From: Burkholderiaceae bacterium
Lineage (GTDB): Bacteria; Pseudomonadota; Gammaproteobacteria; Burkholderiales; Burkholderiaceae_C
DNA length: 45,361 nucleotides
Assembly: GCA_016790515.1 (NCBI GenBank)
Contig: JAEUOY010000149.1
Span: 1-45,361, forward strand
Reading direction: 5' to 3'
Made by a program: the position numbers and the translations under genes. Below are positions 1 to 45,361 of the stretch, in pieces (positions within the stretch are counted from its first letter, which is position 1; each line of letters starts with the position of its first letter). The notes beneath the pieces were generated by a model. It saw nothing but the letters and a program-made list of their open reading frames with translations. It made no database searches and was not told the DNA's origin.

Positions 1-1
1 C

Positions 2-1036
2 GTGGTGCTGGAAAAGCCGCTGGGCCACGACCTGGCCAGCGCGCAGCAGATCAACCGCGTGGTCGCGGCAGTGTTCAGCGAAGCGCAGGCGCTGCGCATC
101 GACCACTACCTGGGCAAGCCCTCGGTGCAGAACCTGATGGCGCTGCGCTTCGGCAACGCGCTGTTCGAGCCGCTCTGGCGCCGCGAGAGCATCGCCAACA
201 TCCAGATCACGCTGGCCGAGAGCCTCGGCGTGGGCACGCGGGGCGACTTCTACGACCGCACCGGCGCGCTGCGCGACATGGTCCAGAACCACGCGCTGCA
301 GCTGCTGACGATGGTCGCGATGGAGCCGCCCTCCAGCAGCGACGCCGACGCGATCCGCGACGAGAAGCTCAAGGTGCTGCGCTCGCTGAAGCCCTTCACG
401 GCCGAGAGCGTCGCCCGCGACGTGGTGCGCGGCCAGTACAAGGCCGGCACGATCGACGGCCAGGCCGTGCCCGCTTACCTGGACGAGGTCAAGGTGCCGC
501 CCGGCAGCCACTGCGAGACCTTCGTCGCGCTGCGCACCGAGGTGCAGAACTGGCGCTGGGCCGGTGTGCCGTTCTACCTGCGCACCGGCAAGCGGCTGGC
601 GGCGCGCCACGCACAGATCGTCATCAACTTCCGCGAGGTGCCCCACCCGATCTTCCCGGGCTCGGCGCGCGCCAACAAGCTGGTGATCAAGCTGCAGCCC
701 GAGGACGGACTCGAGCTGCACCTGCTGGCCACCAAGGGCAGCGCCCAGGGCGAGCTGCTGGCGCCGGTGAGCCTGGACCTGGACTTCGACAAGGCCTTCG
801 CCACCGAGCGCGTCGGCGCCTACGAACGGCTGCTGCTGGACGCGATCGCCGGCCGGCTGAACCTGTTCGTGCGCAGCGACGAGCAGGAGCAGGCCTGGCG
901 CTGGGTCGAGCCGATCCTGCAGGCCTGGGCCGACGACCCGAGCGGCCCGCGTCCCTATGCCGCCGGCACCTGGGGCCCGCCGGCCGCCAGCGCGATGGTC
1001 GCGCGCGACGGCTGCGCCTGGGACGAAGAACAATAG
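2..1036 (+). CDS. zwf: Glucose-6-phosphate 1-dehydrogenase, C-terminal part (5' end outside window)
   Basis: Cytoplasmic enzyme that oxidises glucose-6-phosphate to 6-phosphogluconolactone with NADP(H), feeding the pentose phosphate and Entner-Doudoroff routes. The 344 visible residues start inside the conserved VVLEKPLG strand and include the active-site segment RIDHYLGK (fragment residues 33-40), the MRDM-like RDMVQNH helix, [16 protein letters not shown] and the C-terminal YAAGTWGP block, all in family order. The full enzyme is about 490 residues, so roughly 145 N-terminal residues including the NADP-binding Rossmann part lie upstream of the window. The frame is open to the left edge, so the first visible codon is not the real start. 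The HexR-type regulator 51 bp downstream on the same strand fits co-regulation of sugar-phosphate catabolism. Confidence 0.96.
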
Positions 1037-1087
1037 CCGGCGCGAGCCGCGCAGCGGACCCCCACCGCCGCCGGCCGAGGAGACAAG

Positions 1088-1981
1088 ATGCTGGACCGTA
1101 TACGCGCCTCGATCCCCGCACTGCCGCCCGCCGAACAGCGGGTGGCCAGGCTGCTGCTGACCGACCCGCGCAGCTTTGCGACGCTGCCGGTCGGCGAACT
1201 GGCCGACCGCTCGCATGTCAGCAAGCCCACCGTGGTGCGCTTCTGCCGCAGCGTCGGCTACGACGGGCTGGCCGACTTCAAGCTCAAGCTCGCCGGCACG
1301 GTCAACGAGGGTGTGCCCTTCGTGCACCGCTCGGTCGACGAGGACGACAAGCCCGCCGACCTGATCGTCAAGGTGATCGACAACGCGGTCGCCGCGATGC
1401 TGAAGTACCGAAACAACGCCGCCAGCCATGCCTTCGAGCAGGCGATCGCCGCGCTGGCCGAGGCCGGCCAGCAGCGCAAGCGCATCGAGTTCTACGGCGT
1501 CGGCAATTCGGGCATCGTCGCGCAGGACGCGCAGCACAAGTTCTTCCGCCTCGGCGTCAACACGATCGCCTGCAGCGACGGCCATGTGCAGGTGATGAGC
1601 GCGACGATGCTGGGCCCCGGCGACTGCGCGGTGGTGATCAGCAACTCGGGCCGCAGCCGCGACCTGATCGACGCCGCCGACATCGCCCGTCGCAAGGGCG
1701 CGACGGTGATCGTCATCACCGCCAGCGGCTCACCGCTGGCCCAGCTGGCGCAGAGCCACAACCAGATCGTGCTGGCTGCCGACCACCCGGAGGACTACGA
1801 CCGCTACAGCCCGATGGTCTCGCGGCTGCTGCACCTGCTGATCGTCGACATCCTGTCCACCGGCGTCGCGCTGCGGCTGGGCCCGAAGCTGCGGCCGATG
1901 ATGCAGGAGATCAAGCGCAACCTGCGGGTCAAGCGCTATGCGGCGCCCGCCGCCGCACCCGGCCCCGACGAGCGCGCCTGA
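1088..1981 (+). CDS. hexR: MurR/RpiR (HexR-type) transcriptional regulator
   Basis: A 297-residue regulator of the RpiR family. Residues 1-75 form the N-terminal helix-turn-helix domain (LPPAEQRVARLLL, then HVSKPTVVRFCRSVGYDGLADFK, the recognition region). Residues about 125-260 form a SIS sugar-phosphate-binding domain, with YGVGNSG and the ISNSGRSRDLIDAA loop that contacts phosphosugars. A strong ribosome site (GAGGAGA) lies 5 bases before the ATG. HexR proteins in other proteobacteria repress zwf and Entner-Doudoroff genes and are released by 2-keto-3-deoxy-6-phosphogluconate; the position directly after zwf supports this role, but the ligand here is inferred. The 3' end is only 12 bp from the convergent mlaB. 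Confidence 0.88.
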   Translation: MLDRIRASIPALPPAEQRVARLLLTDPRSFATLPVGELADRSHVSKPTVVRFCRSVGYDGLADFKLKLAGTVNEGVPFVHRSVDEDDKPADLIVKVIDNAVAAMLKYRNNAASHAFEQAIAALAEAGQQRKRIEFYGVGNSGIVAQDAQHKFFRLGVNTIACSDGHVQVMSATMLGPGDCAVVISNSGRSRDLIDAADIARRKGATVIVITASGSPLAQLAQSHNQIVLAADHPEDYDRYSPMVSRLLHLLIVDILSTGVALRLGPKLRPMMQEIKRNLRVKRYAAPAAAPGPDERA

Positions 1982-1993
1982 GCGCCTGCCGGA

Positions 1994-2254
1994 TCAGAGC
2001 CCCAGCAGCGGCGCGACGCCGTACAGCTCGGCCAGCTGGCTCAGCTTCGGCGGCGCGCCGGTCACCCGCAAGGTCCTGCCGCGCGCATGGGCCTGGCGCT
2101 GGCAGTCCAGCAGCACCGCCACCGCGGCGCTGTCGAGCTCGTGCAGCGCCGAGGCATCGATCACCGGCTCGTCGGCCGCGGCCAGCAGCGGCTCGAGCCG
2201 CTCGAGCGTGGCCCGGGCCTCGCTCAAGGTCACCCGTTCGGGCAGCGCGATCAT
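1994..2254 (-). CDS. mlaB: STAS-domain subunit of the Mla transporter (MlaB)
   Basis: An 86-residue cytosolic STAS-fold protein, last gene of the mla operon. It has the STAS pattern of a short strand (PVIDASALHELDSAAVAVLLDCQRQA, residues about 30-55), with the Asp-Ser-Ala loop that in other STAS proteins caps helix 1, followed by a second strand RTLRVTGAP. MlaB binds the ATPase MlaF and stabilises the MlaFEDB inner-membrane complex. It begins 15 bp after the mlaC stop, so it is probably translated from the same message. Sequence similarity within this family is low, and the assignment leans on operon position. Confidence 0.85.
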   Translation of the reverse strand: MIALPERVTLSEARATLERLEPLLAAADEPVIDASALHELDSAAVAVLLDCQRQAHARGRTLRVTGAPPKLSQLAELYGVAPLLGL

Positions 2255-2269
2255 CGACGCCGGCGCCCG

Positions 2270-2896
2270 TCAGTTCTTGGCCGAGGCCACCGACTTGTTC
2301 TTCGTCGCCAGCGCGGAGATCAGTGCATCGATGCCGCCCTGCCCCAGGTCCTTGGCGAACTGGCCCTTGTAGGCCTCGACCAGCCAGAAGCCGCCGACGT
2401 TGACGTCGTAGATCTTCCAGCCCTCGCCGGCCTTCTCGAGCCGGTAGTCGAGCTGCACCGGCTCGCCCTGGCCGCGCACCTCGCTGCGCACCACCACCTC
2501 GCCCGAATCGGCCGCACCGGCGCGAAGCGGCTTGACGACGACCGACTGGTCCTTGACCTGGGTCAGCGCGCCCGAGTAGGTGTTGACCATCAGCGTCTGG
2601 AACTCGGCCATCAGGCGCTTCTGCTGCTCGGGCGTCGCGCTGCGCCACTGCGGGCCGACCGAGCTGGCCGTCATGCGCTGGAAGTTCACGTAGGGCATCA
2701 CCTTGGCATCGACCAGCGCCCGGATGCGGTTCACGTCGCCGGCCTGGATCGCCTTGTCGGCCTTGACCGCATCGATCACGTCGGTCGACACCTGCCTGAC
2801 GAAGGCGTCGGGCGCCAGCGCCTGGGCCCGCAGGGCCGGCGCGCACAGCAGCAGCGCGCCCAGGCTCAGCACGGAGATCATCGAACGTCGTTGCAT
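2270..2896 (-). CDS. mlaC: Periplasmic phospholipid-binding protein MlaC (Tgt2/MlaC family)
   Basis: A 208-residue periplasmic shuttle that carries phospholipid between the outer-membrane MlaA complex and the inner-membrane MlaFEDB complex. Residues 1-24 are a Sec signal peptide (basic MQRRS start, then a hydrophobic stretch ending ALRAQA). The mature part has family features: MPYVNFQRMTASSVGPQWRSATPEQQKRLMAEFQTLMVNTYS around residues 70-115, and the C-terminal YDVNVGGFWLVEAYKGQF block. A ribosome site AAAGGAAG lies 5 bases before the ATG. The gene is separated from mlaA by 83 bp, the widest gap in the operon, in which I see no convincing promoter or terminator. Confidence 0.93.
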   Translation of the reverse strand: MQRRSMISVLSLGALLLCAPALRAQALAPDAFVRQVSTDVIDAVKADKAIQAGDVNRIRALVDAKVMPYVNFQRMTASSVGPQWRSATPEQQKRLMAEFQTLMVNTYSGALTQVKDQSVVVKPLRAGAADSGEVVVRSEVRGQGEPVQLDYRLEKAGEGWKIYDVNVGGFWLVEAYKGQFAKDLGQGGIDALISALATKNKSVASAKN

Positions 2897-2979
2897 CGAA
2901 ACTTCCTTTCAGATCGGCGGGTCCCCGCCTCAGACTCAGCGCGCGTGCGCGCCTGGCGGAACACCGCCCAGATGGTGCG

Positions 2980-3753
2980 TCACTTCGCGTCCTCGCGCTG
3001 CAGCAGGCCCTTGTACGGCGCCGGCGCCGGCTCGTCGTCGGGCGGCTCGCCGTCGTAGAGCTGGCTCCTGCGGCGTGCCAGGTAACCGTCGCGCAGCAGC
3101 AGGTAGCGGTCCAGCGCGATCTCGTCGAACACCCGCCCGGCCGACAGCAGGTTGCTCCGGGTGTTCAGCAGGTTCAGCAGCCCGGCGGCATTGCGCGGGG
3201 CCACGCCGTCGAAGACATAGTTGATCGTCGAGCGCTGGTAGTCCACCACCAGGCCGACGCCATCGCGCACCGTGGACGGGCCCAGCAGCGGCAGCACCAG
3301 GTAGGGCCCGCTGGCGATGCCCCAGTAGCCCAGCGTCTGGCCGACATCCTCGACGGTGAACCGCTCCAGCCCCATGTCCTCGGCGAAGTCGAGCACGCCG
3401 CCCAGGCCGAACGAGCTGTTGACCAGCGTGCGCATGCCCATCTCCAGCGCCAGCCGGGGCTTGGCCTGCAGCAGCAGGTTGGCCGCGCTCCAGGCATCGC
3501 CGAGGTTGCCGAAGAAGTTGGTCACGCCCTTGCGCACGAGATGCGGCAGGATCGCCTGGTAGGCCTCGGCGACCGGCTTGCTGAACTCACGGTCGACCGC
3601 GTCGTTGAACGCGAAGACCTGCCGGTTGAACGGCTCCCAGGGGTCGCGCGGCGACCCGCTGCCCTCGGGCACGGTGGCGCAGCCGGTGCCCAGCCCGGCC
3701 AGCAGCAGGATCACCAAGCCGCGGCGAACCGATCCGCCCTCCGCCATGCTCAC
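2980..3753 (-). CDS. mlaA: Outer-membrane lipoprotein MlaA (VacJ)
   Basis: A 257-residue lipoprotein that removes misplaced phospholipids from the outer leaflet of the outer membrane, normally in complex with trimeric porin. The signal peptide (residues 1-24) ends in the lipobox LGTGC with acylated Cys25; glycine at -3 is slightly unusual. The MlaA core follows: RDPWEPFNRQVFAFND near residue 36, LVRKGVTNFFGNLGD, NSSFGLGGVLDFAEDMGLER, then GYWGIASGPYLVLPLLGPSTVRD. The start overlaps the mlaD stop as ATGA (3750-3753), which suggests translational coupling. In enterobacteria mlaA is unlinked, whereas here it sits inside the operon between mlaD and mlaC, as is usual in betaproteobacteria. A major porin, the expected partner type, is encoded at 34216-35316. 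Confidence 0.95.
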   Translation of the reverse strand: MSMAEGGSVRRGLVILLLAGLGTGCATVPEGSGSPRDPWEPFNRQVFAFNDAVDREFSKPVAEAYQAILPHLVRKGVTNFFGNLGDAWSAANLLLQAKPRLALEMGMRTLVNSSFGLGGVLDFAEDMGLERFTVEDVGQTLGYWGIASGPYLVLPLLGPSTVRDGVGLVVDYQRSTINYVFDGVAPRNAAGLLNLLNTRSNLLSAGRVFDEIALDRYLLLRDGYLARRRSQLYDGEPPDDEPAPAPYKGLLQREDAK

Positions 3754-4229
3754 GGCTTCGTTCCGCTGCCGGCCTCGGCCGCCTTGTTGAACAGGAACTG
3801 GCCGATCAGGTTCTCCAGCACCACCGCCGACTGGGTCTGCTTGATGGTCGCGCCGGGCGGCAGGTTGTCGATCTCGCCGCCGGGCTCGAGGCCGATGTAC
3901 TGGTCGCCGAGCAGGCCGGCGGTCAGGATCTTGGCCGAGGTGTCCTTCGGGAACTGGTAGCCGCGCTCGATCTCCATCGTCACCACGCCCTGGAACGATT
4001 TCGGGTCCAGGCTGATGCCGGTGATGCGGCCGACCACGACGCCGGCCGAGCGCACCGGCGCGCGGGCCTTCAGACCGCCGATGTTGTCGAAGCGCGCCGC
4101 TAGCGGGTAGGTGTCGCCGCCGATGCCGAAGGTGGTCAGGTTGGCCGCCTTCAGCGACACGAACACCAGTGCGACCAGCCCCAGCATCACGAACAGGCCG
4201 ACGAGGATCTCTGTGCTTCTTCTTGACAT
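3750..4229 (-). CDS. mlaD: MCE-domain substrate-binding subunit MlaD
   Basis: A 159-residue inner-membrane-anchored periplasmic protein that forms the hexameric lipid channel of the Mla importer/exporter. Residues about 8-27 are a single transmembrane anchor (ILVGLFVMLGLVALVFVSLKA). The MCE domain follows (YPLAARFDNIGGLKARAPVR, VGRITGISLDP, then LTAGLLGDQYIGLEPGG). I place the start at the third in-frame ATG (MSRRSTEILVG) because it matches the family N terminus and has GGAG about 11 bases upstream. Two in-frame ATGs at 4256 and 4253 directly touch the mlaE stop and cannot be excluded. Confidence 0.93.
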   Translation of the reverse strand: MSRRSTEILVGLFVMLGLVALVFVSLKAANLTTFGIGGDTYPLAARFDNIGGLKARAPVRSAGVVVGRITGISLDPKSFQGVVTMEIERGYQFPKDTSAKILTAGLLGDQYIGLEPGGEIDNLPPGATIKQTQSAVVLENLIGQFLFNKAAEAGSGTKP

Positions 4230-4252
4230 GGTGTGCAGCGGCTCCGGGGCCA

Positions 4253-5038
4253 TCATCGCGGGGTCGAGAACATCAGCGCGGTGAGCACGAAGTCCATGCC
4301 CAGCACCGCCAGCGACGAGATCACCACGGTTCGGGTGGTGGCGTAGGCCACCCCTTCGGGCGTGGCCTCGGTCTCGTAGCCCTGGTACAGCGCCACCGCG
4401 GTGCAGATGACGCCGAACACCGCGCTCTTGACGACGCCGTTGCCGACATCGCGCCAGACGTCGACGCCGCTCTGCTGGATCGACCAGAAGTTGCCGGCGT
4501 CGATGCCGATCAGCCCGACCGCGACCAGCCAGGCGCCGAGGATGCCGACGGTGGAGAACAGGATCGCCAGCAGCGGCATCGAGATGATGCCGCCGAGCAG
4601 GCGCGGGGCCAGCACCCGCTGGCGCGGATCGATCGCCATCAGCTCCATCGCGGCGATCTGCTCGCCGGCCTTCATCAGCCCGATCTCGGCGGTCAGCGAG
4701 GTGCCGGCGCGGCCGGCGAACAGCAGCGCGGTGACCACCGGACCCAGTTCGCGCACCAGCGACAGGTTGACGATCAGCCCCAGCGACTCGGCCGCGCCGT
4801 AGGTGACCAGCGCGTAGTACATCTGCAGCGCCAGCACGAAGCCGACCGCCAGCCCCGAGGCCAGGATGATCAGCAGCGAGCGGTTGCCGATCGCATGCAC
4901 CTGGGTGACGACCAGGCCGAAGCGGCGCAGCGAGGCCGGCAGCGCACGCAGCAGGTCGACGAAGAACAGCGCCGCATGACCCCAGCCGCGCAGGATCGCC
5001 AGCGTTCGCGCGCCCAGCAGCTGCAGCTGCCCGATCAT
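4253..5038 (-). CDS. mlaE: ABC lipid-transport permease MlaE
   Basis: A 261-residue integral inner-membrane protein of the MlaE/YrbE family, the permease dimer of the Mla complex. It shows the interfacial helix followed by hydrophobic segments ([67 protein letters not shown] and a C-terminal [19 protein letters not shown]). The conserved [21 protein letters not shown] coupling-helix region contacts the ATPase. The start (MIGQLQLLG) overlaps the mlaF stop as ATGA at 5035-5038, which argues for this start over longer in-frame extensions whose translation looks unlike protein. Confidence 0.94.
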
Positions 5039-5850
5039 GCCGCCGCCCCCAGGCCGAAATCGTCGGCCATCGCCGGCGCCGGGTAGTGGAACTTGACCGG
5101 CCCGTCGGGCTCGCCGCGAACGAACTGGCGCACCTCGGGGTCGGTCGAGGCCATCAGCTCGGCCGGCGTGCCCTGCGCCACGATGCGCCCGCCGCCGGCC
5201 ATCAGCACCACGTGGTCGCTGATCGCCATGCATTCGGGCACGTCGTGGCTGATGACCAGCGAGGTCGCGCCGGTCACGTCGTTGAGGGTGCGGATCAGCT
5301 TGGCCGCGACCGCCATCGAGATCAGGTCGAGCCCGGCGAAGGGCTCGTCGTACATGATCAGCTCGGGGTCCAGCGCGATCGCCCGCGCCAGCGCGATGCG
5401 CCGCGCCATGCCGCCGGAGACCTCGGCGATCTTCAATCCGGCGGCGCCGCGCAGGCCCACCGCGTTGAGCTTCATCAGCACGATGTCGTGGATCAGCGCC
5501 TCGGGCAGGTCGGTCATCTCGCGCAGCGGGAAGGCGACGTTCTCGAACACCGTCAGGTCGGTGAACAGCGCGCCGAACTGGAACAGCATGCCCAGCCGCC
5601 GCCGCAGCCGGTACAGCTGGGCCCGGTCGCGGGTGTCGATGACCTCGCCGTCGAACACCACTCGGCCGCTGTTGGCGCCGTGCACGCCGCCGATCAGCCG
5701 CAGCAGCGTGGTCTTGCCGCAGCCCGAACTGCCCAGCACGGCCGTGACCTTGCCGCGCGCAAAGCGCAGGCTGACGTCGTTCAGGATGGTGCGACTGCTG
5801 TCGTAGCCAAACGTGACGTGGTCGATCTCGATCAGCGTGTCAGCGCTCAA
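5035..5850 (-). CDS. mlaF: ABC lipid-transport ATP-binding protein MlaF
   Basis: A 271-residue cytoplasmic ATPase, first gene of the mla operon. It has Walker A GSSGCGKT (residues 40-47), a Q-loop MLFQFGALF, the signature VSGGMARR and Walker [13 protein letters not shown] with switch histidine in ISHD. The MlaF-typical C-terminal tail, which helps the partner subunit dock, follows. The frame offers only a TTG start at 5850 and there is no visible Shine-Dalgarno sequence before it, so the true start or expression level is uncertain. The operon starts 173 bp after gltD; a stable hairpin (5941-5966) lies between them. Confidence 0.93.
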
Positions 5851-5940
5851 GGGGGCGTGGGGGTGCGCACTGCGGGCCGGCGGCTGCGCCTCGCCCGGCC
5901 GCGGCAGGCCGAAGTGATTTGGTCGGGAATTGTCGCATGC

Positions 5941-5966
5941 AGGGCCAATCCCTAGGGGTTGGCCCT
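5941..5966. terminator. Strong hairpin between gltD and mlaF, possible terminator
   Basis: Arms AGGGCCAA (5941-5948) and TTGGCCCT (5959-5966) are perfectly complementary, and the inner CCC/GGG can continue the stem, leaving almost no loop. It lies 58 bp past the gltD stop and 91 bp before the mlaF start. There is no T tract on either side, so it is either a poor intrinsic terminator, an RNA-processing or 3'-end-stabilising hairpin, or an operator-like palindrome for mlaF. Confidence 0.45.
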
Positions 5967-6023
5967 GATTCGACCCGGTAAAGCTTCGTGTCGCGCGGCC
6001 TGCAGCGCCCCTTGGCCTGGGGC

Positions 6024-7487
<1,464 letters not shown>

Positions 7488-7520
7488 GGTGCTGGTCCTT
7501 GTGGATTCTTCTGCGCCGGA

Positions 7521-12302
<4,782 letters not shown>

Positions 12303-12332
12303 GGCGCACTCCTTCGCATTTCGGGGGAACGC

Positions 12333-12361
12333 AATTTACTGCAGCGCAGCAAACGCTTCAA
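12333..12361 (-). promoter_or_regulatory. Probable sigma70 promoter of gltBD
   Basis: On the minus strand TTGAAG (12356-12361) and TAAATT (12333-12338) are separated by exactly 17 bp, each matching 4 of 6 consensus bases. This would start transcription about 25 bp before the gltB ATG, with the ribosome site inside the leader. The RAYT-associated repeats begin just upstream of the -35 box. Confidence 0.5.
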
Positions 12362-12364
12362 GCT

Positions 12365-12440
12365 CAATTAAATAGGGTCAGACTCAAATCACTGCCTCAG
12401 CGCTCGGCGATTCATCAAAAAATGGGGACATATCAATTTC
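12365..12440. repeat. RAYT-associated sequence with GGGTCAGAC and GGGGACATAT motifs
   Basis: AT-rich stretch, unlike its surroundings, carrying aaataGGGTCAGACTC at 12371-12385 and aatGGGGACATATCAattt around 12420-12439. From memory, similar GGGTCAGA and GGGGACA words edged by AAAT/ATTT occur beside REP-associated tyrosine transposase genes in many proteobacteria; I cannot check that here. It lies between gltB and the RAYT gene, on the 3' side of the RAYT. A second GGGTCAGAC word occurs at 42261-42269 on the other strand. Confidence 0.45.
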
Positions 12441-12470
12441 GCGAGCCGGCGCCGAGATGCAGCAAGTCTC

Positions 12471-12510
12471 GCGCCGGGCCGGGCCCAGCGCCGGGCTGCC
12501 GGCCACCGGC
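12471..12510. repeat. GC-rich direct repeat and hairpin beside the RAYT gene
   Basis: GCGCCGGGC occurs twice (12471-12479 and 12488-12496), followed by a GCCGG-CCA-CCGGC hairpin (12498-12510) 20 bp after the RAYT stop codon. It could be a REP-like substrate or a 3' hairpin of the transposase message. At this GC content chance repeats of this length are common, so support is weak. Confidence 0.25.
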
Positions 12511-12529
12511 GGGCGCCGTCGAGCGGTCG

Positions 12530-13222
12530 TCAAGCGCCCAGCTTGCGCGGCCGGCCGCGCGGGCGCGGCTGCAGCGGCCGCGCCGACTGGCGGGCCAGCG
12601 TGGCGAGGAACGCGTCGTCACCGACCGGCCAGCCCTTGCGCCCCGCCTGGGCCAGCGCTGCCGCACGGGCCGGCGCCAGGCCCTCGCCGAGCAGCCGGAG
12701 ATAGGCGGCCTCGCGCTCGAACGGGGTGTTGCCCAGCGCCCACCAGGCGCTGCATTCGGTGATCAGCGGGTCGCGCAGCCTGCCCAGGTGGTGCCGGGCG
12801 CTGCACCAGGGGTGGTCGGGCGCCGCCGCGACCAGAGCGCTGCGCACCGGGTGGTGATCGATGAAGAGCATTGCGTCCAGCAACGGGGCGCCCGGCTGCA
12901 CCACGGTGGCGCGGAACCTGCCGGCCCACAGGCTGCCGCGGCGGCCATGCCGTCGATTGAAGCCGGCGCCGTAGCGCCGCCCCAGGCCCTGCATCAGTGC
13001 GCCCAGCGCGTCGGGCCGGCCCGGCGTCAGCAGCAGGTGCACGTGGTCGTCGAGCAGCACGTAGGCGTGCACCGCCACCTGCTGCAACAGCGCCGACTCG
13101 CGCAGCGCCGCCAGGAACTGCCGGCGGTCCTCGTCGTCGACGAACACCGGCTGCGCGCTGTGGCCGTACAGCGCCACCAGATGGGCCTGGCCGGCCAGGG
13201 CCAGTCGGGGCAGGCGGGCCAC
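12530..13222 (-). CDS. REP-associated tyrosine transposase (RAYT), Y1/IS200-like family
   Basis: A 230-residue single-strand DNA nuclease/transposase of the Y1 (HUH) superfamily. It has the metal-binding HVH at residues 60-62 (YVLLDDHVHLLLTP) and the catalytic Tyr84 in GRRYGAGFNRRHG, followed by the RAYT-typical GSLWAGRFRATVV and FIDHHPVRSALV blocks. The basic tail (PRPRGRPRKLGA) is also typical. RAYTs are usually single-copy genes that act on REP palindromes and are vertically maintained rather than self-mobile. The start is GTG without a clear ribosome site, only 8 bp after the dgt stop, so it may be expressed by read-through or coupling from the pil/aro operon. The aspartate before HVH (usually asparagine) is a minor deviation. 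Confidence 0.87.
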   Translation of the reverse strand: MARLPRLALAGQAHLVALYGHSAQPVFVDDEDRRQFLAALRESALLQQVAVHAYVLLDDHVHLLLTPGRPDALGALMQGLGRRYGAGFNRRHGRRGSLWAGRFRATVVQPGAPLLDAMLFIDHHPVRSALVAAAPDHPWCSARHHLGRLRDPLITECSAWWALGNTPFEREAAYLRLLGEGLAPARAAALAQAGRKGWPVGDDAFLATLARQSARPLQPRPRGRPRKLGA

Positions 13223-13230
13223 GCGGTCAG

Positions 13231-14394
13231 CTAGGCGGGATAGGCGGCGCCCAGCGCGGCAAAGGCGTCGCGGCCGGTCAGGCGGCGGTGCTCGCGGGCG
13301 GCGAAACGGTCGGTCATGCCGGCGACATAGTCGGCCACCGCGCGATGACGGTCGGGCCGGGCGGCGAAATCAGCCGGCATTTCCTGCGGCGCCGCCACGT
13401 AGGCGACGAACAGGTCCTGCACCACCTCGCGGGCGACGTCGGTGGTGCGCCTCACCTGCGGATGGCGGTACAGCGAGGCGAACAGGTGGCGCTTCAGCGC
13501 GGCGCTGTCGGAGCGCATCGTGTCGGAGAAGCGCAGCAGCCGCGGCGCCCTTCGCGCCGCGTCGGCGTCGGCCGGCGCCAGGGCGGCCAGCGCGGCCGAG
13601 GTGGCGTCGACCACGTCGTGCACCTGCGCCGACAGCATGCGGCGGATCGTGTCGAACAGCAGCCGCCGGCCGCCCTGCCCGGCCAGCTGCGGGAACTCGG
13701 CCAGCGATTCGTCGCGATGCCGGCGCAGCAGCGGCAGCTCGCACAGGCCGTCGAACGACAGCAGGCCCGAGCGCACGCCATCGTCGATGTCGTGCGCGTT
13801 GTAGGCGATCTGGTCGGCCAGGTCGGTCAGCTGGGCTTCCAGGCTGGGCTGCGTGCCGTCGAGGAAGCGCCGCGCGACGCCGCCGGGCTCGGCCGCCTCC
13901 AGCTGCAGCGCGTCGCGCCGGCTGCAGTGCTTCAGGATGCCCTCGCGGGTCTCGAAGCTGAGGTTCAGGCCGTCGAAGCCCGGGTAGCGCTGCTCCAGGC
14001 TGTCGACCACCCGCAGGCTCTGCAGGTTGTGCTCGAAGCCGCCATGCTCGCGCATGCACTCATGCAGCGCGTCCTGCCCGGCGTGGCCGAACGGGGTGTG
14101 GCCCAGGTCGTGGGCCAGCGCGATGGCCTCGACCAGGTCCTCGTCGAGCGCCAGCGCGCGGGCGATCGAGCGGCCCAGCTGCGCCACCTCCAGCGAGTGC
14201 GTCAGCCGGGTGCGGAACAGGTCGCCCTCGTGGTTGACGAAGACCTGGGTCTTGTAGACCAGCCGGCGAAACGCGGTGCTGTGCACGATGCGGTCGCGGT
14301 CGCGCTGGAAGGCATTGCGCAGCCGCACCTCGGGCTCGGGGTGCCGCCGGCCGCGGCTGGCGGCGGCCTGCGCGGCATAGGGGGCCAGCGGCAT
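13231..14394 (-). CDS. dgt: Deoxyguanosinetriphosphate triphosphohydrolase-like protein (HD domain)
   Basis: A 387-residue HD-superfamily dNTP triphosphohydrolase (dNTP to deoxynucleoside plus tripolyphosphate), cytoplasmic. Metal ligands are visible: His66 in RTRLTHSLEVAQ, His95-Asp96 in IALAHDLGHTPFGHAG, and Asp in ADQIAYNAHDIDDG. This is the shorter type 2 Dgt-like subfamily, not the 505-residue enterobacterial enzyme. The start (MPLAPYAAQ) lies 17 bp after the aroB stop and is consistent with the family N terminus EVRLRNAFQRDRDRIVHS. It normally follows aroB in Burkholderiales; here a RAYT gene then separates it from gltB. Confidence 0.94.
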   Translation of the reverse strand: MPLAPYAAQAAASRGRRHPEPEVRLRNAFQRDRDRIVHSTAFRRLVYKTQVFVNHEGDLFRTRLTHSLEVAQLGRSIARALALDEDLVEAIALAHDLGHTPFGHAGQDALHECMREHGGFEHNLQSLRVVDSLEQRYPGFDGLNLSFETREGILKHCSRRDALQLEAAEPGGVARRFLDGTQPSLEAQLTDLADQIAYNAHDIDDGVRSGLLSFDGLCELPLLRRHRDESLAEFPQLAGQGGRRLLFDTIRRMLSAQVHDVVDATSAALAALAPADADAARRAPRLLRFSDTMRSDSAALKRHLFASLYRHPQVRRTTDVAREVVQDLFVAYVAAPQEMPADFAARPDRHRAVADYVAGMTDRFAAREHRRLTGRDAFAALGAAYPA

Positions 14395-14411
14395 CGCCGA
14401 CACCTGCCCGA

Positions 14412-15518
14412 TCAGGCCGCGCTGTGGGCGGCGATCGCCTCGGCCACCAGCGCATCGGGTGCCGGCCGCACCGCCGCCCGGCCGGGGCCGTCGATCACGA
14501 CGAAGCGGATCTCGCCGCCCTCGGCCTTCTTGTCGACCCGCATCAGCGACAGCCAGCGCTCGGCCGGCATCGCCGGCGCCACCACCGGCAGCCCGGCGCG
14601 CCGGCACAGCCGTTCGAGCCGCGACACCAGCGCCGCGTCGGCCAGCCCCAGCCGCGCCGACAGCTCGGCCGCCAGCACCATGCCGCAGCCCACCGCCTCG
14701 CCGTGCAGCCAGGCGCCGTAGCCCAGGCCGGTCTCGATCGCGTGGCCGAAGGTGTGGCCGAAGTTCAGGATCGCGCGCAAGCCGCCTTCGCGCTCGTCCT
14801 GCCCGACGACCCCCGCCTTGATCTCGCACGAGCGCTGCACCGCATGCGCCAGCGCCGGCTTGTCGCGCGCGACCAGTGCGTCGAGGTTCGCGTCGATCCA
14901 GTCGAGGAAGACCGGGTCGGCGATCGGGCCGTACTTGATCACCTCGGCCAGCCCGGCCGAGAACTCGCGCGCCGGCAGCGTGTCGAGCACATCGAGGTCG
15001 CAGACCACCCGCGCCGGCTGGTAGAACGCGCCGATCATGTTCTTGCCCAGCGGGTGGTTGATCGCGGTCTTGCCGCCGACCGACGAATCGACCTGCGCCA
15101 GCAGCGTGGTCGGCACCTGCACGAACGGCACGCCGCGCATGTAACAGGCCGCGGCGAAGCCGGCCATGTCGCCGACCACGCCGCCGCCCAGCGCGTACAG
15201 CACGGTCTTGCGGTCGCAACCGGCGCCGAGCAGTCGGTCGTAGATCAGGTTCAGCGTCGCCGCGTCCTTGTAGGCTTCGCCGTCGGGCAATGCGAGCTGC
15301 AGCACGCGGCGATGGCGGCCGGCCAGTTGGGCCGCCAGCCGGTCGGCGTACAAGGGCGCGACCGTGGTGTTGCTGACGATCAGCGCATCGGCCGACGCTG
15401 GCAGCCCGGCCCACGAGGCCGGGTCGTCGAGCAGGCCGCTGCCGATGTGGATGTCGTAGCTGCGCTCGCCCAGGGCGATGGGCACGCGGATCGTGGGCAG
15501 GGTGGCAGAGGCGGTCAT
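14412..15518 (-). CDS. aroB: 3-dehydroquinate synthase
   Basis: A 368-residue NAD- and metal-dependent enzyme that closes DAHP to 3-dehydroquinate, the second step of the shikimate pathway. Hallmarks are the NAD-binding [21 protein letters not shown] (near residues 100-120), [19 protein letters not shown], and the zinc-ligand segment [13 protein letters not shown] with two histidines. The chosen ATG gives the usual family length, but no Shine-Dalgarno sequence precedes it; an in-frame ATG at 15551 would add 11 residues. Upstream, hicAB and 310 bp of unassigned DNA separate it from its usual partner aroK. Confidence 0.94.
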
Positions 15519-15828
15519 TGCAGGGAGTGTAGGAGGGGCCAGCGCCGGCATCGGTCGCCGCGAGCGGCTGTCGATCACTCGTTGCCGTCACGCAATCGGT
15601 TGACCAGTCTCATCGTCACCCGACGCGGCCGGCCTGCAGCCGGCAGCAACGGCACGCCATTGCGCGTCTCAGTAGTCGCGCGGCCGCCTGCCGGCGCTGG
15701 ACTTGCCACGTCAGAACCGGACTCGCCGGAACACGGCTGCTGCCGCTCTGGATCGCGTTTGGCAATGGCCGACCCGCGAGACCCTGCCGGCTCGAGTCGC
15801 ATCACCGCTGCAAGCCGGTGTTCAGCCA
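15519..15828. other. 310-bp gap between hicB and aroB with no recognisable gene
   Basis: I find no supported gene. A minus-strand open frame crosses it and runs into hicB, but its translation is basic and low in complexity and resembles nothing I know. A 6-bp GC hairpin (15628-15644) is the only structure seen. The gap begins directly at the hicB stop, so it may be the far edge of the segment that brought in hicAB, and it should hold whatever promoter serves aroB. Confidence 0.4.
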
Positions 15829-16248
15829 TCACACCATCGACAGCCGGATTTCCCGGCCCAGGCTGCGCGCGGCACTCTCCAGATGCTCCATTCGGCTTGC
15901 GTGGTGAAGATCGAGCAACCGGTCGACTTGCGGCATGTGCCATCCCAACCGACGCGCCAGTTCGGACTTCTTGATGCCTTGCGCCAGCATCTCGGCATAG
16001 ATCGCCAACTTGGCCGACTCCAGCACGCTGGGCCTGACGATCGGCTGACCCCGTTTCGGCTTGCTGGGTACCGGCAGCGGGCGTCGCTCATCCATGTAGA
16101 AGGAAAGCGCAGTCTCGAGCGCATCCACCGCATACAGCAAGGCCTCGTCACGATCCTCGCCTTGCGTGATCGCCTCGGGCACATCCGGGAAGGTGACGAC
16201 GAAGCCGCCTTCCGGCTGCGCCTTCAGAACAGCGGGGAAATCGAACAT
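15829..16248 (-). CDS. hicB: HicB-family antitoxin
   Basis: A 139-residue antitoxin of a type II toxin-antitoxin pair. Residues 1-55 form the partial RNase H-like HicB fold (MFDFPAVLKAQPEGGFVVTF, PDVPEAITQGEDRDEALLYA) that covers the HicA active site. Residues about 78-130 form a helix-turn-helix (KSELARRLGWHMPQVDRLLDL) for DNA binding and autoregulation. It starts 3 bp after the hicA stop, in the toxin-first order typical of hicAB. The promoter palindrome at 16446-16464 is the likely operator. Confidence 0.92.
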   Translation of the reverse strand: MFDFPAVLKAQPEGGFVVTFPDVPEAITQGEDRDEALLYAVDALETALSFYMDERRPLPVPSKPKRGQPIVRPSVLESAKLAIYAEMLAQGIKKSELARRLGWHMPQVDRLLDLHHASRMEHLESAARSLGREIRLSMV

Positions 16249-16251
16249 GAT

Positions 16252-16434
16252 TCACTTTTCCTTCAGACCCAGTTGCTTCTTGATTGCCTCGACCGTGCCG
16301 GTCTTCAGCTCGGCGGCATGCATCGGCAGCACCGACTGCCGACCGTTGAGAAACACCTTGAGGTGAGAGCCCTTGCCCTGAACGAACGTCGCGCCCTGCT
16401 TGGCCAGCCAACGCTTGAATTCGTTCGAGTTCAC
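16252..16434 (-). CDS. hicA: HicA-family mRNA interferase toxin
   Basis: A 60-residue toxin with the double-stranded-RNA-binding-like HicA fold. The catalytic histidine is His24 in the motif GKGSHLKVFLNG, and the protein ends IKKQLGLKEK as in the family. HicA cleaves mRNA without the ribosome. The start is GTG at 16434 (NSNEFKRWLAKQG matches the usual N terminus). No ribosome-binding site precedes it, and the promoter -10 box ends only 6 bp upstream, so the transcript is probably leaderless. The whole key motif is present, so the toxin looks intact. Confidence 0.93.
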   Translation of the reverse strand: MNSNEFKRWLAKQGATFVQGKGSHLKVFLNGRQSVLPMHAAELKTGTVEAIKKQLGLKEK

Positions 16435-16440
16435 GGACCG

Positions 16441-16469
16441 AAACTAAACACTTCTGTTGTGTTTGTCAA
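16441..16469 (-). promoter_or_regulatory. hicAB promoter with palindromic operator in the spacer
   Basis: On the minus strand a perfect -35 TTGACA (16464-16469) and a -10-like TAGTTT (16441-16446) are 17 bp apart. The spacer itself is an inverted repeat, AACAC-N7-GTGTT (16447-16463), that extends by one more pair. A repressor bound there would directly block RNA polymerase, as expected for HicB autoregulation. Confidence 0.7.
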
Positions 16470-16546
16470 GGTCGGATCAGTCTGGAGGCGCTCCTGGCAG
16501 GTTCGGTCGACCGCTCGCTCCGGACACCTGGGCTGGGCATCACAGC

Positions 16547-17170
16547 TCAGGCCTGCGGCGGCACCATCCGCCCCACCGTCGCCGGCACATGCGCGGGGTC
16601 GATCAGCCCGGCCAGCTCGAGCTGCATCAGGATCATGTTGACCAGCGTCGGCACCGACGGCCGGCCGGTCTCGATGACGAAGTCGGCGGCATCGCGGTAC
16701 AGCGGGTCGCGCTCGCGGTACAGGTCGCGCAGGCGCTTCAGCGGATCCCTGACCTGCAGCAGCGGGCGCTGGGTGTCGTGGCGCAGGCGGCGGAACAGCT
16801 CCTCCGGCGTCGAGCGCAGGTAGACCACCTGGCAGTGGCCCTTCAAGGCCCGGCGGTTGGCCTCGCGCAGCACCGCGCCGCCGCCGGTGGCCAGTACCAG
16901 CGGGCCGGCGCCGGTGCAGAGTTCGGCGATCACCGCCTGCTCGACGTCGCGGAAGGCCGCCTCGCCATGCTGCTCGAAATAGGCGCGGATCGAGCCGCCG
17001 ATGCGGTGCTCGATCTCGTGGTCACTGTCGACGAAGCGCCAGCCGAGCTGGCGGCCGAGTTGCCGGCCGACGGTGGACTTGCCGCAGCCGGGCATGCCGA
17101 CGAGAGCCAAGCTCCGGCCAGTCGTCGTCAGAGCAGACGCGTTGTCGACGTTCAATTCGCGTTGGTACAC
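16547..17170 (-). CDS. aroK: Shikimate kinase
   Basis: A 207-residue cytoplasmic kinase that phosphorylates shikimate at the 3-OH. It has the P-loop GMPGCGKST (residues 25-33), the shikimate-binding DSDHEIEHR with Asp at the expected position, FRDVEQ, and the substrate-binding ATGGGAV loop, followed by the lid region RPLLQVRDPLKRL. The longest start is GTG at 17170, overlapping the upstream lipoprotein gene by 19 bp. A TTG overlapping that gene's stop is an alternative; the family core starts only near residue 20, so the N-terminal extension is uncertain. Confidence 0.93.
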   Translation of the reverse strand: MYQRELNVDNASALTTTGRSLALVGMPGCGKSTVGRQLGRQLGWRFVDSDHEIEHRIGGSIRAYFEQHGEAAFRDVEQAVIAELCTGAGPLVLATGGGAVLREANRRALKGHCQVVYLRSTPEELFRRLRHDTQRPLLQVRDPLKRLRDLYRERDPLYRDAADFVIETGRPSVPTLVNMILMQLELAGLIDPAHVPATVGRMVPPQA

Positions 17171-19674
17171 GTGCCGACGTCGACACCGAATGGGCTCAGC
17201 ACACCCGCAGGCGCCACTGTCTTCTGGTTGTAGTCACTGGCCAGCTTGTCGAGTGGGAAGTCCTTGAACGTCGACGACTCGGTACCCGCAACAATGGCTG
17301 TAGCCGTTAGACGCACGCCAATCCATGACGCGAACAACTCGGCGTAGCGCATCGTGATGGTCGCCGTCCCATTGCTGTCGGTCGTCAGCGTCGATGCCGA
17401 GAGCGCCACCATGTTGCCCGGAGTGAGACTGCCGTCCCCATTCAAGTCCTCGCCCGCGTCGAGCTTTCCGTTCGCGTTGAAATCCGCTGGCTTTGTGCTA
17501 AGTCCTGCCGGTAGTGGAGTCGCTGTACTCCAGATCGGACTTGGATCAGTTGCGGATGTCCGACCGGGATTGGCCGCACCGTCCTCATTTGGGCATTCCC
17601 GGTACGTCACGTACGTCCACTGCGCGGCAACATCGCTCCACGCCAACATGCCTTTGGCGAAATAGTTCGGGATGACCTTGATCGTCACCGGCACGTTAGT
17701 CACCCGGACACCATTCGCGTCGGTGACATAGACGGTCCAATTCTTCTCGTAGGTCTCCGGGTTGAAGTTGCTGATGGTGTTGCCGGTGCCGATCGCGATG
17801 AACAGTGCGCTCTGACTGACGGTCAGAGCCGTACCCCCGAAGACTTTGGGGTCCTTGGCGACGGTGCCCCTTAGCTGGACCGCACCGCTGGCAGTACTCT
17901 CGGCTCCGGAAAGGTACTGCACCGTTGCAACGCCGTTCAGATCCGTCACCGCGGATGCCTGTTGCAGGACTCCACCACTCGGATCGGCGATTTGGCTGAA
18001 GTTCACCGTGGTGCCAGCCACGGGATTGCCATTTGGGTCGGTTACCTTGGCATATAACGTTGCCTGTTGCGTGGTACCTCCGGCAAGGTTTGGTCCGAGG
18101 GCGGTCGGCGACACCTGCAGAACCAGAGTCGCCGGTGTTGTAGCCACGAAGTTGAGTGGCAACGTCGCCTGGACTGCTGATCCTTGAATTGTCGCGCTGA
18201 CCAGCGACGACCCCGCGAAAGTGGACTGTACGTTCAGGTCGATCTGGCCGTTCGCGTCGGTGACGTCGCTGGACTTGCTCAACACGCCGATCGTGGCCGC
18301 GAAGTTGACCGTAACGCCGGCCTGGGGTACACCGGACTTGCGGTAACGCAATGTCAGAGGCGTCGCTTTGCCAACCTCGACCTGAGACGACGCTGGCGGC
18401 GCAACGAAGGTCAGATCCTCGTCGGTTCCCGTGACCGTCATCGCCACTGCTGCCGTCGCGCCGAGCCCTGTAACGCTGATCGTGTCCGCCCCCGAACGGG
18501 TTGCGCCGTAGTCCAGCGTGACCTGCCCGGCGCTGTCGGTGGTCGCACTGGACGCTACTGCGTTACCTAACGAGCTGCTGACTGCCAGAGTCGCGCCGGG
18601 GATGACCACCTGCTTGGAGTCGGCCGCTGTAATGGTCAGTTTGACCGTCGATCCCACGGTGGTGGTGGTCGGCCCCGAGTAGGTGAGCTTGGTATTGACG
18701 ATCGGCACACTCAGGGTCTGACGCGCCGCACCGGAGACAACCGACACCACGGCGGTGCGATTGCTCTTGTCGCTTCCGGCGTCGAGCATCGCACGCGCGA
18801 CACCGTTCCCATCGGTCACCTGAGCCTGGCTGCTAATGCGACCCTTGTCGACGCTCCAAGTTACCGCTGCGCCGACCTTCGCGATGTTGTTGGCATCCTT
18901 GACGAAGGCGCTGATCTGCACTTGGTCCCCGCCGGTGCCGATGCTCGGCTGCGCCGCCAGCAGTTCGACCGAAGTCGTCGTCGGCGACACTTGGACGACC
19001 GCAGAACCGCTATACGTGGCCGACATCGCGGTGATCGTGGCCGTCGGCTGGACCACGGTCGACCCGGGTGAATAGGTGGCCGTCGCCACGCCTTGTGCAT
19101 TGGTGACCGACTGCTGGTTCGTCAGGCTGCCGATATCCGCCTTCCAACTGACGGCCGCCCCACCGATCGCGACATTGTTCGGATCCTTGACGACCGCGGT
19201 AACGGTCACCGTACCACCGTCGGTGCCGACCTGGGGCGCGCTGCTGGAGACGACCACCGATCGCACACCCTCTAGGCCGACCACCGCCTCACCCTGTGCA
19301 TTCCCTGACTTGGCGGTGATGGTCGCGGAGCCCGCACTCCTGTCCTTCGCTGAGAAGGTTGCGACGGCCTTGCCATCCACATTGGTACTGGTTGCGGCGC
19401 CCGTCAGGTTGCCAGTCGTGACTGCCCACGTCAGTGGTGTGTTCGGCAGCCCGACATTATTGGCATCCTTCACTATTGCGGTCACGGTGATCACGCTGTC
19501 ACCATCTCCCAGCGTGCCATTGCTGGTGCTGACCTCTACCTTCGCGGCCGACGAACCGCTGGTGGTGCCACCCAACAACGGCGCACCCGCATCGCCGCTG
19601 CTGCCGCCGCCACACCCCACCAGCACCAGCAACAACAACGTGGCCAGCCAGGCCCTAATCTTCACAACACTCAT
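17152..19674 (-). CDS. Large lipoprotein with tandem bacterial Ig-like (Big_1-type) domains
   Basis: An 840-residue predicted surface or outer-membrane lipoprotein. The signal peptide ends in LVLVGC (acylated Cys21), followed by a Gly/Ser linker. Six Ig-like repeats of roughly 90-100 residues follow (about 45-138, 139-232, 233-328, 329-415, 420-510, 515-622). Each shows the intimin/invasin-type pattern VxVTAxVKDxNNVxxxxxxVxW and a later DxxGxAxxxY. A distinct C-terminal part (625-840) contains a calcium-loop-like DFNANGKLDAGE and DLNGDGSLTPGN (731-754) and two further cysteines (694, 836). GGAG lies 8 bases before the ATG. Base composition is visibly less GC-rich than pilQ or aroK. It sits between pilQ and aroK, normally adjacent. 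A role as adhesin or pilus-linked factor is inference. Confidence 0.85.
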   Translation of the reverse strand: MSVVKIRAWLATLLLLVLVGCGGGSSGDAGAPLLGGTTSGSSAAKVEVSTSNGTLGDGDSVITVTAIVKDANNVGLPNTPLTWAVTTGNLTGAATSTNVDGKAVATFSAKDRSAGSATITAKSGNAQGEAVVGLEGVRSVVVSSSAPQVGTDGGTVTVTAVVKDPNNVAIGGAAVSWKADIGSLTNQQSVTNAQGVATATYSPGSTVVQPTATITAMSATYSGSAVVQVSPTTTSVELLAAQPSIGTGGDQVQISAFVKDANNIAKVGAAVTWSVDKGRISSQAQVTDGNGVARAMLDAGSDKSNRTAVVSVVSGAARQTLSVPIVNTKLTYSGPTTTTVGSTVKLTITAADSKQVVIPGATLAVSSSLGNAVASSATTDSAGQVTLDYGATRSGADTISVTGLGATAAVAMTVTGTDEDLTFVAPPASSQVEVGKATPLTLRYRKSGVPQAGVTVNFAATIGVLSKSSDVTDANGQIDLNVQSTFAGSSLVSATIQGSAVQATLPLNFVATTPATLVLQVSPTALGPNLAGGTTQQATLYAKVTDPNGNPVAGTTVNFSQIADPSGGVLQQASAVTDLNGVATVQYLSGAESTASGAVQLRGTVAKDPKVFGGTALTVSQSALFIAIGTGNTISNFNPETYEKNWTVYVTDANGVRVTNVPVTIKVIPNYFAKGMLAWSDVAAQWTYVTYRECPNEDGAANPGRTSATDPSPIWSTATPLPAGLSTKPADFNANGKLDAGEDLNGDGSLTPGNMVALSASTLTTDSNGTATITMRYAELFASWIGVRLTATAIVAGTESSTFKDFPLDKLASDYNQKTVAPAGVLSPFGVDVGTCTNAN

Positions 19675-19719
19675 AACTTAGGCTCCGAACTGAGCAGGTG
19701 GCAAATCATCGCCTGGCCC

Positions 19720-21933
19720 TCAGCGCACCGCGCCGCGGTCGGTGACGATCTTCGGCGTGATGAAGATCAGCAACTCGGTCTTGGCCGAGGTCTTGGACGT
19801 GTTGCGGAACAGCGCGCCGAGGTAGGGCACATCGCCCAGGTAGGGCACCTTGTTGACGTCGGTGCTGTCGGTCTGCGTGAAGATGCCGCCGATCACCACC
19901 GTGCCGCCGTTCTCCACCAGCACCTCGGTCTGCACGTGCTTGGTGTCGATCGCAAAGCCCTGCGGCGTGGCCTGGCCGACGCTGTCCTTGTTGATGTCCA
20001 GCGTCATGATCACGCTGCCCTCGGGCGTGATCTGCGGCTTGACCTCGAGCTTCAGGTTGGCCTTGCGGAACTGGATCGAGGTCGCGCCGCTGCTGGTGGC
20101 CACCTGGTAGGGCAGCTCGGTGCCCTGCTCGATGATGGCCTTGTTCTGGTCGGCGGTGATCACCCGCGGGCTGCTGAGGATCTTGCCCTTGCCGTCGGCT
20201 TCCAGCGCGGTGAGCTCCAGGTTCAGGAAGCGGTTGGCCGCCGGGCTGAACAGCGACAGCGCGAAGCTCGCCGCGGTGGCACCGGAGGACAGGCCGATCG
20301 CCGGCAGGTTGACCATGTTGCTGTTGTTGTAGACGTTGGCAATCGCCTCGCTGCCCGTCACGCCGGTCTGCAGCGTCTGGTTGGCCACCCCGGCGTAGTT
20401 GCCGCCGATCGTGACGTACTGGCCGCTGCTGCCCAGCTGCCGGCCCGGGATGCCGCCCTGGATGCCGCGCAGGTCGGCCGAGCCCAGCTTGACGCCCAGC
20501 GAGCGGCCGAAGGTGTCGCTGGCCTCGACGATGCGCGCCTCGATCAGCACCTGGCGCACCGGGATGTCGATCTTGGCGATCAGCACCTGCACCTCCTCGA
20601 GCTTGCTCGGGATGTCGGTGACGAACAGCTGGTTGGTGCGCGGCTCGAAGATCACGCTGCCGCGCGGCGACAGGATGCGGCCCGACGGGCCGGCGCCGCC
20701 GGTGGCGTCGTTGACGGCCTGCGTCACCGCGGCCGAGCCGATCAGGCTCTTGGCGATGTACTCGGCCTTGGTGTAGTTCAGCTGGAACGACTGCGTGCGC
20801 ACCGGCTCGAGCTCGGAGATCTTCTTCTTTGATTCGAGGTCGACCTGCTCGCGCGCCGCCAGTTCGTCCTTCGGCGCGACCCACAGCACGTTGCCGTTCT
20901 TGCGCACGCCCAGGCCCTTGCTCTGCATGATGATGTCCAGGGCCTGGTCCCAGGGCACGTCCTTCAGCCGCAGCGTGACGTTGCCGGTCACGGTGTCGCT
21001 GGTCACGACGTTGAAGTTGGTGAAGTCGGCGATCACCTGCAGCAGTGCGCGCACCTCGATGTTCTGGAAGTTCAGGCTCAGCTTCTCGCCGGCGAAGCCC
21101 GGCCCCTGCACCAGCTTGTTGGGGTCGACCTTCATCGGCCGCACCTCGAGCACGAACTGGTTGTCGGTCTGGTAGGCGCTGTGCTCCCAGTTGCCGCGCG
21201 GCTCGACGACCATGCGCACGCGGTCGCCGCTCTGGAAGGTGGCGATGGTCTGCACCGGCGTGCCGAAGTCGGCCACGTCGAGCCGGCGGCGCAGCGTCTC
21301 GGGCAGGCTCGAGCGCAGGAATTCGACCACCAGGCTCTGGCCCTGCTGGCGGATGTCCACGCCGACCTGGGTGCTGGCCAGCGCGACGAGCACCCGCCCC
21401 GAGCCGTCGGGGCCGCGGCGGAAGTCGATGTCGCGCAGCGGCAGCTGGTCGCGGTTCTGCGGCGCGGCGAAATGCACCGCCTCGCCGGTGCTGGCCGCCA
21501 TCGTCGGCGCGGCGCTGGGTTCCAGCACGACGACCAGCACGCTGCCCTGCAGTTCGGTGCGGTAGTTCGCCGGCTGGCGCAGGTTCAGCACCAGCCGGGT
21601 GCGCTCACCGGCCTCGGCGATCGCCACCGAGCGCAGGTTGCCCTGGTTGATGTCGACCACCGAGCGGCCGGTGGCATTGGCCACGCCGGGCAGGTCGAGC
21701 GCGACGCGCGGCGGCGTCTGCACCGCGAAGCCGTTGGGCAGCGCGGCCAGCGGCTCGGACAGCTCGATGCGCACCACCTCGGCGCCGGCCTGCTGGGTGC
21801 TGGTGATGCCCTTGATCGTGTTCTCGGCCAGCGCCAGCATCGGCGCGGCACAGGCCAGCACAAAGGCGGCGAGCCGGATGCGCCATTGCGGCATGGTGTC
21901 TTTCTCCTGCATGTGCCCGGGGCGGTGGTTCAT
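19720..21933 (-). CDS. pilQ: Type IV pilus outer-membrane secretin PilQ
   Basis: A 737-residue secretin that forms the outer-membrane gate for the pilus. It has a signal peptide ([17 protein letters not shown]), two N-terminal AMIN domains that bind peptidoglycan (around residues 40-120 and 160-240), a secretin N domain ([36 protein letters not shown]), and the C-terminal secretin core ([37 protein letters not shown]). The start at 21933 overlaps the pilP stop as ATGA and has AGGAG 8 bases upstream. A second ATG at 21894, also with AGGAG, would give a shorter signal peptide and is a real alternative. Confidence 0.96.
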
Positions 21934-22523
21934 CGCGCCTTCTCCTGTCCCCGCTCCTGCAACTGCAGCGTGGCAGTGCGCTCGGTCCATTCACCGGCGG
22001 CGTCCTGCACGACTTCGCGCAGCGCCACCTCAGTCTCGGTGATGCGCAGGATGCGGCCGTAGTTCTGGCCCAGGTAGTCGCCCGCCTTGACCTGGTAGAG
22101 CAGGTTGTCCACCCGCAGCAGCGCGAACGGCACGCCGCCCTTGGCGACGCTGCCGACCATCGTCATCGCATCGAGCGGGTAGGCCTCCAGCGGCTCCTTG
22201 CGCCGGTTCATCTCGGTGGCCAGCAGCGAACTCGGCTGCTTGGCCTCCTGCTTCAGCGCCACGCTCAGCTTCTGCTGGCTGAACGGGTCGACCTGCTGGG
22301 CGCCGGCGTAGGGCACCGGGTCGAACTTCTTCGGCGCGGCCAGCGGCGGCACGTTGGCCCGCACCTCGCGGCGCTGCTGGTCCATCCACTGCTGCAGCTC
22401 CTGCGTGTCGCCCTCGCAGCCGGCCAGCAGCGTGCCGGCGATCGCCCAGGCCAGCAGCTGCGACAGGCCCCGCGCCGGGGCGCAGGGCCGGCGTTCCGGA
22501 CCGCGTGGCGTCATCGCGCTCAT
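21930..22523 (-). CDS. pilP: Type IV pilus assembly lipoprotein PilP
   Basis: A 197-residue inner-membrane lipoprotein that links the PilNO complex to the PilQ secretin. It carries lipobox LLAGC (Cys36) after a longish basic start, the disordered QQWMDQQRREVRANVPPL segment, FDPVPY, and the compact C-terminal beta domain (MVGSVAKGGVPFALLRVDNLLYQVKAGDYLGQNYGRI). The start overlaps the pilO stop as ATGA (22520-22523); an in-frame ATG three codons on is an alternative. Confidence 0.95.
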   Translation of the reverse strand: MSAMTPRGPERRPCAPARGLSQLLAWAIAGTLLAGCEGDTQELQQWMDQQRREVRANVPPLAAPKKFDPVPYAGAQQVDPFSQQKLSVALKQEAKQPSSLLATEMNRRKEPLEAYPLDAMTMVGSVAKGGVPFALLRVDNLLYQVKAGDYLGQNYGRILRITETEVALREVVQDAAGEWTERTATLQLQERGQEKAR

Positions 22524-23227
22524 TTCCGGGGCGCCTTGGCCTTGGCCTCGGCTTCGCGCGCCTTGCGCACCTCGGCCAGCTCGGCCTCGTCGAGGTAGCG
22601 GTAGGTGCGGGCCACCGCGTCCATCGTCAGCATGCCGGCGGGTTCCTTGTTCGGCGCGACCGGCGCGATCGCCAGGTTGTGCAAGGTGACGATGCGCGAC
22701 AGGTTGGCCACGTCGGCGGCGAAGGCGCCCACGTCGTGGTACCGGCCGGTCACCCGCAGCGCGATCGGCAGCACCGCGTAGTAGTCCTTGACCTGGACCT
22801 GGCCCGGCCGGAACAGCTCGAACTGCAGGCCGCGGCCGATGCCGGCCTGGTTGATGTCCGACAGCAGCGCGTCCATCTCGGCCTTGCCGGGCAGCTGGCG
22901 CTCGAGCTGGGTGACGTACTCCTGCACCTGCTGCTTCTGCTTGCGCAGCTCCGACAGGTTGACCGCCTGGCCCAGCTTGTTGCGGTAGTCGGCCTTCAGG
23001 CCGGGTTCGAGGTTGCGCTCGGCCTCCAGCGCATCGGAGGCGCCGGAGACCAGCAGGAACCAGCCCAGCAACAGCGCCAGCGCGGCCGCACCGAGGCAGG
23101 CGACGATCTTGGGCAGCAGCGGCCACTGGCCGGGTTCCTTCGGGTTGAGGCCGCGAAACTGCAGCGACGCGCGGTCGAACGCGGTGGCGACATCGAAGCT
23201 GACCGGGCGGGTGGTGTTGGTGGCCAT
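22520..23227 (-). CDS. pilO: Type IV pilus inner-membrane protein PilO
   Basis: A 235-residue bitopic protein of the pilus alignment complex. It has a short cytoplasmic part with PKEPGQWPLLPKI, one transmembrane helix (about 42-62), a coiled-coil stretch (LSELRKQKQQVQEYVTQLE) and a periplasmic ferredoxin-like domain (VLPIALRVTGRYHDVGAFAADVANLSRIVTL). GAGGAG lies 6 bases before the ATG, which settles the start. It dimerises with PilN and binds PilP. Confidence 0.95.
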   Translation of the reverse strand: MATNTTRPVSFDVATAFDRASLQFRGLNPKEPGQWPLLPKIVACLGAAALALLLGWFLLVSGASDALEAERNLEPGLKADYRNKLGQAVNLSELRKQKQQVQEYVTQLERQLPGKAEMDALLSDINQAGIGRGLQFELFRPGQVQVKDYYAVLPIALRVTGRYHDVGAFAADVANLSRIVTLHNLAIAPVAPNKEPAGMLTMDAVARTYRYLDEAELAEVRKAREAEAKAKAPRK

Positions 23228-23237
23228 CCCCGGCTCC

Positions 23238-23855
23238 TCAGGTGGCCTTGCGCGGCGCGGCCGGGCGGCCCGGCGCCGACGCCGGCGCACCCGGCAGCTT
23301 GTTGGTGAAGCGCACCGAGAAGTCGAACAGGCGCCGCTGCTCGCGGCCGCCCTGCGCCGCGGCGGCGGCCACGGCCTTGATCTCGACCAGCTCCATGCGA
23401 TCGATCCACGGCGAGTTGGTCGCCGCATTGCGCAGGAATTCGGAGACGCGCTCGTTGGTCTGCGCCACGCCGGTGACCGAGACGTTGTTGTCGGTCTGCT
23501 TGACCGAGGTGAGGTAGATGCCCTCGGGGGTCAGCCGCACCAGTTCGTCGAGCAGGTGCACCGGCACGTTGCGGTTGAGCTGCAGGTCCTCGACCGCCGC
23601 CTGGCGAGCCTTCAGGCTCTCGATCTCGGCGCGCAGCGTGGCGATGTCCTTGATCTGGCCCTCGAGCTTGGTGATCTCGCTGCGCAGGAAGCCGTTGCGC
23701 CCCTGCTGGGCCTCGGTCAACTGCTGGACGACCGTGTACCAGACCCCGGCCAGCAGCGCGCCGCCGGCCGCCGACGCGCCCAGCGCGACGAAGAACGCGC
23801 GCTTGCGCTGGCGCCGCCGCTCCTCGCGGTGCGGCAGCAGGTTGATCAGGATCAC
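23238..23855 (-). CDS. pilN: Type IV pilus inner-membrane protein PilN
   Basis: About 205 residues with the diagnostic N terminus ILINLLPHREERRRQRK, which docks into the groove of cytoplasmic PilM. One transmembrane helix (about 24-44), a coiled coil and a periplasmic domain (GIYLTSVKQTDNNVSVTGVAQTNERVSEFLRN) follow. No ATG is available. I choose the GTG at 23855 because it puts the conserved motif at residue 2; a TTG at 23879 would add 8 residues. Neither start has a good ribosome site, and the gene is 103 bp from pilM, so its translation may be weaker than that of its neighbours. Confidence 0.94.
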   Translation of the reverse strand: MILINLLPHREERRRQRKRAFFVALGASAAGGALLAGVWYTVVQQLTEAQQGRNGFLRSEITKLEGQIKDIATLRAEIESLKARQAAVEDLQLNRNVPVHLLDELVRLTPEGIYLTSVKQTDNNVSVTGVAQTNERVSEFLRNAATNSPWIDRMELVEIKAVAAAAAQGGREQRRLFDFSVRFTNKLPGAPASAPGRPAAPRKAT

Positions 23856-23871
23856 GTCGGCACCGCCGGGA

Positions 23872-23959
23872 CGCCCCAAGGGGCTGACACGCCCCAGGGC
23901 CTGCTGAGGAGGCGCCTTCGGTGCCAGGGGGCAGCGAGCGAAGCCAGCGCGGGGGCGCT
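23872..23959. repeat. Palindrome cluster between pilM and pilN
   Basis: Three hairpin-forming units lie in the 103-bp gap inside the pil operon: GCCCC-AA-GGGGC (23873-23884), GGCGCC-TTC-GGTGCC (23911-23925) and AGCGC-GGGG-GCGCT (23946-23959), the last overlapping the pilM stop. The word GGGGGCAGCGAGCGAAGCCA lies between the last two; from memory it resembles intergenic repeats common in Comamonadaceae and relatives. I saw no second copy in this window. Confidence 0.45.
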
Positions 23960-25038
23960 CATTGCAGGAACCTCCGCATCGCCAGCCCGCAGGCGGTGAG
24001 GTACGAAGGCGACTCCTTGCGCACCTTGGACTCCTTGACGTGGCTGCCGATCTTCATGCCGTCGAAGGGGTTGACCACCATCGAGGCGAAGCCGGTGAGG
24101 TCGGTGACGCGGTCCTTCAGTCCCGGCAGCGTCGCGGTGCCGCCGGCCAGCATCACGTAGTGCACCTTGTGGTGCGGCGTGCTGGTGAAGAAATACTGCA
24201 GCGCGCGGCCGATCTCCTGCGACAGGCTGTCGACGAAGGGGGTCAGCACCACGCTCTCGTAGTCTTCGGGCAGGTCGCCGCTGAGCTTCTTGCCCTCGGC
24301 CTCCTCGAACGAGAAGCCGTACTGGCGCGAGATCAGCGTGGTCAGCTGCGAGCCGCCGAAGGCCTGGTCGCGGTCGTAGAGCATCTCGCCCTCGCGCAGC
24401 ACTTTCAGGCTGGTCGTGTCGGCACCGATCTCGAACAGCGCGACCAGCGCGTCGTGGCCCTGATTGGGCAGGGTGTCGACGATGCGGCTCATCACCAGCA
24501 GCGAGGCGTGGCTCTCGACGTCGAGGACCGCCGGCTTCAGGCCCGCGGCTTCGGCCAGCCCCTGCCGGTCCTGCACCCGCTCCTTGCGCGACGCGGCGAT
24601 CAGCACCTCGACGTCGCCGCCCGAGGTCGGGCTGGGGCCGATGACGCAGAAATCGAGGCTGACCTCGTCGAGCGAGAACGGGATGTACTGGTTGGCCTCG
24701 GACTCGACCTGCAGTTCCAGCTCTTCGTCGCGCAGCCCCGCCGGCAGCATGATGCGCTTGGTGATCACCGCCGACTGCGGCATCGCCATCACCACCTGGC
24801 GGGTCTTGGTGCCGCTCTTGTCGATGAGCCGGCGCACCGCGGCGACCACCTCGTCGAACTTCTCGATCTGGCCGTCGGTGATCCAGCCCTTCTCGAACGG
24901 TTCGGACGCCAGGCGCTCGAGCACGTAGTCGCCGGTCGCAGACTTGCCCAGTTCCACGAGCTTGGCGCTGGACGAGCTGATGTCCAGCCCGATCATCGGC
25001 ACATGCTTGCGACCCAGCAGCAGGTCCATCAGGCTCAC
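23959..25038 (-). CDS. pilM: Type IV pilus biogenesis actin-like ATPase PilM
   Basis: A 359-residue cytoplasmic protein with the actin/FtsA fold that anchors PilN. Motifs include phosphate-1 IGLDISSSSAKLVEL, the AMPQSAVITKRI strand, ALFEIGADTTSLKVL (phosphate 2), and YVMLAGGTATLPGL (adenosine loop). I choose the GTG at 25038 because GGGAG lies 9 bases before it; an ATG three codons later is possible, and longer upstream extensions read as non-family sequence. First gene of the pil-aro operon, divergent from mrcA. Confidence 0.95.
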   Translation of the reverse strand: MSLMDLLLGRKHVPMIGLDISSSSAKLVELGKSATGDYVLERLASEPFEKGWITDGQIEKFDEVVAAVRRLIDKSGTKTRQVVMAMPQSAVITKRIMLPAGLRDEELELQVESEANQYIPFSLDEVSLDFCVIGPSPTSGGDVEVLIAASRKERVQDRQGLAEAAGLKPAVLDVESHASLLVMSRIVDTLPNQGHDALVALFEIGADTTSLKVLREGEMLYDRDQAFGGSQLTTLISRQYGFSFEEAEGKKLSGDLPEDYESVVLTPFVDSLSQEIGRALQYFFTSTPHHKVHYVMLAGGTATLPGLKDRVTDLTGFASMVVNPFDGMKIGSHVKESKVRKESPSYLTACGLAMRRFLQ

Positions 25039-25077
25039 GGGTGGCGTCTCCCAGCGGGCAGAATGCGTCTGCAACAC

Positions 25078-25107
25078 TTCATAAGTTACTTCAATGCTAG
25101 CAGTAAA
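25078..25107 (-). promoter_or_regulatory. Possible promoter of the pilMNOPQ operon
   Basis: Within the AT-richer 235-bp pilM-mrcA intergenic region, minus-strand TTTACT (25102-25107) and TATGAA (25078-25083) are 18 bp apart, each matching 4 of 6 consensus bases. No clear regulator site was recognised. The divergent mrcA promoter must also lie here; TATACA near 25254 is a possible -10 box for it. Confidence 0.3.
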
Positions 25108-25273
25108 GCCTTTGTAACCCAAAGGAATCTACCCGTTTTGGCGGCGCCCCACGTTGTGAGCAGCCGACGATTTCCACCCCAGTTGCAACCATCGGCAAGC
25201 GCAGTCGCAGCCGCCGCCGGGCCGGCGCACCGGGGCCGGCGCCCAGCCCGCTTTCTATACACTGGGCGGCTCC

Positions 25274-27634
25274 ATGGCTGACACCGAGCGCGCGCCGGCG
25301 CGTCCCCCGGCGCCCCTCCGCCCCGATCGGGGTCCGCTGCGCCTGCTGCTCAGGGGCCTGGGCTGGCTGCTGGGCATCGGCCTGGCGCTGCTGGCCTCGG
25401 CGCTGCTGGTGCTGGGCATCGGGCTGGCCGTGGCCTACCCCAACCTGCCCGAGACCGGCGGGCTCACCGACTACCGGCCCAAGCTGCCGCTGCGGGTGAT
25501 CTCGGCCGACGGCGTGCTGCTCGGCGAATTCGGCGAGGAGCGCCGCGTCTACACCCCGATCGCGCAGATCCCGCGGGTGATGCAGGAGGCCGTGCTGGCG
25601 ATCGAGGACGCCCGCTTCTACCGCCATGGCGGCGTCGACTACGTCGGCGTGATCCGCGCCGGGCTGGCGCAGTTCAATCGGGCCAAGAGCCAGGGCGCGT
25701 CGACGATCACGATGCAGGTCGCGCGCAACTTCTACCTGTCGACCGAGAAGACCTTCACCCGCAAGATCTACGAGATCCTGCTGGCACTGAAGATCGAGAG
25801 CCAGCTGACCAAGCCGCAGATCCTCGAGATCTACATGAACCAGATCTTCCTCGGCCAGCGGGCCTATGGCTTCGCGGCCGCCGCGGAGATCTACTTCGGC
25901 AAGCCGCTGGCCGAGCTGACGGTGGCCGAGGCCGCGATGCTGGCCGGGCTGCCGCAGGCGCCGTCGGCCTACAACCCGGTGAGCAACCCGGCCCGGGCGA
26001 CGCGGCGCCAGCAGTACATCATCGACCGGATGGAGGCCAACGGCTTCATCACCGAGGAGCAGGCCGAGGCCGCGCGCAAGGAGACGCTGAAGCTGCGCAC
26101 CCCGACCGAGGCCGCGGTGCACGCCGAATACGTGGCCGAGGCGGTGCGCCAGCTGGTCTTCAGCCAGTACGGCCCCGAGACCACCACCCGCGGCCTGAAT
26201 GTGCACGTGACGGTCGACGCCACCGACCAGGCGGTGGCCTACCGCGCGCTGCGCCGCGGCCTGCTCGACTACGAGCGGCGCCAGCACTACCGCGGCCCCG
26301 AGGACTTCGTCGTGCTGCCGGCCGACCCCGCGGCGCTCGACGCCCGCATCGCCGAGGCGCTGTCCGAGCACCCCGACAACGACGAGCTGAAGGCCGCGGT
26401 GGTGCTGGAGGCCTCGCCGAAGAAGGTGGTGGCGGTGCTGCAGTCGGGCGAGAGCATCAGCGTCACCGGCGACGGCCTCAAGCCCGTGACCTCGGGGCTG
26501 GCCGACAAGGCCGAGCCGGGCAAGCAGATCCGCCGCGGCGCGGTGGTGCGCGCGGTGCGCGGCCCCAAGGGCGACTGGACGCTGACCCAGCTGCCCGAGG
26601 TCGAGGGCGCCTTTGTCGCGATGGACCCGAACTCCGGCGCGATCCGCGCGCTGGTCGGCGGCTTCGATTTCGGCAAGAGCAAGTTCAACCACGTCACCCA
26701 GGCCTGGCGGCAGCCGGGTTCGAGCTTCAAGCCCTTCATCTACTCGGCGGCGCTGGAGAAGGGCTTCACGCCGCAGACGGTGGTCAACGACGCGCCGCTG
26801 TTCTTCGACGCCGGCACCACCGGGAGCCAGCCCTGGGAGCCGAAGAACTACGACGGCAAGTTCGAGGGCCCGATGCCGCTGAAGACCGCGCTGGCCAAGT
26901 CGAAGAACATGGTCTCGATCCGCGTGCTGCAGTCCACCGGCGTGAACTTCGCGCAGGACTGGATCACCCGCTTCGGCTTCGAGGCCGACAAGCACCCGGC
27001 CTATCTGACGATGGCGCTGGGCGCCGGTTCGGTCACGCCGCTGCAGATGGCCGGCGGCTACAGCGTGTTCGCCAACGGCGGCTACCGGGTCGACCCGTTG
27101 CTGATCACCCGCATCACCGACAGCAAGGGCCGCGTGCTGCAGCAGACCACGCCGGCACCGCTGGACGAATCGGCACGCACGCTGGAAGCCCGCAACGCCT
27201 TCGTGATGACCCAGCTGATGGGCGAGGTGGCGCGCTCGGGGACCGCGGCCAAGGTCTACGCGACCTTCAAGCGCATGGACCTGGCCGGCAAGACCGGCAC
27301 CACCAACGATTCGATGGACGCCTGGTTCGCCGGCTACCAGCCCAACCTGGTCGCCGTGGTGTGGATCGGCTACGACACGCCGCGCAAGCTGGGCGACCGC
27401 GAGACCGGCGGCGGCCTGGCGCTGCCGGTGTGGATCGAGTACATGAGCCACGCGCTGAAGAAACTGCCCGAGCAGCCGGCCACGGTGCCGGAGGGCCTGA
27501 TCCAGCAGGGCGGCGACTGGCTGTTCGACGAGTTCAGTGCCGGCGCCGGGGTCAGCAGCGTGGGCCTGGAAGACAAGCTGCCCCAGCCGCCCAGCGAGAG
27601 CGAGCGCAAGAGCATCCTCGACCTGTTCAGGTGA
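25274..27634 (+). CDS. mrcA: Penicillin-binding protein 1A (bifunctional peptidoglycan synthase)
   Basis: A 786-residue class A PBP anchored by an N-terminal helix (about 30-55). The glycosyltransferase (GT51) domain has catalytic Glu111 in LAIEDARFYRHGG, followed by GASTITMQVARN, KIYEILLALKIE and IYMNQIFLGQRAYGF. The transpeptidase domain has Ser483 in GSSFKP, SKN at 543-545 and KTGT at 673-676, so both activities look intact. The insert (about 340-450) is the OB-like domain of PBP1A. The start lacks a strong ribosome site (GGGCGG only). Divergent from pilM as in most Burkholderiales, and its end overlaps cyaY by 8 bp on the opposite strand. Confidence 0.96.
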   Translation: MADTERAPARPPAPLRPDRGPLRLLLRGLGWLLGIGLALLASALLVLGIGLAVAYPNLPETGGLTDYRPKLPLRVISADGVLLGEFGEERRVYTPIAQIPRVMQEAVLAIEDARFYRHGGVDYVGVIRAGLAQFNRAKSQGASTITMQVARNFYLSTEKTFTRKIYEILLALKIESQLTKPQILEIYMNQIFLGQRAYGFAAAAEIYFGKPLAELTVAEAAMLAGLPQAPSAYNPVSNPARATRRQQYIIDRMEANGFITEEQAEAARKETLKLRTPTEAAVHAEYVAEAVRQLVFSQYGPETTTRGLNVHVTVDATDQAVAYRALRRGLLDYERRQHYRGPEDFVVLPADPAALDARIAEALSEHPDNDELKAAVVLEASPKKVVAVLQSGESISVTGDGLKPVTSGLADKAEPGKQIRRGAVVRAVRGPKGDWTLTQLPEVEGAFVAMDPNSGAIRALVGGFDFGKSKFNHVTQAWRQPGSSFKPFIYSAALEKGFTPQTVVNDAPLFFDAGTTGSQPWEPKNYDGKFEGPMPLKTALAKSKNMVSIRVLQSTGVNFAQDWITRFGFEADKHPAYLTMALGAGSVTPLQMAGGYSVFANGGYRVDPLLITRITDSKGRVLQQTTPAPLDESARTLEARNAFVMTQLMGEVARSGTAAKVYATFKRMDLAGKTGTTNDSMDAWFAGYQPNLVAVVWIGYDTPRKLGDRETGGGLALPVWIEYMSHALKKLPEQPATVPEGLIQQGGDWLFDEFSAGAGVSSVGLEDKLPQPPSESERKSILDLFR

Positions 27635-28010
27635 TGGCAGGCGGGGCGAAGCGCAGCGCCTTGCCGGCCTGGGCGCTGGCATGCTGCGACAGCGACGCGA
27701 AGAACTCGCTGCCGTCGCGGGTGTCCAGCCATCGGCCGTTCACATGGCGGTAGTGGTGGCCGCCGGCCCTGGCCGCCAGCCACAGCTCGTGCAGCGGCGG
27801 CTGGGTGTTCAGGACGATCTTGCTGCCGCCGGGCAGGCTCAGCTCGAGCAGGCCGCCGGTGCGCTGGGTGTCGATGTCGATCACGTCGTCGTCGAGCCAG
27901 CGGTCGATCGTCGCCTCGATCGCCGCCAGCACCGCGTGCGACAGGCGGTGGAACTCGGCGTCGGTCAGCGGTGTCGCGGGCGGCGCCACCGGGGGTGTGG
28001 CCTGGGTCAT
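27627..28010 (-). CDS. cyaY: Iron donor/frataxin homologue CyaY
   Basis: A 127-residue frataxin-like protein that modulates iron-sulfur cluster assembly on IscS/IscU. The core begins LTDAEFHRLSHAVLAAIEATIDRW, followed by the acidic ridge DDDVIDIDTQ, the strand GLLELSLPGGSKIVLNTQPPLHELWLAA, and FHY-type GGHHYRHVNGRWLDTRDGSEFFASLS. The N-terminal Pro/Ala stretch is longer than in E. coli (106 residues). Its start is only 19 bp from that of divergent lptM, and its stop overlaps mrcA. Confidence 0.93.
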   Translation of the reverse strand: MTQATPPVAPPATPLTDAEFHRLSHAVLAAIEATIDRWLDDDVIDIDTQRTGGLLELSLPGGSKIVLNTQPPLHELWLAARAGGHHYRHVNGRWLDTRDGSEFFASLSQHASAQAGKALRFAPPAIT

Positions 28011-28029
28011 GGTCGATAGAATCCGAGCG

Positions 28030-28203
28030 ATGGAAGCGATTTCGAGTGTAGCGAGGCCAAGCTGGTGGCGTACGGTGCGGCGGGCCACCACCCTGCTGGC
28101 GGTGGGCGCCTTGTTGGCTGGCTGCGGCCAGAAGGGCCCGCTGACCTTGCCGGCGGGCGCAGCGGCGTCGGCGCCTGCCGCATCGGCGGCGGTGGCCAAA
28201 TGA
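28030..28203 (+). CDS. lptM: Small lipoprotein LptM (YifL family)
   Basis: About 57 residues: signal peptide RRATTLLAVGALLAGC with acylated Cys32, immediately followed by the diagnostic GQKGPLTLP and an Ala-rich tail. LptM mimics LPS and helps LptD oxidative maturation at the outer membrane. It is the usual neighbour of lysA and cyaY. The start is uncertain: the ATG at 28030 gives a 31-residue leader, while a GTG at 28075 would give a more typical 16-residue leader. The stop overlaps the lysA ATG (ATGA, 28200-28203). Confidence 0.85.
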   Translation: MEAISSVARPSWWRTVRRATTLLAVGALLAGCGQKGPLTLPAGAAASAPAASAAVAK

Positions 28204-29465
28204 GTTCGCCGCAGCTGCCGGGTGCGCCCTTCCTGGCGCGCCGCGGCGACGATCTCTGGCTCGACGGCGTGCGCCTGTCCGAGGTCGCCGCCGAGTTCGG
28301 CACCCCGCTGTACGTCTACTCGCGCAGCGCGATGCGCGCCGCCGCCGGCGCCTACCTGCAGGCCCTGGCCGGGCGGCCGCACCTGCTGTGCTACGCGATG
28401 AAGGCCAATGCCAGCCTGACAGTGATCAGGACCTTTGCCGAACTCGGGCTGGGCTTCGACATCGTCTCGGGCGGCGAACTGGCGCGGGTGATCGCCGCCG
28501 GCGCCGACCCGGCCAAGGTGGTGTTCTCCGGCGTCGGCAAGACCCGCGCCGAAATGCGCGCCGCGCTGCTGGCCGGCGTCAGGTGCTTCAACGTCGAGAG
28601 CGAGGCCGAGCTGCTGGCGCTGTCCGGGGTGGCCAGCGGGCTCGGGCGGACCGCCGCGATCAGCCTGCGCGTCAACCCCGATGTCGATGCGAAGACCCAC
28701 CCCTACATCTCCACCGGACTGAAGGGCAACAAGTTCGGCGTCGCGCACGAACACGCGCGCGCGGTGTATCGGCAGGCGGCAGCGCTGCCGGGCATCCGCG
28801 TGACCGGCATCGACTGCCACATCGGCTCGCAGATCACCGAGATCGCGCCCTACCTCGATGCGCTGGACCGCCTGCTCGACCTGGTCGAGCAGGTCGAGGC
28901 CGACGGCGGCACGATCCACCACCTCGACCTGGGCGGCGGCCTGGGCATCACCTATACCGACGAGCAGCCGCCGGCGGCCGACCTGCTGGTCGGCCAGCTG
29001 CTGGCGCGCATCGACGCCCGCGGCCACGGCCACCGCGAGGTGCTGATGGAGCCCGGCCGCTCGCTGGTCGGCAATGCCGGCGTGCTGCTGACCGAGGTGC
29101 TGGTGCTCAAGCCCGGGGCCGAGAAGAACTTCTGCATCGTCGACGCGGCGATGAACGACATGGCCCGCCCGGCGATGTACCAGGCCTGGATGGGCATCGT
29201 GCCGTGCCACCAGCGCAGTGACCCGGCGCTGACCTGGGACGTCGTGGGCCCGGTCTGCGAGTCGGGCGACTGGCTGGGCCGCGACCGCGCGCTGGCCGTG
29301 CAGCCCGGCGACCTGCTGGCGGTGCTGTCGGCCGGCGCCTACGGCATGACGATGGCCAGCAACTACAACACCCGGCCGCGCGCTGCCGAGGTGATGGTCG
29401 ACAACGGCCGCGCGACGCTGATCCGCCGCCGCGAGACCATCGACGAGTTGCTGCGCGGCGAGCTG

Positions 29466-29477
<12 letters not shown>
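28200..29477 (+). CDS. lysA: Diaminopimelate decarboxylase
   Basis: A 425-residue PLP enzyme that makes L-lysine from meso-diaminopimelate, cytoplasmic. The cofactor lysine is Lys68 in LLCYAMKANAS. The alanine-racemase-like barrel shows SGGELARVIAAG, RVNPDVDAKTHPYISTGLKGNKFG, the glycine-rich LDLGGGLGITY and EPGRSLVGNAG. The second domain has the active-site cysteine in GPVCESGDWLG and the tyrosine in SAGAYGMTMASNYN. Start coupled to lptM by ATGA overlap. The 3' end overlaps the convergent ABC ATPase gene by 12 bp. Confidence 0.97.
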
Positions 29478-30472
<995 letters not shown>

Positions 30473-30476
<4 letters not shown>

Positions 30477-31456
30477 GTTGCGGCCTCCTCGGCGGGCGCA
30501 TGCAGCCAGCAGGCGGCGCGGGTGGTGCCGGCGGCCATCAGGTCGGGCCGCTGCCGGCGGCAGCGGTCCACCGCCTGCGGGCAGCGCGGGTTGAACGCGC
30601 AGCCGGCGGGAACGGCGTTGAGCCGCGGCATCGCGCCGTCGATCTGCATCAGCCGCTCGCGCTCGCTCTCCATCGACGGGATCGAGCCCATCAGGCCGAC
30701 GGTGTACGGATGCGCCGGGTGGTGGATGACTTCGGCCACCGGTCCGATCTCGGCGATGCGGCCGGCGTACATCACCGCCACGCGGTCGCAGGTCTCGGCG
30801 ATCACGCCCATGTCGTGCGTGACCAGCATCACCGCAGCCCCTTGTTCCTTCGCCAGCGTCTTCAGCAGCGCGATGATCTGGGCCTGGATCGACACGTCCA
30901 GCGCGGTGGTCGGCTCGTCGGCAACGATCAGTTCGGGCTGCGCAGCCAAGGCCAGCGCGATCACCACCCGCTGGCGCATGCCGCCGGAGAACTGGTGCGG
31001 ATACTGGTCGATGCGCTGCTCGGCCGCCGGGATGCCGGTGGACTGCAGCAGTTCGATCGCCCGCCGCCGCGCCGCATCGGCGGTCAGCCCCAGGTGGACC
31101 TGGATCGTCTCGACGAGCTGGCGCCCGATGGTGTACAGCGGGTTCAGCGAGGTCAGCGGGTCCTGGAAGATCGCGCCGATGCGCCGGCCGCGGATCCTGC
31201 GCATGTCCTCGGGCGGCAGGTTGTCGATGCGCAGGCCGGCCAGCCTGATCTCGCCGCCGGCGACCCGGCCGGGCGGCTCGAGCAGGCCGATGATCGCCGC
31301 GCCGGTCAGGCTCTTGCCGGCGCCCGATTCACCGACCACGCCGAGGATCTCGCCGGGCTGGATGTCGAACGACACGTCGTCCAGCGCCAGCAGCGTGCCG
31401 CGCCGGGTCGGGAACTCCACCCGCAGGTGGCGGACTTCGAGCAGTGGATGGCTCAT
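30473..31456 (-). CDS. dppD: Peptide/nickel-type ABC transporter ATP-binding protein (DppD/OppD-like)
   Basis: A 327-residue ATPase that pairs with the next gene's product. Walker A GESGAGKSLT, Q-loop AIFQDPLTSLNPLYTIG, signature FSGGMRQRVVIALALA, Walker B LIVADEPTTALDVSIQAQII and switch VTHDMGVIAE. C-terminal cysteine segment AGCAFNPRCPQAVDRC with a later C. The gene begins 10 bp after the permease stop. No clear ribosome site was seen, so translation may depend on coupling. Confidence 0.92.
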
Positions 31457-31466
31457 CGCGTGGTGT

Positions 31467-32438
31467 CTACCGGAGCCTCGGGTTCAGCGCGTCGCGCAGC
31501 CAGTCGCCGAGCAGGTTCACGCTCAGCGCGATCATCACCAGCACGACGCCGGGGAAAATCGTGATCCACCATTCGCCGGAGAACAGGAAGTCCTGGCCGA
31601 CGCGGATCAGCGTGCCCAGCGACGGCGAGGTCGGCGGCACGCCGACGCCCAGGAACGACAGCGTCGCCTCGGTGATGATCGCGGTGGCGATGTGGATGGT
31701 CGCCAGCACCAGCACCGGCCCCAGCACGTTGGGCAGCACATGCCGGCGCATGATGCGCAGCGGCGAGACGCCGATCACCCGCGCGGCCTGCACGTACTCC
31801 TTCTGCCGCTCGACCAGGGTCGAGCCGCGCACCGTGCGCGCGTACTGCACCCAGCCGGTCAGCGAGATCGCCAGGATCAGCACCGTGAAGGCCAGCGTCT
31901 CGTGGGCGTTCGGGAACATCGCCCGGCCGACGCCGTCGATCAGCAGCGCGATAAGGATCGACGGGAACGACAGCATCACGTCGCACACGCGCATGATGAA
32001 GCCATCGACCCGGCCGCCGACGAAGCCGGCCAGCAGCCCCAGGCCGACGCCGACGACCACCGACAGCGCGACCGACGCGAGCCCGACGAACAGCGAGATG
32101 CGCGAGCCGTACATCAGCGCCGACAGGATGTCGCGGCCCTGGTCGTCGGTGCCCAGCAGGTACTTCGTGCTGCCCTCGGCCATCCAGGCCGGCGGCAGGC
32201 GGGCGTCGGTCAGGTCCAGCGAGGCCAGGTCCATCGGGTTGTGGGGCGCCAGCGTGCCGGCAAACACCGCGAACACGGAGCAGACCAGCGCGATGATCGC
32301 CGCGGCAATCGCCATCGGCGACTGCTTGAAGCTGTGCCAGACGTCGCCGTCGAGGAAGCGCGCCAGCGCGCCGGCAGCGGGCGCCGGCGGCACGTTCAGC
32401 GCCTGGGGGTCGGGGTTCGGCGATGGGGTCGAGGGCAT
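31467..32438 (-). CDS. dppC: Peptide/nickel-type ABC transporter permease (DppC/OppC-like)
   Basis: About 323 residues with an N-terminal helix (MAIAAAIIALVCSVFAVFAG), the N-terminal OppC/DppC linker HNPMDLASLDL, LGTDDQGRDILSALMYGSRISLFVGL, and a five-helix permease core with the EAA loop (EYVQAARVIGVSPLRIMRRHVLPN) that contacts the ATPases. I choose MPSTPSPNPD as start; GTG codons further upstream overlap the end of the previous gene. Confidence 0.91.
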   Translation of the reverse strand: MPSTPSPNPDPQALNVPPAPAAGALARFLDGDVWHSFKQSPMAIAAAIIALVCSVFAVFAGTLAPHNPMDLASLDLTDARLPPAWMAEGSTKYLLGTDDQGRDILSALMYGSRISLFVGLASVALSVVVGVGLGLLAGFVGGRVDGFIMRVCDVMLSFPSILIALLIDGVGRAMFPNAHETLAFTVLILAISLTGWVQYARTVRGSTLVERQKEYVQAARVIGVSPLRIMRRHVLPNVLGPVLVLATIHIATAIITEATLSFLGVGVPPTSPSLGTLIRVGQDFLFSGEWWITIFPGVVLVMIALSVNLLGDWLRDALNPRLR

Positions 32439-32460
32439 GATCCGGCAGGGTCGAATGGCA

Positions 32461-33444
32461 TCAATGGCCGGCGGCACCACGTTCGATGCGCAGCCGCGGG
32501 TCGACCGCGAAGTACAGCAGGTCGACGGCCAGGTTGATCGTCACGAACACCAGCGCGATCAGGCACAGGTAGGCGGCCATCACCGGGATGTCGGCGAACT
32601 GCACCGCCGAGATGAACAGCAGCCCCATGCCCGGCCACTGGAACACCGTCTCGGTGACGATCGCGAAGGCGATGATGCCGCCCAGTTGAAGCCCGGCGAT
32701 CGTGATCACCGGCACCAGCGTGTTCTTCAGCGCATGGCCGAAGTAGACCAGCCGGTCGGGCAGGCCGCGGGCGCGGGCGAACTTGATGTAGTCGGTGCGC
32801 AGCACTTCGAGCATCTCGCTGCGCACCAGCCGCAGCACCAGCGCCATCGGGAACAGCGCCAGCGTGAAGGCCGGCAGCAGCAGGTGCTTGATGCCGTCGG
32901 CCGTCAGCAGCCCGGTGGTGAAGGGCCCGAGCGCGACGACGTCGCCGCGGCCGAAGCTCGGCAGCCATTTCAGCAGCACCGCGAAGACCAGGATCAGCAG
33001 GATGCCGATCAGGAAGTTGGGCAGCGACACGCCCAGCAGCGAGCCGGTCATCACCGCCTGCGACATGAAGCTGCCACGGCGCAGCGCCGCATAGACGCCC
33101 AGCGGGATGCCCAGCAGCAGCCCGATCAGCGCCGAGACGGCGGCGAGCTCCAGCGTCGCCGGGAAGCGCTCGGCGATCAGCGCCGACACCTTGCGGCCCT
33201 GGCGCAGGCTGATGCCGAACTCGCCCTGCAGCGCATTGCCGACGAAGTGCGCGAACTGCACGAAGAACGGCTGGTCCAGCCCCAGTTCGGCCCGCAACTG
33301 TTCGCGCTGCTCGGCGGTGGCGTCCTGGCCCATCAGGTTGGTGACCGGATCGCCGACGAACTGGAACAGCAGGAAGGCGATGAACCCGACCGTCAGCATC
33401 ACGATCAGGGCCTGGAACAGGCGGCGCAGGACGAAGGCGAGCAT
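32461..33444 (-). CDS. dppB: Peptide/nickel-type ABC transporter permease (DppB/OppB-like)
   Basis: A 327-residue permease, first gene of the operon. It has the family start MLAFVLRRLFQALIVMLTVGFIAFLLFQF, the periplasmic part with LGLDQPFFVQFAHFVGNALQGEFG, and the EAA loop (DYIKFARARGLPDRLVYFGHALKN). The end PGMGLLFISAVQFADIPVMAAYLCLIALVFVTINLAVDLLYFAVDPRLR is typical. No Shine-Dalgarno sequence is evident before the ATG. A periplasmic binding protein gene, usually first in such operons, is missing upstream and downstream. Confidence 0.93.
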   Translation of the reverse strand: MLAFVLRRLFQALIVMLTVGFIAFLLFQFVGDPVTNLMGQDATAEQREQLRAELGLDQPFFVQFAHFVGNALQGEFGISLRQGRKVSALIAERFPATLELAAVSALIGLLLGIPLGVYAALRRGSFMSQAVMTGSLLGVSLPNFLIGILLILVFAVLLKWLPSFGRGDVVALGPFTTGLLTADGIKHLLLPAFTLALFPMALVLRLVRSEMLEVLRTDYIKFARARGLPDRLVYFGHALKNTLVPVITIAGLQLGGIIAFAIVTETVFQWPGMGLLFISAVQFADIPVMAAYLCLIALVFVTINLAVDLLYFAVDPRLRIERGAAGH

Positions 33445-33536
33445 GAGGATGCGTTGACCAGGGAAGCTGCATTCGACCCGATCGCAGGCCGCATTTCAAC
33501 GCAGGTTTACGCCCGCTCGGAGTCTGGGCCGGCAAG

Positions 33537-33565
33537 AAAAAGGGCGCCCTGGGAGGCGCCCTTTT
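33537..33565 (-). terminator. Intrinsic terminator after the repeat-protein gene
   Basis: Stem GGGCGCC (33542-33548) and GGCGCCC (33555-33561), extended by A:T pairs on both sides. Read on the minus strand the hairpin is followed by TTTTTC, a good U tract, 60-88 bp after the stop of the gene at 33625-33993. The A/T flanks make it potentially bidirectional. It insulates the dpp operon from upstream transcription. Confidence 0.85.
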
Positions 33566-33624
33566 CGACGAATCGCCGACGACGGGCCTGCCGTCGCGGC
33601 AAGCCCCTCGCCGGAACGAGGCTC

Positions 33625-33993
33625 TTACTGCTGGCCGGACTTGACTTCGCCCTTCTTCACCGCCGTCGCGGTTTCGGACTTCACGTCGGCGCGGGCCTTG
33701 TCGGACTTCGGCTTGGTGGCACCCTTGGCCTCAGCCGTCTGAGCATGGGCTGCGTCCAGATTGCCGGCCTTGTTGGCCTTGGCGGTATCGCTCTTCACGT
33801 CGGCACGAGCCTTGTCCGAGGTGGTCTTGGTGCCCTTGGCTTCGGCCGGGGCAGCCTGCCCTTCGACGGTCTTGCCCGACTTCACCGCCGACGCGGTGTC
33901 GGCCTTGACTTCGGCGCGGGTGGCCTGCGCGAATGCCGAGGCGGCCAGCACCTGCGACAGCGCGAACGCGGTAACGAGAACGATCTTCTTCAT
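33625..33993 (-). CDS. Small exported protein with three RA(E/D)VKS-type repeats
   Basis: 122 residues: signal peptide (MKKIVLVTAFALSQVLAASAFA, cleavage near 22), then a highly charged Lys/Ala/Glu/Thr-rich mature part with no hydrophobic core. Three copies of R-A-(E/D)-V-K-(A/S)-(D/E)-T-A-x-A-x-K-x-G start at residues 26, 63 and 101, a period of 37-38 residues; AEAKGxxKxxSDK links them. It looks disordered or helical and periplasmic. From memory, similar short Burkholderiales proteins are often labelled TolA-like, a label based on composition only. A clear ribosome site (CAGGAG, 8 bases before the ATG) and its own terminator suggest a well-expressed single gene. Function unknown. Confidence 0.85.
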   Translation of the reverse strand: MKKIVLVTAFALSQVLAASAFAQATRAEVKADTASAVKSGKTVEGQAAPAEAKGTKTTSDKARADVKSDTAKANKAGNLDAAHAQTAEAKGATKPKSDKARADVKSETATAVKKGEVKSGQQ

Positions 33994-34138
33994 GGTCTAA
34001 CTCCTGCTGTGGATTGGATACGACGGACCATCGGCACAGGTCCGGACATCGGCGGTGATCTCTCGACCTGGTGAACCTAACACGCTCGACACACTGATTC
34101 GGTTGACAGCCCTAGCGTCGACCGCCGCCGGCAAACGA

Positions 34139-34164
34139 ACAACGCCGCCCGAAGGCGGCGTTGT
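34139..34164 (-). terminator. Intrinsic terminator of the porin gene
   Basis: An 11-bp perfect stem (34139-34149 with 34154-34164) closed on the minus strand by a stable TTCG tetraloop, 52 bp past the porin stop. The following TCGTTTG is only a moderate U tract. Confidence 0.75.
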
Positions 34165-34215
34165 CGTGCCTCAGGTCATGGGCTCAACCAACGGGTCGGC
34201 CGCGCCCAGTCGCCG

Positions 34216-35316
34216 TCAGAACGAATGGCGGACGCCGAAGTTGTAGCCTTGCGAGGTATCGCCGGCGGCCGAGTAGCCGTTGCCCAGCACCTGGAAGTTC
34301 GCCTTGCCTTCGTTGTCGATCTTCGCAAAGGTCGTGTACAGCGCGGTACGCTTCGACAGGTTGTAGATGTACTGCACCGAGAACAGACGGCCGTTGTCGG
34401 CATCGATGCTCACGCCGCCGATCTTGCCCTTGGCGTCGGTGGCCGAGTAGCCGGCCTTGAACTCGCCCTGGCCCAGCGGCACCGAAGCGCTGACGCTGTA
34501 GGTGTCCAGCTTCGCGCCACCGTACTCGACTTCGTTGTACAGGCCGAAGACCTTCACGACACCGAAGTTCCAGGTGCCCATGACGTTCCAGACCTTGAAG
34601 TCGGGATTGTTGCCACCATCGGTCACGCCATACGCACCCGCGATGTCGAACGGACCGGCGGCATAGCCGATGCGACCACCCATGTACTTCTGGTTGGCCA
34701 CGTTCTCGCCAGCCGCCACTTGCACCTGGCCGTACAGACCGCCCAGGCCGCCCGGCAGGAAGTAGCCGATCGAGTTGTTCGAACGGGCGAACGTCGGATA
34801 GGCACCACCGAACGGAGCACCATTGGCGAGACCGTTGGAGGCGACCACGTTCAGGGCCTGGCCCAGACCGTTGGCACCGTAGACATCGCCGAACACCGTG
34901 TTCCAGAACGACGGGCTGTAGTCGCGGCCGAGGCGGATTTCACCGGCCTTGCTGATCAGGCTGACGGTCGAACGGCGGTTGAACAACACCGAATTCGAAG
35001 CCGTGCCGCCGTTGTTGGCCGCGCCGGCCGCGGAAGCGGCGATGCCGTTCGAGCCGCCGGCAGAGCCGTGGTCGTTGTTCATGCCGGCTTCGAGCCAGAA
35101 CCCGGCTGCCAGGCCGCCACCGAGGTCTTCCGTGCCGCGGAAGCCCAGGCGGTTGCTGTTCAGCTGGTTGCTTTGCAGGCTGTAGACGCCCTTGCCGCCG
35201 TTTTCGACGTAGTTACCGCTCAGGTCGATAACGCCGAACATCGTGACGGAAGACTGAGCCGAGGCCGCGCCGGCAAAAGCGCCGAGGACGGCGACAGCGA
35301 GTAGAGACTTTTTCAT
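34216..35316 (-). CDS. Trimeric outer-membrane porin (Gram-negative porin, Burkholderiales type)
   Basis: 366 residues: signal peptide ending GAASA before [17 protein letters not shown] (cleavage after 20), alternating amphipathic beta strands, the constriction-loop region around [32 protein letters not shown], and the terminal strand YNFGVRHSF with the C-terminal phenylalanine needed for BAM-mediated insertion. The fold should be a 16-strand OmpC-like barrel. AGGAG is placed 8 bases before the ATG. The lower GC and narrow codon choice fit a highly expressed gene. The loop near residues 82-107 ([21 protein letters not shown]) is low-complexity. Confidence 0.95.
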
Positions 35317-35423
35317 TGCAACTATCTCCTAGGTTGAACAAGAGGTCCCGATCCCGTAGAGAACCCTCTCACCGGGAGCGGTGGGGGCCGGTCAGGCCAA
35401 CCTCCTCATCGGAAGTTGACGCT

Positions 35424-35452
35424 ATTGCACCAGACCCCCGCAGCCAGTGCAA
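35424..35452 (-). promoter_or_regulatory. Candidate porin promoter
   Basis: On the minus strand TTGCAC (35447-35452) and TGCAAT (35424-35429) are 17 bp apart, each with 4 of 6 consensus matches. This implies a 5' leader of about 100 nt, a usual length for porin messages that are targets of small RNAs. Confidence 0.4.
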
Positions 35453-35540
35453 AGGTTCGCGGCGAAAAGGGTTCCAGCTGTTGCCTGACAACAACGCGCG
35501 GCGGTACGCCAGGCCAGCGCGGCTGCGCTACGCTCGCCCC

Positions 35541-36173
35541 ATGCCGACGATCGACGAACTGATTGGCAGCGCCGACCTGGCGTTGCGCACGCTCAGTCAC
35601 AGCGCCCGGGCCGGCCGGCCGATGCCGCGGCCCGAAGGCGCGGTGGCCGACGACGCCCTGACCCCCGAACAGCGCCGCCTGTCGGGCGCGCTGATGCGGG
35701 TGAACCACGTCGGCGAGGTCTGCGCCCAGGCGCTGTACGCTGCCCAGGCACTGTCCGCGCGCACTCCCGATCTGCGGGCACAGATGGAGGCCGCCGGGCG
35801 CGAGGAGACCGACCACCTGGCCTGGACCGAACGCCGGCTGGCCGAACTGGGCGACCGCACGAGCCTGCTGAACCCGCTGTGGTACGCCGGGGCGTTCGCG
35901 ATCGGACTGGCCGCCGGCCGTGCCGGCGACCGCGTCAGCCTGGGCTTCGTGGTCGAAACCGAGCGCCAGGTCGAGGCCCATCTGGCCAGCCACCTCGAAC
36001 GGCTGCCGGCGGCCGACGAGGCCTCGCGTGCGGTGGTCGCGCAGATGAAGGTCGACGAAGCCCGGCACGCCGACGAAGCGCAGCAGGCCGGCGCCACGGC
36101 CATGCCGGCGCCGGTGCGCTGGCTGATGCGCGCCGCGGCGCGGGTGATGACGCGGACGGCGCATCGGATCTGA
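35541..36173 (+). CDS. coq7: Demethoxyubiquinone hydroxylase Coq7 (ubiquinone biosynthesis)
   Basis: A 210-residue di-iron monooxygenase that adds the last ring hydroxyl in ubiquinone synthesis. The ferritin-like ligands are visible: Glu59 in [13 protein letters not shown], Glu89 and His92 in [10 protein letters not shown], a Glu in the [12 protein letters not shown] helix (139 or 141), and Glu173/His176 in [10 protein letters not shown] hydrophobic hairpin ([15 protein letters not shown]) fits peripheral membrane binding. The ATG at 35541 gives the family N terminus; longer in-frame extensions upstream run through the porin promoter region and are rejected. Confidence 0.94.
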
Positions 36174-36176
36174 GCG

Positions 36177-36190
36177 GCCGCCGCGGCGGC
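36177..36190. terminator. Hairpin between convergent coq7 and osmC-family genes
   Basis: A 14-nt perfect palindrome (GCCGC-CGCG-GCGGC) lies in the 21-bp gap between the two stop codons. There is no T tract; it is possibly a bidirectional transcription barrier. Confidence 0.35.
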
Positions 36191-36194
36191 GCGG

Positions 36195-36617
36195 TCAGAC
36201 CTCGACGATCTCGCAGCTGGTGGTGATCTCGGCGGTCTCGCCGAGCATGATCGTCGCCGAGCAGTATTTTTCGTGCGACAGCGCGATCGCCCGCAGCACG
36301 GCGGCTTCGGCCAGCCTGTGGCCGCGGACGATGAAGTGCAGGTTGATGCGGGTGAAGACCTTCGGATCGGCCTCGGCGCGGTCGGCCTGCACCTTCAGCT
36401 CGCAGCCGGTCACGTCGTGGCGGCCGCGCTTGAGGATCAGCACCACGTCGTAGGCAGTGCAGGCGCCGGCGCCGGCCAGCAGCGTCTCCATCGGCCGCGG
36501 CGCCAGGTTGCGGCCGCCGCCGTCGGGCGCGCCGTCCATCGTCAGCAGGTGGCCGCTGCCGGTCTCGGCGACGAAGCTCATGCCGGCGCCGCTCAGCCAG
36601 TGAATCGTGCATTCCAT
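36195..36617 (-). CDS. OsmC/Ohr-family protein
   Basis: A 140-residue cytoplasmic protein with the two family cysteines, Cys53 in GAGACTAYDVV and Cys119 in HEKYCSATIML, which in OsmC/Ohr reduce organic peroxides. The early Glu/Arg-type region (RNLAPRPMETLLAGAG) is present. This looks like the YhfA-type branch more than Ohr itself, so peroxidase activity is inferred. The start (MECTIHWLSG) is set by GGAAGG 7 bases upstream. Confidence 0.9.
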   Translation of the reverse strand: MECTIHWLSGAGMSFVAETGSGHLLTMDGAPDGGGRNLAPRPMETLLAGAGACTAYDVVLILKRGRHDVTGCELKVQADRAEADPKVFTRINLHFIVRGHRLAEAAVLRAIALSHEKYCSATIMLGETAEITTSCEIVEV

Positions 36618-36758
36618 CGGGTTGCCTTCCAGGCGCCTGCGCCCAGGGTTCGGGTTGCGTCGGCGCCATTGTCGTTGCACGCCGACGCCGCACCGAAGCA
36701 GTGCAGCCGTGCCCGCAGGCCTGGAGGGGCCTCACTAATCGCGACGGCGGTGGTCATA

Positions 36759-36787
36759 TTGCAGCGCAGCAATGCAGACGCTAGACT
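36759..36787 (+). promoter_or_regulatory. Sigma70-like promoter of the small RNA/leader
   Basis: TTGCAG (36759-36764) and TAGACT (36782-36787) are separated by exactly 17 bp and match 4 of 6 bases each. Predicted start is about 36794. It is not embedded in any gene and precedes a structured region and strong terminator. Confidence 0.6.
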
Positions 36788-36815
36788 GGCATCGTCAGCA
36801 GCCGCCGCGATCCGG

Positions 36816-36869
36816 ATGCCGCGGCTGCAGCGAGAGTTGTCTCCTCCACCTCCTCCATGGGTGGATTGA
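36816..36869 (+). CDS. Putative 17-residue polyproline leader peptide
   Basis: ATG CCG ... TGA encodes MPRLQRELSPPPPPWVD. Residues 10-14 are five consecutive prolines, a sequence class known to stall ribosomes unless EF-P acts. The proline codons form the left arm and loop of hairpin 2, and the stop codon (36867-36869) overlaps the first pairs of the terminator stem, a spatial arrangement like that of attenuation leaders. No canonical ribosome site precedes the ATG, so translation is unproven and the frame could be incidental to the C-rich RNA. Confidence 0.35.
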   Translation: MPRLQRELSPPPPPWVD

Positions 36870-36898
36870 GCCCGGGGTTCCGACCCCGGGCTCTTTTT
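36868..36898 (+). terminator. Strong intrinsic terminator upstream of ilvA
   Basis: An 11-bp GC-rich stem (36868-36878 with 36883-36893) with TCCG loop, followed by TTTTT. It lies 63 bp before the ilvA ATG on the same strand, so it ends a transcript that starts upstream of ilvA, not one from ilvA. Confidence 0.92.
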
Positions 36899-36960
36899 CG
36901 TGCGTCGCGGGCGGCGGCTATCATGTTGCGCCGCACAAACCACAACCCGAGGCAAGCCCG

Positions 36961-38538
36961 ATGGTCCGCGCGAAGACATCCGCCAAGCTCGCTGCCGCTG
37001 CGCCCAGGGCGACCGGCAGCGCGCCCGACTACCTGAAGAAGATCCTCACGGCGCGGGTCTACGACGTGGCGATCGAGTCGCCGCTGGACGCCGCGCGCAG
37101 CCTGTCGCGCCGCCTCGGCAACACGGTGTGGCTCAAGCGCGAGGACCAGCAGCCGGTCTTCAGCTTCAAGCTGCGCGGCGCCTACAACAAGATGGCGCAC
37201 CTGTCGCGAGAGGCGCTGGCCCAGGGCGTGATCTGCGCCTCGGCGGGCAACCATGCCCAGGGTGTGGCACTGTCGGCCCGCAAGCTGGGCTGCCGCGCGG
37301 TGATCGTGATGCCGGTGACGACGCCCAAGCTGAAGATCGATGCGGTGGCCGCGCTCGGCGGCGAGGTGGCGCTTCACGGCGACAGCTATTCCGACGCCTA
37401 CGCCCATGCGCTGGAGCTGCAGAAGGCGCAGGGGCTGACCTTCGTGCACCCTTTCGACGACCCGGACGTGATCGCCGGCCAGGGCACGATCGCGATGGAG
37501 ATCCTGCGCCAGCACGAAGGGCCGATCGACGCGGTCTTCGTCGCGATCGGCGGCGGCGGGCTGGTCTCGGGCGTGGCCAGCTACATCAAGGCGGTGCGGC
37601 CCGAGATCAAGGTGATCGGCGTCCAGACCCGCGATTCGGACGCGATGGCGCGCTCGGTGAAGGCCGGCCGCCGCGTGACCCTGGCCGACGTCGGACTGTT
37701 CTCCGACGGCACCGCGGTCAAGCTGGTCGGCGAGGAGACTTTCCGCATCGCCCGCGAACTGGTCGACGACTTCGTCATCGTCGACACCGACGAGGTCTGC
37801 GCGGCGATCAAGGACGTGTTCCAGGACACCCGCAGCATCCTCGAGCCGGCCGGCGCGCTGGGCGTGGCGGCGATCAAGCAGTACGTCGAGCAGCAGAAGT
37901 GCAAGGGCCAGACGCTGGTGGCGATCACCTGCGGCGCGAACATGAACTTCGACCGCCTGCGCTTCGTCGCCGAACGGGCCGAGTTCGGCGAACAGCGCGA
38001 GGCGCTGTTCGCGGTGACGATCCCCGAGGAGCGCGGCTCGTTCAAGCGCTTCTGCGAGCTGGTCGGACCGCGCGCGGTGACCGAGTTCAACTACCGCATC
38101 TCCGACGCGAAGATCGCCCATGTCTTCGTCGGCGTGGCGATCGCCCGGCGCGACGAGGCCGACAAGATCGAGCGCAACTTCGCGCGCCACGGCTTCGCCA
38201 CCGTCAACCTGACCGACGACGAACTGGCCAAGGAGCATGTGCGGCACATGGTGGGCGGGCGCTCGCCGCTGGCGGCCGACGAGCGTCTGTTCCGCTTCGT
38301 CTTCCCCGAGCGCCCGGGCGCGCTGATGCGCTTCCTGTCGAGCCTGCACCCGGACTGGAACATCAGCCTGTTCCACTACCGCAACCAGGGCGCCGACTAT
38401 GGCCGCATCCTGGTCGGCATCCAGGTGCCCAGCAAGACCGCCGCCGACCGCAAGGCCTTCAAGCAGTTCCTCGATGCGCTGGCCTACCCCTGCGTGGAGG
38501 AATCTGGCAACCCGGTGTATCAGTTGTTCCTGCGCTGA
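36961..38538 (+). CDS. ilvA: Threonine ammonia-lyase, biosynthetic
   Basis: A 525-residue PLP enzyme that turns L-threonine into 2-oxobutanoate and ammonia, the first committed step to isoleucine. The PLP lysine is Lys70 in PVFSFKLRGAYNKM; SAGNHAQGVALSA and the phosphate-binding AIGGGGLVSGVA loop follow. The C-terminal third (from about 345) has two ACT-like regulatory modules (ALFAVTIPEERGSFKRFCEL and LFRFVFPERPGALMRFLSSL), the sites of isoleucine inhibition and valine activation in the long biosynthetic form. The ATG has GAGGC upstream. An in-frame ATG at 36772 would run through the terminator and is rejected. Confidence 0.96.
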   Translation: MVRAKTSAKLAAAAPRATGSAPDYLKKILTARVYDVAIESPLDAARSLSRRLGNTVWLKREDQQPVFSFKLRGAYNKMAHLSREALAQGVICASAGNHAQGVALSARKLGCRAVIVMPVTTPKLKIDAVAALGGEVALHGDSYSDAYAHALELQKAQGLTFVHPFDDPDVIAGQGTIAMEILRQHEGPIDAVFVAIGGGGLVSGVASYIKAVRPEIKVIGVQTRDSDAMARSVKAGRRVTLADVGLFSDGTAVKLVGEETFRIARELVDDFVIVDTDEVCAAIKDVFQDTRSILEPAGALGVAAIKQYVEQQKCKGQTLVAITCGANMNFDRLRFVAERAEFGEQREALFAVTIPEERGSFKRFCELVGPRAVTEFNYRISDAKIAHVFVGVAIARRDEADKIERNFARHGFATVNLTDDELAKEHVRHMVGGRSPLAADERLFRFVFPERPGALMRFLSSLHPDWNISLFHYRNQGADYGRILVGIQVPSKTAADRKAFKQFLDALAYPCVEESGNPVYQLFLR

Positions 38539-38565
38539 AGTGCGCTGCATACACTGGCCTGCAAG

Positions 38566-39651
38566 ATGTCGCTGATCGCCCCCACTGCCAACCCGCTGCT
38601 CGAGCAGGCGCTGTTGTCCAAGCTGCACCGCAGCGAGCTGGCGCAGGGCAGCCTGGGCGAACTCGAGGCGGTGGCGGTGCGGCTGGGGTTGCTGCAGCAT
38701 TCGCTGAAGCCGCGCTTTCGCGAGCCGCAGCTGGTGATCTTCGCCGCCGACCATGGCCTGGCGGTCGACGGCATCCACGCGCCGGCCGGGCGCCAGACCG
38801 AGGATCTCGTGCAGCAGGTGCTGGCCGGGGCGCAGCCCTTGTCGGTGTTCGCGCGGCAGCAGGGGCTGGCGCTGTCGGTGGTCGACTGCGGCGTGGCGAT
38901 CCAGCTGCCGGCCCATGAGCGGCTGATCCAGCGCAAGATCGCCCACGGCACGCGCAACGCCCGGGTCGGCAACGCGATGAGCCTGGAGCAGGCGCATGCC
39001 GCGATCCGCGCCGGCATGGAGATCGGCGACACGCTGCGCGGCAACCTGCTGGCCTGCGCCGGGCTGGGCGTCGGATCGCACGAGAGCGCCGCGCTGGTGC
39101 TGGCGCAGCTGACCGGCACCCCGGTGCGCGAGCTGGCGATCAGCGGCCCCGAGATGAACCCCGAACTGGTCGCCCACCTGATGATCGTCGTGCAGGGCGC
39201 GCAAGGCCGCCACCGCGGGGTCAGCGATGCGGTGGAGGTGCTCGCCGCGTTCGGCGGTTTCGAGACCGCCGTGATGGTCGGCGCGATGCTGGTGGCCGCC
39301 AGCAAGCGGCACCTGGTGATGGTCGACGGCATCGCCGCCTGCGCCGCCTTGATGGTCGCGTCGCGCATCGCCGAATCGGCGACCGACTACTGCGTCTTCT
39401 GCCGCAGCCAGACCCACCAGGGCCTGGACCGGGCGCTGAGCCTGTTCCAGGCCAGCGCCTTGCTGGAACTGGGCCTCGACACGCTCGACGGCACCGGCGC
39501 CTGCCTGTCGTGGCCGCTGGTCAACAGCGCGGCTGCGCTGCTGTCGGAACTGGGCGACGACGAGGGCCAGTCGCAGCCGGCCGGGATCGATCCGCCGGTG
39601 ATCCGCAGCCTCTACGACCCCAACAGCCCCACGGTGCCCGGCCTGCCCTGA
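38566..39651 (+). CDS. Divergent CobT-family (nicotinate-nucleotide-dimethylbenzimidazole phosphoribosyltransferase) homologue
   Basis: 361 residues homologous to CobT over the whole length: FAADHGLAVDGI (59-70), AMSLEQAHAAIRAG, VLAAFGGFETAVMVGAMLVAA, VMVDGIAACAALMVA and the C-terminal WPLVNSAAALLSEL. CobT makes alpha-ribazole phosphate for the lower ligand of cobalamin. Compared with Salmonella CobT from memory, the catalytic Glu317 (in LGEGSGA) is Asp308 here (LDGTGAC) and Glu174 (in GELGMANTT) is Gly166 (AGLGVGSHES). The GIGANLPP-type loop is also replaced. No other cobalamin genes are nearby. Annotation pipelines would probably call it cobT; I regard the activity as unproven. It begins 27 bp after ilvA and probably shares its message. 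Confidence 0.75.
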   Translation: MSLIAPTANPLLEQALLSKLHRSELAQGSLGELEAVAVRLGLLQHSLKPRFREPQLVIFAADHGLAVDGIHAPAGRQTEDLVQQVLAGAQPLSVFARQQGLALSVVDCGVAIQLPAHERLIQRKIAHGTRNARVGNAMSLEQAHAAIRAGMEIGDTLRGNLLACAGLGVGSHESAALVLAQLTGTPVRELAISGPEMNPELVAHLMIVVQGAQGRHRGVSDAVEVLAAFGGFETAVMVGAMLVAASKRHLVMVDGIAACAALMVASRIAESATDYCVFCRSQTHQGLDRALSLFQASALLELGLDTLDGTGACLSWPLVNSAAALLSELGDDEGQSQPAGIDPPVIRSLYDPNSPTVPGLP

Positions 39652-39667
39652 AGCCGGACGGCCGACG

Positions 39668-39697
39668 CGACGAAGCCACCCGCAGGTGGCTTCGTCG
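39668..39697. terminator. Bidirectional hairpin between cobT-like gene and erpA
   Basis: A 13-bp perfect stem (39668-39680 with 39685-39697) and CGCA loop, in the 67-bp gap between two convergent stop codons. No T tract follows on either strand, so it may act with Rho or as a 3' end protector. Confidence 0.55.
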
Positions 39698-39718
39698 GGC
39701 GCCGGACGGGTGGCAGGA

Positions 39719-40093
39719 TCAGGTCGAGAAGCTCGAGCCGCAGCCGCAGGTGGTCGTCGCGTTCGGATTCTTGATCACGAACTGCGCGCCCTGCAGGTCT
39801 TCCTTGTAGTCGATCTCGGCGCCGACCAGGTACTGCAGGCTCATCGCGTCGATCAGCAGCGTGACGCCGTTCTTCGACATCGAGGTGTCGTCGTCGTTGA
39901 CGACCTCGTCGAAGGTGAAGCCGTACTGGAAGCCCGAGCAGCCGCCGCCCTGCACGAACACGCGCAGCTTCAGGTCCGGATTGCCCTCTTCGGCCACCAG
40001 GTCGGCCACCTTCGCGGCGGCGCTGTCGGTGAAGATCAGCGGCGCCGGCATTTCATCGGTGTCGGGGGCGAGGTTCTCGGCGACGGCGTTCAT
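39719..40093 (-). CDS. erpA: Iron-sulfur cluster insertion protein ErpA
   Basis: A 124-residue A-type carrier that transfers Fe-S clusters to essential apo-proteins such as those of isoprenoid synthesis. The three cluster ligands are Cys52 ([11 protein letters not shown]), Cys116 and Cys118 ([11 protein letters not shown]), and the FTDSAAAKV start of the HesB fold is present. AGGAG lies 7 bases before the ATG. Confidence 0.96.
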
Positions 40094-40237
40094 GCGTTCT
40101 CCTGCGTCTGGGTCGGCGCCTGCTCAGTGCAGGCGGGAAAAGTGGCAAATCCTACTACGGCTCTCGGGAAATGGGGGCGGGCTCGCCAAAGCCAACCCCG
40201 GCAGTCGGGGCAAGGCCGCCCCGGCGCCAACGAGAAA

Positions 40238-40257
40238 GGCCGCTCGAGGCGGCCCTT
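40238..40257 (-). terminator. Terminator of the rplM-rpsI operon
   Basis: Minus strand GGCCGC-CTCGA-GCGGCC followed by TTTCTC (stem 40249-40254 with 40238-40243), 30 bp past the rpsI stop. Moderate U tract. Confidence 0.65.
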
Positions 40258-40284
40258 CGGGGGTGGCGGCGGCCGGGGCGCCGA

Positions 40285-40677
40285 TCAGCGCTTGCTGAAC
40301 TGCTTGCGGCGGCGCGCGCCGTGCAGGCCGACCTTCTTGCGCTCGACCTCGCGGGCGTCGCGGGTGACGAAGCCGGCGTGGCTCAGTTCGGACTTGAGCG
40401 TCGCGTCGTAGTCGATCAGCGCGCGGGTGATGCCGTGGCGCACCGCGCCGGCCTGGCCCGACTCACCGCCGCCGCGCACGTTGACCTTGACGTCGAACGC
40501 CGTCTCGTTGTTCGTCAGCAGCAGCGGTTGCTTGACGATCATGATCGAGGTCTGGCGGCCGAAGTAGTCGCTCACCGGCTTGCCGTTGACGACGATCTGG
40601 CCTTCGCCGCGCTTGATGAACACGCGCGCCACCGATGACTTGCGGCGGCCGGTGCCGTAGTTCCAATTACCGATCAT
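40285..40677 (-). CDS. rpsI: 30S ribosomal protein S9
   Basis: A 130-residue protein, the same length as in E. coli. [16 protein letters not shown] start, [31 protein letters not shown], and the C-terminal [18 protein letters not shown] tail that reaches the P-site tRNA. The ATG at 40677 has GAGGAA 7 bases upstream; the GTG just before it is not needed. It follows rplM by 9 bp, the conserved L13-S9 pair. Confidence 0.98.
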
Positions 40678-40686
40678 CACCGTTCC

Positions 40687-41115
40687 TCAGATTTCCAACG
40701 CCTTGGGCTGCTGGGCGGTGTGCGGGTGCGAACCACCGGCGTACACCTTCAGCTTCTTGATCATCGCGTAGCCCAGCGGGCCCTTCGGCAACATGCCCTT
40801 GACCGCCTTCTCGAGCGCGCGGCCGGGGTGCCTGGCCTGCATGTCCTTGAAGCTGGTGGCGTAGATGCCGCCCGGGTAGCCCGAGTGACGGTAGTACATC
40901 TTGTCTTCCGACTTGGCGCCGGTGACACGAAGCTTGTCGGCATTGACGACGATGATGAAATCACCGGTATCGACGTGAGGCGTGTAGATGGCCTTGTGCT
41001 TGCCGCGCAAACGGAGTGCCACTTCGCTGGCGACACGTCCGAGCACCTTGTCGGTGGCATCGAGCACAAACCACTCGTGCGTCACCTCGGCCGGCTTGGC
41101 GCTGAAGGTCTTCAT
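40687..41115 (-). CDS. rplM: 50S ribosomal protein L13
   Basis: A 142-residue protein, exactly the E. coli length. [62 protein letters not shown] and [20 protein letters not shown] blocks are all present. First gene of the operon. In E. coli L13 represses its own mRNA through the leader; here a hairpin lies 18 bases before the ATG (see leader entry). Confidence 0.98.
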
Positions 41116-41296
41116 GAGGGTCTTTCGGTTGCGGCCGATGCCCACCATGGGCATCGTGCCGGCGACGACTCTTCGGTGCGAGCATCCCGCAGCCTCGGCA
41201 CCGCTTGTCTTCGGCGGCCTCTCGGCTTGCAGCGTTCGACGTTCACTTTGCGATGCACACACCGCCCCGTCGTCATGAGGGCAGCCGAGCATTATA
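41116..41296 (-). promoter_or_regulatory. rplM promoter (-10 TATAAT) and long structured 5' leader
   Basis: A perfect minus-strand TATAAT lies at 41291-41296; the -35 side is weak. Transcription from about 41284 gives a leader of roughly 168 nt. Near its end an 8-bp hairpin (41136-41143 with 41149-41156, extendable past one bulge) lies 21 bases before the ATG. This would be a natural place for L13 autoregulation, which is inference. The remaining bases to 41414 hold the divergent promoter of the GNAT gene, including GGGTTAACCC, a 10-bp palindrome at 41384-41393. Confidence 0.55.
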
Positions 41297-41414
41297 ACCA
41301 GGTTGCGCCGGTGCCAGCCAGGCCTTGCGCAGCATCGCTCGGTACGCCGCCCCAGCAGCGGTCACCTGTTTCCCGTAATATTCGGGTTAACCCTAGACCA
41401 CCTGGCAGCCATCG

Positions 41415-42119
41415 ATGACCTCACATGCCCAACCCGAGCCATCCGCCGCGGCGGCGGGTGGTGCGAGCGCGCCGGCCGGGCGCTACGCACCCTGGATCCC
41501 GATCCGGTCGTTGTCGTCGCGGCACCGCGACCGGATCCTGGCGCACCTGCTGGCGCTGTCGGAAGCCGACCGCTACCGCCGCTTCGGCTATGCCGCCAGC
41601 GACGAGCAGATCGCCCGCTATGTCGACGGGCTGGATTTCGACCGCGACGAGGTTTTCGGCGTGCACAACCGCAAGCTCGACCTGATCGCGCTGGCGCACC
41701 TGGCCTACCCGAGGGCCGATTCGCCGCTGCCCGATGCGGCCGAGTTCGGCGGGTCGGTGGCCGCGCATGCACGGGGCCGGGGCTACGGCGCGAGGCTGTT
41801 CGAGCATGCCGTGCTGCATGCCCGCAACCGCGGGCTCGACACGCTGTTCATCCACGCGCTGAGCGAGAACACCGCGATGCTGCGCATCGCCCGCAAGGCC
41901 GGCGCGCAGGTCGAGCGCGCCGGCAGCGAGTCCGAGGCCTATCTGAAACTGCCGGCGGACACGCTGGCGTCGAAGGTGGAGCAGTGGGTGGGCGACGGCG
42001 CGGCCGAACTGGACTACCGGCTGAAGCAGCAGGCCCATCTGGTGGACGCGCTGATCGACGCGATCGGCGACGTGCGGGCCCACCTGGGCAAGAGCCACAG
42101 CCCCACCGCGGAGGACTGA
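41415..42119 (+). CDS. GNAT-family N-acetyltransferase
   Basis: 234 residues with a Gcn5-type acetyltransferase fold between about 28 and 185. The acetyl-CoA pyrophosphate loop is RGRGYGARLFEHA (120-132), preceded by strand EFGGSVA and followed by LDTLFIHALSENTAMLRIARKAG. The Ala/Pro-rich N terminus is probably disordered, and a C-terminal helix (LDYRLKQQAHLVDALIDAIGDVRAHLG) is extra to the core. Substrate unknown. The start has only GGCAG nearby. Divergent from rplM. Confidence 0.88.
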   Translation: MTSHAQPEPSAAAAGGASAPAGRYAPWIPIRSLSSRHRDRILAHLLALSEADRYRRFGYAASDEQIARYVDGLDFDRDEVFGVHNRKLDLIALAHLAYPRADSPLPDAAEFGGSVAAHARGRGYGARLFEHAVLHARNRGLDTLFIHALSENTAMLRIARKAGAQVERAGSESEAYLKLPADTLASKVEQWVGDGAAELDYRLKQQAHLVDALIDAIGDVRAHLGKSHSPTAED

Positions 42120-42372
42120 GCACCCCCGGGGCGGCGGCCGATCTCCGCCGCTCGCCCGCAGCCAGGCCAGCCGGCTGCCCGACCGGCTCGCGGCAGCTGT
42201 TCGACCCGCGTCGCCCGGTCCGTTGGCGGCATGCCTGGCATGGCCACCCCGACTGCAGGGGTCTGACCCGCTGCGTCACGGAGTAACATCCCCGAAGTTG
42301 TAATTTTTCATTTTTGCAGGTCGCTGCGGTTCAACGCGACCCGTCCACTCCTGGCCCTGGCCCCCGGTCGCC
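42120..42372. other. 253-bp intergenic region with a GGGTC-T-GACCC palindrome and an AT-rich tract
   Basis: GC-rich DNA changes abruptly at about 42259: an 11-bp interrupted palindrome GGGTCTGACCC (42259-42269), then a run of T and A (42298-42315) unusual for this genome. The GGGTCAGAC word is shared with the RAYT-side repeat at 12375-12383. The AT-rich tract probably includes the promoter of the next gene, but I cannot place good -35/-10 boxes. Confidence 0.4.
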
Positions 42373-43146
42373 ATGCAGCAGCTTCTTCCCTGGATGGTCG
42401 CCACTGCCGCGCTGACCGCCCTGGCCGTGCTGGCGGGCGTCTGGCTGGCCAAGCGACCGCCCCGGCAGCCGCCGGGGCCCGAACCGCTGCCGGTGGACTG
42501 GGACCTGCTGCCGCGCCCGGTGTTCACGGCCGATGAACGGCGCGTCTACCGCCAGCTCCGCGAGGCACTGCCGCACCACATCGTGCTGGCCAAGCTGCCG
42601 CTGGTGCGCTTCTGCCAGCCCAGCGACGCCAGGCAGGTGCGCTACTGGTTCGATCTGCTCGGCGCCATCCATGTCACGTTCGCGGTCTGCAGTGCCAATG
42701 GCCGCGTGCTGGCCGCCATCGACCTGAGCTACGACCGCGGCGGACCGCCGAGCCGCTCCACCCGCATCAAGCAGGCGGTGATGGGCGCCTGCCGGGTGCG
42801 CTACCTGCGCTGCCCGGCCGACCACCTGCCGTCGATCCCCGAACTGCAACTGCTGGTACCGCAGAGCAGCCACGCCTCGCGCGGGCCGCAGCCGGCCGAA
42901 GGCGGCGCGGTGATGCGCAGCAGCCCGCCGGCGGCAGCAGGCATGGTCTCGCGCCGGCGCGAGCGCAGCACGCTGTGGCAGGACTCGATGGCCTTCTCGG
43001 ACTCGTTCTTCGCCCCCGAGCGCGGCTTCGACACCGGGCATGGCGAGTTGCGGCCGCTCGACGACGCGGCCTTCGAGCGCCCGGCTGCTATCGTGCCGGA
43101 TGGACCGAAACCGACCCCCGGCGCACCGCCGGCCTCCGCGCACTGA
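42373..43146 (+). CDS. DUF2726-domain protein with N-terminal membrane anchor
   Basis: 257 residues: one transmembrane helix (MVATAALTALAVLAGVWLA, about 8-26), a proline-rich linker, the DUF2726 domain at about 48-162 (FTADERRVYRQLREALPHHIVLAKLPLVRF, HVTFAVCSANGRVLAAIDL, IKQAVMGACRVRYLRCPADHLPSIPEL), and a long, probably disordered Ser/Pro-rich tail. DUF2726 has a nuclease-like core in some predictions; function unknown. Its 3' end overlaps the kinase gene by 47 bp. Confidence 0.85.
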   Translation: MQQLLPWMVATAALTALAVLAGVWLAKRPPRQPPGPEPLPVDWDLLPRPVFTADERRVYRQLREALPHHIVLAKLPLVRFCQPSDARQVRYWFDLLGAIHVTFAVCSANGRVLAAIDLSYDRGGPPSRSTRIKQAVMGACRVRYLRCPADHLPSIPELQLLVPQSSHASRGPQPAEGGAVMRSSPPAAAGMVSRRRERSTLWQDSMAFSDSFFAPERGFDTGHGELRPLDDAAFERPAAIVPDGPKPTPGAPPASAH

Positions 43147-44179
43147 CGACCCGGCGGCCGCGCCTTCGCAGGCGCATCCGTTCGACCGGCTGACGCCGCA
43201 GGCGGTGCTCGACGCGCTGGATGCCGTCGGCCTGCGCGGCGACGGCCGCCTGCTGCAGCTCAACAGCTACGAGAACCGGGTCTTCCAGGTGATGCTGGAG
43301 GGCGGCGGCGCGGTGGTGGCCAAGTTCTACCGGCCTGGGCGCTGGAGCGACGCTCAGATCGCCGAGGAACAAGACTTCGCCGCCGAACTGGCCACCGCCG
43401 AGGTGCCGGTGGTGGCCCCGCTGCCGCTGGCCGACGGCACGACGCTGGCCCACGCGGTGATCGACGGCGAGACCTTCCGGCTGGCGGCCTACCCGATGCG
43501 TTCGGGCCACGGCCCGGAACTGGAGCAGCCCGAGACGCTGGGCTGGCTGGGCCGCTTCATCGCCCGGCTGCACTCAGTCGGCGAGCGGCGCGAGTTCGCA
43601 CACCGGCGCACGCTCGACCCCACGACCTTCGGCCATGCCGCGCTGGCCCGGCTGCTGGCGCTCGACCTCATTCCGCCGGCGCAGGAAGCTGCCTGGCGCA
43701 GCACCTGCGAACTGGCGCTGCAGCACGTCGATGCCGCATTCGCCGCGGTGCCCACCGCCACCCTGCGGCTGCATGGCGATTGCCACCCCGGCAACATCCT
43801 GTGGCGCGACGAAGGCGACGCCGGCGGGCCGCAGATCGTCGACCTCGACGACGCGGTCAACGGTCCGGCGATCCAGGACCTGTGGATGCTGCTGTCGGGC
43901 GATGCCGCGGCGATGCGCGGCCAGGTCGCCGCGGTGCTGCAGGGCTATCGGCTCTTCCGCCGCTTCGACAGCCGCGAACTGGCGTTGATCGAGCCCTTGC
44001 GCACGCTGCGGATGATTCACCACAGCGCCTGGCTGGCCGAACGCCGGGACGACCCGGCGTTCCCGATCGCCTTCCCGTGGTTCGGCACGGCCGGCTACTG
44101 GGGCCAGCAGACCACACAGCTGCGCGAGCAGATCGAGGCGATGGACGGGCCACCGCTCGACCTGGAAGGCTGGTTCTAG
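43100..44179 (+). CDS. srkA: Stress response serine/threonine kinase SrkA (YihE-like)
   Basis: 359 residues with an aminoglycoside-phosphotransferase-type kinase fold. ATP-site loop [11 protein letters not shown], Lys75 in VVAKFYRP, catalytic Asp227 in [11 protein letters not shown] (225-235) and metal-binding VDLDD (247-251, replacing DFG) are all present. In E. coli SrkA counters MazF-dependent death under envelope stress. The 30-residue Pro/Arg-rich N terminus is longer than in E. coli (328 residues), and the true start could be further in. The stop overlaps that of convergent htpG. Confidence 0.9.
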
Positions 44180-45361
44180 GCGCTCAGCAGCCTGGTCACC
44201 CGTGCGACGTAGGCCGCCGGGTCGTCGAGTTGCCCGCCTTCGGCCAGCAGCGCCTGGTCGAACAGGATGTGGGCCAGGTCGTCGAAGCGGGCCAGGTCGT
44301 CGCCCTGGGCGGCCAGCTTCCTGACCAGCGCATGCTCGGCGTTGACTTCCAGGATCGGCTGGCTCTTCGGCGCGGTCTGCCCGGCCTGCTTCAGCATGCG
44401 CGCCAGGTGGCCGCTCATGTCGCCCTCCTCGACCACCAGGCAGGCCGGTGAATCGACCAGCCGGGTCGTCGGGCGGACATCCTTGGCACGGTCCTTCAGC
44501 GCCGTCTTCAGTTTGTCCAGCGTCGGCTTGAAGGCTTCGGCGACGGCCTCGGCCTGCTTCTTCTCTTCTTCATCCAGCAGCTTGTCGAGGTCGACCGCAC
44601 CCTTGGCGACGCTCTGCAGCTCCTTGCCCTCGAACTCGTAGAGGTGGCTCAGCATCCACTCGTCGACGCGGTCGACCAGCAGCAGCACCTCGATGCCCTT
44701 CTTCCTGAAGATCTCGAGCTGCGGGCTGGCCTTGGCCGCGGCAAGGCTGTCGGCGGTGACGTAGTAGATCTTGTCCTGGCCTTCCTTCATCCGCGCGACG
44801 TAGTCGGTGAACGACACGCCCTCGTCGGCATGGGTCGAGGCGAAGCGGAACAGCTTGGCCAGCCGCTCGCGGTTGGCGAAGTCCTCGCCGATGCCTTCCT
44901 TCAGCACCGCGCCGAACTCGCCCCAGAACTTCAGGTACTTGGCCTTGTCGTCGGCGCTCTCACTGTCGGCCAGCGACTCGAGCATGCCCAGCACCCGCTT
45001 GGTCGAGCCCTCGCGGATCGCCTTGACGTCGCGGCTCTCCTGCAGCAGCTCGCGGCTGACGTTCAGCGGCAGGTCGGCCGAATCGATCACGCCCTTGACG
45101 AAGCGCAGGTACACCGGCATCAGCGCCTCGGCGTCGTCCATGATGAACACGCGCTTGACGTAGAGCTTCACGCCGCCGCGCTTGTCGCGGTTCCACAGGT
45201 CGAACGGCGCCTTGGCCGGGATGTAGAGCAGCTGGGTGTACTCGCTGCGGCCCTCGACCCGGTTGTGGGTGTAGGCCAGCGGCGCCTCGCTGTCGTAGCT
45301 GATCTGCTTGTAGAACTCCTGGTACTCGCTGTCGGTGATCTCGCTCTTGCTGCGTGCCCAC
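44176..45361 (-). CDS. htpG: Molecular chaperone HtpG (Hsp90), C-terminal part (5' end outside window)
   Basis: About 394 of an expected 630-640 residues, covering the end of the ATPase-linked region, the middle domain and the dimerisation domain. The frame is open to the right edge. Recognisable segments are [61 protein letters not shown] (client and catalytic-loop arginine), YYVTADS, and the C-terminal [16 protein letters not shown]-dependent cytosolic chaperone. The reading frame shows no break. Confidence 0.96.

Follow-up and report, generated by a model that had tools for sequence, protein, structure and literature searches.

A predicted RF02278 small RNA of a Burkholderiaceae bacterium with a putative PhaR operator over its −35 box

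A short stretch between an osmC-family gene and ilvA in a Burkholderiaceae bacterium has the appearance of a gene for a structured RNA, and raises the question of what this RNA is, whether it is free or belongs to the ilvA message, and what might govern its expression. The stretch lies in contig JAEUOY010000149.1 (assembly GCA_016790515.1), of which positions 1 to 45,361 were analysed and are called the window here. An earlier note on this DNA had left the RNA unassigned. It is a member of RF02278 (Betaproteobacteria toxic sRNA): positions 36838-36899 of the plus strand match the family model over positions 1-64 of 64 with 64.9 bits against a gathering threshold of 50, and the layout of the family, two hairpins of which the second is the terminator together with C/U-rich unpaired stretches, is present. 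The same genome holds one RF02278 copy above the cut-off; a weak match elsewhere in it (C118:31784, 20 bits) was judged to be due to chance. Rfam gave no other RNA at gathering in the window and ARAGORN no tRNA. The window scores too low for membership of MmgR (RF00519, 15.3 bits, gathering 41) or of ar14 (RF02344, 27.8 bits, gathering 58.8), and its 27.7 bits against anti-hemB of Burkholderia (RF02837) are far under the gathering of 49.5. The consensus of ar14, a family of the Alphaproteobacteria, does have C/U-rich CUCCUCC stretches like the window, and Rhizobiales sRNAs with anti-Shine-Dalgarno hairpin loops have been described (PMC3927594).

The predicted full-length RNA (36794..36899, plus strand) begins 7 nt past the −10 box and ends at a T run. 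Its 106 nt fold at −57.7 kcal/mol against −39.9 ± 3.7 for shuffled sequences (z −4.78, none of 200 as good). The overall architecture proposed in the earlier note, a trans-acting sRNA that has a promoter and a terminator of its own and an anti-Shine-Dalgarno stretch, was borne out. The 5′ leader hairpin (36798..36828) has the 8-bp outer stem described there (36798-36805/36821-36828) and a 3-bp inner stem. Downstream of it lies the RF02278 core (36838..36899), which is also the predicted processed short form and which holds GUCUCCUCC (36839..36847), a first anti-Shine-Dalgarno stretch that corresponds to Site 1 of the Bordetella pertussis RNA S17 (PMC11722255). The second hairpin, CU-rich and equivalent to Site 2 (36845..36865, stem 36845-36851/36859-36865), contains UCCUCC at 36851-36856; the stem is closed at its top by a wobble pair of the first U of this motif (36851), and the loop itself reads CCUCCAU. 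The intrinsic terminator (36868..36898), with an 11-bp stem (36868-36893) and TTTTT at 36894-36898, agrees with a terminator scan of 36600-37000 that returned three matches where 0.2 were expected, two of them overlapping at this place and one elsewhere on the other strand.

Conservation of these elements was followed in 91 copies scoring at least about 43 bits, the window's own included (the first set), which come from a search of 120 relatives with an RF02278 match at E 0.01 in 95 and above the cut-off in 66. The stretch TGTCTCCTCCA is unchanged in all 29 copies that were aligned. Pairing was assessed in the same 29 of the 91 copies with a structure derived from that alignment. The CU-rich hairpin (helix 1) is paired in every lettered cell of its six counted pairs, five of which never vary, and it says little on covariation because it hardly varies. 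In the terminator (helix 2) all five counted pairs changed on both sides, and 82.1% of cells are paired. The leader upstream of the Rfam core has a median length of 43.5 nt. Among 52 copies with the promoter motif discussed below and a −10 box, two leaders were too short and were left out; 38 of the remaining 50 have z below −1.5 (mean −2.2) despite diverging sequence, and many of the leader hairpins end about six bases before the core.

The closest known relatives are ncS27, ncS03, ncS05 and ncS62 of Burkholderia cenocepacia and Hsnc059/063/086/107 of Herbaspirillum, which share with the window RNA the core sequence, two hairpins, two C/U-rich anti-Shine-Dalgarno stretches and a terminator. 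The window locus differs from these members by a hairpin in the 5′ leader and by what is probably a PhaR-type operator at the −35 box; three of the four B. cenocepacia members are said to have a "common upstream motif", the letters of which are in Fig. S3. Judged by sequence, the RNA resembles S17 as well as ncS27, and like S17 it is found near coq7. S17 has a TTGC-type −35 box, a 17-bp spacer, a −10 box and a start 7 bp further on (PMC11722255), and the window contains the same succession of coq7 neighbourhood, TTGC-type −35 box, 17 bp, −10 box, leader and RF02278 core. S17 differs in lying directly beside coq7, whereas osmC stands between coq7 and the RNA in the window, and in the length of its long form, S17L, about 190 nt against about 105 (PMC11722255). 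RNase E shortens S17L to a 67-nt form, S17S, that begins about where the RF02278 core begins (PMC11722255), and ncS27 likewise has a longer, processed form. Since S17L is processed near the matching place, the window RNA would be expected in two forms, of about 105 and about 62 nt, the shorter probably released by an RNase E cut near 36837. Site 1, this likely processing and what is likely a PhaR-type operator over the −35 box were all missed in the earlier reading.

Whether the RNA is free or part of ilvA control, the alternative that the earlier note had put forward, can be weighed from the neighbourhood. The window encodes Coq7, an OsmC-family protein, threonine ammonia-lyase and ErpA (NCBIfam). 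The osmC-family gene (36195..36680, minus strand, longest reading frame) is the divergent conserved neighbour, coq7 (35535..36173, plus strand) lies beyond it, and ilvA, which encodes threonine ammonia-lyase (36961..38538, plus strand), is downstream and was taken as a separate unit. Of the 90 first-set copies with 150 nt of upstream sequence, 61 have a divergent osmC-family gene no further than 600 nt upstream, and coq7 was found at 49 of these 61 osmC-linked loci, which is a lower bound as the loci are short. An ilvA leader or attenuator would account for the start of ilvA 62 nt past the T run and for its presence within 900 nt downstream in 52 of the 91 copies, mostly of the window's own family. 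A second, named set was gathered with a pattern for the RNA core only and comprises at least 80 GTDB loci with titles, 78 of them with enough upstream sequence and one of them repeating a locus of the first set. Among the matches listed, ilvA is downstream in only 12 of the 64 second-set copies with room for it, and the form of the RNA is kept where ilvA lies elsewhere. The listed Bordetella and Achromobacter loci with both genes have the order osmC, coq7, RNA. Moreover, a strong terminator separates the sRNA from ilvA. Of the relatives, S17 proved to be a free RNA on Northern blots and in 5′-RACE (PMC11722255), and ncS27 was mapped by dRNA-seq and 3′-RACE. With the separating terminator, a form kept without ilvA and relatives described as free sRNAs (PMC11722255, PMC5688073), ilvA attenuation was rejected and has next to no probability in our estimate; the window RNA is best read as a free sRNA. 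A second PhaR-like site, TTGCGCCGCACAA (36926-36938), lies just before ilvA and is treated as unproven because a 9-mer of this kind occurs between RNA and ilvA in only 9 of 52 loci.

The promoter of this free sRNA is the element that gives it a candidate regulator. The −35 box TTGCAG (36759..36764) and the −10 box TAGACT (36782..36787) are 17 bp apart and located where the earlier note had placed them. They match the sigma-70 hexamers at only 3/6 and 4/6 positions and were not reported by a strict sigma-70 scan, so that on one sequence they are weak and by themselves not beyond chance. They gain credibility from their conservation among osmC-linked copies: a TAnnnT box follows the TTGC-type box at 16-18 bp in 51 of 58 osmC-linked copies with the motif in the first set, at exactly 17 bp in 33 of these 51. 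The listed second-set copies of Bordetella and Achromobacter have the operator core with TTGCAT or TTGCAA, 17 bp and a −10 box, and the S17 promoter itself reads TTGCAT, 17 bp, TACTAT (PMC11722255). Its start, mapped by 5′-RACE, lies 7 nt past the −10 box, and the start in the window was therefore placed at about 36794.

The −35 box is inside the palindrome ATATTGCAGCGCAGCAA (36756..36772), the core of which, TGCAGCGCA (36760-36768), contains most of the box. For PhaR of Ralstonia eutropha the palindrome YTKNTGCRNYGCANMAR has been deduced, and an operator was defined as this sequence with at most three mismatches in a promoter (PMC12849132). The window palindrome agrees with it at 15 of 17 positions and has the core TGCRNYGCA at nine of nine. 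The footprint of PhbF/PhaR in Herbaspirillum likewise covers a protected region with TG[N]TGC[N]3GCAA (PMC3206438). PhaR is encoded in the window's own genome, as far as a profile search can tell (G000:C127:96357-96536, E 1.6e-29). We asked of the copies how far the 9-mer TGCRNYGCA follows the locus and how far it follows PhaR.

In the first set the 9-mer occurs within 150 nt upstream in 58 of 61 osmC-linked copies and in 3 of the 29 others, the three being among 17 unlinked copies in genomes with PhaR and none among 12 in genomes without it. Counted by genome, it precedes 60 of the 77 copies scoring at least about 43 bits where PhaR is encoded and 1 of 13 where it is not (Fisher p 2e-6), against 3.1 and 0.16 expected from dinucleotide shuffles. 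At 50 bits or more the figures are 55 of 67 (3.0 expected) and 1 of 10, and with one genome per other family they are 8 of 10 with PhaR and 0 of 9 without (p 0.0007). Since 12 of the 13 copies from PhaR-less genomes are not osmC-linked, this correlation partly reflects the lack of an osmC-linked copy and not of the site; both the absence of the copy and the absence of the site fit control by PhaR. One genome (G078) has nine RF02278 matches at E 0.01, eight of them above the cut-off (including L056, L057, L060, L064, L071, L076 and L078); osmC linkage among these eight is confined to L064, which has the 9-mer, and L076 is the one copy of the other seven that has it too.

The second set, which was selected by the RNA core, gave a similar picture among the matches listed. 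The 9-mer lies within 200 nt upstream in 56 of 78 copies, where shuffles give 2.67, a stretch 1.3 kb downstream holds it in 3 of 60, and five scrambled palindromes were found in 0-2 of 78. PhaR is present in 34 of 39 and in 36 of 38 of the second-set genomes listed. With the repeated locus removed, the site is found in 53 of 70 listed copies with PhaR and in 2 of 7 without (p 0.018). The split by linkage is not sharp among these matches (38 of 52 osmC-linked, 12 of 19 unlinked and 6 of 7 near a contig edge), and several of the unlinked listed copies that bear the site adjoin coq7.

The same palindrome could be read as an extended −35 element of an ordinary RF02278 sRNA with a plain sigma-70 promoter, not as a PhaR operator. 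The overlap of the −35 hexamer with the palindrome is what such a reading predicts, and among the matches listed 17 of 70 named copies in PhaR genomes, among them loci of two Cupriavidus, two Burkholderia and two Accumulibacter, do not have the strict 9-mer, which also counts against PhaR. For a sigma-70 promoter, however, GCA at +6 to +8 is dispensable, and so are T(−3) and A(+11), with the first base of the core counted as 0. The last two positions are outside both the 9-mer and the −35 hexamer and were not used in selecting sites, yet T(−3) is kept in 49 of 51 and A(+11) in 51 of 51 first-set sites, and in 55 and 58 of 60 sites among the second-set matches listed. Nor would a plain promoter explain why the 9-mer is so rare in the first-set copies not linked to osmC, which need promoters as well, or why in the 7 of 58 copies mentioned above the site is off −35 spacing to any TAnnnT box. 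The identical 9-mer also precedes all phasin genes examined. Taken together, these observations make a plain promoter an unlikely explanation, and the palindrome is better read as a PhaR-type operator. That reading has to accommodate, besides the copies without the strict 9-mer, a site in the PhaR-less first-set draft G017 and sites kept in two PhaR-less MAGs of the named set, among the matches listed.

If the palindrome is an operator of PhaR, it should recur at the genes of PHB granules. In all 41 phasin genes examined, 21 with a weak RF02278 match behind them and 20 others chosen by hand, TGCRNYGCA stands no more than 260 nt before the phasin domain, and 40 of them have at least two such sites; as the 9-mer is present before these genes it behaves as an operator of the PHB regulon in the clade. 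The window's own genome conforms in part: phasin matches on C10 and C149 have two sites and one site, respectively, of the pattern TTGCRNYGCAVMA just upstream, and the weakest match, on C127, has no site of this pattern nearby, which speaks against PhaR. A different regulator that recognises TGC-N3-GCA might bind in its place, and the PhaR of this genome was identified only by its profile match (G000:C127). Against this stand the identity of the 9-mer with the published PhaR core (PMC12849132), its presence at phasin promoters of the same genomes and the way in which the site tracks PhaR, and we regard another regulator as decidedly improbable. PhaR remains our candidate for the protein that would bind the window promoter.

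The phasin genes hold a further RNA. Among 73 weaker RF02278 matches listed (25-50 bits), 21 from as many genomes follow a phasin domain on the same strand at a distance of 117-377 nt, and the window's own genome has one of these (G000:C10:2706-2778, L135). The motif GUCUCCU follows within 330 nt of the phasin stop codon in 37 of the 41 genes, that is in all 21 selected by such a match and in 16 of the 20 others (loci L135, L138-L169, L172 and L175-L177). These segments fold with a hairpin, and a second stem with a T run is present in 35 of the 37, the segments of L151 and L167 having been truncated before folding. Twenty of the 41 phasin loci were scanned and gave no Rfam family at gathering. 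On this evidence the 3′ UTR of phasin would contribute a second RNA with the same seed to the same regulon, a candidate new 3′-UTR sRNA. At one locus (L136, 1612-1686, minus strand; G110:C44:66111-66185) a C/U-rich terminator RNA is divergent from phaR with TGCATCGCA between the two, and both phasin matches of that genome are on another contig; the arrangement is what one would see had a phasin gene disappeared and left its 3′ RNA behind.

Control of an sRNA by PhaR has a precedent: MmgR of Sinorhizobium meliloti, an sRNA of the PHB regulon, is a direct target of PhaR/AniA, which represses it through a site containing TGCACCGCA (PMC12542648, PMC8401924). Binding of S. meliloti PhaR to the MmgR promoter in gel shifts was described as "Efficient" and an altered palindrome abolished the shift (PMC12542648). 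MmgR differs from the window RNA in being alphaproteobacterial, in belonging to another sequence family and in lowering phasin levels. PhaR leaves promoters when PHB granules form (PMC12849132, PMC12542648). In the proposed scheme the window sRNA would be transcribed from its own sigma-70 promoter from about 36794 and end at the terminator at 36868-36898. PhaR, the granule-binding repressor, would sit on the palindrome at 36756-36772, cover the −35 box and keep the sRNA off as long as PHB is absent. Once granules form they would titrate PhaR, and the sRNA would be made together with phasin, the mRNA of which would end in the second RNA with the same seed.

The two C/U-rich sites would then pair, probably with Hfq, with the Shine-Dalgarno regions of uptake and catabolic mRNAs, the translation of which would fall so that carbon influx is throttled as stores fill. 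This step draws on the relatives. According to a preprint (PMC11722255), S17 is an Hfq-binding RNA that undergoes RNase E processing and represses BP2158; many transporter genes are linked to it, and either Site 1 or Site 2 covers the ribosome site. NcS27 reduces growth on several carbon sources, and a review portrays it as balancing metabolic shutdown (PMC10987360). RF02278 members rise in biofilm, under starvation and in glucose medium, the last by 8.0-fold for ncS03, 6.9-fold for ncS05 and 4.3-fold for ncS27, and ncS27 slows growth (PMC5688073). In the window's own genome AGGAGACA, the exact complement of the conserved seed UGUCUCCU, occurs at 46 sites before ATG, and the variants AGGAGTCA and AGGAGAAA, which are not composition-matched controls, at 7 and 10. 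Thirty of the 46 sites were translated and their Pfam names sorted by eye after being seen; enrichment of uptake and carbon-catabolic functions among them was not significant (15 of 30 against 6 of 17 controls, p 0.38). The 15 include three ligases with an acetyl-CoA-synthetase N-terminus, two TctC, one DctP and one SBP_bac_1. The conserved PhaR-type site in the promoter, PhaR being the sensor of stored PHB, a bioplastic, suggests that this RNA, which can block ribosome-binding sites, damps the uptake and use of nutrients as carbon stores grow.

The family name points to another function, that of a growth-arresting RNA acting as a general translation inhibitor or as a toxin component, since it derives from clones toxic in Escherichia coli (PMC5688073, PMC4603805, PMC7011215). 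Overexpressed S17 affected E. coli only modestly, leaving exponential growth unimpaired and entry into stationary phase modestly impaired (PMC11722255), so that function cannot safely be read from the name. Growth attenuation by NcS27 depends on the substrate, some being affected and others not (PMC10987360), and the named neighbours of the window RNA are housekeeping genes. The likelihood of a toxic role is accordingly very small. We consider it probable that the window RNA is a free RF02278 sRNA which putative PhaR represses until PHB granules titrate the repressor, and which then lowers the translation of uptake and catabolic genes.

A wider proposal, which in our judgement is as apt to fail as to hold, is that the osmC/coq7-linked RF02278 RNAs as a group are regulators of PHB status. 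PhaR would control two RNAs that carry the GUCUCCU seed, the free sRNA and one released from the 3′ end of the phasin mRNA, the filling of granules would shut off the translation of carbon uptake and activation genes, and the repressor at the S17 promoter would be PhaR. The authors of the S17 study postulate repression of this promoter, PS17, and leave the repressor unnamed; S17 responds to BvgAS, which counts against PhaR (PMC11722255).

No regulator named for RF02278 members, no link between PhaR and RF02278 and no mention of the phasin 3′ RNA was found in the literature, in a survey that covered the 2019 paper on NcS27 through a review and kept to papers without their supplements. Of four papers that deal with RF02278, PMC11722255 mentions neither PhaR nor PHB in its main text, and the same holds for the passages searched in PMC5688073; in PMC4603805 "phar" occurs only inside "Pharmaceutical", and in PMC7011215 PHB occurs only in the reference list. 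What is new, from the letters of the promoter, is that an RF02278 −35 box falls within the core of the published PhaR operator, TGCRNYGCA. A PhaR-type operator would tell which regulator acts on an RF02278 sRNA and by which signal, the free or granule-bound state of PhaR, and the phasin 3′-UTR RNA offers another entry to this circuit. According to a 2021 review, what riboregulation does in Cupriavidus necator was undeciphered (PMC8401924); if the proposed control is true, the betaproteobacterial PHB producers would gain a riboregulator.
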